From NCBI GenBank assembly GCA_006226595.1, contig SBGP01000031.1, forward strand, positions 1 to 64,000: a DNA stretch of 64,000 nucleotides, written 5' to 3'. Positions 1-64,000 of the stretch are shown here, one piece after another. This DNA comes from Deltaproteobacteria bacterium. GTDB taxonomy: Bacteria > Myxococcota_A > UBA796 > GCA-2862545. The notes below the pieces were generated by a model, which saw only the letters and a program-made list of their open reading frames with translations, made no database searches and had not been told where the DNA came from. Made by a program: the position numbers and the translations under genes. Position 1 is the stretch's first letter. The number at the start of each line of letters is the position of its first letter.

Positions 1-1
1 C

Positions 2-214
2 GGCGGCGGCTCCGGCGGCAGTGGCTTCGGCGGCGGCAGCGGCGCGAACGGCGCGGGCGGCCGCGACGGTGGCGGCTCCGGCGGAAGCGGCGGTTCCACC
101 GGCGCAGCAGGAAGCGGAGGTGCCGGAGGCGACGGCTACATCCTCGTGATCGCCGACACCATCGTGAACAGCGGCACGTACCAGGGCAGCTACTCGACCG
201 CTCCCGTGCCGTAG
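2..214 (+). CDS. C-terminal end of a glycine-rich protein (5' truncated)
   Basis: The frame is open from the window edge to a TAG at 212-214. About the first 45 visible residues are Gly/Ser-rich (GGS- and GGGS-like runs with scattered Ala, Asn and Arg). A short non-repetitive tail with the sequence YILVIADT follows, then a Ser/Thr/Pro end. Such Gly-rich segments are common near the ends of large myxobacterial surface or adhesin-like proteins, but nothing visible identifies the family. It stops 56 bases before tmk and is co-directional with it. The N-terminus, localisation and function cannot be judged from this fragment. The Gly-Ser composition could also be a linker to a small C-terminal beta module. 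Confidence 0.6.
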   Translation, partial: GGGSGGSGFGGGSGANGAGGRDGGGSGGSGGSTGAAGSGGAGGDGYILVIADTIVNSGTYQGSYSTAPVP

Positions 215-270
215 GCACCCACGACTGGCGCGTCACGCGATATGGTGCCCCCCTTCCAGGGAGCGTTGCC

Positions 271-855
271 ATGTTCCTCGTGCTCGAAGGCCTCGACGGC
301 GCCGGCACCACCACCCAGAGCGAGCGCCTCGTCGCCGCCCTCCGCGCCCGCGGAGGCGAGGTCGTGCAGACCCGCGAGCCCACCGACGGCCCCGTGGGCC
401 TGATCATCCGCGACGTGCTCCGCGGCGATCAGCGTGCCCCCAGCGTCGAGACGTTGCCGTGGCTGTTCGCCGCCGACCGCGCCGACCACCTCACGCGCAA
501 GGTCGAGCCCGCGCTGCGTCGCGGGGCGTACGTGGTCAGCGACCGCTACTACCACTCCTCTCTGGCGTACCAGTCGCTCACCCTGCCCCTCGAGAAGGTC
601 GCGGCGCTCAACGACTTCCGCAGCCCGCACATCACCTTCTTCCTCGACGTGCCCGTCGACGAGTGCCTCGCGCGCATCACCAAGCGTGGCGGCGAGCGCG
701 AGATCTACGAGCAACGCGACAAGCTCGAGCGCATCGCGGCCGCCTACGACAAGGTGCTCGACCTCGTCGAGCAGCGCGGCGAGACCGTGATCCGCATCGA
801 CGGCACCGGCACGCCCAAGGACGTCCACGAGGCCATCCTCGCCGCGGTGCCATGA
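271..855 (+). CDS. tmk: Thymidylate kinase (dTMP kinase)
   Basis: It phosphorylates dTMP to dTDP with ATP in the cytoplasm, in dTTP synthesis. The protein has 194 residues, slightly short of the usual 200-215. The P-loop GLDGAGTTTQ lies at residues 7-16. The Thr run after the glycine-rich turn is a common variant of GxxGxGKST that lacks the usual Lys and is seen in some bacterial dTMP kinases. The DRY motif and nucleotide-binding stretch DRYYHSSLAYQ begins at residue 91, and an Arg-rich lid (KRGGERE) follows near residue 135. A purine-rich AGGGAG lies about 7 bases before the ATG. The stop overlaps the lipB start by four bases (ATGA), so the two are probably translationally coupled. Confidence 0.93.
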   Translation: MFLVLEGLDGAGTTTQSERLVAALRARGGEVVQTREPTDGPVGLIIRDVLRGDQRAPSVETLPWLFAADRADHLTRKVEPALRRGAYVVSDRYYHSSLAYQSLTLPLEKVAALNDFRSPHITFFLDVPVDECLARITKRGGEREIYEQRDKLERIAAAYDKVLDLVEQRGETVIRIDGTGTPKDVHEAILAAVP

Positions 856-1553
856 GTCGCTTCGTCCACCTCAGCGGGCAGGTGCCCTACGCCGACGGCC
901 TCGCCCTGCAAGAGGCCCTGCTCACCGCGCGCATCCGCGACGAGATCGACGACACCGTGCTCCTGCTCGAGCACGCCTCGACGATCACGGTGGGTCGCAC
1001 CCGCGGTGCCGAGGCGAACGTCCTCGACGCCGGCGACGTCCCGGTGGTGCCGGTGTCGCGCGGCGGGGACGTCACCTGGCACGGCCCGGGACAGCTCGTC
1101 GCCTACCCCATCGTCAAGCTCGAAGGAACGCGGGCCGACCTGCACCTGCATCTGCGCTCGCTCGAGCAGGCGGTCATCGATCTTCTCGCCGATCACGGGC
1201 TCGATGGAATGCGCGATCCGCGAAACACCGGCGTGTGGCTGCCCATCGACGGACTCGAGCTCCCCCGCAAGACGTGCAGCGTGGGCATCGCGTGCCGCAA
1301 GTGGACGACCTGGCACGGCCTCGCCCTCAACGTCGATGCCGACCTCGGCGCGTTCGCCCGCATCCACCCGTGCGGCTTCGAGGCGAGCGTGATGACGCGC
1401 ATGGCCGACCACCTCGACCCCTGCCCGTCCGTCGACGCGCTGGTCCCCGGACTTGCAGGGCACCTCGCGACCGCGCTCGACATCCCGCTCGCGCCCGTCG
1501 AGACCGCCGACGTCACCGCGCTACTCGCCGAGCTTCAGCAGCCCTCGCCGTAG
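852..1553 (+). CDS. lipB: Octanoyl-[acyl carrier protein]:protein octanoyltransferase
   Basis: LipB moves the octanoyl group from acyl carrier protein to lipoyl domains, the first step of protein lipoylation in the cytoplasm. The protein has 233 residues, normal for the family. The signature RGGDVTWHGPGQ is at about residues 70-81. The catalytic Lys lies in the RKTCSVGI segment near residue 140, and the catalytic Cys is C174 in HPCGF, matching the Lys/Cys dyad of E. coli LipB. The ATG at 852 was chosen because it overlaps the tmk stop as ATGA and starts the conserved domain directly. An open frame extends upstream through tmk but only as an out-of-frame shadow. Its 3' end overlaps the convergent lipoprotein gene by 19 bases. 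No lipA is visible in the window. Confidence 0.95.
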   Translation: MSRFVHLSGQVPYADGLALQEALLTARIRDEIDDTVLLLEHASTITVGRTRGAEANVLDAGDVPVVPVSRGGDVTWHGPGQLVAYPIVKLEGTRADLHLHLRSLEQAVIDLLADHGLDGMRDPRNTGVWLPIDGLELPRKTCSVGIACRKWTTWHGLALNVDADLGAFARIHPCGFEASVMTRMADHLDPCPSVDALVPGLAGHLATALDIPLAPVETADVTALLAELQQPSP

Positions 1554-2050
1554 ACCTCGATGGTGTAGCCGCCGCTGTCGCCGCAGAACTCCGCGTCGCC
1601 GACGCCATAGCCCTCGAGCACGACGTAGAACCGCGCGCCCGCGGTGCACGGCAGGTACACGCCCTCGATCGTGTCGTCCGCCTCGAGCGACGCGTCGACG
1701 CAGCTGTTCGGATCGCAGCTCTCATCGAGCAGGACCAGGTCCAGATCGCAGGTCGGACGCATCGCGACGACCACCTCTCCCTCGCCAGGACAGGTGAACG
1801 CGAACACCTGCTCGGGACCGCTGCCGTACTCGTTGCAGCTGTACGCACCCCGATCGTTGCTGTGCGTGTCGACGCTGATCTCGCCGCTGATCTCCCCGCA
1901 GGTCAGCGTCTGCACCGGCTCCGAGCCCTGACACGCCTCGGGCACCGAGGTCTCGCCACCGGAGTCCGCCGTGCTCGCGGTGTCCTCACCACGGTGGCTG
2001 TTGCCCTCGACCACGCAGCCGGTGAGCAGGAACAGGAACGCGAGACGCAT
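1535..2050 (-). CDS. Putative lipoprotein with a PPC-like beta domain
   Basis: The 171-residue protein begins [12 protein letters not shown], a short signal peptide with lipobox Cys12, so it should be a lipoprotein. An acidic Asp/Ser/Thr linker follows. The rest is a Cys-rich domain with alternating beta character ([27 protein letters not shown]) that resembles bacterial pre-peptidase C-terminal (PPC) domains in form. The Cys are spaced as if paired in disulfides, which fits an envelope location. The start was placed at the lipobox-bearing Met; the frame stays open upstream but that part has no signal character. It is convergent with lipB and divergent from kbl. Its function is unknown. Confidence 0.72.
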
Positions 2051-2190
2051 GCGGAAACTCCGGGAAGCGCCACAGCGTAGACGATCGCGGCGACCGCGGC
2101 ACGGCTCATCGCGCGACACGTCCGAATCCGCCGCCGACAGCGACAGCACACCGCCTCGTGGGGTACAACGCCCGACCCCGTGGAGGCCCC

Positions 2191-3384
<1,194 letters not shown>

Positions 3385-3417
3385 CGCCGGCTATGGAGCC
3401 GCCACCACGGAGGCTCC

Positions 3418-4353
3418 ATGTCCTTGTACAGCAGGCTCACCCGGGTGGGCGCGAGTGGCTTCGGCTACGCGAGCACCGCCGAGCAGGTCACCGCGGGGCT
3501 CGATCTCGGCGGCAAGCGCTACCTGGTCACCGGCTGCAACTCGGGTCTCGGGCTCGAGACCGTGCGCGTGCTCGCCCTGCGCGGCGCCACCGTGTTCGCC
3601 ACCGCCAGGACCCTCCCCAAGGCCGAGGAGGCAGTGCGGGGCCTCGCCGGCGATGTGCGTCCCCTCGCCTGCGAGCTCACGGATCTCGCGAGTGTGGCGT
3701 CGTGCGCGCAGGCCGTCGTCGAGAGCGGCGAGAAGCTCGACGGCATCGTCACCAACGCCGGCATCATGGCGCTGCCGAAGCGCGAGCTCGTGCACGGCGT
3801 CGAGAAGCAGCTGTTCGTGAACCACGTGGCCCACTTCGCGCTGGTCACGGGACTGCTCGACCAGCTCACCGACGATGCGCGGGTCGTGTCTTTGAGCAGC
3901 ACCGCGCACACCGACGCGCCCTCCGAGGGCGTGGACGTCGACGACCTCGCCTACGAGCGCGGCTACATCCCGTTCAAGGCCTACGGCCAGTCCAAGCTCG
4001 CGAACCTGCTGTTCGCCCGAGAGCTGTCGCGCCGCTTCGCGGGCACCGACCGCATCGCCTGCGGCGTGCATCCCGGGGTGATCAACACGAACCTCGGCCG
4101 GCACGTCGGCCCGATCCGCTACGCGTTCAAGCTGCTCGGACCCCTGTTCTTCAAGCGCATCGACCAGGGTGCGGCGACGCAGGTGTGGGCGCTGACCCGC
4201 GCCGAGGCCGGCCTCATCGACGGGCAGTACCTCGCCGACTGCAACGTGGCGCGATCGTCCGAGCACGGACGGGACCTCGCGCTGGCCCGCCGCCTGTGGG
4301 AGCGCACGGAGGAGCTGCTCGCGAAGCTCGAAGAGGGCCTCCAAGCGGGATAG
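3418..4353 (+). CDS. Short-chain dehydrogenase/reductase (retinol dehydrogenase-like)
   Basis: This is a classical NAD(P)-dependent short-chain dehydrogenase of 311 residues. The Rossmann motif TGCNSGLG is at residues 38-45 with an ART after strand 2 that suggests NADP preference. NAGIM follows, and the catalytic YxxxK is Y189-K193 in YGQSKLANLLF. The KLAN-LLF pattern and length resemble the retinol-dehydrogenase/WW-oxidoreductase branch, which acts on lipophilic alcohols and ketones. A GGAGG lies just before the ATG. It sits between kbl and the first Rieske gene with gaps of 33 and 39 bases, so it probably belongs to the same transcription unit. Its substrate is unknown. It cannot be Tdh, which is of a different family. 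Confidence 0.88.
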   Translation: MSLYSRLTRVGASGFGYASTAEQVTAGLDLGGKRYLVTGCNSGLGLETVRVLALRGATVFATARTLPKAEEAVRGLAGDVRPLACELTDLASVASCAQAVVESGEKLDGIVTNAGIMALPKRELVHGVEKQLFVNHVAHFALVTGLLDQLTDDARVVSLSSTAHTDAPSEGVDVDDLAYERGYIPFKAYGQSKLANLLFARELSRRFAGTDRIACGVHPGVINTNLGRHVGPIRYAFKLLGPLFFKRIDQGAATQVWALTRAEAGLIDGQYLADCNVARSSEHGRDLALARRLWERTEELLAKLEEGLQAG

Positions 4354-4392
4354 AGGGCGCGGACACTCACCTCCTCGAGCGCGGACGGGCCC

Positions 4393-5403
4393 ATGACCAT
4401 CGTCAGCACCAAGCACACGAAGACCTTCGCGCAGCGCGATCAGCTCGTTCAGGGCTGGACGTGGGCGGTGACCAGCAAGGAACTTGGTCGCGGCCAGGTG
4501 AAAGGCGTGCGTCTGTTGGGTCGCGATCTCGTGATCTGGCGCGGCGAGGACGGCGTGGCTCGCGCCGCCGACGCCCACTGCCCACACATGGGCGCGCACC
4601 TCAAGGAGGGCCGGGTCGACGGCAACGGCATCCGCTGCTTCTTTCACGACTGGCGCTTCGACGCCGAGGGGCACCTCGACGACGTGCCCTGCCTCGACCG
4701 CGCTCCGGAGGCCAAGCTCAAGATGTGGCCGGTGGCCGAGACGCTGGGCCTCGTGTGGGTGTGGCCGGGCGACGAGCCGACCCGCAAGCCGCCCTACGTG
4801 CCCGAGCTCGAGGACGACGAGTGCGACGTGCACGTGCTGCCCACGTTCACCGAGCGCTGCCACCCGAACGTGATGCTCATCAACGCGATCGACGAGCACC
4901 ACTTCAACTCGGTGCACTCGCTGCCGGTCGACCTGTACATGTCCACCGACGTCGTCGACGACACGACCATCGAGTTCGCGAACACGACCTCGCCGAAGGA
5001 GGCGCACCGCTTCGCGCGCGTGCTCCAGCCCTTCTACAGCGGGCCGCTGACCTACAAGATGTGCTACCACCACGGCAACACCGGGGCGGTGACCGTCGGC
5101 CCGGACCTGGCGCACTTCCACATCCTCTTCGCCCTGCGCATGACCGACGACGGTGGCACCGAGGGGCGCCGGGTGCTCGTCACCCGCAGGCGCAAGGGCC
5201 TGCGCGGCAAGCTGCTCACCAAGGCGATGCTCGCGCTGACCAACGTGGTCGGCGACTACTTCGCCGACGGCGACTCGCAGGTGTTCGAGTCCATCCGCTT
5301 CGACTTCGCGGTGCCGACCAAGGCCGACCACGCGATCATCGACTTCGTGCGCCACGTCGAGGCCCAGCCGGCGGTGCGCTTCGGCGAGTGGACGGCCGCC
5401 TGA
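4393..5403 (+). CDS. Rieske [2Fe-2S] oxygenase 1 (KshA/cholesterol-desaturase-like)
   Basis: This is a Rieske non-heme iron oxygenase alpha subunit of 336 residues. The Rieske cluster ligands are C63-x-H65 in CPHMGAHL and C82-x2-H85 in CFFHDW. The catalytic iron site is in the DEHHFNSVH stretch at residues 167-175, in the Glu/Asp-x2-His-x4-5-His arrangement of the family. The CPHMGAHL form and the size recall the 3-ketosteroid 9-hydroxylase and cholesterol 7-desaturase branch, which act on hydrophobic substrates; this placement is an impression, not a phylogeny. Such enzymes need electrons from a ferredoxin, and one lies at 8256. Its stop overlaps the next start (TGATG). It is the first of ten coupled genes. 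Confidence 0.9.
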   Translation: MTIVSTKHTKTFAQRDQLVQGWTWAVTSKELGRGQVKGVRLLGRDLVIWRGEDGVARAADAHCPHMGAHLKEGRVDGNGIRCFFHDWRFDAEGHLDDVPCLDRAPEAKLKMWPVAETLGLVWVWPGDEPTRKPPYVPELEDDECDVHVLPTFTERCHPNVMLINAIDEHHFNSVHSLPVDLYMSTDVVDDTTIEFANTTSPKEAHRFARVLQPFYSGPLTYKMCYHHGNTGAVTVGPDLAHFHILFALRMTDDGGTEGRRVLVTRRRKGLRGKLLTKAMLALTNVVGDYFADGDSQVFESIRFDFAVPTKADHAIIDFVRHVEAQPAVRFGEWTAA

Positions 5404-6158
5404 TGAGCCGACGCCTCCATGGCGCCGTCGTGCCCGTGAGCGGGCTGTCCTCGCAGGACCGCGACGCGATGTTCACGCTGTTCGCGACCTACTACGCGGA
5501 CGTGACCCGCGCGCGCTTCGACATGGACCTGGCCGCGAAGGACGACGTGATCGTGCTGCGCGACGAGCGCGGCCTGCAGGGGTTCTCGACGCTGAAGTGT
5601 CTGCGCATCGAGCACGAGGGCCGCGCCCACTACGGCGTGTTCTCGGGCGACACCGTCGTCCACGAGGACCACTGGGGCACCAAGGTCCTCGGCAAGGTGT
5701 TCCTGCGCTACCTGTTCGTGCAGCGGCTCAAGCGCCCGTGGGCCCCGCTGTGGTGGTTCCTGATCTCGAAGGGCTACAAGACCTACCTGCTCATGGCCAA
5801 CAACTTCCCGGAGCACTGGCCGCGCTACGAGCAGCCGACTCCGGCGACGCGCCAGGCGCTCCTCGACGCCTTCGCGAGCCAGGCCTTTCCCGAGTGCTAC
5901 GACGCGTCCACCGGGCTCATCCGCTTCCCTGCGGAGAGCGGTCGCCTCAAGCAGGGCGTGGCCCCGGCGACCGAGGCGCTGATCGCTGAGAACCCGCGCA
6001 TCGCCTTCTTCATCGACAAGAACGCCGAGTGGGCCGACGGGGTCGAGCTCGCGTGCATCGCGTCGATGAGCTGGTCGATGCCCGTGCGCTACGCGCTCAA
6101 GCACCTGCGGGACCGGCTGCGCCCCGTGGCCGCCCCCACCCCGGCGAGGAGCACCTGA
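5403..6158 (+). CDS. Uncharacterised protein, possibly GNAT-like acyltransferase
   Basis: I do not recognise this 251-residue protein with confidence. The central part has the flow of an N-acyltransferase fold: a strand with LQGFSTLKCLRI, a segment FSGDTVVHEDHWG, and a helix-strand unit ending FLISKGYKTYLLM. That order of beta strands and a charged turn resembles GNAT proteins, but no clear acetyl-CoA P-loop (Q/RxxGxG/A) is visible. It has no signal peptide and few Cys. It is joined to the Rieske genes on both sides by one-base TGATG overlaps, so it is almost certainly part of the same pathway. Candidate roles are acylation of an amine intermediate or a scaffold function; both are guesses. 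Confidence 0.7.
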   Translation: MSRRLHGAVVPVSGLSSQDRDAMFTLFATYYADVTRARFDMDLAAKDDVIVLRDERGLQGFSTLKCLRIEHEGRAHYGVFSGDTVVHEDHWGTKVLGKVFLRYLFVQRLKRPWAPLWWFLISKGYKTYLLMANNFPEHWPRYEQPTPATRQALLDAFASQAFPECYDASTGLIRFPAESGRLKQGVAPATEALIAENPRIAFFIDKNAEWADGVELACIASMSWSMPVRYALKHLRDRLRPVAAPTPARST

Positions 6159-7063
6159 TGGCCGAGCTTCCCGTCGACGCCGGACTGGGCATGGACTGGG
6201 CCGACGGCCCCCTGCGCGCCCTGCTCGACAAGCGACTCGGCGCCCGCGCCATCCACGCGCCCGTGGACCTCGAGTCCGTGTGGAAGCCCGCGCACTACGG
6301 CCTCGACCGGGTGCAGGCCTGGACCGAGGCCGACGACGACGTACGACGCGCCGTGCTCGCGGACTGCGCCCGCGCGAGCCTGCTCGAGGCCTACTTCATC
6401 GAGAAGGCCGGGGTCGCGTACGCGGCGAAGATGACGCTGCTCGCCGAGAGCGCCGACGAGCGCAGCCTGTACGCGCTGTTCGCCGCCGAGGAGGCCACCC
6501 ACCTCGACGCCATCAAGCAGGCTCTCGGCCCCGTGGACGAGCAGCAGTGGCAGGCGAACCCCTTCCTCACGCTGCTCCGCGACATCGTCGAGGAAGCCGA
6601 CCGCGCCACCGGCCAGCTCGTGATCCAGGTCGTGCTCGAGGGCTGGGGGCTCGTCCACTACGCCGGCCTGCGCGACGCCTGCCAGGACCGGGACCTGCAG
6701 CGCCTGCTCGCGCGCATCGTCGCCGACGAGGCAGGCCACCACGGCTCCGGCGTGCACCTGCTCCGCGGCGTGTCCTTCGCGGGAGCCCAGCGCCGCGCGG
6801 CCGTCGACCAGCTCGGCCACATGCTCGCGATGGTCCAGGTCGGCCCAGCCCTCGTCGCCGGCAGCCTCGAGCGCCACCTCGGCGGATTCACCCGCGACCA
6901 GCGCCTGCGCGTGTACCGCGAGCTCGACGCCGAGCAGCACATCCGCGAGCGACTCGCCAAGCTCGGCGCCTGCCTCGACAAGGTGCCTGGCGCCGCCGTC
7001 GTCGCCGAGGACCTCACCGCCGCCGGGCGGTTCACCATCCCCGCCGTGGAGGCCCTGGCATGA
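6158..7063 (+). CDS. Ferritin-like di-iron protein
   Basis: The 301-residue all-helical protein carries the paired metal motifs of ferritin-like di-iron enzymes. A Glu lies in the EAYFIEKAG helix near residue 75. E112-x2-H115 is in FAAEEATHLD, E161 is in VVLEGWGLVHY, and E191-x2-H194 is in DEAGHHGSG. This Glu, ExxH, Glu, ExxH pattern predicts an oxygen-activating di-iron centre rather than iron storage, which would need a shorter 24-mer subunit. No signal peptide is seen. It lies directly before the AurF-like oxygenase with a four-base overlap, so the two could act in sequence on one substrate. The exact reaction (hydroxylation, desaturation or N-oxygenation) cannot be told from sequence alone. 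Confidence 0.82.
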   Translation: MAELPVDAGLGMDWADGPLRALLDKRLGARAIHAPVDLESVWKPAHYGLDRVQAWTEADDDVRRAVLADCARASLLEAYFIEKAGVAYAAKMTLLAESADERSLYALFAAEEATHLDAIKQALGPVDEQQWQANPFLTLLRDIVEEADRATGQLVIQVVLEGWGLVHYAGLRDACQDRDLQRLLARIVADEAGHHGSGVHLLRGVSFAGAQRRAAVDQLGHMLAMVQVGPALVAGSLERHLGGFTRDQRLRVYRELDAEQHIRERLAKLGACLDKVPGAAVVAEDLTAAGRFTIPAVEALA

Positions 7064-8259
7064 CCGCGTTTTCCCAGACCTCCCCGCTGCGCGAGGACAA
7101 GCGCACCTACAAGCGCCTGCAGATCAACCACCGTCGCAACAAGGAGCAGGACCACACCGAGCTCCTCGACGCCGCCTCCGCGCGCTTCGACTACGCCGCG
7201 TGCCGCGACGTGCCGTGGAACCCCGAGCCCTTCTCGCTGCTGTGGGGCACGCCGTTCTGGGACCAGGCGAGCGCAGCCGAGCGCGTGAAGCTCAACCAGC
7301 TGTACTGGGTCGCGTACTACGCCGACATCATCAGCGCCGAGATCGCGACGATCTACTTCAACCAGACGAGCGCCGCGGCCCTGTTCGGCCTCGAGGACTT
7401 CCGGCTGGTGTGCGACACCCTCGACCTCGAGTCGAGCCAGGAGCGCGCGCACATCAACGCGTTCAAGACCGTCGGCGAGGCCGTCGAGGCCGAGCTCTTC
7501 GGCGAGCGCGTGTTCACCTACGAGATGCGCGGCCCCTTCGCCGAGACCGTGATCTTCACCGACACGAACCGCGTGCGCGAGAAGGCCAAGCGCATGCTTC
7601 TGCGCACCTTCGGTGTGCTGTCGGCGCAGAACGCGTTCATCGGCTGTCAGTACTTCCTGATTCGCGGCCTGCGCACGCTGCTCGGCAAGATCGTCCAGCA
7701 CCAGCTCAGCGGCTTTCACCAGGAGCTCGTGCGCGACGGTGCACCCGACGACCTCGACGCCATCTCGCCGATTCCGAGCCAGATCTCGTACTTCCACTTC
7801 CAGGACGAGAGCTACCACTTCAACAGCTCGACCATCATCTCGCACGACGTCCTCAAGAGCCTGCCCACGCCGAGTCGCTTCGAGCGCTGGGTGATGAATG
7901 AGACGGTGAAGGGCGCGCAGAAGGATCTGCGGCCGTTCACGGTGGTCGGCGACGGGCTGAACTGGCACGGCCCGCGCACCTACGAGGTCGTGCACAAGGT
8001 GCTCACGAGCAAGGTGTTCGGCCTGTCCTCCGCCGAGGCCCTCGCGTTCATGCGCAAGACCTATTGCGAGGAGAACGAGGGCCTGCACCGAGCGCACCAG
8101 ACCCACGTGACCGCCATCGACTCGTACCGGAAGTACCTCGACGACGTCGACTACCTCACCGCGCACAACCGCGACATGACGCTGGCCGCGGACATCGACA
8201 TCCCGCGGGTGCTCGCGGCGAACCAGAAGGCGTTCGCCGCGTTCGAGGCGCGGGCGTGA
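7060..8259 (+). CDS. AurF-like di-iron oxygenase
   Basis: The 399-residue protein resembles the p-aminobenzoate N-oxygenase (AurF) family of di-iron enzymes, which oxidise aryl amines to hydroxylamines and nitro groups. Visible metal ligands are E94 in the SAEIATIYFNQ helix, E128-x2-H131 in SQERAHINAF, E250-x2-H253 in QDESYHFNSS, and further His and Glu residues near the C-terminus (ENEGLHRAHQTH). AurF itself is about 340 residues, so this member is longer at both ends. Its start overlaps the previous stop (ATGA) and its stop overlaps the ferredoxin gene's GTG. A role in N-oxygenation of an amine is a family-based inference; C-H hydroxylation is equally possible. Confidence 0.78.
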   Translation: MTAFSQTSPLREDKRTYKRLQINHRRNKEQDHTELLDAASARFDYAACRDVPWNPEPFSLLWGTPFWDQASAAERVKLNQLYWVAYYADIISAEIATIYFNQTSAAALFGLEDFRLVCDTLDLESSQERAHINAFKTVGEAVEAELFGERVFTYEMRGPFAETVIFTDTNRVREKAKRMLLRTFGVLSAQNAFIGCQYFLIRGLRTLLGKIVQHQLSGFHQELVRDGAPDDLDAISPIPSQISYFHFQDESYHFNSSTIISHDVLKSLPTPSRFERWVMNETVKGAQKDLRPFTVVGDGLNWHGPRTYEVVHKVLTSKVFGLSSAEALAFMRKTYCEENEGLHRAHQTHVTAIDSYRKYLDDVDYLTAHNRDMTLAADIDIPRVLAANQKAFAAFEARA

Positions 8260-8552
8260 GCACGTTCACGGTCCACTTTCCGGCGGAGCCCGACTGTCCG
8301 CCAGTCACCCTGCCGCTCGGTTCCCGGCTCTCGGAGCACCTCACGGCGAGCAACTCGCCGCTGCTCTTCGGCTGCCGCACCGGCCTGTGCGCGACCTGCC
8401 TCGTCATCGCCGAGGGCGAGGTCGAGCCGATGAACGAGGACGAGCGGGAGATCGTCGAGATCTGGGCCGAAGACGACCCGCGGGCCCGCCTGGCGTGCCA
8501 GCTCGTGTGCACCGGGGACGTGCGCCTGACCCCGCATCCGGAGGCGCCGTGA
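8256..8552 (+). CDS. Plant-type [2Fe-2S] ferredoxin
   Basis: The 98-residue protein is a small electron carrier. Cluster ligands are C40, C45 and C48 in FGCRTGLCATC and C81 in LACQL, the C-x4-C-x2-C ... C pattern of plant-type ferredoxins. The GTG start at 8256 overlaps the upstream stop as GTGA, and the next gene starts with GTG in the same way. It most likely feeds electrons to the Rieske oxygenases on both sides and perhaps to the di-iron enzymes. No ferredoxin reductase is coded in the block, so reduction must use a reductase from elsewhere in the genome. An extra Cys at position 14 is not part of the motif. Confidence 0.9.
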   Translation: MSTFTVHFPAEPDCPPVTLPLGSRLSEHLTASNSPLLFGCRTGLCATCLVIAEGEVEPMNEDEREIVEIWAEDDPRARLACQLVCTGDVRLTPHPEAP

Positions 8553-9595
8553 CCGTCACCCGCAAGCACTTCTGGTACGTGGTCGCGACGAGCGACGAGC
8601 TCACCCGCACCGCCGTGCTCGGGCGCAAGGTGCTCGACGAGTGGCTGGTCGTGTTCCGCGGCAAGGACGGGCGCGCCGCCGTGCTCCGCGACCGGTGCAT
8701 GCACCGCCACGCCCCCCTGTCCAAGGGCGCGCTCGTCGATGGCACCGTGCAGTGCAGCTACCACGGCTGGCGCTACGACAGCGATGGCGTCGTGGTCGGC
8801 GTGCCCGCCGAGGGCGCGCGCTTCAAGCAGACGAAGCGCCGCTGCGCGAAGACGTTTACGACGCGCGAGCAGGACGGCTTCGTGTACGTGCGCCTCGCGG
8901 ATGACGGGCCGCAGGACATCGAGCCGTTCGCGATGCCGTTCTGGGGGGACCCGAACTGGCGGCACATCCGCCTCGTGAACACCTTCGCAAACAACGTGAC
9001 CAACTGCGCCGAGAACTTCATCGACGTGCCGCACACGGTGTTCGTGCACCCGGGCATCTTCCGGACCAGCGCCGGCCAGAAGATCACCGCCGACATCCGC
9101 CGCCACGGGGCCACCGTCGACGTGCACTACTACGGCGAGACCAGCAACCTCGGCTGGTTCAAGCGCTTCCTCAACCCGGACGACGCGGCCATCGGCCACC
9201 GCGACAGCTTCCACGCGCCCAACGTGACCGAGGTCGAGTACGTGTTCGGGCCGAAGCGACGCATGTTCATCATCAGCCAGTCGGTGCCCGAGGAGGACAT
9301 GCGCACGCGGGTGTACACGACCCTGTCGTACGACTTCGGGCGCTTCTCGCGCAGCCGCGTGCTCGACGCGTTCACCAAGCGCATCCTGCGCTTCCAGGGT
9401 CAGGCGGTGATCGACCAGGACCTCGACGCGCTCGCTGAGCAGGGCGAGGTCATCGACAAGTACGGCGTCGACTTCAACAACACGTCGGCGGACGCGATTC
9501 ACGTGCTCGTCGAGTCGCTGCAGCAGGCCATCGCCGACGGCACAGACCCGCGCACCCTGCCCGAGAAGAAGGCCCAGATCGAGTTCGTGATCTGA
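8549..9595 (+). CDS. Rieske [2Fe-2S] oxygenase 2 (VanA/pheophorbide-oxygenase-like)
   Basis: This is a Rieske oxygenase of 348 residues with a GTG start coupled to the ferredoxin stop. The Rieske ligands are C50-x-H52 in RCMHRHAPL and C69-x2-H72 in CSYHGWRYD. The mononuclear iron site is in NCAENFIDVPHTVFVH, with N152, E155, D159, H162 and H167. The CMHRHAPLS-type motif differs from the CPHMGA type of the other two Rieske genes here and fits the vanillate-demethylase/pheophorbide-oxygenase branch, which does O-demethylation or ring oxidation. Having two Rieske subtypes in one operon implies at least two different oxidations on the pathway. The substrate is unknown. Confidence 0.9.
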   Translation: MTVTRKHFWYVVATSDELTRTAVLGRKVLDEWLVVFRGKDGRAAVLRDRCMHRHAPLSKGALVDGTVQCSYHGWRYDSDGVVVGVPAEGARFKQTKRRCAKTFTTREQDGFVYVRLADDGPQDIEPFAMPFWGDPNWRHIRLVNTFANNVTNCAENFIDVPHTVFVHPGIFRTSAGQKITADIRRHGATVDVHYYGETSNLGWFKRFLNPDDAAIGHRDSFHAPNVTEVEYVFGPKRRMFIISQSVPEEDMRTRVYTTLSYDFGRFSRSRVLDAFTKRILRFQGQAVIDQDLDALAEQGEVIDKYGVDFNNTSADAIHVLVESLQQAIADGTDPRTLPEKKAQIEFVI

Positions 9596-10233
9596 TGGCG
9601 CGCAACCCCGTCGGCATCGCCATCGAGGCGTTTCCCCTCGCGCTGATCGGCGCGGGCGCCGGCGGCTTTGCATGGAGCGTGGTCGGACGCACCCCGTGGC
9701 CGATGCTCGGCGCCCTCGCCGTGCTCTACCTGCTGCCGCCGCTGCTCCACCGCCTCCACGACCGCTTCGCACCGCTCGAGCCCGGCGTGTTCGACGTCGT
9801 CGGCGAGCACTACCTGCCGTGGTGGGGCTCGCACCAGCTGCAGCTGCTGTTCATCGCGTTCCCCGCCTTCGAGACCGTGCTTCGGCTGGTACCCGGCGCG
9901 TACAGCGCGTGGCTGCGGCTGTGGGGCGCCAGGGTCGGCCGCGGCGTGTACTGGACGCCCGGCGTGCGCATCTACGACCGCAGCCTGCTCGAGGTCGGCG
10001 ACGGTGTCGTCTTCGGCGAGGGCACGGGACTCACCGCTCACGGCATCACCCACTCCCGCGGGCGTCTGCGGCTGATCCTGCTGCCCATCCGCATCGGGGA
10101 CGGCGCGCTGCTCGGCGCGCGCTGCGGGCTGTCGCCGGGTGCCGAGGTCGAGGCGGGCGCGGTGGTCCCCGCACTCACCGTGATCGGCGTGCGCGAGCGC
10201 TGGAAGAAGGCCGGGCCGGAGGCGGCGGAATGA
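9595..10233 (+). CDS. Membrane-associated left-handed beta-helix acyltransferase-like protein
   Basis: The 212-residue protein begins with hydrophobic segments at about residues 8-28 and 37-52. Hexapeptide-like repeats follow (VGRGVYWTPGVRIYDRSLLEVGDGVVFGEG, continued by IRIGDGALLGARCGLSPGAEVEAGAVV), typical of left-handed beta-helix transferases that use acyl-CoA or acyl-ACP. The His in the TAHGITHSR segment is a candidate catalytic base. It differs from LpxA by its N-terminal membrane part and short helix. Its stop overlaps the GH3-like gene by four bases. Together they suggest attachment of an acyl or amino group to a membrane-bound or lipophilic product. The acceptor is not visible. Confidence 0.72.
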   Translation: MARNPVGIAIEAFPLALIGAGAGGFAWSVVGRTPWPMLGALAVLYLLPPLLHRLHDRFAPLEPGVFDVVGEHYLPWWGSHQLQLLFIAFPAFETVLRLVPGAYSAWLRLWGARVGRGVYWTPGVRIYDRSLLEVGDGVVFGEGTGLTAHGITHSRGRLRLILLPIRIGDGALLGARCGLSPGAEVEAGAVVPALTVIGVRERWKKAGPEAAE

Positions 10234-11765
10234 GCCGCCACCTCGGGCGACGCGCGGCGCTGCGCAGCCTTCCGTGGCTGATGACGCCCGCCGCCATGCG
10301 CCTCCACCGGGCCCTGGTCGACCCGAGGAGCGCACAGGACGCGATGAAGCGGCGGGTCGCGGCGGACATGGCGCGCACCGCGTACGGACGCGAGCATGGC
10401 GTGCGTGGACCCGAGGACTTCGCCGCCCTGCCCGTCGCGGACTTCGCGAGCCTCGCGCCATGGCTGGAGGCCCAGCGCGCGAACGAGCGACAGGCGCTGT
10501 GCGCGGAGCCCGTGCAGGTCTACGAGCGCACGAGCGGCAGCAGCGGCGCAGCCAAGCTCATCCCCTACACTGCGAGCCTGCGCGGCGCGTTCTCGGAGAT
10601 GTTCGCGGCGTGGGCCTGGGACCTGCTCAACCGCGGACCGAAGCTGCGCACCGGCAAGCTGTGGATCAGCGCCTCGCCGGCAATCGGCGCCCCCCAGCGC
10701 ACCGCGATCGGCACGCGCATCGGCCTCGACGACGACGTGGAGTACCTCGAGCCCTGGCTGCAGCACCTGCTGCGGCCGTTCCTCGTCGGTCCCCGACACA
10801 GCCGTCACGCGAGCGCCGAGGCCTTCAAGGATGCCGTGTCCATCGCGCTGATCGCCGAGCCGGACCTCGAGATCGTCAGCGTGTGGAACCCCACGTTCTT
10901 CGAGGTGATGCTCGATCACATTGCCGTGCACCGCCGTCGGCTGGCCCGCGAGGTCCCCGCCCACCGCCGAGCCGCGCTGCTCGCTGGCGACGAGCCCGTG
11001 TGGCCCGCCCTGTGGCCCGCCCTGCGCCTGGTGTCGTGCTGGGACCAGGGCGCCGCCGAGCCCATGGCCCGCCGCCTGGCGCGCCGACTTCCCCAGGCCC
11101 TCGTCCAGGGGAAGGGCCTGCTCGCGACCGAGGGGCCCGTGACGCTGCCCTGGCTGCACGCGGGTGGCGCGGTGCCCCTCGCACACCGCACCGTCGTCGA
11201 GCTGCGCGACGGGCAAGGTCTACGCGACCTCGCCGACGCCGAGGTCGGTGCGACCTACGAGGTCGTGATCAGCCCCATCGGTGGCTTGCCTCGCTACACG
11301 CTCGGCGACCGGGTCCAGGTGACGCACCGCTACCACCGCACGCCCGTGCTGCGCTTCGTCGGCCGCAGCGGCGGCGTGAGCGACCTCGTCGGCGAGAAGC
11401 TCCAGGAAGCCTTCGTCGAGGAGGCGCTCCACACCGTGCTCCCGCCCTCCGAGGGCCTGCGCACGCTCGTCCCCCTCCCCGGGCCGCCGGCGCGCTACGC
11501 GCTGCTCACCGACGAGGCGGTGCCCAGGGGCCTGGCTTCCCGCGTGGACCGCGCGCTGAGCGAGGCCCACCACTACGGCCTCGCCCGATCGCTGGGCCAG
11601 CTCGCGCCGCTCACGGTGGCGACCAGCCCGCGAGCGGGTCAGTGGGTGGCAGAGCGCGAGATGCGCCGCGGACTGAAGTGGGGCGACATCAAGCCCCGCG
11701 CCCTGCAGACCCACCCCGCGGATGCCGAGTTCGCCGAGCTGATCGCCTCGACCGGAGCGCTGTGA
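10230..11765 (+). CDS. GH3-family acyl-acid amido synthetase-like adenylating enzyme
   Basis: The 511-residue protein resembles the GH3 family, known from plant auxin and jasmonate conjugases and scattered in bacteria. GH3 enzymes adenylate a carboxylic acid and join it to an amino acid or other nucleophile. The ATP/AMP-binding motif is ERTSGSSGAAKLIPYT at residues 99-114. Further family-like segments are SVWNPTFFEVML, a Gly/Thr-rich stretch around LLATEG, and YTLGDRVQVTHRY near the start of the mobile C-terminal domain. It lacks a phosphopantetheine site, so it is not an NRPS adenylation domain. Its coupling to three Rieske and two di-iron genes suggests it activates an oxidised acid for conjugation. 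Confidence 0.82.
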   Translation: MSRHLGRRAALRSLPWLMTPAAMRLHRALVDPRSAQDAMKRRVAADMARTAYGREHGVRGPEDFAALPVADFASLAPWLEAQRANERQALCAEPVQVYERTSGSSGAAKLIPYTASLRGAFSEMFAAWAWDLLNRGPKLRTGKLWISASPAIGAPQRTAIGTRIGLDDDVEYLEPWLQHLLRPFLVGPRHSRHASAEAFKDAVSIALIAEPDLEIVSVWNPTFFEVMLDHIAVHRRRLAREVPAHRRAALLAGDEPVWPALWPALRLVSCWDQGAAEPMARRLARRLPQALVQGKGLLATEGPVTLPWLHAGGAVPLAHRTVVELRDGQGLRDLADAEVGATYEVVISPIGGLPRYTLGDRVQVTHRYHRTPVLRFVGRSGGVSDLVGEKLQEAFVEEALHTVLPPSEGLRTLVPLPGPPARYALLTDEAVPRGLASRVDRALSEAHHYGLARSLGQLAPLTVATSPRAGQWVAEREMRRGLKWGDIKPRALQTHPADAEFAELIASTGAL

Positions 11766-12847
11766 GCATGCACCAGGCCCCCAAGGACGGACACACCCGC
11801 ACGGAGAACCGCTGGACCCAGCCCCTCCGTGAGCGGCGTGCGTTCGGCCGGACCGACGTGCTCACCGAGGGCTGGTACCCAGCGTGCCGCTCCCGCGAGC
11901 TCGGCCCCGCGAAGGCCCGTTCCGTCCGCATCGGGAGCCAGCGCATCGCGCTGTACCGCGGCGAGTCGGGCCAGGCCTACGCCCTGGACGCGTTCTGCCC
12001 GCACATGGGCGCGGACCTGGGCAACGGCACCGTGCACGGCGAGACCGTGCGCTGCGGCCTTCACGGCTGGCGCTACGACGCGACCGGCGCCTGCGCAGGC
12101 ACCGGCTGCGAGGCCAAGGCCCCGGCCACCGCCAAGGTCCAGGCGTGGCCCGTGCACGAGGCCTTCGGCACGATCTGGGTGTTCGCGGGACCCGAGGCCA
12201 GCCACCCCTTCCCGACCTGCCCCGGGCTCGACGGCCGCGAGGTCGACGCGCTGCGCGTCGGCAAGGTGCGGCTCTACGCCCACCACCACGCGATGATGAC
12301 CGGCGGCATCGACCTCCAGCACTTCAAGGCCGTGCACGGCCTCGACATCCGCTTCGACTACGAGACCCGCGAGCCCGCACCCGGCGTGCTCGACTACCAC
12401 CTCGAGGGCGACATCCCCGACGGCGGCTGGCGGGCGCGGGTGGGCAAGCGCCTGGTCGGACCGCAGTTCCGCTACGCCCTGCGCGTGGCCGGCGGCTCCA
12501 TCGCGGCCATTTCCTACGGCATGGACCAGCGCCTCGGTGGGACCGGACGCGCGCTTCCCTCACTGAACGTGCTCTGGGGCTGCATGCCGCTCGAGGACGG
12601 GGTGAGCGAGGTCGACATCTACCTGCTCGCCGAGAAGGGCCCCGGCGTACGGGCGCAGCTCAAGTGGGCCCTGCGCATCGCCACCACCCTCGGGCTGCTC
12701 GCCGTACTCGACGACGACGACAAGCGCGCGTTCCCGCACATGCGCTTCGACCCCGGCGCGCTGACCCGCGAGGACCGGGCGGTGATCGAGATGATGAAGC
12801 ACCTCGACGCGCTGCCCATCAGTGCGTGGTCGGAGGTCCAGCCATGA
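11762..12847 (+). CDS. Rieske [2Fe-2S] oxygenase 3 (KshA/cholesterol-desaturase-like)
   Basis: This third Rieske oxygenase has 361 residues. The cluster ligands are C79-x-H81 in CPHMGADLG and C98-x2-H101 in CGLHGWRYD. The catalytic site is D184-LQHFKAVH192, with His187 and His192 as likely iron ligands. It resembles the product of 4393-5403 more than that of 8549-9595, so the two may be paralogues doing related steps. The GTG at 11762 is preferred because it overlaps the GH3 stop as GTGA like other junctions here; an ATG two codons later is the alternative. Four Cys lie in a short segment after the Rieske motif (GACAGTGCEAK region), which is unusual. Confidence 0.88.
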   Translation: MSMHQAPKDGHTRTENRWTQPLRERRAFGRTDVLTEGWYPACRSRELGPAKARSVRIGSQRIALYRGESGQAYALDAFCPHMGADLGNGTVHGETVRCGLHGWRYDATGACAGTGCEAKAPATAKVQAWPVHEAFGTIWVFAGPEASHPFPTCPGLDGREVDALRVGKVRLYAHHHAMMTGGIDLQHFKAVHGLDIRFDYETREPAPGVLDYHLEGDIPDGGWRARVGKRLVGPQFRYALRVAGGSIAAISYGMDQRLGGTGRALPSLNVLWGCMPLEDGVSEVDIYLLAEKGPGVRAQLKWALRIATTLGLLAVLDDDDKRAFPHMRFDPGALTREDRAVIEMMKHLDALPISAWSEVQP

Positions 12848-13608
12848 GCCTGCGCCGCCCCACCCTCGACGAGTGGTTCAACGCCTACCAGCACCGCAAG
12901 ATGTGGCAGGAGCACTCGTTCATCACCGGCGGCATGTCCGTCGACGTGACCGACGTGGTCGCCGACTGGGGTGCCCGCGACGAGAAGCCGAACTTCCCGG
13001 CCATCCTCGCCAGAGCCGCGGCACTGGCCGCTCGCGAGCATCCCCGCGTGAACCGCGCCTACCTGCGCACCCTGCGCGGTGACCGCATCGTCGAGTTCGA
13101 GGGCATCCACATCAACATGCCAGTGCGCTTCGACACGCCGGATGGCCCGGTGCTCACGGCGGTGTGCCTGCGCGACGCCGACCATCGCACCGCCGCCGAG
13201 CTGCGCGACGAGATCCGCGATCACGTGAACAAGGGCCTCGACGGCACGCAGATCACCCGCATCGTCGCCAGCAAGCCGAACACGCTGTTCTGGCGGCTGG
13301 CCCTGCGGGGACTGTGGTTCGCAGCGTGGCGACTGCCGCTGGTCGAGCGCCACGCCGGCGCCATCGGCGTGAGCAGCACCGCGTCGGGCAACCGCTCGTG
13401 GCGGCACGCAACGTTCACCGGCGCCACCCCGACCTCGATGCTCATCGCGATCAGCGCGGTGCGCCGCGAAGAGGGCCGGACCCTGCTCGACATCGGGTTC
13501 ACCGGCGACCACCTCATCGTCGATGGCGTGACCATCCGCGAGTTCGGCCAGACCCTGGGCGACCTGCTCGAGGGCGTGCATCCCCTCGGGGTCGAGGCGC
13601 TGCGCTAG
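12844..13608 (+). CDS. Stand-alone 2-oxoacid dehydrogenase E2-type acyltransferase domain
   Basis: The 254-residue protein has the chloramphenicol-acetyltransferase-like fold of E2 catalytic domains. The active-site motif HLIVDG is at H223-G228 in FTGDHLIVDGVTIREF, and GAIGVSSTASGN resembles the conserved strand before it. It has no lipoyl domain and no peripheral-subunit-binding domain, so it cannot serve as a normal E2. Stand-alone relatives are believed to transfer acyl groups from CoA. It is the last of the ten overlapping genes and 22 bases separate it from the next gene. With the GH3-like enzyme and the beta-helix protein it makes three potential acyl-transfer activities in the block. 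Confidence 0.82.
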   Translation: MSLRRPTLDEWFNAYQHRKMWQEHSFITGGMSVDVTDVVADWGARDEKPNFPAILARAAALAAREHPRVNRAYLRTLRGDRIVEFEGIHINMPVRFDTPDGPVLTAVCLRDADHRTAAELRDEIRDHVNKGLDGTQITRIVASKPNTLFWRLALRGLWFAAWRLPLVERHAGAIGVSSTASGNRSWRHATFTGATPTSMLIAISAVRREEGRTLLDIGFTGDHLIVDGVTIREFGQTLGDLLEGVHPLGVEALR

Positions 13609-13630
13609 CCCACGCGATACGCTGCCCGGA

Positions 13631-14884
13631 ATGCTGGCCAAGCTCGAAAACCCGCTGCTCTTGCTCATCGCCACGCTGGCCATCGGCTGGCACCTGGCCG
13701 CCGTGCAGTCGACGTGGGAGACGAGCGGAAAGGGCCGTCCGCTGCGGGACTTCGCGTCCTACTACTACGCGGATGCCGCGCTCGATGCGGGCAAGGACCC
13801 CTACGTCGCCCGCAACATCCGCGCCGAGGCCCGCAAGGACCTGGTGAGTGGCACGGTCCACCCGTTCTTCTACCCACCGCCGTTCCTGCTGCTCACCGAC
13901 GGGCTGTCCGCCTTCGACGCGCGCACCGCGTGGCAGCTCTGGTTCTGGCTCGACGAGCTCGCGGTCCTCGCGGTCGCACTCGCGCTCGGGTGGTGGTGGC
14001 GGCGACTCGGCCTGCGCGTGACCGTGCTCGTCGCGCTGTCTCTGGCCACCCTCACCGCCATCGACAACAACCACCTCATGGGCCAGGCGAACCTGCCGGT
14101 GCTCGCGCTGGTCGTCGCCGCGCTGTGGGCGGACTCCGTGGGCCGCACCGAGGTCGCGGGCATCTCGATGGGCACCGCGGCCATGCTCAAGATGAGTCCG
14201 GCGCTGTTCGTGGTGTGGTGGCTGCTCCGCGGGCGCACCAGCTCCGCGCTGTGGGCCGCCGGCACGGCCGTCGCGCTCTCCGTGGCCACGTTGCTCGTCA
14301 TGCCGTGGCAGATGCAGCTGCGCTTCTACACCGAGGTGCTGCCCACCTTCGGCACCGGTGAGTACAACGGGTTGACCGTCGGCATCGGCCTGTTCGGCAA
14401 CCACAGCATCCCCGACCTGTACAACACCGCGTTCCCCGGCAACCAGCGGGTGCTCTCGTCGCCGGCGCAGACCCTCGCGACGATCACCGCCGCCTTCGTG
14501 CCCGCGCTCACGCTGTGGCGGCTGCGGGACGAGCCCGCCGATGCGTGGGCCGCCGCGGGCCAGGTGGGCGCGCTGTGCGTCACCATCCTGCTCATCCCCG
14601 TGTACACCTACGAGCACCACGTGGTGTTCGCGATTCCCGCCGCGGTCGCCGCGGGAGGCGCCGCGCTGCACGGTCGCCTGCACCGCGGCTGGATCCTGCC
14701 CCTCGTGCTCGCGTGGGCCGCGTGGTCCGCGCCGCTGACCGAGGTCAAGCACTTCGCCCTCGGCCTCGGCAACGAGTGGGCCGCGCTGTTGCTCCGCGAG
14801 ACCAAGTTCGCCGCACTCCTCGTGTTCTACGCTGCGTGCCTGTGGTTGGGCTCGGCCCTGCACATCCCCGCGAAGAGGACCTGA
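13631..14884 (+). CDS. Glycosyltransferase family 87 (DUF2029) membrane protein
   Basis: The 417-residue polytopic protein has about ten hydrophobic segments. After the first membrane span comes DFASYYYADAALDAGKDPY with an acidic residue near the membrane, and then a HPFFYPPPFLLL segment. Both are typical of GT87/DUF2029 proteins, which transfer mannose or other sugars from polyprenyl-phosphate donors on the outer face of the inner membrane (PimE type). The start lies 22 bases after the E2-like gene, so it may be cotranscribed with the oxidative block, which raises the chance that the product is glycosylated. The substrate is not known. The stop is one base before the next start. Confidence 0.82.
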   Translation: MLAKLENPLLLLIATLAIGWHLAAVQSTWETSGKGRPLRDFASYYYADAALDAGKDPYVARNIRAEARKDLVSGTVHPFFYPPPFLLLTDGLSAFDARTAWQLWFWLDELAVLAVALALGWWWRRLGLRVTVLVALSLATLTAIDNNHLMGQANLPVLALVVAALWADSVGRTEVAGISMGTAAMLKMSPALFVVWWLLRGRTSSALWAAGTAVALSVATLLVMPWQMQLRFYTEVLPTFGTGEYNGLTVGIGLFGNHSIPDLYNTAFPGNQRVLSSPAQTLATITAAFVPALTLWRLRDEPADAWAAAGQVGALCVTILLIPVYTYEHHVVFAIPAAVAAGGAALHGRLHRGWILPLVLAWAAWSAPLTEVKHFALGLGNEWAALLLRETKFAALLVFYAACLWLGSALHIPAKRT

Positions 14885-14885
14885 C

Positions 14886-15632
14886 ATGGCCACCGTCGAC
14901 GTCGATGAGCTGCCCTATTCCCGCTACGAGCGCCTGTACCTGGTGCTCGCCAGCGTGTTCGTCGTGAGCCTGGTGATGACCAACGTCATCGGCATCAAGC
15001 TGTTCCGCGCGCCGTTCAACCCCGAGTTCGCGCTGACGACCGGCATTCTCACCTACCCCATCACCTTCCTCGTCACCGACGTGGTCAGCGAGGTGTATGG
15101 CAAGGCCCGCGCGAACTTCATGGTCGTGCTCGGCTTCTTCATGAGCCTGGTCATGCTCGGCATCGTGCAGATCGCGCTGGCCGTGCCGCCCCACCCGTAC
15201 TGGGTGCCCGCTGGAAACCCGTTCTATCCGACCGTCGACGAGTACCAGCACGCGTTCGAGAGTGTGTTCGCGCTCAACGGGCTGCTGCTCTTCGGCTCGA
15301 TGCTCGCCTACCTCGTCGCTCAGCTGATCGACGTGTACCTGTTCCACTTCTGGAAGAAGCTCACCGGCGGAAAGCACCTCTGGCTGCGCAACAATGGCAG
15401 CACCAGCATCAGCCAGCTCGTCGACACCGGCATCGTGAACTCCATCCTGTTCTTCATCGGCTTCGGCATGGACTTCGCGACCGGCTTCTCGATCATGGCG
15501 ACGATCTACGTGTACAAGCTCGTGTTCGCCCTGATCGACACGCCGTTCATCTACCTCGGCGTATACCTGGTCAAGCGCTCGCTCGGCCTGGGTTGGGACG
15601 ACGAGATCAGCGAGGAGGCGCTGGGTCGATGA
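14886..15632 (+). CDS. yhhQ: Queuosine precursor transporter (YhhQ/VUT family)
   Basis: The 248-residue protein has six or so membrane spans. It shows the YhhQ signature TYPITFLVTDVVSEVYGK at about residues 56-73, MTNVIGIKLF near the N-terminus, and a late segment around SQLVDTGIVNSILFFIGFG. YhhQ proteins import preQ0/preQ1 (7-cyano- or 7-aminomethyl-deazaguanine) for queuosine in tRNA. It is followed directly by pterin genes (four-base overlap). Deazaguanine and pterin pathways both start from GTP, so the grouping is sensible but does not prove function. No tgt or queA is visible in the window. Confidence 0.9.
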   Translation: MATVDVDELPYSRYERLYLVLASVFVVSLVMTNVIGIKLFRAPFNPEFALTTGILTYPITFLVTDVVSEVYGKARANFMVVLGFFMSLVMLGIVQIALAVPPHPYWVPAGNPFYPTVDEYQHAFESVFALNGLLLFGSMLAYLVAQLIDVYLFHFWKKLTGGKHLWLRNNGSTSISQLVDTGIVNSILFFIGFGMDFATGFSIMATIYVYKLVFALIDTPFIYLGVYLVKRSLGLGWDDEISEEALGR

Positions 15633-16360
15633 GGCGCACCGCACTCGTGACCGGAGCCGCCAAGCGCGTCGGGCGGGCGATTGCCCTCGAGCTCGCCGGG
15701 CATGGCTACGACCTGGCCATCCACTACCGCTCCTCCCCCGATGCCGCCGAAGACGCGGCCGAGGCCTGCCGGGCGCTGGGAGCCGCCGCATTCACCGTGC
15801 AAGCCGACCTCGCCGAGGTCGACGCCTGCGAGCACGTGGTCCGAGAGGTCCGCGAGCGGTGGAGCCGCCTCGACGTGCTGGTGAACAACGCGAGCGTGTT
15901 TCAGCCGGTCCCCTTCGAGCAGATCTCGGTGGCGCAGTTCGACCAGATGCACGCGGTGCACGTGCGCGCGCCGTTCCTGCTCTCACAGGGCCTGCTCGAG
16001 CCTCTTCGCGCCTCGGACCGCCCGCTGGTCCTGCACATGTGCGACATCGGCGCCGACCGCCCCGTGCCCGGCTACGCGCACTACTCGGCGTCGAAGGCCG
16101 CGCTCGTGATGCTGGTCAAGGCGATGGCCGTCGAGCTCGGCCCCGAGCTTCGCGTGCTCGGCATCAGCCCCGGTCAGGTGGCGTGGCCGCCCGACTACAG
16201 CGACGAGAAGCGCGAGCGCCTGCGCAAGAAGATCCCGCTCCAGCGCGTGGGCGAGCCCGAGGACGTGGCTCGCCTCGCCCGCTTCCTCGCCGACGACGCC
16301 CCCTACCTCTCCGGCTGCATCATCCCCGTCGATGGCGGCCTCTCCGCCAGGTACCCATGA
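15629..16360 (+). CDS. Short-chain dehydrogenase, pteridine reductase/FolM-like
   Basis: The 243-residue enzyme has the TGAAKRVG coenzyme motif at residues 8-15, with Arg in the loop as in pteridine reductases, NNAS in place of the usual NNAG, and Y152-x3-K156 in YSASK. A short C-terminal GGxx motif region ([10 protein letters not shown]) is also present. These features fit FolM/PTR1, which reduces dihydromonapterin or dihydrofolate to the tetrahydro form with NADPH. The downstream gene is FolB/FolX-like and overlaps by four bases, which strongly supports a pterin role. An alternative is a general 3-oxoacyl reductase, but the NNAS and KR-type loop argue against it. Confidence 0.85.
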   Translation: MRRTALVTGAAKRVGRAIALELAGHGYDLAIHYRSSPDAAEDAAEACRALGAAAFTVQADLAEVDACEHVVREVRERWSRLDVLVNNASVFQPVPFEQISVAQFDQMHAVHVRAPFLLSQGLLEPLRASDRPLVLHMCDIGADRPVPGYAHYSASKAALVMLVKAMAVELGPELRVLGISPGQVAWPPDYSDEKRERLRKKIPLQRVGEPEDVARLARFLADDAPYLSGCIIPVDGGLSARYP

Positions 16361-16989
16361 TCCTCGACACCATCTCGCTCACCGACTGCCGCCTCAACGC
16401 GATCATCGGCATCCTCGACTTCGAGCAGCAGCGACGCCAGCCGCTGGACGTGTCGCTCGACATGTTCCTGCCGCTCGAGCCCGCCGCGGACAGCGAGGAC
16501 GTCGGCGACACCGTGGACTACGCGATGATCACCGCGCAGCTCGAGCTGCTCGTGAACCACGGGCGATGGTGGCTGCTCGAGTCCCTGGCGAAGACCATCT
16601 GCCGCACGGTGCTCATCCCGCCGTCGCCCGCCGAGGCGCGGGCCGACGTGCGCGAGATCGAGCTCCGGCTCACGAAGCCCACCATCCTCGACGGCCGCGC
16701 GGTGCCAGGCATCGCGATGAGGCGAACGACCGCGTGGTGCCGCATCCACCGCGAGGAGCTGCCCGGCGGGGGCGAGCTCGACTGGCTCGCGAAGACGCGT
16801 CTGTGCGACGTGGCACGGCTGCGACTGCATCCCGACGACGCGTACACCCTGCCTCGCGGCGCTCACGCGCTCACGCTGGCGGGCCTCGAGCCCGGCGTGC
16901 ACGCCCCCGGCTCGCGCCTGCACGCCAAGGATCACGCCGCCGCGCTGGTCGTCTGGGCCCGGGAGCCGAGCGAGATCAGCGGCAGCTGA
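16357..16989 (+). CDS. Dihydroneopterin aldolase/epimerase-like protein (FolB/FolX) with C-terminal extension
   Basis: The first about 120 residues follow FolB/FolX: an N-terminal strand with INAIIG-like sequence ([13 protein letters not shown]), [10 protein letters not shown], and [14 protein letters not shown] followed by [10 protein letters not shown]. These enzymes act on dihydroneopterin or its triphosphate. The protein is 210 residues, about 90 longer than normal FolB. The extra part includes RIHREEL and a His-rich end ([13 protein letters not shown]) and is of unknown function. Placement behind the FolM-like gene suggests a tetrahydromonapterin branch as in E. coli folX-folM. The last 14 bases overlap the convergent lipoprotein gene. 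Confidence 0.83.
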
Positions 16990-18382
16990 CCCCGCCCTCG
17001 AGGGCGAACTCGATGAGCTGGCCGCCGCCGCTGTCCCCGCCGACGATCAGTCCGCCATCGCAGCCCGGACGCCACGCGACATCGTAGAGGTACGTGTTCG
17101 ACGAGGCGTTGTACGGCGTGCTGTCGAAGTTCGGGATGGACACGTCGGCGATCTGGGCCTGGTCGTACAGGTCGTGGCGGTACTCGAGCACGGTGCCGGA
17201 GAGCGGCGTGCGCCCCGCCCGACCGACGATGAGCGCGCGCTCGCCGGTCTCCTGGAAGCCGATGCCCCAGATGCCCATGGTCGTGAACCACGGCGCTGAG
17301 CTCGACGACTGCCACGCACCGCCCTCGAAGCGGTACACGCGGCGCCCGGACCAGCCGATGCCGAGCGCGTAGTCGCCGCCGGGGTAGGCGTCGATCCGCG
17401 CGGAGTTGCCGACGTTTCCGCCGGTCCGCCACTCACCGACGCCGGCGATCTCGGTGTAGTAGCGGACCTCGCCGCCGTTCACGCCACACACGAGCGCAAT
17501 GCCCCACTCGCCGTACTCGTTCACCGCAAAGGCGGCGTCCTCGCAGCCCGCCGAGGTGTTCTGGGCCACGACGAGCCCGGAGAACGCGGGCGTGGTCGGG
17601 TCGAGCTCGCGCAGTCGCGCGATGGTGTTCGAGCCCTCGGTGGTCGACAGGAACACGGGCCAGCCGTTGCCGGAGGGACCGTCGCCCCACGGGAAGGTGA
17701 CCGCGGTGAAGCGCTCCCCGGAGCGTCGCTCCGGATGCTCGCTGACCGCCGCGGCGGCGCCGCTGGCCTGATAGGTCGCATCGTCGAAGCGCAGCACGAC
17801 GCCCTCGAGCGAGGAGCTGTCGCGGGCCGTCGCCGCGATGAGCGCGAAGTCCCCGGTCGGATCGAAGGCCACATCCTCGAGGTACAGGGTCATGCCGCTG
17901 CCACCGGACGTAGTGACCTCCGTCGCCGTGCCCGTGGCCCAGTCGTAGACGTGCAGACCCGTGGTGCGCTCGAGCACCAGCGCGTAGGAGCCGTCGGGGT
18001 GGAACGCGACCGCCACCGCCTCCGAGAAGCCACCCACGGGCTTGCGCGTGTACTGGTAGGTGCCGATGCCCACGGGAGAAGGATCGGTGTCGGTGTCCGC
18101 ATCGCTGTCGGCGTCGCTGTCCGCATCCGCATCGCTGTCGGCGTCGCTGTCCGCGTCCGCGTCGCTGTCGGCATCCGCGTCGCTGTCGGCGTCACTGTCC
18201 GCATCCGCATCGCTGTCGGCGTCGGCGTCCGCGTCGCTGTCCGCATCGGTGTCCGTGTCCGTGTCCGCCTCGTCCTCGAACGGACCGCGGTAGGCGGACT
18301 GCGGCGTGCACCCCGCGAGGAGGCACAGCGCGACCAGACTCGCGCATGCCCCTGTTGCTCCGCCGAGAATGCCTCGGTTCAT
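16976..18382 (-). CDS. Lipoprotein with Asp-Ala-Asp-Ser repeat and beta-propeller-like domain
   Basis: The 468-residue protein starts MNRGILGG and has a signal peptide ending LLAGC, so it should be lipidated. A low-complexity linker of about 65 residues built from DADSD and DTD units follows, and then about 330 residues with repeating beta motifs ([43 protein letters not shown]). This repeat phrasing is like a WD/YVTN-type beta propeller. The acidic linker probably binds calcium or spaces the propeller from the membrane. The start was placed at the Met before the lipobox; the frame stays open further upstream without signal features. It is divergent from the lipoprotein at 18584. The ligand and function are unknown. 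Confidence 0.75.
18081..18276 (-). repeat. In-frame Asp/Ala/Ser-coding microsatellite-like repeat
   Basis: On the plus strand the region is built from units such as GCATCGCTGTCGGCGTCG. On the minus strand it codes for DADSDAD-type units inside the lipoprotein at 16976. Units vary slightly in length (six, nine or twelve bases combine), so the array can change length by slippage without shifting frame. It does not have the spacer structure of a CRISPR array. Confidence 0.85.
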
Positions 18383-18583
18383 CGCTGTCTCCACGTGAAC
18401 CAGCCTGCTAGCGTGCTCCATCGAAGACGTCGACTGTCCGTCAGGGGCGATCGTCCGGCGACACGACGCGTCGATCGCCTGCCCACGCGGATCCTCGCAA
18501 AGGGTAGACTCCGGCGAACACTTTCCGTCGAATGGCGCCCCCCCTGGCACGTCTGTGCTGGCAGGTCGGCAAGGAGGCCCCTC

Positions 18584-19846
18584 ATGCGTTCACTCCTCTT
18601 CGCAACCACCGCGATGCTCGCTACAGGCTGTGCGGCCCACACCTCTGTCGAGGTCCTGCACCCGGCCCAGGTGATGGTGCCCGGTCACGTGCAGACCATC
18701 GCGATCATCGACCGCTCGTCTCCCGACAACGTCGGCGGCAACGTGCTCGGGGCCATCGAGGGCGCGCTCACCGGCGAAGGCATCATGGCCGACCGCGAGG
18801 GGCGCCAGGCCGCGATCAACGACCTGTCCTGGGCGCTGCGTGAAGGCGACCGCTACGAGATCATCGTGCCCAACGTGACCGCGCAGGGCGTCGACTCCGG
18901 AGTGTTCGACACCCAGCTCTCGTGGAGCAAGGCGAAGCGCATCTGCGAACGCCACGGCTGCGATGCCATCCTCGCTCTCGAGGCCTTCGACAGCGACTCC
19001 GACGTACTCAACCTCAACGACGGCAACCCGCTGCGCTACACCGACGACAACATCCCGGTGTACGGCGCGCGTCGCCAGACCCGCGTGATGACCTCGTGGC
19101 GCCTGTACGACACGAGCCAGAAGGCCGTGCTCGACGAGCAGCGCGACCGGTCCTACTCGCGCAACTACGACGAGGAGGGCTCGACCCTCTCGGCCGCCCG
19201 CAACGGACTGCCGCTCGCCAACGACACCGTGCGCACCCTCGGCGGCGAGGCGGGCAAGGCCTACGCGGGCCGGATCAGCCCGACCTGGCGCTGGGAGAGC
19301 CGCACCTGGTTCGCCAAGGGCAGCCCGTCGCTGAAGATGGCCAAGCGCCACGTGAAGGCCGGTGACTGGGAAGGCGCGGCCGAGCTCTGGCGTCAGGCGC
19401 GCGACTCCGGGTCGGCCAAGGAGCGGGGCAAGGCCAGCTTCAACCTCGCCCTGTACAACGAGCGCAAGGGCAACCTGCGCCAGTCCCTGAAGCTCGCCAA
19501 GGAAGGTGCGGTGGCGGTGCCGAAGGCGCGGACCCGTAGCTACGTGGCCGTGCTCCAGCGCCGCGTCCGGGACCAGGAGCGCCTCGAGCAGCAGCTTCGC
19601 GAGGCCGAGGAGGGTCGCCTGGCCAAGGAGGCCGAGGAGGCCGAGGCGCGGTCCAAGGCGGGCTCGACCACCGGCGGCAAGGGCCAGCCGACCAAGCCTG
19701 CGTCCGGCTCGACCAAGGGTGGCAGCACCAGCGGCGGCGGCGGCACCAAGGGCGGCTCGACCTCCGGCGGCGGTGACGGCCGCACCGGCGGCGGCGGCAC
19801 CATCGGCGGCGGCGGCACCAAGGGCGGCAGCACCAAGCCCAAGTAG
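18584..19846 (+). CDS. Lipoprotein with TPR-like region and Gly-rich tail
   Basis: The 420-residue protein begins [16 protein letters not shown], a signal peptide with lipobox Cys16, preceded by AAGGAGG at 18571-18577. The middle ([38 protein letters not shown]) resembles the DUF6340-type lipoproteins, and the region around [21 protein letters not shown] reads as one or two tetratricopeptide helix pairs. The last 90 residues are a charged coiled coil ([12 protein letters not shown]) and then Gly/Ser/Thr-rich repeats of [11 protein letters not shown] type. It is probably an envelope protein with a flexible tail. The frame upstream of 18584 is open but overlaps the divergent gene. A strong terminator follows. 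Confidence 0.8.
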
Positions 19847-19870
19847 GCCCTGCCCCAACCGTTTCCAACA

Positions 19871-19900
19871 CGGCCCGCTTTCCAGCACGGAAGCGGGCCG
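19871..19900 (+). terminator. Intrinsic terminator hairpin
   Basis: A perfect ten-base stem CGGCCCGCTT / AAGCGGGCCG encloses a ten-base loop, 24 bases after the lipoprotein stop. The bases following it (TCGTGCGTCT) lack a long T run, which is usual in high-GC genomes. Confidence 0.75.
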
Positions 19901-19945
19901 TCGTGCGTCTGCGGTGGATTAGGATGGCCGGCCTGGAGGCCTGCC

Positions 19946-21940
19946 TTGCACGACGCCATTCGCCGCGGAATCGAGTCCCTCGACGTCGCTCCCGAGCACA
20001 AGACCGCTGCCCTCGCCTCGCTCGAGTCGTGGCTGACGCGCTTTCCGGACCATGCCCCCGCCATCGACGCCATGAGCGAGGCCGGACGCTTCGACGAGCT
20101 GCTCGACGCCTTTCGTCGCGTGCTTCCCTTCGGCACCGGCGGTCGCCGCGGACGCGTCGGCCTGGGTCCGAACCGATTCAACGCCCACACGCTCGCGACT
20201 TCCGCCGCGGGGCACGCCGCGTGGATGCGAGCCCACCACGACGGTCCTCTCTCCGTGGTCATCACCTGGGACGTGCGCCGCTTCGACGACCTCGGCGGGG
20301 CGGTCCCCGCGCACGTGCCGCACCCCCTCGCCGGCTGGACCAGCAAGGACTTCGGGCACCTCGCCGCGCGCGTGTATGCGCAGGCGGGCATCGACGTGCA
20401 CCTGCTCCCGCCCGACGCCGACCGCGTGATGTCCACTCCGGAGCTCTCCCACGCCATCCGCGTGCTGAACGCCACCGGCGGCCTGATGATCTCCGCCTCC
20501 CACAACCCGCCGGACGACAACGGCGCCAAGGTCTACGACCACCTCGGCGGCCAGCTGGTGCCCCCGCTGGACCAGGAAGTGCTCACCGCCGTCGCCGCCG
20601 TGTCCGAGGTGCAGCCACCCAGCTGGGAGGAGGCGCTGGCGAGCGGCCATGTGCACTTCATCGACGACGAGGTGCGCCGGGCCTACCAGGACCTGGTGCT
20701 GTCGTGCTCGATCCGCGAGGAGCGCGGACTGCGCGTCGCGTTCTCGCCGCTGCACGGCGCCGGCCTGTACTCCGTGCTCCCCGTGCTCGAGCGCGCGGGC
20801 TTCGACGTCGTGCCGGTCGAGCCCCAGTGCACCGCCGACGGCGCCTTCCCGACCGTGCCCTTCCGCGCCCCGAACCCCGAGGTGCCCTCGGCGCTGGAGC
20901 TGGGCATCGCCTACGCCGAGGACGCCGGCGCGACCCTGCTCCTCGCTACCGACCCGGATGCCGACCGCATCGGCGCAGTCGTCCGTCACGAGGGAGGCTG
21001 GCAGCGCCTGTCCGGCAACGAGATCGGCGCGCTCATCGTCGATCACCTGGCTCGCCACGGACACCGGGGCCTGGTCGCCCGCACCGAGGTCACGACCTCG
21101 CTGATCTCCCGCATCGCTGAGGGCGCCGGCATGCCGTTGGTCGACGACCTGCTCGTCGGCTTCAAGTACATCGGCGAGATCCTCGCCACCTGGGAGGGCC
21201 CCTTCGCCGCCGGCGTCGAGGAGTCCCACGGCGTGCTCGTCACCGCGGAGATGCGCGACAAGGACGCCGCCGGAGGCGCCCTGCTGCTCGCCGAGGCCGC
21301 CGCCGTGGCCGCGACCGAGGGCAAGACCCTGGTCCACCGCCTCGACGCGCTGACCGAGGCCTACGGCCGACACGACAACCGCCTCGCTTCCCTGGTGATG
21401 GAGGGCGCCACCGGCCAGCTGCGCATCGCGCGCATGCTCGACGCCTTCCGCGAGTCACCGCCCGAGAGCCTCGGCGGTCGCGCCGTGACCCGCTTCCGCG
21501 ACCGGCGCAGCGACACAGACCCGCTCGGCCCGGTGAAGTGCGAGACCGACGCCTCGTCCCGGAACGTGCTCGTGTTCGAGCTGGAAGGCGCGCGGATGAT
21601 CCTGCGTCCGAGCGGCACCGAGCCGAAGGCGAAGATCTACACCGAGGTCATCGGCGGGAGCCCGGAGGACGCGGCCCAGCTCGAGCGCGCGCTCGTCGGT
21701 GAGGGCCTGAGCCGGGTGGGCGTCGACCTTCCAACCTGGGCGCTGGCGATCAGCTCCCTCGTCTCGATCGAGGCGCGGCTGCGCTTCGTGGACGCGGGAC
21801 TGCCCGAGCTCCTGGCCTCCCCCACGCCCGACACGCTCACCGCAGTCCTCGGCGACCGGGCGAGCCTGTACGCCGACGCCGTGGCCGAGTGGGCCGAGGC
21901 GATGCCCGAGCGTCAGGCCGTGGCCCGACTGTTCGGCTGA
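19946..21940 (+). CDS. Phosphoglucomutase/phosphomannomutase family protein
   Basis: This enzyme interconverts sugar 1- and 6-phosphates. The phosphoserine loop is SASHNPPDDNGAK with S185. The metal loop is DPDADR at 336-341, the sugar-specificity loop is EESHG at 425-429, and the phosphate-binding loop is RPSGTEPK near 554. All four are intact. At 664 residues it is longer than the usual 550-590 of the PGM2/phosphopentomutase type. It has an extra C-terminal helical part of about 70 residues. The N-terminal loop is GGRRGRVGLG instead of GTAGLRG. The start is TTG at 19946 with CTGGAGG upstream; no ATG or GTG fits as well. Confidence 0.9.
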   Translation: MHDAIRRGIESLDVAPEHKTAALASLESWLTRFPDHAPAIDAMSEAGRFDELLDAFRRVLPFGTGGRRGRVGLGPNRFNAHTLATSAAGHAAWMRAHHDGPLSVVITWDVRRFDDLGGAVPAHVPHPLAGWTSKDFGHLAARVYAQAGIDVHLLPPDADRVMSTPELSHAIRVLNATGGLMISASHNPPDDNGAKVYDHLGGQLVPPLDQEVLTAVAAVSEVQPPSWEEALASGHVHFIDDEVRRAYQDLVLSCSIREERGLRVAFSPLHGAGLYSVLPVLERAGFDVVPVEPQCTADGAFPTVPFRAPNPEVPSALELGIAYAEDAGATLLLATDPDADRIGAVVRHEGGWQRLSGNEIGALIVDHLARHGHRGLVARTEVTTSLISRIAEGAGMPLVDDLLVGFKYIGEILATWEGPFAAGVEESHGVLVTAEMRDKDAAGGALLLAEAAAVAATEGKTLVHRLDALTEAYGRHDNRLASLVMEGATGQLRIARMLDAFRESPPESLGGRAVTRFRDRRSDTDPLGPVKCETDASSRNVLVFELEGARMILRPSGTEPKAKIYTEVIGGSPEDAAQLERALVGEGLSRVGVDLPTWALAISSLVSIEARLRFVDAGLPELLASPTPDTLTAVLGDRASLYADAVAEWAEAMPERQAVARLFG

Positions 21941-21943
21941 TCG

Positions 21944-22789
21944 TCAGTCGTCGCGGCGGAAGAACGCGAGCGCGAGGAGCGGAAGCACGACCAGCAGCGG
22001 ACCACCGGAGTGGGTGCCCGTGGTCAGGCGACGGCGGACCTCCTGCTCGACCTGCGCAGAGCAGGAGAGGCAGTCGCCGTCATCCGCCGCCTGGGCGACG
22101 ATGCGGACGGAGTCCGGGGCCGAGGAGTTGGTGCCGTCGTTGACGACCAGCTCGACGGTGTAGGTCCCCGCGGTGCTCGCGGTGAAGCGCGGCGACTCGG
22201 CGGTGGCCGAGGACAGGGTGGAGCTGCCGGGCTGGCTCACGAAGCGCCATGCGTAGGTCAGCGGGTCCCCATCGGGATCGTAGCTGCCGCTGCCGGTGAG
22301 CTGCACGGTGTCGCCGACGTTCACGGTCTGGTCGGGCCCGGCGTAGGCCACCGGCACGTCGTTGGGGGCAATCACCACGACCTGCACCGTGTCGGTGGAG
22401 CTCTCGGCGCCGTCGTCGACGGTGAGCTCGACGACGAAGGTGCCTTCGGTGTCGGCCCAGAAGCTCGGGCTGTTGGTGCTCGAGTTGATGATGCTCGTGT
22501 TCGAGTCGGTCGGCAGGCTCACGAAGTCCCACGAGAACGACAGGGTGTCGCCGTCCTCGTCGTAGGAGGCGGACCCGTCGAGGTCGACGACCTCGGTCAC
22601 ACCGACTTCCTGGTCCGGTCCGGCATCGGCCACGGGCGGGTAGTTGCCGGTGTCGTTCTGGGTGTCCTCGACGGAGGTATCCAGCGGCACTTCGGTGTCG
22701 GTGGGCTCGTCATCGAGCGAGTCATCGCTGATCGGCGTGAACTCGGGGGTACAGCCAACGAGAAGCAGGAGGGCGAGCACGCGCGACAT
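21944..22789 (-). CDS. Lipoprotein with two PKD-like domains and C-terminal membrane anchor
   Basis: The 281-residue protein starts MSRVLALLLLVGC, giving a lipobox at Cys13. An acidic Asp/Thr linker follows and then two PKD/Ig-like domains that each begin VADAGPDQ or VAYAGPDQ and contain YDPDGDPLTYAW-like strands. At the C-terminus, after CLSC, comes a hydrophobic stretch PLLVVLPLLALAFF followed by RRDD. This resembles a MYXO-CTERM or GlyGly-type sorting signal. Having both a lipobox and such a signal is unusual. PKD domains bind carbohydrates or proteins at the cell surface. The gene ends three bases after the convergent mutase stop. Confidence 0.82.
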   Translation of the reverse strand: MSRVLALLLLVGCTPEFTPISDDSLDDEPTDTEVPLDTSVEDTQNDTGNYPPVADAGPDQEVGVTEVVDLDGSASYDEDGDTLSFSWDFVSLPTDSNTSIINSSTNSPSFWADTEGTFVVELTVDDGAESSTDTVQVVVIAPNDVPVAYAGPDQTVNVGDTVQLTGSGSYDPDGDPLTYAWRFVSQPGSSTLSSATAESPRFTASTAGTYTVELVVNDGTNSSAPDSVRIVAQAADDGDCLSCSAQVEQEVRRRLTTGTHSGGPLLVVLPLLALAFFRRDD

Positions 22790-22831
22790 GAGGAGACTCC
22801 ACAGACGCCGGAGAATAGCACCGGCATGGGC

Positions 22832-23776
22832 CTACCCGCCAGCAGGCTCCGCAAACGCGCGCGGTCCCGCGTCGATCGGCTCGAACACGGCAATGCCCGC
22901 GACTTTCCAGTTCTTGTACGTCTGAAGCTTCTGCAGGTACCACACCAGGTCGTGGTCCCGGACGCGAAGGCTGCTCTTCATGCGCGAGGCATGCCGCAGG
23001 GTTCGACTTCCATCCTCGTCCGCGAACACCAGACCAACGTGGGTGATCCAGATCGGCTTGTACGAGCGATCCTCGCGGACGGCCGCGATCATGCTGCCGG
23101 GCCGGATATTCGGCGCCGCCGCGATGGCCTCGTCGAGCGTGAGCACGTCGAGCACCATGTCGCCGAGCGGGAGCTGCTCGTCGGTCATGGCGAAGTTGGC
23201 CCGCCCCGCCCAGTTCTTCCACAGCGCGGGCTCGACGGTCCGCTCCATGCGCACGGTCGGTCCGTACTCGGTGGTGGTGTCCCGCAGCCACCCGCGCTCG
23301 ATGTTCGCGGGCAGCCACTGCAGCTCCATGAAGTGGCGTCGGGCGACATACTCCGGCTCGGCCCCGTCGTAGCGCAGATCCAGGCGAACCTCGGCGGCGT
23401 GTTCGGGATCGCCGGCGAGCGACAGCGCGAACACCTCCTCGACGAACGTGAGGCAGTCGTACATGTCGTAGCGAGCGAGCGGGTCGAGGTCGTGGCCCGT
23501 CCCCTCACCCAGCGGATCGTCGAGGTGGGGCGTGTCGAGCATGACCGCGGAGATCGCCTTCATGCGCTCGGGCAGAGCCTCGTGGCGACTCGCGACCGCG
23601 GCCTCGCGAAGCTCCACGGGCAGGGCACCCACCGGCTGCGCACCCCACTCGGGCAGTGGGGGCACGCCGGGCGCAGGCGTGGCGGAAACCGCGGCTGGCT
23701 CGGTGGCGTCCCCTTCCAGGAACGTCGACTCAGAAGAGAAGGCCGTGCCGATCAGCGCGAGCCAGAGCCAACGCAG
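22832..23776 (-). CDS. DUF1460-like exported hydrolase, probable CTG start
   Basis: The protein contains YDCLTFVEEVFALSLA and ITHVGLVFADEDG with HASRM. This is the Cys/His layout of NlpC/P60-like DUF1460 proteins (amidase or peptidase of peptidoglycan). The conserved part can start at a GTG at 23665. In frame upstream to 23776 the sequence reads LRWLWLALIGTAFSS, a typical signal peptide, and the preceding codon is the stop of the upstream gene. No ATG, GTG or TTG lies in that stretch, so CTG at 23776 is the likely start, giving 314 residues and coupling to the upstream stop. Alternatively the signal-like stretch is chance and GTG 23665 is used. Confidence 0.68.
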   Translation of the reverse strand: MRWLWLALIGTAFSSESTFLEGDATEPAAVSATPAPGVPPLPEWGAQPVGALPVELREAAVASRHEALPERMKAISAVMLDTPHLDDPLGEGTGHDLDPLARYDMYDCLTFVEEVFALSLAGDPEHAAEVRLDLRYDGAEPEYVARRHFMELQWLPANIERGWLRDTTTEYGPTVRMERTVEPALWKNWAGRANFAMTDEQLPLGDMVLDVLTLDEAIAAAPNIRPGSMIAAVREDRSYKPIWITHVGLVFADEDGSRTLRHASRMKSSLRVRDHDLVWYLQKLQTYKNWKVAGIAVFEPIDAGPRAFAEPAGG

Positions 23777-25504
23777 CTAGAGCCCCAGCCGCTGGCGCAG
23801 GCCCGCGGAAGCCTCGAGCACGGCGTCGATCCCCTCGTCGGGAAGCTCGTCGGCCGCGATGGACATGCCGCGGTCGAGGAGGTTCTTCACGCCGTCCTGC
23901 AGTAGCTGCCGATGCTCCGTCGGCGGCCGGGAGTACAGGTTGCGCAGCACCTCGTGGTGCATGATGCAGCCGCGGTTGTTGGCGGTCACGTCCTTGAACA
24001 GCGACGCGAACTTGAGCGGCGAGCCGTCGACCAACAGCTGCACCGCGGCACGGCCGGCTCCCGGTCCCTGGGCCTTGTCGTACTCGGCGGCGATCACCTC
24101 GAGCACGCTGTTCGCCACGTCGATCTTGTGCTGGGCATCGACCTCGGACAGACGCGGCGCCGAGAAGCTCTGAGCCGGGACCTCTTCGGCCTCGAACTCG
24201 AGATCCTGGTCCTCGTCCACGTCACCGCCGAGCGACACGCGGTCGAGGTTGTGGCTCTCGGTCACGAAGTGACCCGCGTCACGGGCACCACCGCGGAACT
24301 CGTTGGCGTCGTTGAACGCGTTGATGACCTCGGAGTCTTCCTCGGCCCCGGTGTCGAACGAGATCGGCGCCTCGGGCGCACTCGAGACCGGTGCGGGCTC
24401 CGGCGGGACGTATTCTTCGCTCTCGTCGTCGAAGGCCCCCGCGAACTCGTCATCGACCTCGGGAAAGTCGAAGCCGGCCATCGGGCTCTTCTTGTCGAGT
24501 TCGACCTCGACCTCTTCACTGACCGGCTCGATGTCCGCAGTCAGCAGGCGGTCGAACTCCTCGCTGTCGTCGTCCGCATCCTCGAATGCCGACAGGAACT
24601 CGTCGTCGACCGGCATCTGGTTGCCGAACCCGAAGCCAGCGCGGTCCGGGAACGGCTCGATCTGCTCGGTCTCCGGCTCCATCTGCTCGGTCTCGAGCTG
24701 CTCGGTCTCGATGTCGCGAAGCTCGTCCTCGCCCGAGGGAGCATGGGATGGCTCGAGATCCGCGTCGGCCTCCGGGGAGGCATGCTCCGCGTCGAAGGCA
24801 GGGCCCTCGGCATCGCCTTCGTCGGGCACCGCCGCGGGCATCTGGAGCTTCAGGCCCCCTCGCTCGACCATGTCGGCGATGACGACCCGGGCTGCCCAAG
24901 GCTCGAGCGGGAGCATCTGGACCAGGTCGCCGACCTCGGTCGGACGGCGAAGCAGCGCGCGCACCGACAGCTCGGCCTTGCCTCGCGGCATGCCCGATCC
25001 CGAAGCCAGCAGCGCGTCGTCCGGGAGCGTCGCAACCTTGTCGATGGCCTCGAGGGCCTCACCGATGACCTGGTCGGCCTGAACGCCCATCTGGAGGTTG
25101 TCGATGAACACCGCCGCCATCGACGTGAACACCGGCTCCTCGCCAGCGGCCAACCAGTCGGCGAGCGCGTCCTTGAACCGCTCGTGGAGAATCGTCTCGA
25201 GCGCTGCGCCATCGACCTCTTCGAAGAGCGGTCCGTAGATCGACTCGCCGTCCTGGGCGGAGATGAGCAGCTCGGTCGCGCGACCCTCGTCGAGCACCCG
25301 CTCGACGGTGAGACGACGCAGGAGCAGCGAGGCGTCGTTGGACGTCTCGGCACCCATGATCGCGCCGTTCATCAGGTACACGGACGCCGTGCGGGCGCCG
25401 CGTCCGACCGTCAGCTTGCCGGTGACCGCGCGCTCCAGGTGGTCCCGAAGACTTCGTGTGGTGGCGTAATCGGCCGCGTTCAAGCCGCTCCTCTCGGTCC
25501 GCAT
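23777..25504 (-). CDS. DUF4388/PATAN-like protein with acidic linker
   Basis: The 575-residue protein has an N-terminal domain of about 230 residues with LRDHLERAVTGKLTVGRG and VYLMNGAIMGAETSND. That wording is typical of DUF4388 (PATAN) domains found in myxobacterial and cyanobacterial signalling proteins. A long acidic region of about 220 residues follows (many Glu/Asp, ETEQ and DDEFLSAF units), and then a helical C-terminal domain with IDVANSVLEVIAAEYD and GCIMHHEVLRNLYS. It has no signal peptide and is probably cytoplasmic. A role in polarity or motility signalling is inferred from the domain only. It lies directly before the DUF1460-like gene. Confidence 0.72.
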   Translation of the reverse strand: MRTERSGLNAADYATTRSLRDHLERAVTGKLTVGRGARTASVYLMNGAIMGAETSNDASLLLRRLTVERVLDEGRATELLISAQDGESIYGPLFEEVDGAALETILHERFKDALADWLAAGEEPVFTSMAAVFIDNLQMGVQADQVIGEALEAIDKVATLPDDALLASGSGMPRGKAELSVRALLRRPTEVGDLVQMLPLEPWAARVVIADMVERGGLKLQMPAAVPDEGDAEGPAFDAEHASPEADADLEPSHAPSGEDELRDIETEQLETEQMEPETEQIEPFPDRAGFGFGNQMPVDDEFLSAFEDADDDSEEFDRLLTADIEPVSEEVEVELDKKSPMAGFDFPEVDDEFAGAFDDESEEYVPPEPAPVSSAPEAPISFDTGAEEDSEVINAFNDANEFRGGARDAGHFVTESHNLDRVSLGGDVDEDQDLEFEAEEVPAQSFSAPRLSEVDAQHKIDVANSVLEVIAAEYDKAQGPGAGRAAVQLLVDGSPLKFASLFKDVTANNRGCIMHHEVLRNLYSRPPTEHRQLLQDGVKNLLDRGMSIAADELPDEGIDAVLEASAGLRQRLGL

Positions 25505-25563
25505 ACGCTAGCGAAGGCGACTCGCCGGGGTCAAGGCACCGCGGCACGCCGAATTCGCGCGCC

Positions 25564-26025
25564 CTACTCCCCCGGTTCCGCCTGCGTTTCGGAGGGGGCC
25601 CACGAGGCTGGACGGAAGTCGCCCTCGCCGAGAACCGTCTCGGCTGGCGCGGGCGCGGCGTCGAGCTGCGCCTGGAGGGCCTGGGCCTCGTAGTGCTTCG
25701 TCAGTCCCCATCCGAGGCAGAGAAGCACCGCGGCAGCCCACAGCGCGTGCGGCGCGAGACGACGCCAGTCGACTTCAGGCTGCCACATCAGAGCTGGCGC
25801 ATCGACCGTGGTCTCGTCGAGCATGCGCGCGAGGCGCGCCTCGGCCTCGGCCGAGATCGGCGGGATGTCGAGAAAGGGCTCGGGCGTGGCCGCGAGCAGG
25901 TGCTCGTCGAGCACGCGGCAATCGACACAGCCCGCCACGTGCTCCTCGACGCGCACAGCTTCACCCGGGGCGAGCTCCCCGTCGCGCCATGCCACCAACC
26001 GCTCTTGCACCGCTCTGCAGCGCAT
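25564..26025 (-). CDS. Anti-sigma factor with zf-HC2 domain
   Basis: The 153-residue protein starts MRCRAVQERLVAWRDGELAPGEA and has HVAGCVDC, the His-x3-Cys-x2-Cys zinc motif of ZAS anti-sigma factors. One membrane span (HALWAAAVLLCLGWGL) lies at about residues 95-110 and a short periplasmic tail follows. It should bind the sigma factor coded 17 bases upstream and hold it at the membrane. The start at 26025 gives the normal zinc domain; the longer open frame upstream overlaps the sigma gene and lacks conserved sequence. Confidence 0.88.
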   Translation of the reverse strand: MRCRAVQERLVAWRDGELAPGEAVRVEEHVAGCVDCRVLDEHLLAATPEPFLDIPPISAEAEARLARMLDETTVDAPALMWQPEVDWRRLAPHALWAAAVLLCLGWGLTKHYEAQALQAQLDAAPAPAETVLGEGDFRPASWAPSETQAEPGE

Positions 26026-26042
26026 GCGTCCTCCCTGTTGGA

Positions 26043-26630
26043 CTACAGCCCCATAACCCCGGGGTCGTCGAGGACTTCCATCAGCTTGCCCTTTGCGCGC
26101 GACAGTCGGCTCATCACCGTGCCGAGGGCCACGTCGAGCGCATCGGCGATCTCCGCGTAGGACAGATCCGAGTAGTACCGCAGCATGAGGATCTTGCGAT
26201 GGTCGTCGGAGAGCCGGTCCATGGCCTGCATGATCTGGTCCTGGCGCTCGCTGCGGAACACGGTCTCGGTCTGCGAGGCGTCCAGATGCGTCGGCTTCTG
26301 CATGCCCTCGAGGATCGCCCCGCGGCGCTTGCGGTCGCGCACCAGGTTGAAGCACAGGTTGCTGGTCACCCGGAACAGCCACGCCTTCATCTTGAAGTCG
26401 TCCTGGAAGAACCGGCGCTCGCGCATGGCCTTGATGAAGACCTCCTGCGTCACGTCGACGGCCTCCTGGTAGTCCTTCACGATGTACACGGCGTGATGGA
26501 GCAGGCGCTCGCGGTACTTGAGGACCACGAAGTCCATCGCGGCCCGGCGGTTGTCGCGGGCAATGGCCTTGATCGCCTCATCGTCGAGGACGCTGGGCGC
26601 CTGGGCAGTGACGAGCGAGAGCTTGGGCAT
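26043..26630 (-). CDS. ECF-type RNA polymerase sigma factor
   Basis: The 195-residue protein has region 2 (YRERLLHHAVYIVKDYQEAVDVTQEVFIKAM, then FKMKAWLFRVTSNLCFNLVRD) and region 4 (LSDDHRKILMLRYYSDLSYAEIADALDVALGTVMSRLSRAKGKL). It directs RNA polymerase to stress or envelope promoters and is paired with the downstream zf-HC2 anti-sigma gene. AGGAGACCCC lies just before the ATG at 26630, which decides the start. The upstream open frame to 26768 has no family sequence. Target promoters are not evident in this window. Confidence 0.93.
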   Translation of the reverse strand: MPKLSLVTAQAPSVLDDEAIKAIARDNRRAAMDFVVLKYRERLLHHAVYIVKDYQEAVDVTQEVFIKAMRERRFFQDDFKMKAWLFRVTSNLCFNLVRDRKRRGAILEGMQKPTHLDASQTETVFRSERQDQIMQAMDRLSDDHRKILMLRYYSDLSYAEIADALDVALGTVMSRLSRAKGKLMEVLDDPGVMGL

Positions 26631-26733
26631 GGGGTCTCCTTCGGGGCGGAATCGAAGGGACGACCGGGGGATTCCAGCCATCTTGTCGCGTTGTTTGGCG
26701 ACGCAGGGTCGACGAGACCCGACCCCTCCAGCT

Positions 26734-27300
26734 TCAGGTCGCATTCCCGTCGTGACATTCCGTGACATTTGCGGAGCGCGCGACCAAGGCCGACAACTCG
26801 AGAGGTGGGCTCGCTATTCCCGCGAGTGGAGCGGATCGAGCGTGGTCCTCCAGCCAGCGGGCCAGCCGATAGCGGTCCCAGGGCTGTCCTTCCTCGACCC
26901 ACACCGCGTGCCAGGCGCCACCGCGCTCGTGGATGACGAGCCACCATCCCCACCAGCTCACACGCTCGACGTGCTCCCACGGAACGCGTCGGCCACCCGG
27001 TAGCACCAGCGCACTGGCGGTCAGCCTGAGACACACCTCATGGCCGGCTCGCCGCGCTCGCCACCACAAGGTCGCCGGGACCGTGACCAGCCCCCAGCCG
27101 ATCACGCCGTACACGAACAACTCACCGGCGCCGACGTGCCACGTGAGGCCGCCGGAGACGAGCATGTTCATCGCGCCAGCGAGCAGCGCGACGGGCTGGA
27201 GCGCCCAGAAGCGCCAACGGGGCACGCGTGAGCGGTCGACGGCCACGTCCAGCCCATCGAGGCCAGGTCGCCGGGAAAACACAACGGGCAGCGTGTCCAT
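26734..27300 (-). CDS. Small membrane protein of unknown function
   Basis: The 188-residue protein has two hydrophobic segments at about residues 29-50 and 58-76 (ALLAGAMNMLVSGG, LFVYGVIGWGLVTV). A soluble part rich in Trp follows (VERVSWWGWWLVIHE, AWHAVWVEEGQPW), which resembles a PH-like or YdbT-type membrane domain. I do not recognise it further. The ATG at 27300 is chosen over a GTG three codons upstream; neither has a clear Shine-Dalgarno. It lies upstream of and co-directional with the ECF sigma gene, 103 bases away. Confidence 0.6.
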   Translation of the reverse strand: MDTLPVVFSRRPGLDGLDVAVDRSRVPRWRFWALQPVALLAGAMNMLVSGGLTWHVGAGELFVYGVIGWGLVTVPATLWWRARRAGHEVCLRLTASALVLPGGRRVPWEHVERVSWWGWWLVIHERGGAWHAVWVEEGQPWDRYRLARWLEDHARSAPLAGIASPPLELSALVARSANVTECHDGNAT

Positions 27301-27326
27301 GAGGACCACGCTAGCCCCGCGAACGC

Positions 27327-27341
27327 GCGACCTCGGGTCGC
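27327..27341 (-). terminator. Weak hairpin downstream of hutU
   Basis: A six-base stem GCGACC / GGTCGC with a three-base loop lies about 60 bases after the hutU stop. It is short and has no T run, so termination here is only possible. The rest of the 100-base gap shows no gene. Confidence 0.35.
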
Positions 27342-27401
27342 AAAGCGTCGCGACCGGTCAACGCAGGCCGCCGGCAGTCGCCGACGGTCGGGAGAGCCCC
27401 A

Positions 27402-29069
27402 CTAGACGGTGACGCCCGGGATCTTCACGCCCTTGGTACGCGCGACGTCCTCGGCGAGCTCGTAGCCGGCATCCACGTGGCGGATGACGCCCATGCCCGG
27501 GTCGCTGGTCAGCACGCGGTCGAGTCGCTCCTGCGCCTCGTCGGTGCCATCGGCGACGATGACCATGCCCGCGTGCAGGCTGTAGCCCATACCGACGCCA
27601 CCACCGTGGTGGAAGCTGACCCAGCTGGCACCGTTCACCGCGTTGATCAGGGCGTTGAGGATCGGCCAGTCGGCCACGGCATCGCTGCCGTCCTTCATCG
27701 CCTCGGTCTCGCGGTTCGGCGACGCCACGGAGCCACAGTCGAGGTGGTCGCGACCAATGACGATCGGCGCCTTCACCTTGCCGGTGCGCACGAGGTCGTT
27801 GAAGATGCGCCCGGCCTTGGCGCGGTCACCGTAGCCGAGCCAGCAGATGCGCGACGGCAGCCCCTGGAAGCGCACGCGCTCCTTGGCCATCGTCAGCCAG
27901 TTCGCGAGCGCGGTGTCCTCGGGGAAGGCCTCGAGCAGCGCCTGGTCGGTGGTGTAGATGTCCTCGGGGTCGCCGGAGAGCGCCACCCAGCGGAACGGGC
28001 CCTTGCCCTCGCAGAACAGCGGACGGATGTACGCGGGCACGAAGCCGGGGAACGAGAAGGCCCGCTCCTCGTCCATGCCGCCGTCCACCGCCATCGCGCG
28101 GAGGTTGTTGCCGTAGTCGAAGACGTGGCTGCCCTTCTCGCCGAACGCGACCATCGCCTCGGTGTGCGCGGCCATCGACAGCTTCGAGCGCCGCACGTAC
28201 TCCTCGGGATCGGACTCGCGCAGGGCCGCGGCCTCGTCGAGGCTCAGGCCGGCGGGCACGTAGCCGTTCAGCGGGTCGTGCGCGGAGGTCTGGTCGGTGA
28301 CGAGGTCCGGCACCCAGCCCATCTCGATCAGCTGCGGCAGCATCTCGGCACAGTTGCCGAGCACGGCCACGGACTTGGCCTCACCGGCCGCGGCGTAGGC
28401 CTTGACCCGGGCCACGCCGTCTTCGAGGCTGTCGGCCACCTCGTCGAGGTACTCGGTCTCGAGGCGACGCTGGATGCGGTGCGGGTCGACCTCGATGCAC
28501 AGGATCGCCGCGCCGGCCATCGTCCCGGCGAGCGGCTGCGCGCCGCCCATGCCACCGAGCCCACCGGTGAGGATCGTGCGCCCCTTCAGCGTGTCGGCGC
28601 CGAAGTGCTGCTTTCCAGCGGCCACGAAGGTCTCGTAGGTGCCCTGGAGGATGCCCTGGGTGCCGATGTAGATCCACGAGCCGGCCGTCATCTGGCCGTA
28701 CATCATGAGTCCGCGCTTCTCGAGCTCGCCGAAGTGCTCCCAGTTGGCCCACTTGCCGACCAGGTTGCTGTTGGCGATGAGCACGCGCGGCGCATCGGCG
28801 TGCGAGCGGAAGATGCCGACCGGCTTTCCGCTCTGCACGAGCAAGGTCTCGTCGTCGCCCAGGTCCTTGAGCGCGGCGAGGATGTTGTCGAAGGCCTGCC
28901 AGTTCCGGGCAGCCTTACCGGTACCTCCGTACACGACCAGGTCTTCCGGACGTTCGGCGACGTCCGGATCCAGGTTGTGCTGGATCATGCGGTAGGCGGC
29001 TTCCTGGACCCAGCCCTTGCAGGCGAGCTCGGTCCCGGTCGGCGGATGGACGACGCGGGGGCCCGACAT
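27402..29069 (-). CDS. hutU: Urocanate hydratase
   Basis: This NAD-dependent cytoplasmic enzyme converts urocanate to imidazolonepropionate in histidine degradation. The 555-residue length is typical. Family landmarks are [11 protein letters not shown] near residue 48, the NAD-binding [19 protein letters not shown] region, [15 protein letters not shown] with the conserved Cys near residue 410, and a [13 protein letters not shown] end. No other hut gene (hutH, hutI, hutG) is visible in the window. It follows a small protein by five bases and rpoZ, so it may be cotranscribed with them. Confidence 0.97.
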
Positions 29070-29074
29070 GCGAA

Positions 29075-29275
29075 CTACGCGTTGTCGCCGGACTCGTCAG
29101 CCAGACGGTCCGCGTACGGCGTGCTGAAACGGGTCTCGGTGTCGACCGCCTCGGAGGCCTCGTCCGGGAGGGACTCGAGGTGCGCCTTGTAGGCGGCGTT
29201 GTCGAGCTCGCCACGACGGGAGAGCGCCTTCACCACGCGGACATCCCAGTCACGCGCCTGCTTCTTGATCGCCAT
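29075..29275 (-). CDS. Small conserved-looking hypothetical protein
   Basis: This is a 66-residue soluble protein with a basic first half ([24 protein letters not shown]) and an acidic second half. It sits 12 bases after rpoZ and five bases before hutU, with GGAAGG before the ATG. I do not recognise a family. The charge split and position beside the omega subunit gene suggest a small regulatory or stress protein, but that is weak. Confidence 0.6.
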
Positions 29276-29287
29276 GGGGTGCCTTCC

Positions 29288-29566
29288 TTAGATCTCGGGG
29301 GGGAGCTCGTCGTCGACGACGGGCGTGCTGGTGCGGCGGTCCGCCGGCATCCAGGTGTCGACCGCGAGCACGCGGGACTGGTCGATGCGCACGGCACCGG
29401 CAGCGATCTCGCGGAGCGCGTTGACGACTTCCTTGTTGTCATCCTCGAGCTCGATGAGGGCCTCGTTGCCCTTGAGCAGCTGCTTGGCCCGCTCGGCGGC
29501 CACGAGGACCAGGGAGAAGCGGTTGGGAACCTGCTCGAGGCAGTCTTCGACGGTGATGCGCGCCAT
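29288..29566 (-). CDS. rpoZ: DNA-directed RNA polymerase omega subunit
   Basis: The 92-residue protein matches the omega family: [30 protein letters not shown], then [14 protein letters not shown]. It helps assemble RNA polymerase and, in many bacteria, contributes to ppGpp binding. The Pro/Thr-rich C-terminal tail is longer than in E. coli. gmk or spoT, common neighbours, are not present; instead small genes and hutU follow. The 84 bases upstream separate it from a membrane protein gene on the same strand. Confidence 0.95.
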
Positions 29567-29650
29567 GAACGACTCCGGTGGGTCCAGTGCGATCGGCGAA
29601 GCTGACGTCTGCGACGCCGATGCTGGAAGCTCGGGTGAGTAGCCGACCCG

Positions 29651-30037
29651 TCAGTCCTCGTCAACACGCGCCGGAGCGAGCAACCACAGTCCGATGCCCC
29701 CGAACCCCAGGAAGAAGCCCTGGCCTGCGGCAATCACCCCCCACCCCGCAGCCGACCACGAGGTCACCGGCATCGCCATGTACGGGCCGGCGATGGTCCA
29801 GATCTTGCGGCGCACCGTCCACAAGGTGGCGAGCACGCCCATGCCGTCGAACGCGACGAGCAGCAGCGGCAGCGCCATCATGAACAGTCCCGAGATCCGC
29901 CCGCGAAGCACGATGCGCACGCACGCGACGCTCCACACGATCACCCCGATCGCGAAGATCGGCGTGCCGAAGAGCAGCGAAGCCAGGTGCCACGGCGTCG
30001 GACCCGAGAAGAAGCGCCGCAGGCGCCGCAGGACCAT
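29651..30037 (-). CDS. Small integral membrane protein
   Basis: The 128-residue protein has four likely membrane spans (LLFGTPIFAIGVIVWSV, LFMMALPLLLVAFDGMGVL, a short one near residue 90, GVIAAGQGFFLGFGGIGLWLL) and a basic N-terminus (LRRLRRFF). No domain is recognised. Its ATG overlaps the upstream stop by one base (TGATG), so it is coupled to the gene at 30037-30624. Confidence 0.65.
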   Translation of the reverse strand: MVLRRLRRFFSGPTPWHLASLLFGTPIFAIGVIVWSVACVRIVLRGRISGLFMMALPLLLVAFDGMGVLATLWTVRRKIWTIAGPYMAMPVTSWSAAGWGVIAAGQGFFLGFGGIGLWLLAPARVDED

Positions 30038-30624
30038 CAGTCCTCCACCGGCTCGCCACCCGGGAGGATCAGACCCCGGCGCAGCAGTCGGGCCCTGGCC
30101 TGCTCGGAGCCGGTCTCGACCCAGCGCTCGTACAGCTGCACCAGCGGATCGGGGTGCTCGCCAGTGTGGCTGTCGCGCACGGTGCCGATCACGCGCACAC
30201 AGGAGTCGAACTGCAGCGACAGCTCGTGGAACACGGGACCGAAGGCATCGGCGAACCAGGCCTTGAGCACGACATCGGTGCGGTGGTACGCCGCCTTGCC
30301 CATCGACGCGTAGTAGTCGGGGCCGACGATGCGCCGGGTCAGGCTCTCGTGGAAGTAGCCGAGCAGATACAGCGCCCTGTCCCCGAGCTCGCGGTAGGTC
30401 GCCGCCTGCTCGCCCGGCGGCGCGAGGGCCGCGCGCCCATGGAGCTCGGCGAGGGTTGTCTCCGGCGGAGCAGGGCGATCGGCGCGCGCACGCTCGGTGA
30501 GCAGCGAGGCGAGGTACAGCCGCGTGTCGTCCGCGAGATCCAGGCCCTCGCGGTCGATCGCGTCGTCCACGCGCTCGTGGAAGTGATCGAAAAGGTTGGA
30601 AGCCGACATCACAGCCGTCGACAC
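30037..30624 (-). CDS. Hypothetical helical protein upstream of membrane protein
   Basis: The 195-residue soluble protein is mostly helical (LFDHFHERVDDAIDREGL, YLASLLTERARA, YRELGDRALYLLGYFHESL). I do not recognise the family; the phrase ATYRELGDRALYLLGYF is typical of conserved myxobacterial proteins of unknown role. GTG at 30624 is chosen because AGGAGG lies six bases upstream; an ATG six codons later is the alternative and the longer open frame has no such site. It is transcribed away from groES. Confidence 0.68.
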   Translation of the reverse strand: MSTAVMSASNLFDHFHERVDDAIDREGLDLADDTRLYLASLLTERARADRPAPPETTLAELHGRAALAPPGEQAATYRELGDRALYLLGYFHESLTRRIVGPDYYASMGKAAYHRTDVVLKAWFADAFGPVFHELSLQFDSCVRVIGTVRDSHTGEHPDPLVQLYERWVETGSEQARARLLRRGLILPGGEPVED

Positions 30625-30927
30625 GCGTCCTCCTTCTCCAGTGCGCTGGGCACCCGCTCGATCGGTTGCCGGGAGGATCGCACGAATCGCTCGACCGCGC
30701 GTCGATCCCGGCACGTCGCGAACAGCGTCCGTGCGCGGTTGTTCCGCCTGGCAGGGCGGCTTTCGATCCTGAGTTGGCAAGTGCCCCTTGACGGTCCTCG
30801 GGCGGTGGCTACGTCAGCCCTCCCCAGGGAGGGGCCACCGCTGCGGTGCGTCCGCTTCCGAGACCGACTGTGAACTTCCACGCCGAGATCGTAGACGCTC
30901 GGCGAGGGCAACCGCAAGGAGAGCACC
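30625..30927. promoter_or_regulatory. Divergent intergenic region upstream of groES with a dyad
   Basis: No gene is seen in these 303 bases. A TTGACG at 30789-30794 could be a -35 element, but no convincing -10 follows. A dyad CCCTCCC-CA-GGGAGGG lies at 30818-30833 and could be an operator. The HrcA/CIRCE inverted repeat (TTAGCACTC-N9-GAGTGCTAA) is absent. A purine-rich AAGGAGAG precedes the groES start. Confidence 0.5.
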
Positions 30928-31218
<291 letters not shown>

Positions 31219-31226
31219 CCGCCTGC

Positions 31227-31245
31227 GGGCCGCTTCGCGCGGCCC
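31227..31245 (+). terminator. Hairpin between groES and groEL (attenuator-like)
   Basis: A perfect seven-base stem GGGCCGC / GCGGCCC with the loop TTCGC follows the groES stop by eight bases. It has no T run, so partial termination or an mRNA processing site is more likely than full termination. Confidence 0.5.
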
Positions 31246-31352
31246 CTCGCTGGAACGCGTTCACGCATCACCCCTTCAAACCGCGCGGTGGCCTGCCGGT
31301 TCCCGCGCACCCCAACTTCGGCGCAGTCGCGCCGCACTGAATGGAGCCACCC

Positions 31353-33005
<1,653 letters not shown>

Positions 33006-33025
33006 TCCCCACCCCCACCCCTCGA

Positions 33026-33056
33026 GGCCCCGGCGGACCCCGCGTCTTCCGGGGCC
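33026..33056. terminator. Intrinsic terminator after groEL, usable in both directions
   Basis: An eight-base stem GGCCCCGG / CCGGGGCC encloses a 15-base loop and is followed by TTCGTGCG. It lies between groEL and the convergent gene ending at 33073, so it could stop transcription from both sides. Confidence 0.7.
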
Positions 33057-33072
33057 TTCGTGCGTCTGGGCC

Positions 33073-33612
33073 TCAGCCCCCCACGAACCGCGCGGTCAGG
33101 TGCAGCGCGAGCGCCGCCGTCTCGAGCTCGTAGCGGCGGTACTCGTCCTCATCCGTGAGCATCACCTGCCGTGGCACCACCTGGACCGTGAGGGTCGGTC
33201 CCTCCAGGGTCACGTGACTGCCGCGGAGATCGTTGGCTCGCGTGTCGCGGAGAAGGCCGATCAGCGCGGACTGCACACCCTCCGACGCGAGCACGCTCCT
33301 CGCGGTGGCGGCGTCGGACGTACGCACGTAGACGAGCTGGTCGAAGCTGGGGTCGCCGACCTGCACCTCGGAGGAGAACAGCTTCATCGCCTTGTGGTGC
33401 AGCATCTCGGGCACGCACTGCAGGCGAAAGTCCGCGGGCGCGCCGGGGATGCCGAGTCCCGCGTTGAAGGCGCCGAGCGTGCGCGCGAACTCGGCGGGAA
33501 CGCCACGTCCAGCGAGTGCCGCGCTCGGATCCGAAGTGAGGCACACCGCGCACAGGTCGAGCCCCGAGAAGCGCTGATCGGCCGGTTCGCCACACAGCGC
33601 ACAGGCACTCAC
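33073..33612 (-). CDS. Hypothetical protein with N-terminal zinc-ribbon-like Cys pairs
   Basis: The 179-residue protein starts MSACALCGEPADQRFSGLDLCAVCL, with two CxxC pairs that could bind zinc. A helical part (MLHHKAMKLFSSEVQVGDP) and a beta-rich part (HVTLEGPTLTVQVVPRQVML) follow. No catalytic motif is visible. The GTG start at 33612 overlaps the upstream SRPBCC-like gene's stop by four bases (GTGA). Function unknown. Confidence 0.65.
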   Translation of the reverse strand: MSACALCGEPADQRFSGLDLCAVCLTSDPSAALAGRGVPAEFARTLGAFNAGLGIPGAPADFRLQCVPEMLHHKAMKLFSSEVQVGDPSFDQLVYVRTSDAATARSVLASEGVQSALIGLLRDTRANDLRGSHVTLEGPTLTVQVVPRQVMLTDEDEYRRYELETAALALHLTARFVGG

Positions 33613-34250
33613 TCCCCCTCCGCCGGCGGGGCCGCCATCAGGTCGCGCATCATCGTGTCGCGGAGCTGCTGGCGAAGCGCTTCCTGCTCGGCCAGCGACG
33701 CCTGGACCTCCTTGCCCTTCGCGGCGAGGTTCTTCAGACCATGGGCGAAGTCGGGACCGAGCATGCTGTCCATGTCCGCGAACATGCCGAACAGCTTGGC
33801 GCCGAAGTCCTGGTCCTGCTCCATCGACCAGGTGACCAGGTTGCCCTTCTTCGCCTTCGCCGCGGGCTCGATGGTGAGCGTGGAGGTGGCCACTCCCTCC
33901 CACGGCTCGAAGAACTCGAGGCGGGTCACGACCTTCTTGTTGGGCACGACCTCGATGATCGTCATCTTGCCCTTGCCGACGTCCTCGTTGCCCTCCCAGG
34001 CCATCCACGCGCCCACGCCGGAGGTCTCGTCGGACCAGGTCGTCTTCTGGTCCGGGTCCTTCTCGCTCCACGGGTCCCAGGTCTTGTACGCCTCGAGGTC
34101 GACAGCGAGGTCGTAGAGCACCTCGGCCTCGACCTTCATCGTGCGCGAGCGCTCGATGTGCAGGACGTCGGGCTGGTTGTCGGCCTGCACGCCGATGATC
34201 GTCGCGCAGATCGAGAACACCGCGAACAAGCCGAACAGGATCTGGCGCAT
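33609..34250 (-). CDS. SRPBCC/polyketide-cyclase-like exported protein
   Basis: The 213-residue protein starts with a hydrophobic signal or anchor (MRQILFGLFAVFSICATIIGV). The body resembles SRPBCC (START-like) lipid-binding domains: VEAEVLYDLAVDLEAYKTWDPWSEKDP, then TTWSDETSGVGAWMAWEG and VVTRLEFFEPWEG. Such proteins bind hydrophobic ligands. A helical tail with Gln/Arg (EQEALRQQLRDTMM) follows. AGGCTCC precedes the start. It lies 29 bases downstream of the ArsM gene in the same direction. Confidence 0.75.
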   Translation of the reverse strand: MRQILFGLFAVFSICATIIGVQADNQPDVLHIERSRTMKVEAEVLYDLAVDLEAYKTWDPWSEKDPDQKTTWSDETSGVGAWMAWEGNEDVGKGKMTIIEVVPNKKVVTRLEFFEPWEGVATSTLTIEPAAKAKKGNLVTWSMEQDQDFGAKLFGMFADMDSMLGPDFAHGLKNLAAKGKEVQASLAEQEALRQQLRDTMMRDLMAAPPAEGE

Positions 34251-34279
34251 GGAGCCTCCGCGGGGAGGCTACCCGAGGC

Positions 34280-35248
34280 TCAGCAGCAGCCGCCACCCGC
34301 GTAGTGCCAGGTGCGCGGCGTCACGAACAGGTCGGGCAGGTCGAGGGACTCGAGCGCGCCCCCGGTCTTGTCGCACACCCCGAGCGGCACGTCGCGCACG
34401 AGGTCGTGCCCCTTGCCATCGCTCCACAGCTCGTCGTCGCCCGTCCAGATCGCGAAGCGACCGGTGAAGATGCACGCGCCATCCGCGGGCACCGGCGTCT
34501 TGTACGCGACGACCTCGACGCTCTCGAGGAGGATGTTCTCGGGCACGTCGTAGCGACGCTTGTCGAGCATGCGGTACGGGCGACGGGCGCGGACCTCGAT
34601 GGTGCCAAAGCCGGTCTCGACGAGCAGGTCAAGGTAGTCCTGGAGCGGGATCGCACCGGAGATGCACTGCGCGCGCAAGCGCTCGTCGTTGCGCAGCGCC
34701 TCCGGAATCGGCTTGTCGCAGACCGGGTCCGACAGCGACAGGGCGCCGCCCTCGCGGAGCACGCGATGCGCCTCGGACAGCGCCTTCTTGAGCTCGGCGT
34801 CGCGGAACACGTTGAACAGGCAGTTCTGCGCGACCAGCGCCACCGAGCCGTCCTCGACGGGCAGGTCCAGGGCATCGCCGTGACGCACCTCGACCATGTC
34901 GTCGACCAGCCAGGGGTTCAGGGTCTTCGCGACCCCGAAGTTGCGCCGGCAGGTCTCGATCATCTCCGGCACCGTGTCGACGCCGATCACCGCGCCGGGG
35001 CGACGCGCGAGCGACGCGAACTGCAGCAGCTCGAGCCCACCGCCGACGCCGATGTACAGGATGGGCCCGTCCTTCGGGATGTCGCGCGGCTGCACGGTCG
35101 TGCCGCAACCGTAGTTCATCTCCCACATGATCTCGGGGACCTCGAGGTCGGGGAGGTTCCACGGCGGCGTGGAGATGCAGCAGAGCTGGTTGTCCGGCGC
35201 CTCGGCGGCGGCCTTGTATACATCGTGCACGGTGTCGAGGTAGCTCAT
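34280..35248 (-). CDS. arsM: Arsenite methyltransferase ArsM, arsenosugar-biosynthesis type
   Basis: The 322-residue SAM-dependent methyltransferase has YIGVGGGLELLQFA at residues 65-78 as the SAM motif. A Cys pair lies at C23-C24 and C48 is in NYGCGTT. Further Cys lie in AQNCLFN and SDPVCDKP, and the protein ends GGGCC. The close match of MSYLDTVHDVYKAAAEAPD, NCLFNVF, RARRPYRMLDKRRYD and the GGGCC end to the arsenosugar-type ArsM of cyanobacteria and others is from memory. It methylates trivalent arsenic via Cys thiolates. The usual partner ArsS (radical SAM) is not in the window. It could produce methylarsenicals or feed an arsenosugar pathway coded elsewhere. Confidence 0.85.
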   Translation of the reverse strand: MSYLDTVHDVYKAAAEAPDNQLCCISTPPWNLPDLEVPEIMWEMNYGCGTTVQPRDIPKDGPILYIGVGGGLELLQFASLARRPGAVIGVDTVPEMIETCRRNFGVAKTLNPWLVDDMVEVRHGDALDLPVEDGSVALVAQNCLFNVFRDAELKKALSEAHRVLREGGALSLSDPVCDKPIPEALRNDERLRAQCISGAIPLQDYLDLLVETGFGTIEVRARRPYRMLDKRRYDVPENILLESVEVVAYKTPVPADGACIFTGRFAIWTGDDELWSDGKGHDLVRDVPLGVCDKTGGALESLDLPDLFVTPRTWHYAGGGCC

Positions 35249-35333
35249 CGGCGGGTGCTCCTGGCGGGCGAGGTCCGTGGGAGACTGCCTTGACGCGCTT
35301 CCGTTACGCGGGCAAGGGGAACCGGGAGGTTCG

Positions 35334-36242
35334 ATGAGCGAGGACGACGTCTGGGCCGCAGAGGCCGCATCCGCCGAAGAAGACTTCGGTCCCTGCGAGT
35401 TCGACGCCGAGCGCGCCGCCAAAGCCGTGAAGGTCGACCACTTCATGCTCTGGGGCCTGAAGTTGTTCCAGAACGCGCCCATTCCGCTGATCCTCGGCGG
35501 ACTGGCCCTGTGGTTCGTCGGGCTGATCGCCGGTGTGCTCGCCCAGTTCGCGAACCTCGGCGGCTCCCTCGCGGGCTCGCTCTCCGGCGACCCGATGATG
35601 CAGCAGGCCCTGTCCACGCTCGCGCAGTCCGTGGCCCAGCTCGCCGCCGCCCCGTTCCTGTGGATCGCGACCGCCGCGATCATCACCGCCGCCGCCCGCG
35701 CCGTGGTCTTCGACGACACCGAGTGGAAGGCCGTGATGCCGTCCGCTTCGAGCATCCTCGCGGTGTTCGTGTCGCAGATCGCCCTGTTCGTCGCGATCCA
35801 GATCCCGCTGTCGCTGGTCCTCGGCGGTGCCGGAGCGCTCGGCTACGCCGCCGCGGGCAACGTGTTCGAGGAGCAGATCCTCTACGCCGCCGGCGCCGTG
35901 ATCGCCGTCTTCGCGCTGCTCGCGATCCCGCTGATCTACCTGGGCCTGCGCCTCAAGTACGTGCTGCCCGCCGCAGTCATCGAGGGTGACGGCATCGCCG
36001 CCATCCGCGCCAGCTGGAAGCTCACTTCCGACTTCGGCGTGCTCGGCCACACCTTCCTGTTCCTGCTCGTCGAGATCGGCCTCGGGCTCGTCAACGTGGC
36101 GCTGTGTTGCTTCCTGGGCCTTCCGTCCGTGATCATCACGCCCTTCGTGCAGGGCGGCATGACCGCCGTGTACCTGCGCGCGACGCGCCCGGACGCCGTG
36201 CTCGCGTCGTCTGGCTTCTACGATGAGCCTGTCGAAGCCTGA
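35334..36242 (+). CDS. Polytopic membrane protein of unknown function
   Basis: The 302-residue protein has an acidic N-terminus (MSEDDVWAAEAASAEEDFG) and about six membrane spans, including LILGGLALWFVGLIAGVLA, LWIATAAIITAAARAVVF, FVSQIALFVAIQIPLSLVLG and LLAIPLIYLGLRLKYVLPAAV. A cytoplasmic DGIAAIRASWKLT segment, seen in DUF975-like and YciC-like proteins, sits between late spans. GGGAGG lies before the ATG at 35334. No transport motif is recognised. Confidence 0.7.
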   Translation: MSEDDVWAAEAASAEEDFGPCEFDAERAAKAVKVDHFMLWGLKLFQNAPIPLILGGLALWFVGLIAGVLAQFANLGGSLAGSLSGDPMMQQALSTLAQSVAQLAAAPFLWIATAAIITAAARAVVFDDTEWKAVMPSASSILAVFVSQIALFVAIQIPLSLVLGGAGALGYAAAGNVFEEQILYAAGAVIAVFALLAIPLIYLGLRLKYVLPAAVIEGDGIAAIRASWKLTSDFGVLGHTFLFLLVEIGLGLVNVALCCFLGLPSVIITPFVQGGMTAVYLRATRPDAVLASSGFYDEPVEA

Positions 36243-36328
36243 GCCGCATGGCGCGTTGATCCGACGCGCCGGCTAGGGCATGATAGGTCTGTTCCAAGCG
36301 CCCCTCCTCGGCGCAAGCGGAGTGCGAC

Positions 36329-37171
36329 ATGGCCAAGCTCGAAGATCCCTGGGGCAACTACCACTTCACCCTCGAACTCGATGGCACCGAGGTCGGGCGG
36401 TTCATGGAGTGCTCGGGACTGAAGTCCACCGCCGAGGTCTTCGAGATCGAGGAGGGCGGCTTCAACGGCGGCAAGCGCAAGGTCGTCGGCCGCAGCAAGT
36501 GGGACAACATCGTCCTCAAGTTCGCGACCTCGGCGTCGACCGCGCTCGTCGAGTGGCGAGACAAGTACCTGCAGGACCAGTTCACCGATCGCGCCAACAC
36601 GACCGGCTGCGTCGTCGTGCGCGACAACGCCGGCGAAGAGCTGCGTCGCTACAACTTCGTCGGCTGCTGGCCGGTGTCGTGGGAGGGCCCGTCGTTCAAC
36701 TCCGGCGGCTCCGACCTCGCGATCGAGTCCCTCGAGATCGCCCACGAGGGCATCTACATCGACGGCGCCAAGCCGCCGCCGCCGCAGACGGCCCAGCCGC
36801 TGCCCGAGAAGCTCGAGACCCCGCCGGTCCAGTTCGAGTACGACTCCGACGTGCTCACCGACGACGGTGAGGACGTGGTCGACGACGTTGCGGATCAGCT
36901 GGAGGATCACCCCGAGGTCGAGGTGATCTACATCGAGGGTCACGCGAGCAGCGAGGGCAGCGACGCGTACAACCTCAAGCTCTCCCAGGAGCGTGCCGAC
37001 GCCGTGAAGGCGCGCATGGAGAAGCAGAACCCGAACGTGAAGTACATCGCGATCGGCTACGGCGAGTCCCACCCGGTCGCCTCGAACTCCACCGAGGCCG
37101 GGCGCTCCCAGAACCGCCGCGTCGAGTTCTGGCAGACCCCGCGCTCGGGCAAGCGCCCGGGCGAGCTCTAG
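36329..37171 (+). CDS. Contractile-tail tube protein (gp19-like) fused to OmpA C-terminal domain
   Basis: The 280-residue protein joins two domains. Residues 1-150 match the tail-tube family of phages and extracellular contractile injection systems (T4 gp19-like): DPWGNYHFTLELDGTEVGRF, CSGLKSTAEV, GGFNGGKRKVVGRSKW and WRDKYLQD. After a Pro-rich linker, residues 170-270 are an OmpA-like peptidoglycan-binding domain with IEGHASSEGSDAYNLKLSQERA, IGYGESHP and the end NRRVEFW. No signal peptide is visible. No sheath, baseplate or other tail gene is nearby. Tail tubes form hexameric rings, so this could be a ring-forming cell-wall protein or the lone remnant of a system coded elsewhere. Confidence 0.85.
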   Translation: MAKLEDPWGNYHFTLELDGTEVGRFMECSGLKSTAEVFEIEEGGFNGGKRKVVGRSKWDNIVLKFATSASTALVEWRDKYLQDQFTDRANTTGCVVVRDNAGEELRRYNFVGCWPVSWEGPSFNSGGSDLAIESLEIAHEGIYIDGAKPPPPQTAQPLPEKLETPPVQFEYDSDVLTDDGEDVVDDVADQLEDHPEVEVIYIEGHASSEGSDAYNLKLSQERADAVKARMEKQNPNVKYIAIGYGESHPVASNSTEAGRSQNRRVEFWQTPRSGKRPGEL

Positions 37172-37194
37172 TACCCACCTACTCGGCTCCACCG

Positions 37195-37212
37195 ACCGAC
37201 AGAGAACTGTCG
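37195..37212. terminator. Short perfect hairpin after the tail-tube/OmpA gene
   Basis: CCGACAG-AGAA-CTGTCGG is a seven-base stem with a tetraloop, 24 bases after the stop. It has no T run. It could end the upstream transcript or serve as an operator for the grpE gene. Confidence 0.5.
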
Positions 37213-37217
37213 GCACG

Positions 37218-37245
37218 GTTGTCACTCTGACGCTCGGGTCTACGT
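37218..37245 (+). promoter_or_regulatory. Candidate promoter of grpE
   Basis: TTGTCA and TACGTT are separated by 16 bases and lie 25 bases before the grpE start. The match to the vegetative consensus is moderate, and no heat-shock sigma motif was recognised. Confidence 0.35.
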
Positions 37246-37269
37246 TTTCCGTGAAGACACGGAGGACGC

Positions 37270-38085
37270 ATGTCCCGACGTATGAGACATCCGATGGCGG
37301 GCCCGCAGGTCGTCGACCTGGAGACGGCCCGCCGCGCGGTGGCCCAGGTGGCCGCCGAGCGTGACGCGTTGTCGCGGCAGCTCGAGCGCTCGCAGAGCGC
37401 CGTGGGCTCGCTGCGTCGACAGCTCGATGCGCGCGAGCAGGAGAACGCGCACCTCGCCCACGCCCTGCGTGCGGTCGAGGCGCGTCACGACAGCCCCGAT
37501 CCGGCTCGTCTCGAGCAGATGGCCGAGGAGCGTCGCGAGCTGCTCGCCCAGCTGCGCGAGTCCGAGCGCGAGCGCGAGCACCTGCGCGAGGCACGTGCCG
37601 AAGCCCTCGCCGCCCGCGATGCCGAGCGCGCGGCCCGACAGGCCGCCGAGGCCGCCGCCATCGAGCTGCGCGACTGCGCGCCCGAGGCGGACCGCATCCA
37701 GCGCCTGGCCGCGGACCTCGAGAACGTGCGCCGGCGCCAGGCCACCGCCATCCGCCAGGGGGTCGAACAACAGACCGACCACCTGCTCGTGGCCATGGCC
37801 AGCGTGCGCGACTCGGTGCAGCGCGCCATCGACGCCCTCCCCGAGACCTCGGGGGCCTGGTACGACGGCCTGCTCGCGGTGCTCGCGCGCATCGACAGCG
37901 TGCTCGCGCGCGAGGGCGTGAGCCGCACCGGCGCCAGGGGCGAGCACTTCGACCCACAGCTGCACGAAGCGGTGGGCACCGTCGACGGCGATGCCCCGAA
38001 CCTCGTGCGCGAGACCGTGAGCAGCGGCCTGGTCCGAGAGGACGGACGGGTCGTGGTCCCCGCCAAAGTCCTCGTCACCGCATGA
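37270..38085 (+). CDS. grpE: GrpE-like nucleotide exchange factor with long coiled coil
   Basis: The C-terminal third carries the GrpE signature: a helix with [16 protein letters not shown], then [15 protein letters not shown] and [21 protein letters not shown]. The preceding about 150 residues form a coiled coil rich in Arg, Glu and Ala ([30 protein letters not shown]). This is much longer than in E. coli GrpE (197 residues in all), bringing this protein to 271. GrpE releases ADP from DnaK. ACGGAGGAC precedes the ATG. dnaK itself is absent from the window. dnaJ-like and CbpM-like genes follow directly. Confidence 0.88.
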
Positions 38086-38099
38086 GCCGTGGAGGCCCC

Positions 38100-38999
38100 A
38101 TGAGCGAATCCCTGTACGAAGTGCTCGGTGTCGCCAAGACGGCGACCCAGGACGAGATCAAGAAGGCGTACCGCAAGCTGGCGCGCAAGCACCATCCGGA
38201 CGTGAACCCCGGTGATCCGGGGGCCGAGGAGCGCTTCAAGCGCATCGGCGCCGCGTTCGAGGTGCTCGGCGACGCCGACAAGCGCGCCCTGTACGACGAG
38301 TTCGGCGAAGACTCGACCCGCCTCGGCTTCGACCCCGAGCAGGCGCGGGCCCACAAGCGCTGGCAGGAGCAGTCCCGCTGGCGCCCGGGCGGCCAGCGAG
38401 CCACCGCGCGCGACTTCGACGCGGACCTGTTCGAGAGCCTGTTCGGTGGTCGCCGGGCCGGTCCCCGAGCCGGGCGCGACGTGCACGCCGACCTGACCAC
38501 GGACTTCCGGACGGCCGCGCTCGGCGGCGTGCGCAGCCTGTCCTTCGCCGACGGCCGCACCATCGACGTGCGCATCCCTCCGGGCGTGGCCGATGGCGGC
38601 AGCATCCGCCTGCGCGGCCAGGGCTCCCCCGGCTACGACGGCGGTCCCGCGGGCGACCTCATCCTCACCCTGCACGTGGCGCCGGATCCGCTGTTCCGAC
38701 GCGAGGGCCAGGACCTGCACGTGGAGGTACCGATCACCGTGGTCGAGGCCATCCGCGGCGGCAGCGTCGAGGTGCCGACCCTCGACGGTCGCGTGCGCGT
38801 CCAGGTGCCGGCGGGTGCCCAGACCGGCCAGACCCTTCGCGTGAAGGACAAGGGCATCGCCCGCAAGAACCGCGAGCCCGGCCACCTCTACGCCCACCTC
38901 AAGGTGGTCGCTCCCGACCGCCCCGTCGGGGACGAGGTCCTCGAGGCCCTCGCCCGCGCCTACAGCCAGGACGTCCGCGACTGGAGGGAGAGCGCATGA
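38100..38999 (+). CDS. DnaJ/CbpA-type co-chaperone without zinc finger
   Basis: The 299-residue protein has a J domain ([24 protein letters not shown]) with HPD at residues 32-34. A linker follows with Arg and Gly (FESLFGGRR), and then two beta-rich substrate domains ([46 protein letters not shown]). The four CxxCxGxG zinc repeats of DnaJ are absent, so it is of CbpA type. GGAGG at 38091 supports ATG 38100 rather than an ATG six codons upstream. The next gene, CbpM-like, overlaps by four bases. Confidence 0.93.
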
Positions 39000-39250
39000 G
39001 CACGAACAGCCCCATCACCCGCGTCGCCAGCGTCCTGCGCATCCCCGAGGCCTTCGTGGTCGAGCTCGTCGAGGCCGGCGTCGTCGAGCTCGGTGCCGAC
39101 GAGGTGCACTTCGAGCACACCGTCGAGCGCGTGCGCATCAGCTGGTGCCTTCGCGAGGACCTTGGCGTGAACCTGGCCGGCATCGAGGTCGCGCTGCACC
39201 TCCTGTCGATCATCGACCGCGACCGACGCCACTTCTCGCGACGCCCCTAG
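38996..39250 (+). CDS. CbpM/MerR-like chaperone modulator
   Basis: The 84-residue protein resembles CbpM, which binds the CbpA J domain and restrains it. It has a helix-turn-helix-like start ([26 protein letters not shown]), then [26 protein letters not shown] as in MerR/CbpM proteins, and it overlaps the CbpA-like gene as ATGA. This pairing is the main support for the call. Confidence 0.85.
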
Positions 39251-39383
39251 CCGCTCGGCGCAGCCTGGCTCTTCGGGGCCGGGCTCGTGAAGACGCCGGT
39301 CCGGCACTCCTCAGCGGTGTCTTGGCTCGCGCACCGGTGTAGGCTCCGCGCGACCGGCCATCGCCGGTGCGGAGGTCTCGCCC

Positions 39384-40745
39384 ATGCTCTGGGCCCTGGT
39401 CCTGTTCGCCGGCCTGTTCGTCGCCATCGGCCTCGCCTCGTCCCGCAACGTCGAGACCGCCGAGGACTACGTGCTCGCCGGCCGCAAGCTCGGCCTGTCG
39501 CTGGCGCTGCCCACGCTGCTCGCGACCTGGTTCGGCGCGGGTACCCTGCTCGTCGCCGCCGACGAGGTGGCCGCGGGCGGGCTGTCCGCCGCAGCGCTGG
39601 ACCCGATCGGCGCCGGCGTGTGCCTGCTGCTCGCGGGCTCGCTGCTCGCCAAGCCGCTGTGGGAGATGAAGCTCACTACCCTGCCCGACTTCTTCGGACG
39701 CACGTACGGGCCCACCGCCGAGCGCGCCGCCGCCGTGCTCATGGTCCCCGGCTACCTCGGGTGGATCGCGGCGCAGTACTGGGCGCTCGCGGCGCTCGTA
39801 CAGGCGGTGACCGGGCTCGACGAGACCGTGTCGCTGCTGTCCGTCGCCGCCCTCGGGGTTGGCTACACCCTCGCCGGCGGCATGTGGGCGGTCGCACTCA
39901 CCGATGCCGTGCAGATGGCGGTGCTCGCCGTCGGCGTGGTCGCGGTCAGCGCGGTGATCGGCAGCCACGTCGGCGACGGCCCGGTCGATGGACTGGCGCG
40001 CATGTGGCGCGACGCGTCGCCGGAAGCCCGGACCTTCCTGCCTGCGGGCGAGAGCGGGGCGGTGGCTGGCGCGTTCCTCGCGGGCGCGCTGGGCAACCTG
40101 CCCGGACAGGACCTCACGCAGCGCATGTTCGCCGCAAGGAGCGCGCGTGTCGCGCAGCTCGCGTGCTGGCTCGCCGGCGGCCTGTACCTCACCCTCGGCA
40201 TGCTCCCCGTGTTGCTCGCGCTCGGCGCGCCGCTCGTGCTCGACGAGATCCCCGAGGAGGGTGTGCTTCCCGCGATGGTCGCCGCCGCGACCTCCCCGGG
40301 CATGGGGGTGCTCTTTGCCCTGACCATCACCGCCGCGGTGCTCTCGACCATCGACAGCGCGATCCTCGCGCCGTCCACGGTGCTCGCTCGCAACCTGCTC
40401 GCTCCGCGCTTCGGCGAGTCGCTGGCGCTCCACCGGGCGATGGTCGCGGTCGTCGGCGGAACCGCGCTCGTCGTCGCCTTCCTCGGCGAGGACGCCTACT
40501 CGCTGCTCGAGGCCTCCTACGAGGTGAGCATGGTCTCGCTGCTGGTCCCGCTCGTGCTGGGCATCCACCGGCCGGGGTCCCCGCGAGCCGCGCTGGCCTC
40601 GATGTCGCTCGGAACCGCGGTGTGGCTCGGCCATCTGCTCACCGAGGTCGAAGGCCTGTTCGGTACGGCACTCCCGATGGGCATCGGCAGCCTGGGCATC
40701 GCCCTGATCGCGTACCTGGCCGGCGGCAGAGCCACGTCCGAGTAG
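39384..40745 (+). CDS. Sodium:solute symporter (SSS family)
   Basis: The 453-residue protein has about 12-13 membrane spans. Near the start it has SSRNVETAEDYVLAGRKLGLSLALPTLLATWFGAGTLL, the sequence form of SSS symporters, with TGYTLAGGMWAVALTDAVQM-like and GNLPGQDLTQRMFAA motifs later. It takes up an organic solute with sodium; the substrate (proline, pantothenate, carboxylate or other) cannot be told. AGGAGG-like GGAGG lies before the ATG. Another SSS member is at 57957. Confidence 0.88.
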   Translation: MLWALVLFAGLFVAIGLASSRNVETAEDYVLAGRKLGLSLALPTLLATWFGAGTLLVAADEVAAGGLSAAALDPIGAGVCLLLAGSLLAKPLWEMKLTTLPDFFGRTYGPTAERAAAVLMVPGYLGWIAAQYWALAALVQAVTGLDETVSLLSVAALGVGYTLAGGMWAVALTDAVQMAVLAVGVVAVSAVIGSHVGDGPVDGLARMWRDASPEARTFLPAGESGAVAGAFLAGALGNLPGQDLTQRMFAARSARVAQLACWLAGGLYLTLGMLPVLLALGAPLVLDEIPEEGVLPAMVAAATSPGMGVLFALTITAAVLSTIDSAILAPSTVLARNLLAPRFGESLALHRAMVAVVGGTALVVAFLGEDAYSLLEASYEVSMVSLLVPLVLGIHRPGSPRAALASMSLGTAVWLGHLLTEVEGLFGTALPMGIGSLGIALIAYLAGGRATSE

Positions 40746-40777
40746 CGGTCGCGGATCCGCACTGCTACCGTCCTCAC

Positions 40778-41566
40778 ATGATCGTACTCCTTCTTGCTGT
40801 TCTTGCTGCCCAGGCTGGCGTGTGCGCCCTGCCGCCCGAGATCGTGTTCCCCGGACCGGGGCAGTCCGTACCCACCAACGCCGTGCTCTACGCGCACCAC
40901 GTGAACCGGGGCTTCGACAGTCCGGCGCTTCGACAGATCTCCGAGGTGGGCAGTCCCTCGGTGGCGCTGGAGACCGCGGTCGACGTGCCGTTCACCTCGG
41001 TGTTCCACGCGACCCGGACCAACGATCTCGAGGCGATGCACCCGACGGGTGGCCTGGCCGCGAACACGGCCTACGAGCTCGTCCACGACCACGACCCGAA
41101 CGGCGCCGTGCAGTTCACGACCGAGGGTGGACCGGACGACACGCCACCCGCCGATGGCACGTGGACGATGGACGAGCCCCGCGTCGAGGACTCGGTCTCG
41201 TGGTCGACGGACGCCACGGACACCTGCAGGCTGGCCTCCGAGGCCGAGCTCACCTGGGGGAGCGACACCTACACCCTGCGGGTGCTGGGAGACCGGGTGT
41301 TCGAGACGCGCACGAGTACCGCGGGCTGCGCCACGCCGATCCTGCCCGACGACTGCCCGGACAGCGCGCGGGCACGCGTCCTGGACTGCGCCGAGAACGC
41401 CACCGCCTGGGTCGACGTCGCGGTCCCCGACTGCTCGACCGACACCGGGGATACCAGCGTGCCGACGGATGACGCAGACGACGGCGGCTGTGGCTGTCGC
41501 ACCGGCTCGCCGGCCTCGCTGTTCCTGTTCCTGCCGCTGCTTCCCGCCCTGCGACGTCGCCGCTAG
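40778..41566 (+). CDS. Exported protein with MYXO-CTERM-like sorting signal
   Basis: The 262-residue protein has a signal peptide (MIVLLLAVLAAQAGVCA). A beta-rich body with even Cys (TCRLASEAELTWGSDTYTL, CATPILPDDCPDS) and an acidic Thr/Asp stretch follow. At the end are GGCGCRTG, a hydrophobic stretch (PASLFLFLPLLPAL) and RRRR. This Cys-Gly-Cys, membrane span and Arg cluster is the layout of MYXO-CTERM, which marks surface proteins of Myxococcota. The body family is not recognised. Confidence 0.82.
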   Translation: MIVLLLAVLAAQAGVCALPPEIVFPGPGQSVPTNAVLYAHHVNRGFDSPALRQISEVGSPSVALETAVDVPFTSVFHATRTNDLEAMHPTGGLAANTAYELVHDHDPNGAVQFTTEGGPDDTPPADGTWTMDEPRVEDSVSWSTDATDTCRLASEAELTWGSDTYTLRVLGDRVFETRTSTAGCATPILPDDCPDSARARVLDCAENATAWVDVAVPDCSTDTGDTSVPTDDADDGGCGCRTGSPASLFLFLPLLPALRRRR

Positions 41567-41646
41567 ACCGGGGCTTGCAAGCCCGCCTTTGCGCGCGACC
41601 GGGGTGGAATGCTGCTACGCTCCATCCGGCACGGACGGGAGCGCGT

Positions 41647-43320
41647 ATGGCCAACGGTCTGCAACGCCCCGAGTCCGGCGTCGACCAGCCCTGGGTGGCG
41701 CTGATCGGCCCCGAGCTCGAGGAGAACCTGGCACTTCGCTACCTGGCCGCCGCCTTGCGCGCGAGCGGCTACGAGGCGCGGATCCTGCCGTACCACGAGG
41801 ACGACCACTTCGCGGCAGTCCTCGCCCAGGTGAACAGCGAGCACCCGCCGTTCCTGGTCGGCGTATCCATGGCCTTCCAGTGGCGCGTGCTCGATGCGAC
41901 CGCGCTGGTCATGGCCCTGCGGGACGGCGGCTACGACGGCCACATCACTGCCGGCGGCCACTTCGCGACCTTCGCGTGCACCGAGCTGCTCACCGACTTC
42001 CCGGAGCTCGACTCGATCTGCCGCCACGAGTCCGAGCCCACGATCGTCGCTCTCGCCGACGCCATCCGCGCGGACCGCCCCTTCGCCGACATCCCGGGCC
42101 TCGCATTCCGCGATGGCGAACAGGTCGCTCGCACCTGCCTCGGTGCGGTGCCCGACCTCGCGAGCCTGCCGTTTCCGGACCGCAGCGGTGAGCCCGCCCG
42201 CTGCCTGGGCCACGCCATCTCGCCGATCGTCGGCAGCCGCGGTTGCTACGCCAACTGCACCTTCTGCTGCATCGCCGCGTGGCACGAGCAGACGCTGCCC
42301 GGCAAGCGCTACCGGCTGCGGGACCCCGACGACATCGCCGCCGAGATGGTGCAGATGCAGCGCGAGCGCGGCATCGAGATCTTCGTCTTCCACGACGACA
42401 ACTTCTTCCTGCCCGCCCGTCGCGCCTCCAAGGAGCGCTTCGAGGCACTCGCCGACGCCCTCGAGCGACGCGGCATCGGACGCTTCGCCACCGTGGTCAA
42501 GGCGCGTCCCACCGATGTTCGCGACGACGTGTTCGACGTGCTCGTGAACCGGCTGAACTGCATCCGCTGCTACATCGGCATCGAGACCGACGCCGACCAG
42601 GGCCTGGACACCCTGCGTCGATGGTCATCCTCCAAGAAGAACCACCAGGCCATCGAAGTCGCCCAGGCCCACGACCTGTACGTGTGCTTCAACATGCTGA
42701 TCTTCGACCCGGACACCACCCTCGACTCGCTCGAGACCAACCTCGACTTCATGGCGTGGGCACCCGAGTACCCGAGCAACTTCGGGCGCGCGGAGCTGTA
42801 CGCGGGCACGCCGCTGCTCGCCCGGCTGCAGGCGGATGGCCGCGCCACCGGCGACTACATGCGGTGGAACTACGAGCTGTACGACGCCGATGCTCAGCGC
42901 GTGTTCGAGCTGGCCATGCCCGTGTTCCGGCCCCGCAACTTCGCGGCGGGCGCGCTCGCCAACGAGATCATGGGCACCCGCTTCGACCTCGAGGTCGCGC
43001 GCTTCTTCCACCCCGAGATCTTCGAAGCCACCTGGCTCGACGAGGGCCGTCGGCTCACGCGCGAGCTCACCCTAGGCTCGGTGGACGCCATGCGCCGGAT
43101 CATCGCGCACGTTCGCGACGGCCACACCGACGATGCGCTGCTCCAGCGCATGATCGCCATCGATCTCCGCCGAGAGGAGCGCCGGATCTGGCTTCGCTGC
43201 CGCCAGCTCGCCGCCGAGGTCCAGGCCCGACTCGGCACGGGCGCGCCCCTCACCCGCATCGGCGACATCACCGCCACCCCCCTCCAGCAGCCGCTTCTCG
43301 CGACCGGGAGCCGTTCATGA
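41647..43320 (+). CDS. B12-binding domain radical SAM enzyme
   Basis: The 557-residue protein has an N-terminal cobalamin-binding-like Rossmann region (ALIGPELEENLALRYLAAALRASGYEARILPY, and VGVSMAFQWRV) and a radical SAM domain with the cluster Cys C200-x3-C204-x2-C207 in GCYANCTFC. A helical C-terminal part follows. Class B radical SAM enzymes do methylations and ring rearrangements on peptides, antibiotics or lipids. It overlaps a small protein by four bases (ATGA), which suggests that protein is its substrate or partner. The start ATG 41647 follows GGGAGCGCGT. Confidence 0.9.
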   Translation: MANGLQRPESGVDQPWVALIGPELEENLALRYLAAALRASGYEARILPYHEDDHFAAVLAQVNSEHPPFLVGVSMAFQWRVLDATALVMALRDGGYDGHITAGGHFATFACTELLTDFPELDSICRHESEPTIVALADAIRADRPFADIPGLAFRDGEQVARTCLGAVPDLASLPFPDRSGEPARCLGHAISPIVGSRGCYANCTFCCIAAWHEQTLPGKRYRLRDPDDIAAEMVQMQRERGIEIFVFHDDNFFLPARRASKERFEALADALERRGIGRFATVVKARPTDVRDDVFDVLVNRLNCIRCYIGIETDADQGLDTLRRWSSSKKNHQAIEVAQAHDLYVCFNMLIFDPDTTLDSLETNLDFMAWAPEYPSNFGRAELYAGTPLLARLQADGRATGDYMRWNYELYDADAQRVFELAMPVFRPRNFAAGALANEIMGTRFDLEVARFFHPEIFEATWLDEGRRLTRELTLGSVDAMRRIIAHVRDGHTDDALLQRMIAIDLRREERRIWLRCRQLAAEVQARLGTGAPLTRIGDITATPLQQPLLATGSRS

Positions 43321-43850
43321 GCGAATCCGACCGCACCTTGCTTCCCGAGATCCTGCCCGATCCGAGCGCCGCGAGTCCCGACGGCAACCCGCGGGAGCGC
43401 ACGCGCGCGCGCCTCCAGACGCTGCTCGCCCGTGCGAGCGCCGCGGGCGCCGGCGTGGTGATGACCGGCTGCACCGGCTTCGGCGTCGTCGACCCGCTGC
43501 CCATGGACTCCGGCTTCATCGAGGGCTGCTTCGAGCAGGACGGGGTGGCCGGACTCGCCCGGCTCACCACCGACAGCAACATCGAGGTGGTGCTCAATCC
43601 CGAGGACCCGTCCAACTTCGACTTCGTCTCCGTGACCCTGGTCAGCGGCGCGACCGAGGTCTCGCGCACGCTCAACGCGGACGAGGCGGTGCTCGTGCTC
43701 ACCCCCGCATCGGCGGACGGCGAGGTGTTGCTCGAGATCGTGCTCCGCTGCGAACAGGACATGGCCGATGGCGCGCCCCTGCAGGTGCGACTCGTCGCCA
43801 GCGGACTGACCACCGAGTGGTCCGTCGTCAACGGAAGCTCCGCGCAGTAG
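43317..43850 (+). CDS. Small Cys-containing protein coupled to the radical SAM gene
   Basis: The 177-residue protein starts with about 40 hydrophilic residues (LLPEILPDPSAASPDGN, Arg-rich RERTRARLQTLLARA). A short hydrophobic stretch with TGC (AGAGVVMTGCTGFGVVDPL, Cys52) follows, then an acidic beta-rich body with further Cys (GCFEQ, LRCEQ). It could be a lipoprotein with a long n-region, a pattern seen in other myxobacterial proteins, or a ribosomally made peptide precursor whose N-terminal part is a leader. The stop/start overlap with the radical SAM gene supports joint function, but neither option is proven. Confidence 0.7.
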   Translation: MSESDRTLLPEILPDPSAASPDGNPRERTRARLQTLLARASAAGAGVVMTGCTGFGVVDPLPMDSGFIEGCFEQDGVAGLARLTTDSNIEVVLNPEDPSNFDFVSVTLVSGATEVSRTLNADEAVLVLTPASADGEVLLEIVLRCEQDMADGAPLQVRLVASGLTTEWSVVNGSSAQ

Positions 43851-43885
43851 CCCACCGGGATAGCCTCCACGACCCTGGAGGCGAC

Positions 43886-44551
43886 GTGCCCGACATCAAG
43901 GTCCACCACCTGATCTACTCCCGCTCCCTGCGCATCCTGTGGATGCTCGAAGAGATGGGTGTGGACTACGAGATCGTCGAGTACAAGCGCGATCGGCACT
44001 TCCGCGCGCCGCCGGAGCTCGAGAAGGCGCACCCTCTGGGACGCGCACCGGTGCTCGAGGTCGACGGCCGCGTGCTGGCCGAGTCCGGGGCCATCCTCGA
44101 GTTCCTCGCCGACATGCACCCGGCGCTGCGGCCCGAGGCGGGCACCCCGGAGTTCCAGGACTACCGCTTCTGGATGCACTACGCCGAAGGCTCGCTGATG
44201 CCGCCCCTGCTCGTGCAGCTGATCATGGGGCAGATCCGCGACGCCAAGGTGCCCTTCTTCCTCAAGCCGATCACGCGGAGCATCGCCGACAACGTCGATG
44301 CGAAGTTCACCAACGACCAGCTCGGTCGGCACGTGCACTTCGTCGACCAGCAGCTCGCCGGTCACACGTACTTCGTGGGCAACCAGTTCACCGCCGCCGA
44401 CATCCAGATGGTGTACGCGGTCGAGGCGGTGCTCGAGCGCAGCGGCATCGGAGGCGTGGACCACCTCGCCGCGTGGCACGCCCGCGTCGCGTCGCGGCCC
44501 GCGTACAAGCGCGCCCTCGAGAAGGGCGGCCCGGCGATGCCGCCACAGTAG
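43886..44551 (+). CDS. Glutathione S-transferase-like protein
   Basis: The 221-residue protein has a thioredoxin-like N-terminal part (HHLIYSRSLRILWMLEEMGVDYEIVEY) with GRAPVLEVDGRVLAESGAIL, the GST glutathione-binding stretch, and a helical C-terminal domain (FTAADIQMVYAVEAV). GTG 43886 is preferred because CTGGAGG lies seven bases upstream; the frame is open further back into the preceding gene. It conjugates glutathione or a similar thiol to electrophiles, or acts in isomerisation. Substrate unknown. Confidence 0.88.
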   Translation: MPDIKVHHLIYSRSLRILWMLEEMGVDYEIVEYKRDRHFRAPPELEKAHPLGRAPVLEVDGRVLAESGAILEFLADMHPALRPEAGTPEFQDYRFWMHYAEGSLMPPLLVQLIMGQIRDAKVPFFLKPITRSIADNVDAKFTNDQLGRHVHFVDQQLAGHTYFVGNQFTAADIQMVYAVEAVLERSGIGGVDHLAAWHARVASRPAYKRALEKGGPAMPPQ

Positions 44552-44555
44552 CGCG

Positions 44556-45629
44556 CTACGCGACCTTGCGACCGGGGAGCTCGCCCTCGTCGAGGAGCTG
44601 CTGGAAGTGCTCCACCAGCGTCTCGGAGAGCGGGCGGTAGCTCACGCCCAGCTTCTCGACGCTCTTCGAGTGGTCCGCCTTCCACGGCAGGCCCACGTTC
44701 CGGCTCACGAAGCGACGCGTGATGCCGGCGTTGAGGAACGGGCCCACCAGCCAGATCAGGAACTTCGGCGCGGTGCGGCGCGGCAGCGGGTGCCCGGGGA
44801 AGGCCTCGCGCAGGATGCGCGACACCTCGGGGAAGGTGGTGTTGTGGCCGCTGATGATGTGGCGGCCCTCCGCGTCCGGAAGGAAGCCCGCTGCGAGGTG
44901 CGCGTCGGCGAGGTCCCGCACATCGACCATACCCATGCCGAGATCGGGCACCCCCGAGGCCATGGTGCCGTCTCCGAGCTGCTTGAGGATCTCGAAGCTC
45001 TCGGCCCCCTGGTGCACACGAACGCCCGGGCCGAACACGCCAGAGGGGTTCACGACGACGAGCTGCCAGCGGTCCTGGGCCTCGGCCATCTTCCACGCCG
45101 CCTTCTCGGCGAGCGTCTTCGACAGCGAGTACGGGTTGTGGTCGAGGGTCGAGCTCGTGTTCCACACCTCTTCGGTGAACACGCCGTTCGGGGTGTCCTG
45201 CAGGTCGGCGCTGTCGCCGTAGATCGCCGCGCAGCTGGAGGTGATGACGACACGGCTGACGCTCGGCGTGCGGTTGGCGGCGTCGAGCACGTTTCGAGTG
45301 CCGTTCACCGCGGGATCGACGAGCTCGCGCTGCGCGTCCTTGACCGACAGCTGGTACGGGGACGCGATGTGGAACACGACCCCACACCCGGCCATGGCCT
45401 CGTCGAAGCTGCCGTCCTCGAGCAAGTCGGCGCTGAAGAAGCGAATGCTGCCCGGCGACTCGTCGGCGAGCGCGCTGAGGTAGCCGAGACGCTCGGTTCG
45501 CGACGCGTCACGCACGGTCGCGTGAACGGTGGCACCCGCGTCGAGCAGGCGCTTCACGACCCACCCGGCGACGTAGCCAGTGGCGCCGGTGACGAGGACG
45601 GGCTTCGAGGTGTCGATGTCGAGGTTCAT
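44556..45629 (-). CDS. NAD-dependent epimerase/dihydroflavonol reductase-like protein
   Basis: The 357-residue extended SDR starts with the coenzyme motif VTGATGYVAGWV (residues 12-23), then ATVRDASR, HIASPY, SSCAAIYG and the catalytic YSLSKTLAEKAAW. It resembles dihydroflavonol-4-reductase and cinnamoyl-CoA reductase types, which reduce aldehydes or ketones with NADPH. AGGAGCCCCGT precedes the ATG at 45629. It is convergent with the GST gene; the two stops lie in a 12-base palindrome GTAGCGCGCTAC. Confidence 0.88.
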   Translation of the reverse strand: MNLDIDTSKPVLVTGATGYVAGWVVKRLLDAGATVHATVRDASRTERLGYLSALADESPGSIRFFSADLLEDGSFDEAMAGCGVVFHIASPYQLSVKDAQRELVDPAVNGTRNVLDAANRTPSVSRVVITSSCAAIYGDSADLQDTPNGVFTEEVWNTSSTLDHNPYSLSKTLAEKAAWKMAEAQDRWQLVVVNPSGVFGPGVRVHQGAESFEILKQLGDGTMASGVPDLGMGMVDVRDLADAHLAAGFLPDAEGRHIISGHNTTFPEVSRILREAFPGHPLPRRTAPKFLIWLVGPFLNAGITRRFVSRNVGLPWKADHSKSVEKLGVSYRPLSETLVEHFQQLLDEGELPGRKVA

Positions 45630-45755
45630 ACGGGGCTCCTGTGTACGTTGCCAATCTAGGCCGCCGAGCGCGCCAGGACAGTCGCGAATCGCGCCAGCGT
45701 TGTGGCCCATGACGCCATCGCCGCAATGACTCACTCGGACTCGGTCATGTCGACC

Positions 45756-45767
45756 TGTTTTGAGACA
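45756..45767. promoter_or_regulatory. Candidate activator site upstream of the SulP gene
   Basis: TGTTTTGAGACA matches ten of twelve bases of the palindrome TGTCTCGAGACA that is also seen, in better form, before the persulfide dioxygenase gene. It lies 39 bases upstream of the sigma-54 -24 element. The proposed binder is the enhancer-binding protein at 51610-52599. Confidence 0.5.
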
Positions 45768-45805
45768 AGTCGCAGCAGGATCGCGCTGTAGCGGGCTGAT
45801 CGGTG

Positions 45806-45821
45806 TGGCACACCCCTTGCT
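45806..45821 (+). promoter_or_regulatory. Sigma-54 (RpoN) promoter of the SulP gene
   Basis: TGGCACA-CCCC-TTGCT matches the -24/-12 consensus TGGCACG-N4-TTGCA with correct spacing (12 bases between GG and GC). Transcription should start near 45832. The start codon is 28 bases after the -12 element. Confidence 0.8.
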
Positions 45822-45848
45822 TCCTGGGCACCAAGACTGGAGACCTCC

Positions 45849-47537
<1,689 letters not shown>

Positions 47538-47557
47538 TCGCAGCGCACCCGCCGATG

Positions 47558-47589
47558 CAGCCGTCGACCCTCGGGTCGGCGGCTGTTTT
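47558..47589 (+). terminator. Strong intrinsic terminator after the SulP gene
   Basis: CAGCCG and CGACCC pair with GGGTCG and CGGCTG around a two-base turn, with one mismatch (T opposite G) in a 13-base stem. TTTT follows at once. Confidence 0.85.
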
Positions 47590-47900
47590 CGTTTCAGTTC
47601 GTTTCACGCGCCTCAAGGCGGCCCAGCCGACCGACCATGCGACGAAGCCCAACCTTTCTGCCTTTACCAGCCACACCGCACCACTCTCTCGGGCCACGAG
47701 TGGAGCAGGCACGGAACACACGAAACATCATTCACCCATATGAAACCAACGACCTGGTGTCCTCGGCTGCCGATCGGCGCACGCCGGCCCGTCGACGCCC
47801 GACTCAGCCAGGCCAGCGGCGTGGAGGACCCTCTCGGCCAGGTCGACGCCCCCCGCCACCAACCGTTGCAGGCCACCGGATCGAGCGGTATTGAACAAAA
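47590..47900. other. Gene-poor leader region before the persulfide dioxygenase promoter
   Basis: About 310 bases between the terminator and the operator carry no credible gene. Base composition is slightly less GC-rich than around it. A frame from 47740 to 48000 exists but runs through the sigma-54 promoter and has no ribosome site, so it is not called. Confidence 0.6.
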
Positions 47901-47921
47901 TGTCTCATCTGTCGCGAGACA
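47901..47921. promoter_or_regulatory. Candidate activator site upstream of the persulfide dioxygenase gene
   Basis: TGTCTC at 47901-47906 is followed by TGTCGCGAGACA at 47910-47921, which matches eleven of twelve bases of TGTCTCGAGACA. The first half-site also pairs with the last six bases (TGTCTC ... GAGACA). It lies 60 bases upstream of the -24 element, suitable for an enhancer-binding protein. Confidence 0.6.
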
Positions 47922-47980
47922 ATATCGAACAACACCTGTAGTGCTTCTCGAATTGTGCGCCTCCAACCCGCCTCAACAAC

Positions 47981-47996
47981 TGGCACGGCTCTTGCT
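47981..47996 (+). promoter_or_regulatory. Sigma-54 (RpoN) promoter of the persulfide dioxygenase operon
   Basis: TGGCACG-GCTC-TTGCT matches the -24/-12 consensus completely up to the last base. The start codon is 30 bases later with AAGGAGG between. Expression thus needs RpoN and an activator ATPase. Confidence 0.88.
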
Positions 47997-48025
47997 CTAG
48001 TGCTGAGCAACCCCAAGGAGGCTTC

Positions 48026-49104
48026 ATGCTCTTCCGCCAACTCTTCGATTCCGACACCAGCACCTACACCTACCTGCTCGCCGATCCCGAGACGCGTGAG
48101 GCCATCCTCATCGACCCGGTCAAGGAGCAGGCGGACCGTGATGCCCAGGTCCTCGACGAGCTCGGCCTTCGTCTCGTCGCCACCATCGAGACCCATGTCC
48201 ACGCCGACCACGTCACCGGCGCCTGGGCCCTGAAGCAGCGCTACGGCCAGGACATCGTGTACCCGGCGACTTCCGGCGCCACCGGCGCTGACCGCTACGT
48301 CAACGAGGGTGACGCCATCGCCTTCGGCAAGCACGCGGTCATGGTGCGCCTGACCCCCGGCCACACCGCCGGCTGCGCCACCTACGTCACCGAGGACCTG
48401 TCCAGGGCGTTCACCGGCGACGCCCTGCTCATCCGCGGCAGCGGCCGCACCGACTTCCAGCAGGGCGACTCCCGCCAGCTGTGGGCCTCGGTCCACGACC
48501 AGATCTTCTCCCTGCCCGACGAGACCCAGCTCTACCCTGGTCACGACTACAAGGGCCGCACGGTGAGCACCGTCGCCGAGGAGAAGGCCCACAACCCGCG
48601 TCTCGGCGGCACCAGGACGGTCAGCGACTTCGTGCAGATCATGGAGAACCTCAACCTCTCCTACCCGCGCCACATCGACCGCGCGCTGCCCGCGAACCTC
48701 GCGCTCGGCCGTGAGGACGGCGACGGCGAGGCGGCGGCCGCTCCGACGGACCTGTGGGCGTCCATCCCCCGGTCCCCCGCCGGCGTGCGCCATGTGACCC
48801 CCGACTGGGTCCGCAAGTACAAGAACGAGGTCCGCATCATTGACGTGCGCGAGCTCTCGGAGTGGAACGACCACCTCGGGCACCTCGACGAAGCCGAGCT
48901 CGTGCCCCTCGGCACCCTCGCGGACGCCGCGGGCAAGTGGAACCTCGACGAGCACCTGGTGCTGATCTGCCGCTCCAGCGGCCGCTCGGACCGCGCCGCA
49001 CTGGCCCTCGAGAAGGCCGGCTTCAAGTACGTGGCGTCGATGGTCGGCGGCATGCTCGCCTTCCGCAACTCCGAGACCACCGGCGCGACCGCGGGGAGCT
49101 GCGG

Positions 49105-49108
<4 letters not shown>
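48026..49108 (+). CDS. Persulfide dioxygenase (ETHE1-like) fused to rhodanese
   Basis: The 360-residue protein joins two domains. Residues 1-235 are an ETHE1-type metallo-beta-lactamase-fold dioxygenase: THVHADHVTGA at 56-66 with His57, His59 and Asp61, then PGHTAGC and YPGHDYKG. It oxidises glutathione persulfide to sulfite and glutathione with a mononuclear iron. Residues 260-350 are a rhodanese domain with active Cys315 in CRSSGRS, which moves sulfane sulfur. Such fusions are known in bacteria. The gene heads an operon with two YeeE/YedE genes and a lipoprotein rhodanese. Confidence 0.93.
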
Positions 49109-49529
<421 letters not shown>

Positions 49530-49533
<4 letters not shown>

Positions 49534-49973
49534 GTCAGAACCTGAGTGCGCTGTTCGCGGGTCTGCTGTTCGGCCTCGGCCTCGGCATCTCCGGCATGAC
49601 CATGCCCGAGAAGGTGATCGGCTTCCTCGACCTGACCCACGAGTGGGATCCGAGCCTCGGCTTCGTGATGCTCGCGGCGGTCGCGGTGCACCTGATCTCG
49701 TTCCGGCTGATCGTGAAGCGGCCGTCCCCGGTCCTCGGCGACCACTTCGGCATCCCCACGCGCCAGGACATCGACGGGCGACTGCTCGGCGGTGCGGCGC
49801 TGTTCGGTGTCGGCTGGGCGCTGGGCGGTTACTGCCCGGGTCCCGGACTGGTGAGCACCGGCTCTGGCCTCGGCGAGGGCCTCGTGTTCACCGCATCCCT
49901 CACCGGCGGCATGCTTCTCTTCCACATGGTGGACGAGGCATGGAAAGGGCGCGAGGCGCCCGCCACCGCCTAA
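49530..49973 (+). CDS. YeeE/YedE family transporter half (DUF6691)
   Basis: The 147-residue membrane protein has GISGMTMPEKVIGFLDL near the start and GVGWALGGYCPGPGLVSTG later, the second half of the split YeeE/YedE pair with one conserved Cys. It should assemble with the product of 49105 for uptake of a sulfur compound. The start overlaps the upstream stop as ATGA. Confidence 0.88.
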
Positions 49974-49986
49974 GGCTGGAGACTAG

Positions 49987-50385
49987 ATGTTCCCGCTCTT
50001 CCTCGCGCTGACCTTCGGATGCGGCAACGCCGCGCCCCCCGCCGCCCCGACGCCCGGTGTCGAGGCGGGTGCCCAGCGCGACATCGACGTCGACGCGCTC
50101 GCCGCCGATCTCGACGCCAAGAAGGTGCCGATCCTCGTCGACGTGCGCACGCCCGCCGAGTTCGCGGAGGGCCACGTGCCCGGCGCGGTCAACATCCCGC
50201 TCGACGAGATCGGAGGCCGCACCAGCGAGCTCGAGTCCCACAAGGACGGCGAGATCTACCTGGTGTGCCGCTCGGGTGGACGCTCCGCCCGCGCCGCCGG
50301 CGAGCTCGCCGCCAAGGGCTTCGACACCGTCAACGTCAGCGGTGGCACCCTCGCGTGGCAGGCCTCGGGCCGGCCGACCGAGTAG
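49987..50385 (+). CDS. Rhodanese-domain lipoprotein
   Basis: The 132-residue protein has a short signal peptide (MFPLFLALTFGC) with lipobox Cys12 and a rhodanese domain with VDVRTPAEFAEGHVPGAVNIP and CRSGGRS (active Cys94). It would handle sulfane sulfur in the periplasm before transport by the YeeE/YedE pair. It lies 13 bases after the transporter gene, with CTGGAGAC before the ATG. A terminator follows. Confidence 0.9.
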   Translation: MFPLFLALTFGCGNAAPPAAPTPGVEAGAQRDIDVDALAADLDAKKVPILVDVRTPAEFAEGHVPGAVNIPLDEIGGRTSELESHKDGEIYLVCRSGGRSARAAGELAAKGFDTVNVSGGTLAWQASGRPTE

Positions 50386-50405
50386 TCACCGCGCACCGAG
50401 CCCGG

Positions 50406-50435
50406 GCCCTCCCCTCGCAGTCGCGGCGGGAGGGC
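50406..50435 (+). terminator. Intrinsic terminator of the sulfur operon
   Basis: The eight-base stem GCCCTCCC / GGGAGGGC encloses a 14-base loop, followed by TCGTTG. It lies 21 bases after the rhodanese stop. Confidence 0.75.
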
Positions 50436-50457
50436 TCGTTGCGTGTAGGCTTGGGGC

Positions 50458-51567
50458 ATGCGCTCCCTCTCGCTCCTGCTCCTGCTCGCATGTACCGGTG
50501 ACCCGGCGGTCCCCGAGGTCCCCGAGAACGCGACGGACGCGGTGTGGGGCGAGCCCTTCGTCGGCAGCGAAGCCGGCGTGCCTTTCTGGCCGGACACGAA
50601 CGCGGTGTACTGGCGCTACGCCTTCGACGCGCCCTCCCGCAACCAGGCCATCCGGCTCACCGGCGTGCTCGACGACGCCCGCTACATCGGCTTCGACTGC
50701 TACGACGACGAGGCCCGGACCCCGGTGGACAACGTCCGCGACAGCGCGCTGGTCTTCGACGATGGCGCTCCGTGGGACGGCGGCGGCGGACACTTCACCC
50801 TGTGGCTCGTCGACGAGGCGGCCACCGCGCCTGGCGAACACGACAACGTGTGCGTCATGCCCGCGGGTATCCCGCGTTGGTCGGTGTTCATGCGGCAGTA
50901 CCTCTCCGAAGCCGCCCCTGAACGGGCCTCGCTGCCCTACATCGACCAGCTCGACCTCCCCGATGGCGCCTCCGAGGCGCCCCCCGAGGCCAGCGCGCCC
51001 GTGAGCGTGCCCCAGGGCCTGCTCGAGGCCTTCGTTGCCGACGCGGTGGTGCCCGAGCGCGACGAGGTCTACTTCTACCGACTGGTCTCGGACGGCACCT
51101 ACCCGACCCGCGACAACCAGTACCTGATCGCCCAGGTCGAGCGCGGCGCCGGAGACGTGCTCGTGCTGAGCTGGACGGCACCGGCCCACGCCGAGGGTCC
51201 CGCCGGCAGCGCGCCGGTCCGCTACTGGTCGCTGTCCCAGGGCGACTGGAGCACGTACACCTACCGCACCGACCACGACGCGAGCCTCGGGGACGAGGGC
51301 GTCGTCACCGTCGCCATCGGCGACCCGGAGAGCGAGGCGGCGGCCACCGCTCGCGGGCACCGCTTCGTGCCCTGGTCCGCGCCGGACCGTGCCTGGTTCC
51401 TGTATCGGAACATGGTCGAGACCCTCAGCCCGGCGTTCACCGACGTGCCCGCCTACGACTTCGACCAGCCTCCGGACGGGCAGGAAGCGCGCCTGGTCCT
51501 CGGAGACCGCGCGCCGCACGGCGTGCTGTGCACCGCAGCAAGCTACGCCGACGGCAGCTGCGGCTAG
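50458..51567 (+). CDS. Lipoprotein of unknown function
   Basis: The 369-residue protein starts MRSLSLLLLLAC with lipobox Cys12. The mature part has VYWRYAFDAPSRNQAIRLTGVL, FTLWLVDEA, and VRYWSLSQGDWSTYTYRTDHDASLG followed by VVTVAIGD. The last two recall DUF1254/DUF1214-like beta domains, but this is weak. A tail with Cys pairs (VLCTAASYADGSCG) ends it. It starts 22 bases after the terminator and is convergent with the sigma-54 activator gene. Function unknown. Confidence 0.7.
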   Translation: MRSLSLLLLLACTGDPAVPEVPENATDAVWGEPFVGSEAGVPFWPDTNAVYWRYAFDAPSRNQAIRLTGVLDDARYIGFDCYDDEARTPVDNVRDSALVFDDGAPWDGGGGHFTLWLVDEAATAPGEHDNVCVMPAGIPRWSVFMRQYLSEAAPERASLPYIDQLDLPDGASEAPPEASAPVSVPQGLLEAFVADAVVPERDEVYFYRLVSDGTYPTRDNQYLIAQVERGAGDVLVLSWTAPAHAEGPAGSAPVRYWSLSQGDWSTYTYRTDHDASLGDEGVVTVAIGDPESEAAATARGHRFVPWSAPDRAWFLYRNMVETLSPAFTDVPAYDFDQPPDGQEARLVLGDRAPHGVLCTAASYADGSCG

Positions 51568-51609
51568 GGTCCTCCGCCGTGCGCCGGGCGCTTCGGACCC
51601 GACGTCGCG

Positions 51610-52599
51610 CTACAGCAGCCCGTGCTTCTTGAGGCGCCGATACAGCGTCGGGCGGCTGATGCCGAGCCGTTCGGCCATCTCGCCGCGGTGGCCGCCGGTC
51701 TCGCGGTACGCCTCCATCAGCTGGTCTCGCTCGAGGTCGACGAGGGTGGTGGGACCGGCCGCAACGCGCTCGGGGCCCTCACCGCGCAGCTCGGGGGCGA
51801 GCTCGCCGAGCTTGAGCGTCGGCCCCTCGCCGAGCACGAAGGCCTGCTCGAGGTTGTTGCGAAGCTCGCGCACGTTGCCCGGCCACGGGTAGCTGCGCAT
51901 CGCCGCCCAGGCATCGCGGTCGATGCTGTCGATGAACCGGTTTCCCTGCTGGTTGAACTGGTCGATGAAGTGCCAGGTGAGCGCCTCGACGTCACCCGTA
52001 CGCTCGGCGAGCCGCGGCAGGTACAGGACCACCACCCGCAGGCGGTACATCAGGTCCTCGCGAAAGCGCCCCTCGGCGACCAGCTCGCGCAAGCCCGCGT
52101 TGGTCGCCGAGATCAGCCGAACGTCGACTTCCTGCTCGTGGATGTCGCCCACGGGCGTGAACCGTCGGAGCTGGAGCACGCGCAGCAGGCGCGCCTGCAG
52201 ATCGATGGGCAGCTCGGCCACCTCGTCGAGGAACAGCGTGCCCTTGTCGGCGAGGGTGAGCAGCCCCTTGCGGTCGCGGATGGCACCCGTGAACGCACCG
52301 CGCACGTGACCGAAGAGCTCGCTCGCGAGCAGCTCGCTCGTGAACGTCGCGCAGTTCACCGCCTGAAGCGGCTTGCTGGCTCGCGTCGACTCGAGGTGCA
52401 GGGCGTTGGCGACCAGCTCCTTGCCGGTGCCACTCTCGCCGCGGATGAGCACGGTCGAGTCCGACCGCCCCGCCCGGCGGATGAGCGTGAACAGCTCGCG
52501 CATCTCCGGCGCGACGGTCACCAGGTCGTGGAAGCGGGTGAGCTGTAGTTCAGGATGTCTCACGACGGGTGACACGATGCGCCTCTCTTCCCCCACCAT
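51610..52599 (-). CDS. Sigma-54-dependent enhancer-binding protein without sensory domain
   Basis: The protein has a full AAA+ domain: Walker A GESGTGKE at 54-61, the sigma-54 contact loop GAFTGA at 101-106, Walker B GTLFLDEVAEL, and WPGNVRELRNNLEQA. A C-terminal Fis-type helix-turn-helix (GEMAERLGISRPTLYRRLKKHGLL) follows. Only about 22 residues precede the AAA+ domain, so there is no receiver, GAF or PAS domain. The only Cys is C83. It may control the sigma-54 promoters at 45806 and 47981 as a FisR-like sulfur regulator, but FisR normally has a Cys-bearing sensor domain. A GTG eight codons downstream with AGAGAGG before it is an alternative start. Confidence 0.88.
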   Translation of the reverse strand: MVGEERRIVSPVVRHPELQLTRFHDLVTVAPEMRELFTLIRRAGRSDSTVLIRGESGTGKELVANALHLESTRASKPLQAVNCATFTSELLASELFGHVRGAFTGAIRDRKGLLTLADKGTLFLDEVAELPIDLQARLLRVLQLRRFTPVGDIHEQEVDVRLISATNAGLRELVAEGRFREDLMYRLRVVVLYLPRLAERTGDVEALTWHFIDQFNQQGNRFIDSIDRDAWAAMRSYPWPGNVRELRNNLEQAFVLGEGPTLKLGELAPELRGEGPERVAAGPTTLVDLERDQLMEAYRETGGHRGEMAERLGISRPTLYRRLKKHGLL

Positions 52600-52649
52600 G
52601 AACCCATTGCACCGCTGGATTCAAGAGCCGAGGCGCATGTCGACCGGGC

Positions 52650-53129
52650 TCAGCGCGTGAGACGCTTCTCGAGGGCGGCGAGGCGCTCGCGCAGCGCTGC
52701 GAGCTCCGCATCCTGTCCCCCTTCCTCCGGGGCGGGCTCCGGCTCCGGCGGCGGTGCGGCGGCGCCCCTGGCGGCGGCGGCAGCGCGCTGCTTGAAGGTC
52801 GGGAACTGCTTCTCGAGCGCCGAGAGCTGGGCCTCGAGCAGCTCCATGCCCGCCGAGATCTGCTGGAGGATGAGCTTCTGCACCGGATGGTCCACGGAGC
52901 TGCGGATGATGCGGTGCAGCAAGGACGGCGGGAGCAGCGCGCCCCCACCCTGCTCCTCGAGCAGGATCTGGAGCAGCACGCCGTGGGTCAGGTCCTCGCC
53001 GGTCTTCACGTCCGAGACCTGGATGGTCTCCCCGCCGCGGATCAGCTCGGCAAGCTCACCGAGGTTCACGTACCGGGAGTTCTCGGTGTCGTAGAGCCGG
53101 CGGTTGCTGTACTTCTTGATGTGGATCAT
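52650..53129 (-). CDS. phaR: Polyhydroxyalkanoate synthesis regulator PhaR
   Basis: The 159-residue protein starts with the PhaR DNA-binding region: IHIKKYSNRRLYDTENSRYVNLGELAELI, then DVKTGEDLTHGVLLQILLEEQ. A helical part and a charged C-terminal coiled coil follow. PhaR represses phasin and synthase genes and is released when it binds nascent PHA granules. It lies 35 bases after the phoD-like gene on the same strand. TGC/GCA-rich candidate sites occur before phasin, phaE and the symporter gene. Confidence 0.94.
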   Translation of the reverse strand: MIHIKKYSNRRLYDTENSRYVNLGELAELIRGGETIQVSDVKTGEDLTHGVLLQILLEEQGGGALLPPSLLHRIIRSSVDHPVQKLILQQISAGMELLEAQLSALEKQFPTFKQRAAAAARGAAAPPPEPEPAPEEGGQDAELAALRERLAALEKRLTR

Positions 53130-53164
53130 GGCGGCAGACTAGTCCGTGGGCTGTGCAGCGGCGA

Positions 53165-54556
53165 TCACTCGGGGTGCTCGCCTTCCAGATACCAGATCTC
53201 TCCACGATCATCGAACAGCGTGTCGAGCCAGGTCTGCCCCTCCTCGCCGACCACCTCGATGTGGCAGAAGCCCGCGGGATGAAGCTCCATGCGCACGCAG
53301 TTCCACACGGCGGCGGACCACAGGAACTGGTCGGGCTCGTTCTCGAGCAGGTTGCCGAGCGGGTTGAGCGACGAGCCGGCAGGGCCGGTGAAGATCTCGA
53401 GCAGGTTCGCGCCCGCACCACCTGCCGCGTCCACCCGACAGAAGGTGCCGTGGTGCACGTCCCCAGAGACGAACAGCACCCCGGTGATCTCGTTGGACGC
53501 GATGTGATCGAGGAGCTGCGCGCGCTGCGTCGGGTAGCCGTCCCAGCGATCGCGGATGACCTGGTCGATGTCGTAGGGACCGGGCAGGTCGCTGATCGGC
53601 ACGCTGTTGAGCAACAGCTTCCACGTCGCCGTCGACGCCGAGAGCGCCTCGAGCAGCCACTGCATCTGCGCCTCGCTGATGTACACGCCGCCCTCTTCGT
53701 CGCGCTCGCCGCGGCAGTCCATGACGAACACCTCGGCGGTGCGCCCGAGACGGAACGAGCGGTAGATGCGCCGCGGGTCGTCGAAGCGACGGGTGGGGGT
53801 GTGGTCGAAGAAGGCCTGGTAGGCGATCTCGAGCCGGCCGGGATCGACCTCGGGGCCGTTCACGGTGTCGCCCCAGTCGTTGTCGACCTCGTGGTCGTCC
53901 CAGGTGAACACGCCGGGCGTGGTGCCGAGCACCGCCTGAAAGCCGTCCTTGCCGAGCTGGTTCTGCCAGTTGCCGCGGTAGCCGGACGTGTTGTACACGC
54001 CGTCGTTGTAGATGGTGTCGCCCAGCCAGCACCACAGGTCCATCGGCCCGCGAGACAGCGCGGCGGGCATCGACGGGTAGTCGCCGTGGCCCTGGCTCGC
54101 ACAGGAGGTCGCGCCGATGACGAGGCTCACCGCCGCATCCGGCGCCGGCGCCGACCGACCGTAGCCGACCGGGGACAGCGCCCCGTCCCCGTCTCGGAAC
54201 TGGTAGGCGAACGGCTGATCCGGCTCGAAGTCGACCTCGATGTGCACGAAGCCTCCGTCCTCGACCGTGCACCCAAGCGGCTCGGCCTCCGCCCAGGCAC
54301 CGTCCGTCCACCGGGCGACCACCAGCTCGCAGCTCGCCGAGGGCGTACGCGTCCACAAGATCACCGAGTCGGGATGGGGGTCACCGCACTGCACCCCCTG
54401 CGGAAAGGCCGCCGCGGAGGGCGCCCCGAGACCGGCCCAGCCCGCCGGCATGGGCACTCGCGGGTCCGCGGGCGGCAGAGGGTCCGCACAGCCCACGAGG
54501 CCGGCGCCGGCGGCACCGAGTCCGAAGGCCTTGAGAAGCTCTCGTCGGTCGAACAT
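53165..54556 (-). CDS. Alkaline phosphatase D (PhoD)-like Tat lipoprotein
   Basis: The 463-residue protein starts MFDRRELLKAFGLGAAGAGLVGC, a twin-arginine signal with a lipobox Cys. The body follows the PhoD metallophosphatase family: CGDPHPDSVILWTR, WLGDTIYNDG, TWDDHEVDNDWG and LFVSGDVHHGTFCRVD. PhoD is a calcium/iron phosphodiesterase of the periplasm or surface and is often part of the Pho regulon. ATG 54556 follows TCAGGAGACGCG. The longer frame upstream lacks signal features. It is divergent from the phasin gene. Confidence 0.88.
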   Translation of the reverse strand: MFDRRELLKAFGLGAAGAGLVGCADPLPPADPRVPMPAGWAGLGAPSAAAFPQGVQCGDPHPDSVILWTRTPSASCELVVARWTDGAWAEAEPLGCTVEDGGFVHIEVDFEPDQPFAYQFRDGDGALSPVGYGRSAPAPDAAVSLVIGATSCASQGHGDYPSMPAALSRGPMDLWCWLGDTIYNDGVYNTSGYRGNWQNQLGKDGFQAVLGTTPGVFTWDDHEVDNDWGDTVNGPEVDPGRLEIAYQAFFDHTPTRRFDDPRRIYRSFRLGRTAEVFVMDCRGERDEEGGVYISEAQMQWLLEALSASTATWKLLLNSVPISDLPGPYDIDQVIRDRWDGYPTQRAQLLDHIASNEITGVLFVSGDVHHGTFCRVDAAGGAGANLLEIFTGPAGSSLNPLGNLLENEPDQFLWSAAVWNCVRMELHPAGFCHIEVVGEEGQTWLDTLFDDRGEIWYLEGEHPE

Positions 54557-54653
54557 CGCGCGTCTCCTGAAGACAGAGAGGTAGCCAAATGTTCCAGGCC
54601 GCGCTTGCGAAAGCCCCGCAAAGCACCGTCCACAGCGGTGTTCATCGTTTTTG

Positions 54654-54704
54654 TGCTGCATCGCAAAAAAGATCGTTGACGCACCGCAGCATGGTGGGTA
54701 CATA
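54654..54704 (+). promoter_or_regulatory. Phasin promoter with upstream PhaR-like site
   Basis: TGCTGCATCGCA at 54654-54665 is a TGC/GCA-rich candidate PhaR site. A -35 TTGACG (54676-54681) and -10 TACATA (54699-54704) follow at 17 bases. CGCAGCAT within the spacer recurs in the symporter promoter at the same place, so the two promoters are related. Confidence 0.65.
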
Positions 54705-54747
54705 TTCCACGTCCGGCGACGAACCTGCCGGCCCGGAGGAAGACATC

Positions 54748-54981
54748 ATGTTCCAGACCCCCCAGAACGTTCGCGACGCCGTGAAGACCCAGAGCGAGAT
54801 GGTCGCCGAGATGACCGACCGCGTCCTCGACTGGCAGCTCGATGCGATGAAGGTCGCGCAGAAGCAGATGACCTCCGCGGTCGATGCCAGCGTCACCGCC
54901 TTCGAGACCAGCGCCAAGGCCACCCGCGAGATGCAGAAGAGCTTCATCGCCGGCATGACCCCCGCCGAGACCAAGGCCTGA
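54748..54981 (+). CDS. Phasin-like PHA granule protein
   Basis: The 77-residue amphipathic helical protein (MVAEMTDRVLDWQLDAMKVAQKQMTSAVDASVTAFETS) has no Cys and is about half the size of usual phasins. The start ATG 54748 follows CGGAGGA. Phasins coat PHA granules. Its place between PhaR-like sites and phaE, with a -35/-10 promoter, supports the call; sequence alone would not. Confidence 0.75.
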   Translation: MFQTPQNVRDAVKTQSEMVAEMTDRVLDWQLDAMKVAQKQMTSAVDASVTAFETSAKATREMQKSFIAGMTPAETKA

Positions 54982-55009
54982 TCTCTGGGCCAGCGGCTCT
55001 ATTGTTCGC

Positions 55010-55037
55010 GGCCCCTGAAGCCTCTGCTTCCGGGGTC
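55010..55037 (+). terminator. Hairpin between phasin and phaE (attenuator)
   Basis: GGCCCCTGAAG pairs with CTTCCGGGGTC around a six-base loop, with mismatches inside. It has no T run. Partial termination here would give more phasin than synthase mRNA. Confidence 0.5.
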
Positions 55038-55060
55038 GCCATCAGCAGAGACGCAAGCTG

Positions 55061-55071
55061 TGCACTGCAGC
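55061..55071. promoter_or_regulatory. PhaR-like site overlapping the phaE ribosome site region
   Basis: TGCACTGCAGC also occurs at 57880-57890 before the symporter promoter, in both cases followed by A-rich bases (AAAAGG here, CAAATT there). It lies 14 bases before phaE, so binding could block a promoter or translation start. Confidence 0.5.
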
Positions 55072-55085
55072 AAAAGGAGACCCTG

Positions 55086-55565
55086 ATGGGCACCACCGAC
55101 GACTTCGCCGGCACGAGCCGCGCCATCTACGAGCAGTGGGAGAAGGCCATGGGCACCTGGTGGGACCAGGTCCTCGAGAGCCCCCAGTTCCTGTCCGGAC
55201 TCGGCAAGAACCTCGAGGCGCAGGCCCAGGCGCGCGGCGCGTTCACCAAGGCGATGGACGAGGGTCTCGCGAACATGCACCTGCCGACCCGCACCGACCT
55301 CACCCGCGTGGCGCGCATCGCGACGCTGCTCGAGGAGAAGGTGCTCGCGGTCGAGGACCTGCTGCTTCAGATGGGCGACACCATGGCCGACCTGCAGAAG
55401 GAGGTCGTGCAGGCCCGCATCGAGGCCGCCGAGGCCCGCATCGAGTCGCGTGAGCAGCTCGCCGCGCTCCAGGCCCGCCTCGACGCGCTCGAGGGCAACT
55501 CGCCCAAGACCCCTTCGCGCAGCCGTAGCCGCAAGAAGACCACCGCCACCACCGAGGAGGCGTGA
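55086..55565 (+). CDS. phaE: PHA synthase subunit PhaE-like protein
   Basis: The 159-residue protein resembles PhaE of class III synthases in its end part: FLSGLGKNLEAQAQARGAFTKAMDEGLANMHLPTRTDLTRVARIATLLEEKVLAVEDLL, then a coiled coil. PhaE activates PhaC. A. vinosum PhaE is about 350 residues, so this is a short form and ends in a Ser/Arg/Lys/Thr tail (SRSRSRKKTTATT). AAAGGAGACCCTG precedes the ATG. It overlaps phaC1 by one base (TGATG). Confidence 0.85.
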   Translation: MGTTDDFAGTSRAIYEQWEKAMGTWWDQVLESPQFLSGLGKNLEAQAQARGAFTKAMDEGLANMHLPTRTDLTRVARIATLLEEKVLAVEDLLLQMGDTMADLQKEVVQARIEAAEARIESREQLAALQARLDALEGNSPKTPSRSRSRKKTTATTEEA

Positions 55566-56584
55566 TGATCCAGAAGGCCATCGACTTCGCTCACTTCCTG
55601 CGTGAGTTCGAGCTCAAGGGCTACCCCACCGGGCTCACTCCGCATCAGATCATCCATACGCAGGGCAAGTCCTGCGTGCGCTACTTCGAGCCGGAGGAGA
55701 TCAAGACGGCACCGCTCTTCGTGAGCATGCCGCTGATCAACACCTGGTCCGTGTTCGACCTGCTGCCGCACCGCAGCGTGGTTCGCGGTCTGCTCGCTCG
55801 TGGCGTGCCGGTCTACATCCTCGACTGGGGCACCCCCGGTCCCGAGGATGCCGAGGTCGGCGTGGAAGAGCTGCTCACGAACGTGCTGCCCCGCAGCATC
55901 GACCGGGTTCGCCGGCACGCCCGAAGGGTGAACGGTGCCGAAGAGCTCCACGCACTGGGATACTGCGTGGGCGGCACGTTCCTGGCAGCCTACATCGGCA
56001 TCGACCCCGAGGCCTTCGACAGCGTGTCCTTCCTGGCCGCGCCGATGGACTTCCGCCACGCGGGTCGCCTCGGCATCTGGGCCGACCCCGAGAGCTTCCC
56101 CGTCGACGCGCTCGTCGACAACCTCGGCAACTTCCCCGCATCGCTGATGGGCCAGTCCTTCGTGTGGCTGCGTCCGACCACGCTGCCCGAGAAGTACCGC
56201 GGCCTGTGGGACCGCTTCGAGGACCCGAAGTTCATCGAGACCTGGTCCGCGATCGAGGCGTGGAACAGCGCCAACATCCCCTTCTGGGGCGAGGCCTACC
56301 GCGCGTACATCAAGAACTGCTACTTCGACAACCGCCTCATCGAGGGCGGCTGGTTCATCGCCGGGCACGAGGTCAAGCTCTCCGACGTGAAGGCGCCGGT
56401 GCTGATCATGGACGCGACCCGCGACCACATCTGCCCGCCCGCCGCCGCGCAGGGCCTCGAGGCCGTGTGGGGTGGTACCGTGACCAAGAAGTCGTTCAAT
56501 GCGGGCCACGTCGGCGTGTGCCTGTCGTCCAAGCTCCCCAACGCCATCGCCGACTGGCTCGAGACCCAGGGCAACGTGCAGTGA
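55565..56584 (+). CDS. PHA synthase PhaC-like protein 1 (divergent class III)
   Basis: The 339-residue alpha/beta-hydrolase-fold enzyme has the synthase box GYCVGGT with C134, the Asp D287 in TRDHICPP and H315 in AGHVGV, so the catalytic triad is complete. Class III PhaC is normally about 355 residues and the Cys lies near 149; here the N-terminus is shorter. The next gene is a second, more canonical PhaC. A GTG one codon upstream is an alternative start. The stop overlaps the next GTG start by four bases. Confidence 0.88.
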   Translation: MIQKAIDFAHFLREFELKGYPTGLTPHQIIHTQGKSCVRYFEPEEIKTAPLFVSMPLINTWSVFDLLPHRSVVRGLLARGVPVYILDWGTPGPEDAEVGVEELLTNVLPRSIDRVRRHARRVNGAEELHALGYCVGGTFLAAYIGIDPEAFDSVSFLAAPMDFRHAGRLGIWADPESFPVDALVDNLGNFPASLMGQSFVWLRPTTLPEKYRGLWDRFEDPKFIETWSAIEAWNSANIPFWGEAYRAYIKNCYFDNRLIEGGWFIAGHEVKLSDVKAPVLIMDATRDHICPPAAAQGLEAVWGGTVTKKSFNAGHVGVCLSSKLPNAIADWLETQGNVQ

Positions 56585-57651
56585 TCGATCCGCTCGCCGG
56601 CATCGAAGAGGTGTTCGCCGGGATCGGCGGTGCCGAGGAGGCTGCGCGCATTCGCCGCGGCATGTGGCTGCTCGCCAACCTCCCCAAGCCCCCGATCATG
56701 ACGACCCCGTGCGAAGTCGTGCACCGGCAGAACAAGCTGGAGCTGCGCTACTACGCGCCGTCGAGCCATGCGGACACGCGCAAGACCCCGGTGGTCGTCG
56801 TGCCGAGCCTGATCAACAAGGCGTCGGTGTGCGACCTCGAGCCCGACCGCTCACTGGTCGGCGGCCTCGCAGCCCTCGGTCACCCGGTGTACCTCGTCGA
56901 CTGGGGTGTCCCGGGTGCCGAAGATGCCGAGCACGGCGTCGGCGAGATCCTCCTCGACCTGCTGCATCGCAGCATCTTCCGAGCCTGCCACCACGCGGGC
57001 GCGGACAAGGCGTACCTGCTCGGCTACTGCCAGGGCGGAACGCTGGCCGCGATGTACGCCGCTCTGCGGCCTCAGCGGGTCGCCGGGCTGATGGCCCTGG
57101 CCGCGCCGGTGAAGTTCACGGGCGCCGGCCGCTTCGCGACCTTCACCTCCCCCGAGGTGTGCGACGTCGAGTCGCTGGTCGGGCCCGACGGGCTGGTCGA
57201 TGTCGACATCATGAAGTCCTCGTTCCGACTGCTCGACCCGATGGGCAACCTGACCCGCTTCATCGCGATCGAGCAGGCCAGCAAGGACCCGGAGCGCCTC
57301 GCGCGCACCCTGGCCCGCGAGCGCTGGCTCGAGGAGAACGTCCCCCTTCCGGGTCGGTTCGCCCGCGAGTTCATCACCACGGCCTACCAGGAAGACCAGC
57401 TCATCGAAGGCACCTGGGAGGTTCGCGGCGAGCGCGTGGACCTGAAGAACATCACCTGCCCGGTGCTCGTGCTGCCCTGTGCCCGCGACTTCATCGCGCC
57501 TCCCGAGGCGTGCACGCCACTCGCCGAGGCCACCGGCTCCGACGACGTCACCGTCGAGGTGCTCGAGGCCGGCCACATCGGTGCGGTGGTCGGCGGATAC
57601 GGCCCCAAGGTGTTCTACCCGCTGCTTGACCGGTGGATGCGAGCGCACTGA
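56581..57651 (+). CDS. phaC: PHA synthase PhaC-like protein 2 (canonical class III size)
   Basis: The 356-residue protein has C150 in GYCQGGT, D303 in CARDFIAPP and H332 in AGHIGA. These are one residue offset from A. vinosum PhaC (Cys149, Asp302, His331), which has about the same length. It polymerises (R)-3-hydroxyacyl-CoA into PHA together with PhaE. It starts with GTG, overlapping the preceding stop as GTGA. Two synthases in tandem are uncommon in class III systems; they could make a hetero-oligomer with different substrate range. Confidence 0.9.
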   Translation: MIDPLAGIEEVFAGIGGAEEAARIRRGMWLLANLPKPPIMTTPCEVVHRQNKLELRYYAPSSHADTRKTPVVVVPSLINKASVCDLEPDRSLVGGLAALGHPVYLVDWGVPGAEDAEHGVGEILLDLLHRSIFRACHHAGADKAYLLGYCQGGTLAAMYAALRPQRVAGLMALAAPVKFTGAGRFATFTSPEVCDVESLVGPDGLVDVDIMKSSFRLLDPMGNLTRFIAIEQASKDPERLARTLARERWLEENVPLPGRFAREFITTAYQEDQLIEGTWEVRGERVDLKNITCPVLVLPCARDFIAPPEACTPLAEATGSDDVTVEVLEAGHIGAVVGGYGPKVFYPLLDRWMRAH

Positions 57652-57754
57652 CGCACCTCCCGGGCATGTGCACACGCCCATGCCGCGATGCAGCATGACA
57701 CCCGAGTGAGGCCCGGTTCGACCTCAGCGGGACGCCAGCGACAAAGCCGCACCT

Positions 57755-57808
57755 ACCCTGCACTTCACGGCGATGCACGCCGTGGGATGCGGGGTGCACG
57801 TGCAGGGT
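57755..57808. repeat. Nested inverted repeat
   Basis: ACCCTGCAC (57755-57763) pairs perfectly with GTGCAGGGT (57800-57808). Inside, CACGGC (57766-57771) pairs with GCCGTG (57779-57784) around GATGCAC. It could end the phaC transcript or be a multimeric PhaR operator; no T run is present. Confidence 0.6.
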
Positions 57809-57878
57809 CCACGATCGCCTCGCCGAAAAAAGCTCGTCCCGCGGATCGCCCGAAATGGCGAGCTCGCGGCGATCGATG

Positions 57879-57928
57879 TTGCACTGCAGCCAAATTCGTT
57901 GACGCAACGCAGCATCGCAGGGTACATG
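57879..57928 (+). promoter_or_regulatory. Symporter-operon promoter with PhaR-like site
   Basis: TTGCACTGCAGC at 57879-57890 precedes a -35 TTGACG (57899-57904) and a -10 TACATG (57923-57928) at 18 bases. The bases CGTTGACGCA and CGCAGCAT and GGGTACAT are the same as in the phasin promoter. Confidence 0.65.
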
Positions 57929-57956
57929 TCCTCCACGAAAACCGAGGACCGACCTC

Positions 57957-59336
57957 ATGACCATCGCCCTGTTCACCCTGTATGCCGTCGCCACCGCCGC
58001 CCTCGCGCTGTGGAGCAGCCGCCAGACCGGCTCGTCTTCCGAGTTCGCGGTCGGCTCCGGCAAGATGAACCCCTGGGTCGCGGGCATCGCCCTCGGCGCG
58101 TGCCTTGCGAGCTCGGCCACGTTCGTGATCATGCCGGGGTTCGTGTACGCCGACGGCCTGCCCGCGCTCATCGGCTTCTCGCTGCCCTTGCTCGCCGGTC
58201 TCGGGGTCGGTCTGTTCGCCCTGTCGTTCCGCTTCCAGGAGGTCGGCAAGCGGGTCAACGCGCTGACCATCCCCCACTGGCTCGGCGAGCGCTACGACAG
58301 CTGGGCACTGCGCCGCTTCTTCGGCGCGCTGAACATCCTCAACCTCGCGTACCTCGTGCTGGTCACCGTCGGCGCCGCGTACGTGATGAAGACGGCGCTC
58401 GGCGTCGAGTACCGCGCCGCCGTGCTCGGCATCGTCACCTTCGTCTTCGGCTACACCGCGCTGGGCGGCGCCACCGCGCACGCCTGGACCAACGCGCTCC
58501 AGGGTGCGGTGATGCTCGTCGTCGCCACGATCATCGGCCTGTCCGGCGCGCACCTGCTCCCCGAGGTCGCCACCGACCTCGCCTCCACGGGTCTCGTCGA
58601 CGAGGGCAGCGTGCTGTTCTCGACCCACGCCGAGGTGTGGCTGGTACCGTTCCTCATGGGTCTCGCGCTCACCACCCAGCCGCACCTGCTCTCGAAGGCG
58701 CTGTACGTCGAAGACGCCGCCGCCGTGAAGAAGACGCTCACCATCGGCATCGGCGCCTTCGCGGTGTACTGCGTGGCCCTGCTCGCCGGCGCCTACGCCC
58801 GCCTCGTGCTCCCCGAGCCGGTCGCCCAGGATCAGGTCGTCGCCGCCTACCTCGCCGTCGCCTTCGCCGCGTGGCCGGTGGTCGGCGCCATCGTCAACGT
58901 CGCGATTCTCGCGGCGGCCATGTCGACCCTCGACGGCCTGCTCGTCGCCATCTCCGCGAGCGTCGGCAATGACCTCGTCCCCGGGGAGCGCGGCCTGCTC
59001 GCCTCGCGCCTGACCCTGGTCGGCCTGGCCATCGGCACCGCCGCCCTGGCCCTCAACCCGCCCGGTCTGGTGCTGATCTTCGGCCAGCTCGGCGTGTACG
59101 GCCTCGTGGTCGCCAGCGCCGGACCGCTGCTCGTCGGCCTGTTCCGCGACGGGCCGCTCGACGCCCGCGTCGCGTTCACCTCGGCGATCACCGCGCTGGT
59201 CCTGCACTTTGGCCTGTCGCTGCAGATCGCCAACCCCGGAGTTACCGGTTGCATCGCGCTCACCGTCGCGGTGCCCCTCGCCTTCCTCATGGCCGCCCGC
59301 GCGCCCGCGCCCGCGACCACTGGAGTGACCCGATGA
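57957..59336 (+). CDS. Sodium:solute symporter (SSS family)
   Basis: The 459-residue protein has about 13 spans and SSS features: LWSSRQTGSSSEFAVGSGKMNPWVAGIALGACLASSATFVIMPGFVY at the start and LTIPHWLGERYDSW, with FGYTALGGATAHAWTNALQG later. The wording is closer to the actP/carboxylate symporter branch than the first SSS gene at 39384. It probably imports a carboxylate that the next gene activates to CoA. It overlaps the acyl-CoA synthetase gene as ATGA. Confidence 0.88.
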   Translation: MTIALFTLYAVATAALALWSSRQTGSSSEFAVGSGKMNPWVAGIALGACLASSATFVIMPGFVYADGLPALIGFSLPLLAGLGVGLFALSFRFQEVGKRVNALTIPHWLGERYDSWALRRFFGALNILNLAYLVLVTVGAAYVMKTALGVEYRAAVLGIVTFVFGYTALGGATAHAWTNALQGAVMLVVATIIGLSGAHLLPEVATDLASTGLVDEGSVLFSTHAEVWLVPFLMGLALTTQPHLLSKALYVEDAAAVKKTLTIGIGAFAVYCVALLAGAYARLVLPEPVAQDQVVAAYLAVAFAAWPVVGAIVNVAILAAAMSTLDGLLVAISASVGNDLVPGERGLLASRLTLVGLAIGTAALALNPPGLVLIFGQLGVYGLVVASAGPLLVGLFRDGPLDARVAFTSAITALVLHFGLSLQIANPGVTGCIALTVAVPLAFLMAARAPAPATTGVTR

Positions 59337-60790
59337 AGTCGACCAGCAACTGGCTCGAGATGCACGCTCGCTTCCGCCCCCACGCGGAGGCCGTGTACGA
59401 CGTCACCCAGGGACGTCGCTGGACCTACGCCGAGCTGTTCGCGGACAGCCAGCGCTGGGCCGCCAAGCTCGCCGCCCGCGGCGTGAGCAAGGGAGACCGC
59501 GTCGCGGTGCTCGCCCACAACCGCGGTGAGACCTTCGCCCTGCTCTTCGCCTGTGCCGAGCTCGGGGCCATCCTGTTCCCGATGAACTGGCGCCTGGCCT
59601 CCGAGGAGCTGCACTGGCAGCTCGGCAACTGCGAGCCCACCGTGGTCCTCGTCGACGCCGCCCACCAGGACAAGCTGGGCATGGACGACGCGATGCTCAT
59701 CGAGGAAGGCCCGGGCAACGCGCGGCTCTCCGGCCCTGGCTCGGAACTCTCGGACCCCTGGATCCTGATGTACACGTCGGGCTCCTCGGGCAAGCCCAAG
59801 GGCGCGCTGCTCTCGCACCAGCAGCTGCACTGGAACGCGCTGAACACCATCCTCGCCTGCGACCTGTCCCCCGAGGACGCGACGCTCACGTTCACCCCGA
59901 TGTTCCACACCGGCGGCCTGAACTCGCTGTCCACGCCGCTGCTGCACCGCGGCGGACGCGTGGTCATCACCAAGGGCGTCGACGTGCCGCAGGCCCTGCA
60001 GCTCATCGAGCAGGAGCGCATCACCCTGCTCATGGGCGTGCCGACCATCTTCCAGATGATGGCCGACCACGCGGACTTCGCGAACGCCGACCTCTCGAGC
60101 GTGCGCGACGCATTGTGCGGCGGCGCTCCCCTGCCGGTGCCGCTGCTCGAGCGCTACCTGTCGCGGAACATCCCGCTTCGCCAGGGCTTCGGCATGACCG
60201 AGTGTGGCCCGAACTGCTTCTCGATGCCCGCGTGGGCCATGCGCGAGAAGGTGGGCACGGTGGGCCTGCCCATCCACCACCTCCAGACGCGCCTGGTCAA
60301 GGCGGACGGCACGGACGCGGCGGTCGGCGAGGCCGGCGAGCTGTGGCTCAAGGGCCCGGCCCTGTTTCTCGGCTACTTCCGCAACGAGACCGCCAACGCC
60401 AAGTCCTTCGTCGACGGCTGGTTCCGGACCGGCGACATGCTCACCGCCGACGAGGACGGCTTCTACACGGTCAGCGGCCGCCTCAAGGAGATGTACATCT
60501 CCGGCGGTGAGAACGTGTACCCCGCCGAGATCGAGGCGGTGATCTACGAGCACGCCTCGGTCGCTCACGCGGCAGTGGTCGGCGTGCCGGATGCCCGCTG
60601 GGGCGAGGTCGGACACGCCTTCGTCGAGGCCCGCCCGGGCGCGATGCTGTGTGCCGACGACCTCGCGGCCTTCCTCGACGGCAAGCTCGCCCGGTTCAAG
60701 CTGCCCAAGCGCATCGAGGTGATGGCCGAGCTGCCGCGCACCGCCTCCGGCAAGATCGACAAGCCGGCGCTCGCCCGGGGAGCCCGCTGA
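59333..60790 (+). CDS. Acyl-CoA synthetase (AMP-forming)
   Basis: The 485-residue adenylate-forming enzyme has the P-loop YTSGSSGKPKGA at residues 147-158, GFGMTECGPN, WFRTGDMLTADEDGFYTVSGRLKEM and the C-terminal catalytic Lys in ASGKIDKP. Substrate range (short-, medium- or long-chain acid) cannot be told. It follows the symporter and precedes an outer-membrane set; the shared promoter with the phasin gene suggests it feeds acyl-CoA to PHA. Confidence 0.93.
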   Translation: MKSTSNWLEMHARFRPHAEAVYDVTQGRRWTYAELFADSQRWAAKLAARGVSKGDRVAVLAHNRGETFALLFACAELGAILFPMNWRLASEELHWQLGNCEPTVVLVDAAHQDKLGMDDAMLIEEGPGNARLSGPGSELSDPWILMYTSGSSGKPKGALLSHQQLHWNALNTILACDLSPEDATLTFTPMFHTGGLNSLSTPLLHRGGRVVITKGVDVPQALQLIEQERITLLMGVPTIFQMMADHADFANADLSSVRDALCGGAPLPVPLLERYLSRNIPLRQGFGMTECGPNCFSMPAWAMREKVGTVGLPIHHLQTRLVKADGTDAAVGEAGELWLKGPALFLGYFRNETANAKSFVDGWFRTGDMLTADEDGFYTVSGRLKEMYISGGENVYPAEIEAVIYEHASVAHAAVVGVPDARWGEVGHAFVEARPGAMLCADDLAAFLDGKLARFKLPKRIEVMAELPRTASGKIDKPALARGAR

Positions 60791-61287
60791 TGCGCTTTGC
60801 CCTGCTGACCGTGGCCCTCGCGGGCTGCCTCGTCGACGACTACGACCCGAACTACACGCCGAGCGTCGGGGACACGGCGACCATCGCCGAGTCCGGCATC
60901 GCCGGGGACTGGGTGAGCGAGGGCTCCGATCTCTCCGAGCTCTTCGCCTCCGAGCCCTTCTACTACGTGCGCGTGGACGCCCACTTCGACGCCGACGGCA
61001 GCTACGAGGTCGTGGTCACCGACCGGGACAACGCCCAGGCCACCCTCACCGGGACCTACGACGTGGGCCTCGGAAGCGACCCGAAGACCATCGCCCTGAC
61101 CCAGGCCGAGCCCTACGCCTCGTTCGCCGAGGGCATCTGGCAGATCGGCGAGGACGGTGCGCTCACCTACGAGGTCGTGCAGACCGTACCCGACTACGGC
61201 TACACGCCCGCCACCCCCGAGACCGGCTTCGGCAGCACCAGCGGCCCGAGCCTCGCCCCTGGCGCGAACGTGCAGGTGTACCGATGA
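60790..61287 (+). CDS. Small lipoprotein of the symporter operon
   Basis: The 165-residue protein starts MRFALLTVALAGC with lipobox Cys13 and has an acidic Asp/Tyr start (VDDYDPNYTP). A beta-rich body follows (YYVRVDAHFDADGSYEVVVTD, ATLTGTYDVGLG), resembling lipocalin-like domains in form. It overlaps genes on both sides by one and four bases. Function unknown. Confidence 0.75.
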   Translation: MRFALLTVALAGCLVDDYDPNYTPSVGDTATIAESGIAGDWVSEGSDLSELFASEPFYYVRVDAHFDADGSYEVVVTDRDNAQATLTGTYDVGLGSDPKTIALTQAEPYASFAEGIWQIGEDGALTYEVVQTVPDYGYTPATPETGFGSTSGPSLAPGANVQVYR

Positions 61288-62882
61288 GCCGTCCCTCCCG
61301 CTGGCTCGCGCTTCCCCTGTTGCTCGCGGCGACCACCGCGGCGGCCCAGGAAGGCCCGGGCTCCTCCGAGCAGCTCATCGCACCCGTCGAGAGCCGCCAC
61401 CAGGCAGCCCTCGACCAGGTCGAGCCCGAGGAGTCGCTGCCCCAGGAGCTGCGCGCCATTGCGCTGGTTCAGATCCGCGGCACGTTCACGAACCTGTTCT
61501 CGACCAACCCGTTCGTGAACGGCCAGGTCGTCGGCACCCTCGGCGGGCTCAACGGCATCGTGCCCGACGCGAACACGCGCTCCGCCTACGTCGAGCAGCG
61601 CACCGGCGCGTTCTTCACGTGGACGCCGCACGCGACGGACGGCAAGGCCGCGCTCAACGCCGCCTTCGAGGTCGACTTCGGCTGGGGCGACGAGGCCTAC
61701 GGCACCGGTGGCAACACCGGCGGTGGCTTCGGCGGTGACCAGGTCAACCTGCAGACCCGCCGCCTGCACGCGGACGTGTACCCGAGCCTCGCGAACAACC
61801 ACCACCTGCACTTCGTCGCTGGCCTGCAGATGGTCGCCGACAGCGCCAGCGACCCGACCCACGTCACCCCCGATGGCCTGCTGCGCAGCGGCGGACGGAT
61901 GATGTTCTTCGGCAGCGAAGCCGCGGGCCTCACGATGTACGGCCGGTGGACCGACGACAGCGGCGACCGGGTCCGCTACCGCCTCGGCAGCTACACCCTC
62001 GCCGAGAACGGCTTCTCGCTGTCCGACGACGCGTGGCTGACCATGGCCGACCTCATGGCCTCACCCTCCTTCGGCATCGAGATCGGTGCACACCTCTGGT
62101 ACCTGCAGGACCGCACCGGCGGCAGCGGCGGCATCGCCGACCTCGGCTACGGCCCGACCTCCGCGCTCTCCGGCATCCAGGGTGGTCCCGCTCGCAACCT
62201 GTACGACGAGGGCTTCGCGCCTCCGCCGCAGGCCACGGTCGACGCGGACATCGTGTGGCTCGGCGCGGACGTCGGCCTCAACGCGCCGCTCACCAACGGC
62301 CCGGTCGGCGGCTCGGTCGCGCTGTTCGGCACGCTCGGCCGCATGTACGCCCCCATCGCGCACGACGACGACATCCGCGGACTGCTCGCCCACGGCGAGT
62401 TCCGCGCGCGCTTCGCCGAGGGCAAGGGCAGCGTGATCCGCGTCGAGGGCCTGTACTCCTCGCCCGACAACGACGACATCCAGGTCCACAGCGGCACGAT
62501 CACCGGCAACAGCTACGGCGTGGTCGGCGCGGTGCACGCAACCCACGGCATGCTGCTGCTCTTCCCCGACCCCGGCGCGATCAACCGCTCGGTGGCGGTG
62601 GCCTACGACGTGAGTGGCGGCATGGACGGGCTCGCCGCGGTGACCAGCGGCATCGGCTACGACGTCGTCCCCAACAAGGTGAACGTGCGCGGCAGCTTCG
62701 GCACCGCTATCGCCCCCGCCGCCGGCCCGCTCGGCACCGAGGCGAACCTGCGCGTGGCCTACGAGCCGCTCCCCTATCTGACCGTGTACGGTACCGGTGG
62801 CGCCCTCATCCCCGGCTCCGCGGCCCTCGTGAACCAGACGGCGTGGGTGGGCTACGCCGGACTCGACTGGCTGGTGTTCTGA
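61284..62882 (+). CDS. Outer-membrane beta-barrel protein
   Basis: The 532-residue protein has a signal peptide (MSRPSRWLALPLLLAATTAAAQ). Alternating strands with aromatic girdles (GAFFTWTPHATDGKAALNAAFEVDFGWG, HLHFVAGLQMVADSA, YRLGSYTLAENGF) run to the end, where YAGLDWLVF ends in Phe as in barrel proteins. It may form a channel for a hydrophobic or carboxylate substrate. It overlaps the lipoprotein and hydrolase genes. Confidence 0.8.
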   Translation: MSRPSRWLALPLLLAATTAAAQEGPGSSEQLIAPVESRHQAALDQVEPEESLPQELRAIALVQIRGTFTNLFSTNPFVNGQVVGTLGGLNGIVPDANTRSAYVEQRTGAFFTWTPHATDGKAALNAAFEVDFGWGDEAYGTGGNTGGGFGGDQVNLQTRRLHADVYPSLANNHHLHFVAGLQMVADSASDPTHVTPDGLLRSGGRMMFFGSEAAGLTMYGRWTDDSGDRVRYRLGSYTLAENGFSLSDDAWLTMADLMASPSFGIEIGAHLWYLQDRTGGSGGIADLGYGPTSALSGIQGGPARNLYDEGFAPPPQATVDADIVWLGADVGLNAPLTNGPVGGSVALFGTLGRMYAPIAHDDDIRGLLAHGEFRARFAEGKGSVIRVEGLYSSPDNDDIQVHSGTITGNSYGVVGAVHATHGMLLLFPDPGAINRSVAVAYDVSGGMDGLAAVTSGIGYDVVPNKVNVRGSFGTAIAPAAGPLGTEANLRVAYEPLPYLTVYGTGGALIPGSAALVNQTAWVGYAGLDWLVF

Positions 62883-63814
62883 TGCTGCCCCTCTTCGCCC
62901 TGCTCGCCTGCGCTCCTCGCTACGGGGACCTCCCCGCCATGGCGCCCGAGGACATCGCCTCGCCGCTGCCGGTGCAGACCATCGAGGTCGACGGCGTCAC
63001 CCTCGCGTACGTCGACTCCGGCGGCGAGGGACGCACCGTCGTGTTCGTGCACGGCCTGTCGAGCTGGATGGCGTTCTGGGAGTACCAGATCCCCGAGGTC
63101 AGCGCCGCGGGCTACCGCGTGCTCGCCCTCGACCTGCCCGGCTACGGCATGTCCGAGCGCCCGGACGCGCCGTACACGCCGCCCTGGTACGCGAGCATCG
63201 TCGCCGGCTTCCTCGACGAGCTCGAGGTCGAGTCTGCGGTGGTCGTCGGTCACTCCATGGGCGGTCAGACCGCGCTCACCATGGCGCTCGAGCACCCCGA
63301 GAAGGTCGACGCCCTCGCCCTCGCCGCACCCGCGGGCTTCGAGACCTTCGATGCCGGCGCTCGCGCGTGGATGAAGGACTACTGGACCGAGGACCGGGCC
63401 CTGTACACCAGCGAGACCCACCTGCGCGTCGCGTTCACCCAGCAGGTGTTCAACCACGTGGACGAGGGTGTGGAGCGGCTGCTCGAGGAGCGCGTGCGCA
63501 TGGGCAAGCACGAGAGCTTCCGAGGCACCAGCGTTGCCGTGTCCCGCTCGATCGCCGGCATGCTCGACCACCCGGTGGCCGACCGCCTCGGCGACATCGC
63601 CGTCCCCACGCTGATCGTGTACGGCACCAAGGACCGCATGATCCCGAACCCGGTGTTCACCGGCGGCCGTACGAAGACCATCGCCGAGTCCGGTCGCGAC
63701 GCCATCCCCGGCGCGCAGCTGGTGATGCTCGACGGCGCCGGCCACACGGTGCACCACGACGACCCCGCCGGCTTCAACACCGCGCTGCTCGACTTCCTCG
63801 CGAGGCTGCCATGA
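62882..63814 (+). CDS. Alpha/beta hydrolase lipoprotein
   Basis: The 310-residue protein starts MLPLFALLAC with lipobox Cys10. The alpha/beta hydrolase fold has VVFVHGLSSWM (oxyanion), the nucleophile S125 in GHSMGGQT, D251 in YGTKDRMIP and H288 in GAGHTVHHDD. It could hydrolyse esters at the outer membrane, for example extracellular lipids or polyesters, giving acids for the symporter and CoA synthetase. It overlaps the next gene as ATGA. Confidence 0.9.
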   Translation: MLPLFALLACAPRYGDLPAMAPEDIASPLPVQTIEVDGVTLAYVDSGGEGRTVVFVHGLSSWMAFWEYQIPEVSAAGYRVLALDLPGYGMSERPDAPYTPPWYASIVAGFLDELEVESAVVVGHSMGGQTALTMALEHPEKVDALALAAPAGFETFDAGARAWMKDYWTEDRALYTSETHLRVAFTQQVFNHVDEGVERLLEERVRMGKHESFRGTSVAVSRSIAGMLDHPVADRLGDIAVPTLIVYGTKDRMIPNPVFTGGRTKTIAESGRDAIPGAQLVMLDGAGHTVHHDDPAGFNTALLDFLARLP

Positions 63815-64000
63815 TTCCGCTGCTGCTCTCCCTGGCTCACGCGACCACCGGGTTCACGGGCACGCCCGAGGCGGTGTTCACCGAGGACCAGGCGCACACC
63901 CAGGACGGCGCGATCCGGCTGTGGTCCTCGGTCGAGCGCTACGCCGACCCGGACACGACCCTGTTCCAGCAGGAAGCGTTCAACAGCGGGCTCGCGTGGC
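63811..64000 (+). CDS. Start of an exported protein (3' truncated)
   Basis: The first 63 residues are visible. A short signal-like start (MIPLLLSLAHATT) and an acidic beta-like stretch (GTPEAVFTEDQAHTQDG) run off the window. The start overlaps the hydrolase stop by four bases, so it continues the same operon. No family can be named. Confidence 0.65.
   Translation, partial: MIPLLLSLAHATTGFTGTPEAVFTEDQAHTQDGAIRLWSSVERYADPDTTLFQQEAFNSGLAW

Follow-up and report, generated by a model that had tools for sequence, protein, structure and literature searches.

The gene analyzed here lies at positions 36329 to 37171 on the plus strand of a 64,000-nucleotide stretch of DNA from a Deltaproteobacteria bacterium, hereafter called the window; all features located below by window positions are on the same strand. 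Reading of the sequence showed a single open frame with an ATG start and zero internal stops, and a likely ribosome-binding site, GGAG (36319 to 36322), was read directly 6 nt 5′ of the ATG. The predicted protein of 280 residues is composed of a gp19-type tail-tube domain (residues 10 to 142; 36356 to 36754), a flexible proline-rich linker (residues about 146 to 163; 36764 to 36817), and an OmpA-like domain (residues 169 to 263; 36833 to 37117). Both domains had been proposed in an initial annotation made from the sequence alone, and they were confirmed by profile searches. The tube half matched the whole of the Pfam family Phage_T4_gp19 (PF06841; 109.2 bits, cut-off 28.2) and the NCBIfam model TIGR02241 (97.6 bits, cut-off 62.4), and the C-terminal half matched the Pfam OmpA family (PF00691; 68 bits, cut-off 27.2). 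The AlphaFold model (mean pLDDT 83, pTM 0.48) displayed two confident domains with a loose linker between them (about residues 145 to 165), in which pLDDT was below 70 and whose length differed among aligned homologues. In Foldseek searches with this model, one half retrieved tube chains of contractile injection systems (CIS) and the other OmpA/Pal domains. VIA-align comparisons of the OmpA half with OmpA, Pal, and TagL domains gave Z scores of about 14 to 17, with a maximum of 16.8.

The protein begins with MAKLEDPWGNYHF, and neither a signal peptide nor a lipobox is visible in the sequence read directly. CIS tube proteins are assembled in the cytoplasm, so that the lack of a signal peptide, which the initial annotation held in need of explanation, is unremarkable; none is expected.

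Downstream of the gene, a perfect 7-bp inverted repeat, CCGACAG-AGAA-CTGTCGG (37196 to 37213), was read directly in the interval that separates it from grpE-dnaJ. The repeat is not followed by a T run and its fold z score is −1.8; it may be the terminator of the fusion gene or an operator of grpE and the chaperone genes. No promoter or terminator match was found.

Distribution and origin of the fusion

Full-length homologues with both domains, which the initial annotation had proposed to look for, were found in seven other genomes among 58 that comprised the window's own and its relatives, with identities of 45 to 72%. Querying the genome contigs with the single protein retrieved zero relatives, whereas querying them with an alignment retrieved all seven. 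Those relatives whose records bear names are listed under Proteobacteria or Deltaproteobacteria and are metagenome-assembled genomes. All carriers belong to one family of uncultivated bacteria, in which they represent 8 of 21 species and five genera. With a profile of the eight fusions, run against 71 genomes of the class and a phylum sample of 379, the members scored E values below 1e-129, and the next match was a single tube protein at 8e-73. The phylum-wide search of those 379 genomes, in which a few candidates per genome were scored at first pass, detected no fusion beyond the eight, and no full-length relative was found in phage, plasmid, and IMG/VR searches. Apparent extra fusions at L126, L127, and L134 were rejected, as they correspond to adjacent, separate tube genes.

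We considered that the fusion might be an artefact of assembly or frameshift, as the initial annotation had cautioned, or a decaying gene. There is no frameshift or assembly join at the linker (36770 to 36840), since the joint is the same in eight separate assemblies, each with the full-length protein. Between the two closest fusion species, the tube half had a dN/dS of 0.20 and the OmpA half one of 0.52; the corresponding values were 0.22 for tube A and 0.07 for tube B of the extracellular contractile injection system (eCIS; see below) and 0.17 to 0.42 for ordinary OmpA domains. This comparison is rough, owing to extensive change at silent sites and to possible non-orthology within the ordinary OmpA pairs. 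The tube half is under purifying selection. Together with the open frame and the grouping of the fused OmpA halves described below, these observations make an artefact or a decaying gene extremely improbable, and we found zero points that speak for it.

In a tree with 34 ordinary OmpA domains, the fused OmpA halves formed one clade with a support of 100/97. The tube halves clustered together as well, and a single clade was not rejected for them (p-AU 0.18). The single clade of OmpA halves and the clustering of the tube halves imply one origin of the fusion followed by long retention. Repeated fusion, in which the tube halves would group with tube B of their own genomes, was rejected on the same trees.

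The neighbors of the fusion gene mostly differ between genera, and the locus is thus that of a stand-alone gene. It lies outside the eCIS cluster in every carrier with sufficient flanks; the G015 contig is only 5.3 kb long. The sole gp19-type match on the contig is the fusion itself, in agreement with the earlier remark that no other tail gene is near. groES-groEL, grpE, and dnaJ, which lie next to the fusion gene, were considered as functional partners and rejected because this neighborhood is not conserved.

Two orphan tube genes without an OmpA part, L083:3541-4014 in G011 and L084 at about 5983-6435 in G020, code for proteins placed near the fusion clade. In G020, the convergent neighbor of this gene (L084:6419-8524) ends in an OmpA domain, although not one closely related to those of the fusions. 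This arrangement is a possible picture of the state that preceded the fusion.

Relationship to the eCIS of the host

Following the suggestion to look for contractile-injection gene sets elsewhere in the genome, we found an eCIS on two other contigs, C87 and C98. The former codes for a Pvc16-like protein, sheath A, tube A, sheath B, and tube B, and the latter for a Cis7-type tube-plus-LysM protein, a spike hub, gp25, and baseplate J-like and Tail_P2_I proteins. The Cis7-type protein of this genome (L156:11946-13145) matched PF19266 and PF01476 in Pfam. A conserved 303-residue protein of the eCIS cluster, found at L156:3505-4413 and L044:16084-16992 (both on the minus strand), matches the ubiquitin-like YukD family just at the cut-off and, at its C terminus, a RING finger weakly and below threshold.

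The tube half of the fusion shares about 70% identity with tube B of its own eCIS and about 36% with tube A. eCIS tube B has 52 conserved residues, of which 34 to 49 are kept in the fusions and 27 in tube A. By sequence, tube B is the nearest relative of the tube half in the genome, and the two are paralogues. Most carriers have retained tube B as well, so that the fusion represents an additional copy. The eCIS hub gene is present in all eight fusion genomes, but it occurs in 17 of the 21 species of the family, which makes this co-occurrence weak evidence when taken alone (about 0.12 by chance). The sheath A of the family was detected in six of the eight; it was not seen in G015 and G019, in which the hub was, perhaps because these assemblies are fragmented. 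Tube A itself is on a separate contig in G003, G010, and G013. Since eCIS tube genes thus occur outside the main cluster elsewhere too, there is nothing unusual in this family about a tube gene standing alone.

We then asked which ring of the particle the fusion resembles. The best PDB chain was 9gtp_a for both the fusion (E value, 3e-16) and tube B (2e-16). The main tube chain 8bl4_v scored 0.006 with the fusion and was absent from the tube B matches at 0.001, and the PDB chains nearest to tube A were main tubes (7b5h_AN and 7adz_1a). 9gtp_a is a six-copy chain of the Streptomyces coelicolor baseplate, a structure that also contains the 8bl4_v chain in 36 copies. In the S. coelicolor CIS, the tube is separated from the spike by two initiator layers, Cis1b and Cis7 (PMC12237407). 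By exclusion, 9gtp_a is most likely the tube initiator Cis1b, as the main tube is separately present in 9gtp. In G013, tube B is located between sheath B and the genes for Cis7, the hub, and gp25. This arrangement, with tube B following sheath B and preceding Cis7, hub, and gp25, is that of an afp5-type initiator, and in G008 a tube of this type is even joined directly to a hub domain. Wherever its flanks are long enough to judge, the fusion gene has no such cluster position before cis7-cis8, which its paralogue tube B has. In NCBIfam, the fusion scored higher with the CIS5 than with the CIS1 model yet below the CIS5 cut-off, and tube A likewise favored CIS5. Because these models fail to tell tube A and tube B apart, the initiator assignment is based on the PDB ranking and gene order, which indicate that the fusion and tube B are probably baseplate-near initiators of the Cis5/Cis1b class.

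In G010 and G013, the fusion and tube B carry a common N-terminal extension that is specific to each genome. Between the two proteins, the extension is 93% identical in G010 (pS 0.68, pN 0.045), compared with 56% for the tube domain (pN 0.31); the values for G013 are 79% (pS 0.76, pN 0.144) and 58% (pN 0.32), and this evidence comes from short stretches of 73 and 42 codons in the two genomes. Recent gene conversion was rejected as the source of the common extensions, as silent sites are saturated in extension and tube alike (pS 0.61 to 0.76). Saturated silent sites combined with low pN argue that the extension copies are old and have been held by selection. This is best explained if the fusion and tube B bind one common partner in these two genomes, and no other observation hints as strongly that the fusion may work in the same particle as tube B. 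Long low-complexity repeats at the N terminus are frequent among the eCIS tube B proteins of this order (L094 and L078 in G010, L082 and L075 in G013, L086, L097, L101, L112, and others). They are of the types GRGGGR-QPTI, YNPG, and PGRGPNSNH, and strong purifying selection acted on them in both of the cases analyzed.

The OmpA domain and its ligand pocket

In ordinary OmpA domains, diaminopimelate is bound by an Asp and an Arg, which in Acinetobacter baumannii are Asp271 and Arg286 (PMC5974059). Our own alignment placed these residues in the GHTD and LSxxRA motifs. In the window, the Asp position is occupied by Ser207 (36947 to 36949), GHTD being changed to GHAS, and the second ligand-binding residue is conserved as Arg222 of LSxxRA (36992 to 36994). 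Cys replaces the Asp in six of the eight fusions (GHTC) and Ser in one, that of the window, and the Asp is present only in the G013 member. In contrast, 33 of 34 ordinary OmpA domains of this and related genomes kept it. The fused domains represent one clade and therefore eight members rather than eight independent events. N215, LS, R222, and NRR are invariant in all eight. Judging from these residues, the ligand pocket of the fused domains is kept but changed.

In the same genome, the OmpA domain of a large protein at L061 (C16:24758-25045) also has GHAS for GHTD, and the loss of the Asp is thus not unique to the fusion. That large protein has no known tie to the eCIS.

Possible roles of the fusion

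The most plausible reading of the fusion ring is that of a paralogue of a baseplate-near tube ring in the host's own eCIS rather than of a stand-alone tail. We infer that the protein forms a ring, occupies an initiator position, belongs to the particle, and has a role in docking, and we give an even chance to the fusion being an extra or alternative initiator of the Cis5/Cis1b class that equips the eCIS with an OmpA docking collar. The protein would be made in the cytoplasm, as are other CIS tube proteins, and its tube half would most likely join or replace the ring by which the spike hub is connected with the tube. The baseplate neck might then be surrounded by as many as six OmpA heads on flexible linkers. 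A C-terminal head that projects from an initiator ring has a precedent in the LysM domain of Alg7 (PMC8894135). As a docking collar, the OmpA heads could contact the baseplate wedges or an envelope ligand, the latter once the particle has arrived at a cell envelope or penetrates it.

The missing signal peptide fits this proposal and also the following three alternatives. The OmpA domain could be purely structural and bind no ligand beyond the particle; it would then reinforce or take over the attachment of Cis7 to the wedges through LysM. In AlgoCIS, the LysM domain of the initiator Alg7 reaches outwards to the peripheral baseplate wedges and contacts them (PMC8894135). In addition, the genome has a Cis7 built of tube and LysM, and the replaced Asp is consistent with lost peptidoglycan binding. 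However, the invariance of the other pocket residues would not be needed in a mere scaffold, and the eCIS already possesses both tube B and Cis7; we regard a purely structural role as possible, if somewhat unlikely. In the proposal of the initial annotation, the tube ring would bind peptidoglycan through OmpA, fixing the tube or the whole particle in the wall, for example, for firing outwards through the envelope of its maker or into the periplasm of a target. Part of this proposal stands, since the fold, the Arg, and most other pocket residues are kept, the best structural neighbors are peptidoglycan-binding domains including TagL and TssL of the type VI secretion system (T6SS), and the G013 member retains the Asp. 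Nevertheless, loss of the Asp in seven of the eight fusions, faster evolution of the OmpA half than of the tube half, and the fact that a cytoplasmic protein would reach the wall only after firing or lysis all weaken it. Moreover, in the close precedent of Alg7 the LysM domain contacts the baseplate wedges rather than the wall (PMC8894135), and we consider a wall anchor unlikely.

The ring might also carry the OmpA domain as a fused passenger for delivery to the target, as C-terminally extended Hcp does. Cargo carried by tubes and extended Hcp proteins have been described in type VI secretion (PMC8262886), and an orphan gene location is common for cargo. However, OmpA domains are binders rather than toxins, the fusion has no second enzymatic domain and no conserved neighbor such as an immunity gene, and large passengers jam Hcp tubes (PMC8262886). 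A cargo role is therefore very unlikely in our view.

As regards known systems, the Cis5/Cis1b rings (Afp5, Pvc5, Alg5, and S. coelicolor Cis1b) share the gp19-type fold of about 140 to 150 residues, have no signal peptide, just as none is visible in the fusion, and include the best sequence and structure matches of the fusion (9gtp_a and 7aeb_Y). In contrast to the fusion, which continues into OmpA, they end after the tube domain; moreover, the fusion gene lies outside the cluster and is extra to the normal copy. The closest precedent is found in Cis7-type initiators of the Alg7 class, which are also baseplate-near and also consist of a tube, a linker, and a C-terminal domain of wall-binding type, but they belong to the CIS_tube family (PF19266) and carry LysM (PF01476) in place of OmpA. 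C-terminally extended Hcp proteins similarly combine a tube with an extra domain in optional extra copies; their extensions are mostly toxins, however, whereas the fusion joins an eCIS tube to a domain of binding type. In T6SS, OmpA domains fix the contractile machine to the wall, but TagL and TssL are membrane proteins with a periplasmic OmpA, while the fusion carries it on a tube protein with no visible export signal and a replaced Asp. A search of open-licence papers for tube and OmpA in CIS returned nothing relevant, in line with the initial statement that no described example is known, and the main text of two eCIS surveys does not mention OmpA. The parts are known, but an OmpA domain on an initiator-type ring appears to be undescribed.

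To our knowledge, the docking of eCIS and cytoplasmic CIS to envelopes is mostly unknown. Firing of the S. coelicolor CIS requires a separate membrane protein, CisA (PMC12237407). An initiator with its own domain of wall-binding type would be a built-in docking part, and the sequence data suggest that the OmpA fusion might be such an optional extra for docking an injection machine. More speculatively, the optional ring could turn a free-floating eCIS into an envelope-docked machine, its OmpA collar holding the tube at the wall with a changed ligand choice, as TagL and TssL do in type VI secretion but with the anchor built into the tube itself; we find this extended version doubtful. The replaced Asp gives a clear prediction of ligand change, and the optional distribution of the eight members provides natural pairs with and without the fusion. 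Even a purely structural role would still indicate that initiator rings acquire foreign heads, as also suggested by LysM on Cis7 and by a tube-hub fusion in a related genome. The latter (L080:1124-2929 in G008) is located inside an eCIS cluster and combines a tube of this type with a spike-hub domain (Phage_GPD). It adjoins a separate, normal hub gene and joins a hexameric ring protein to a hub that is normally trimeric.
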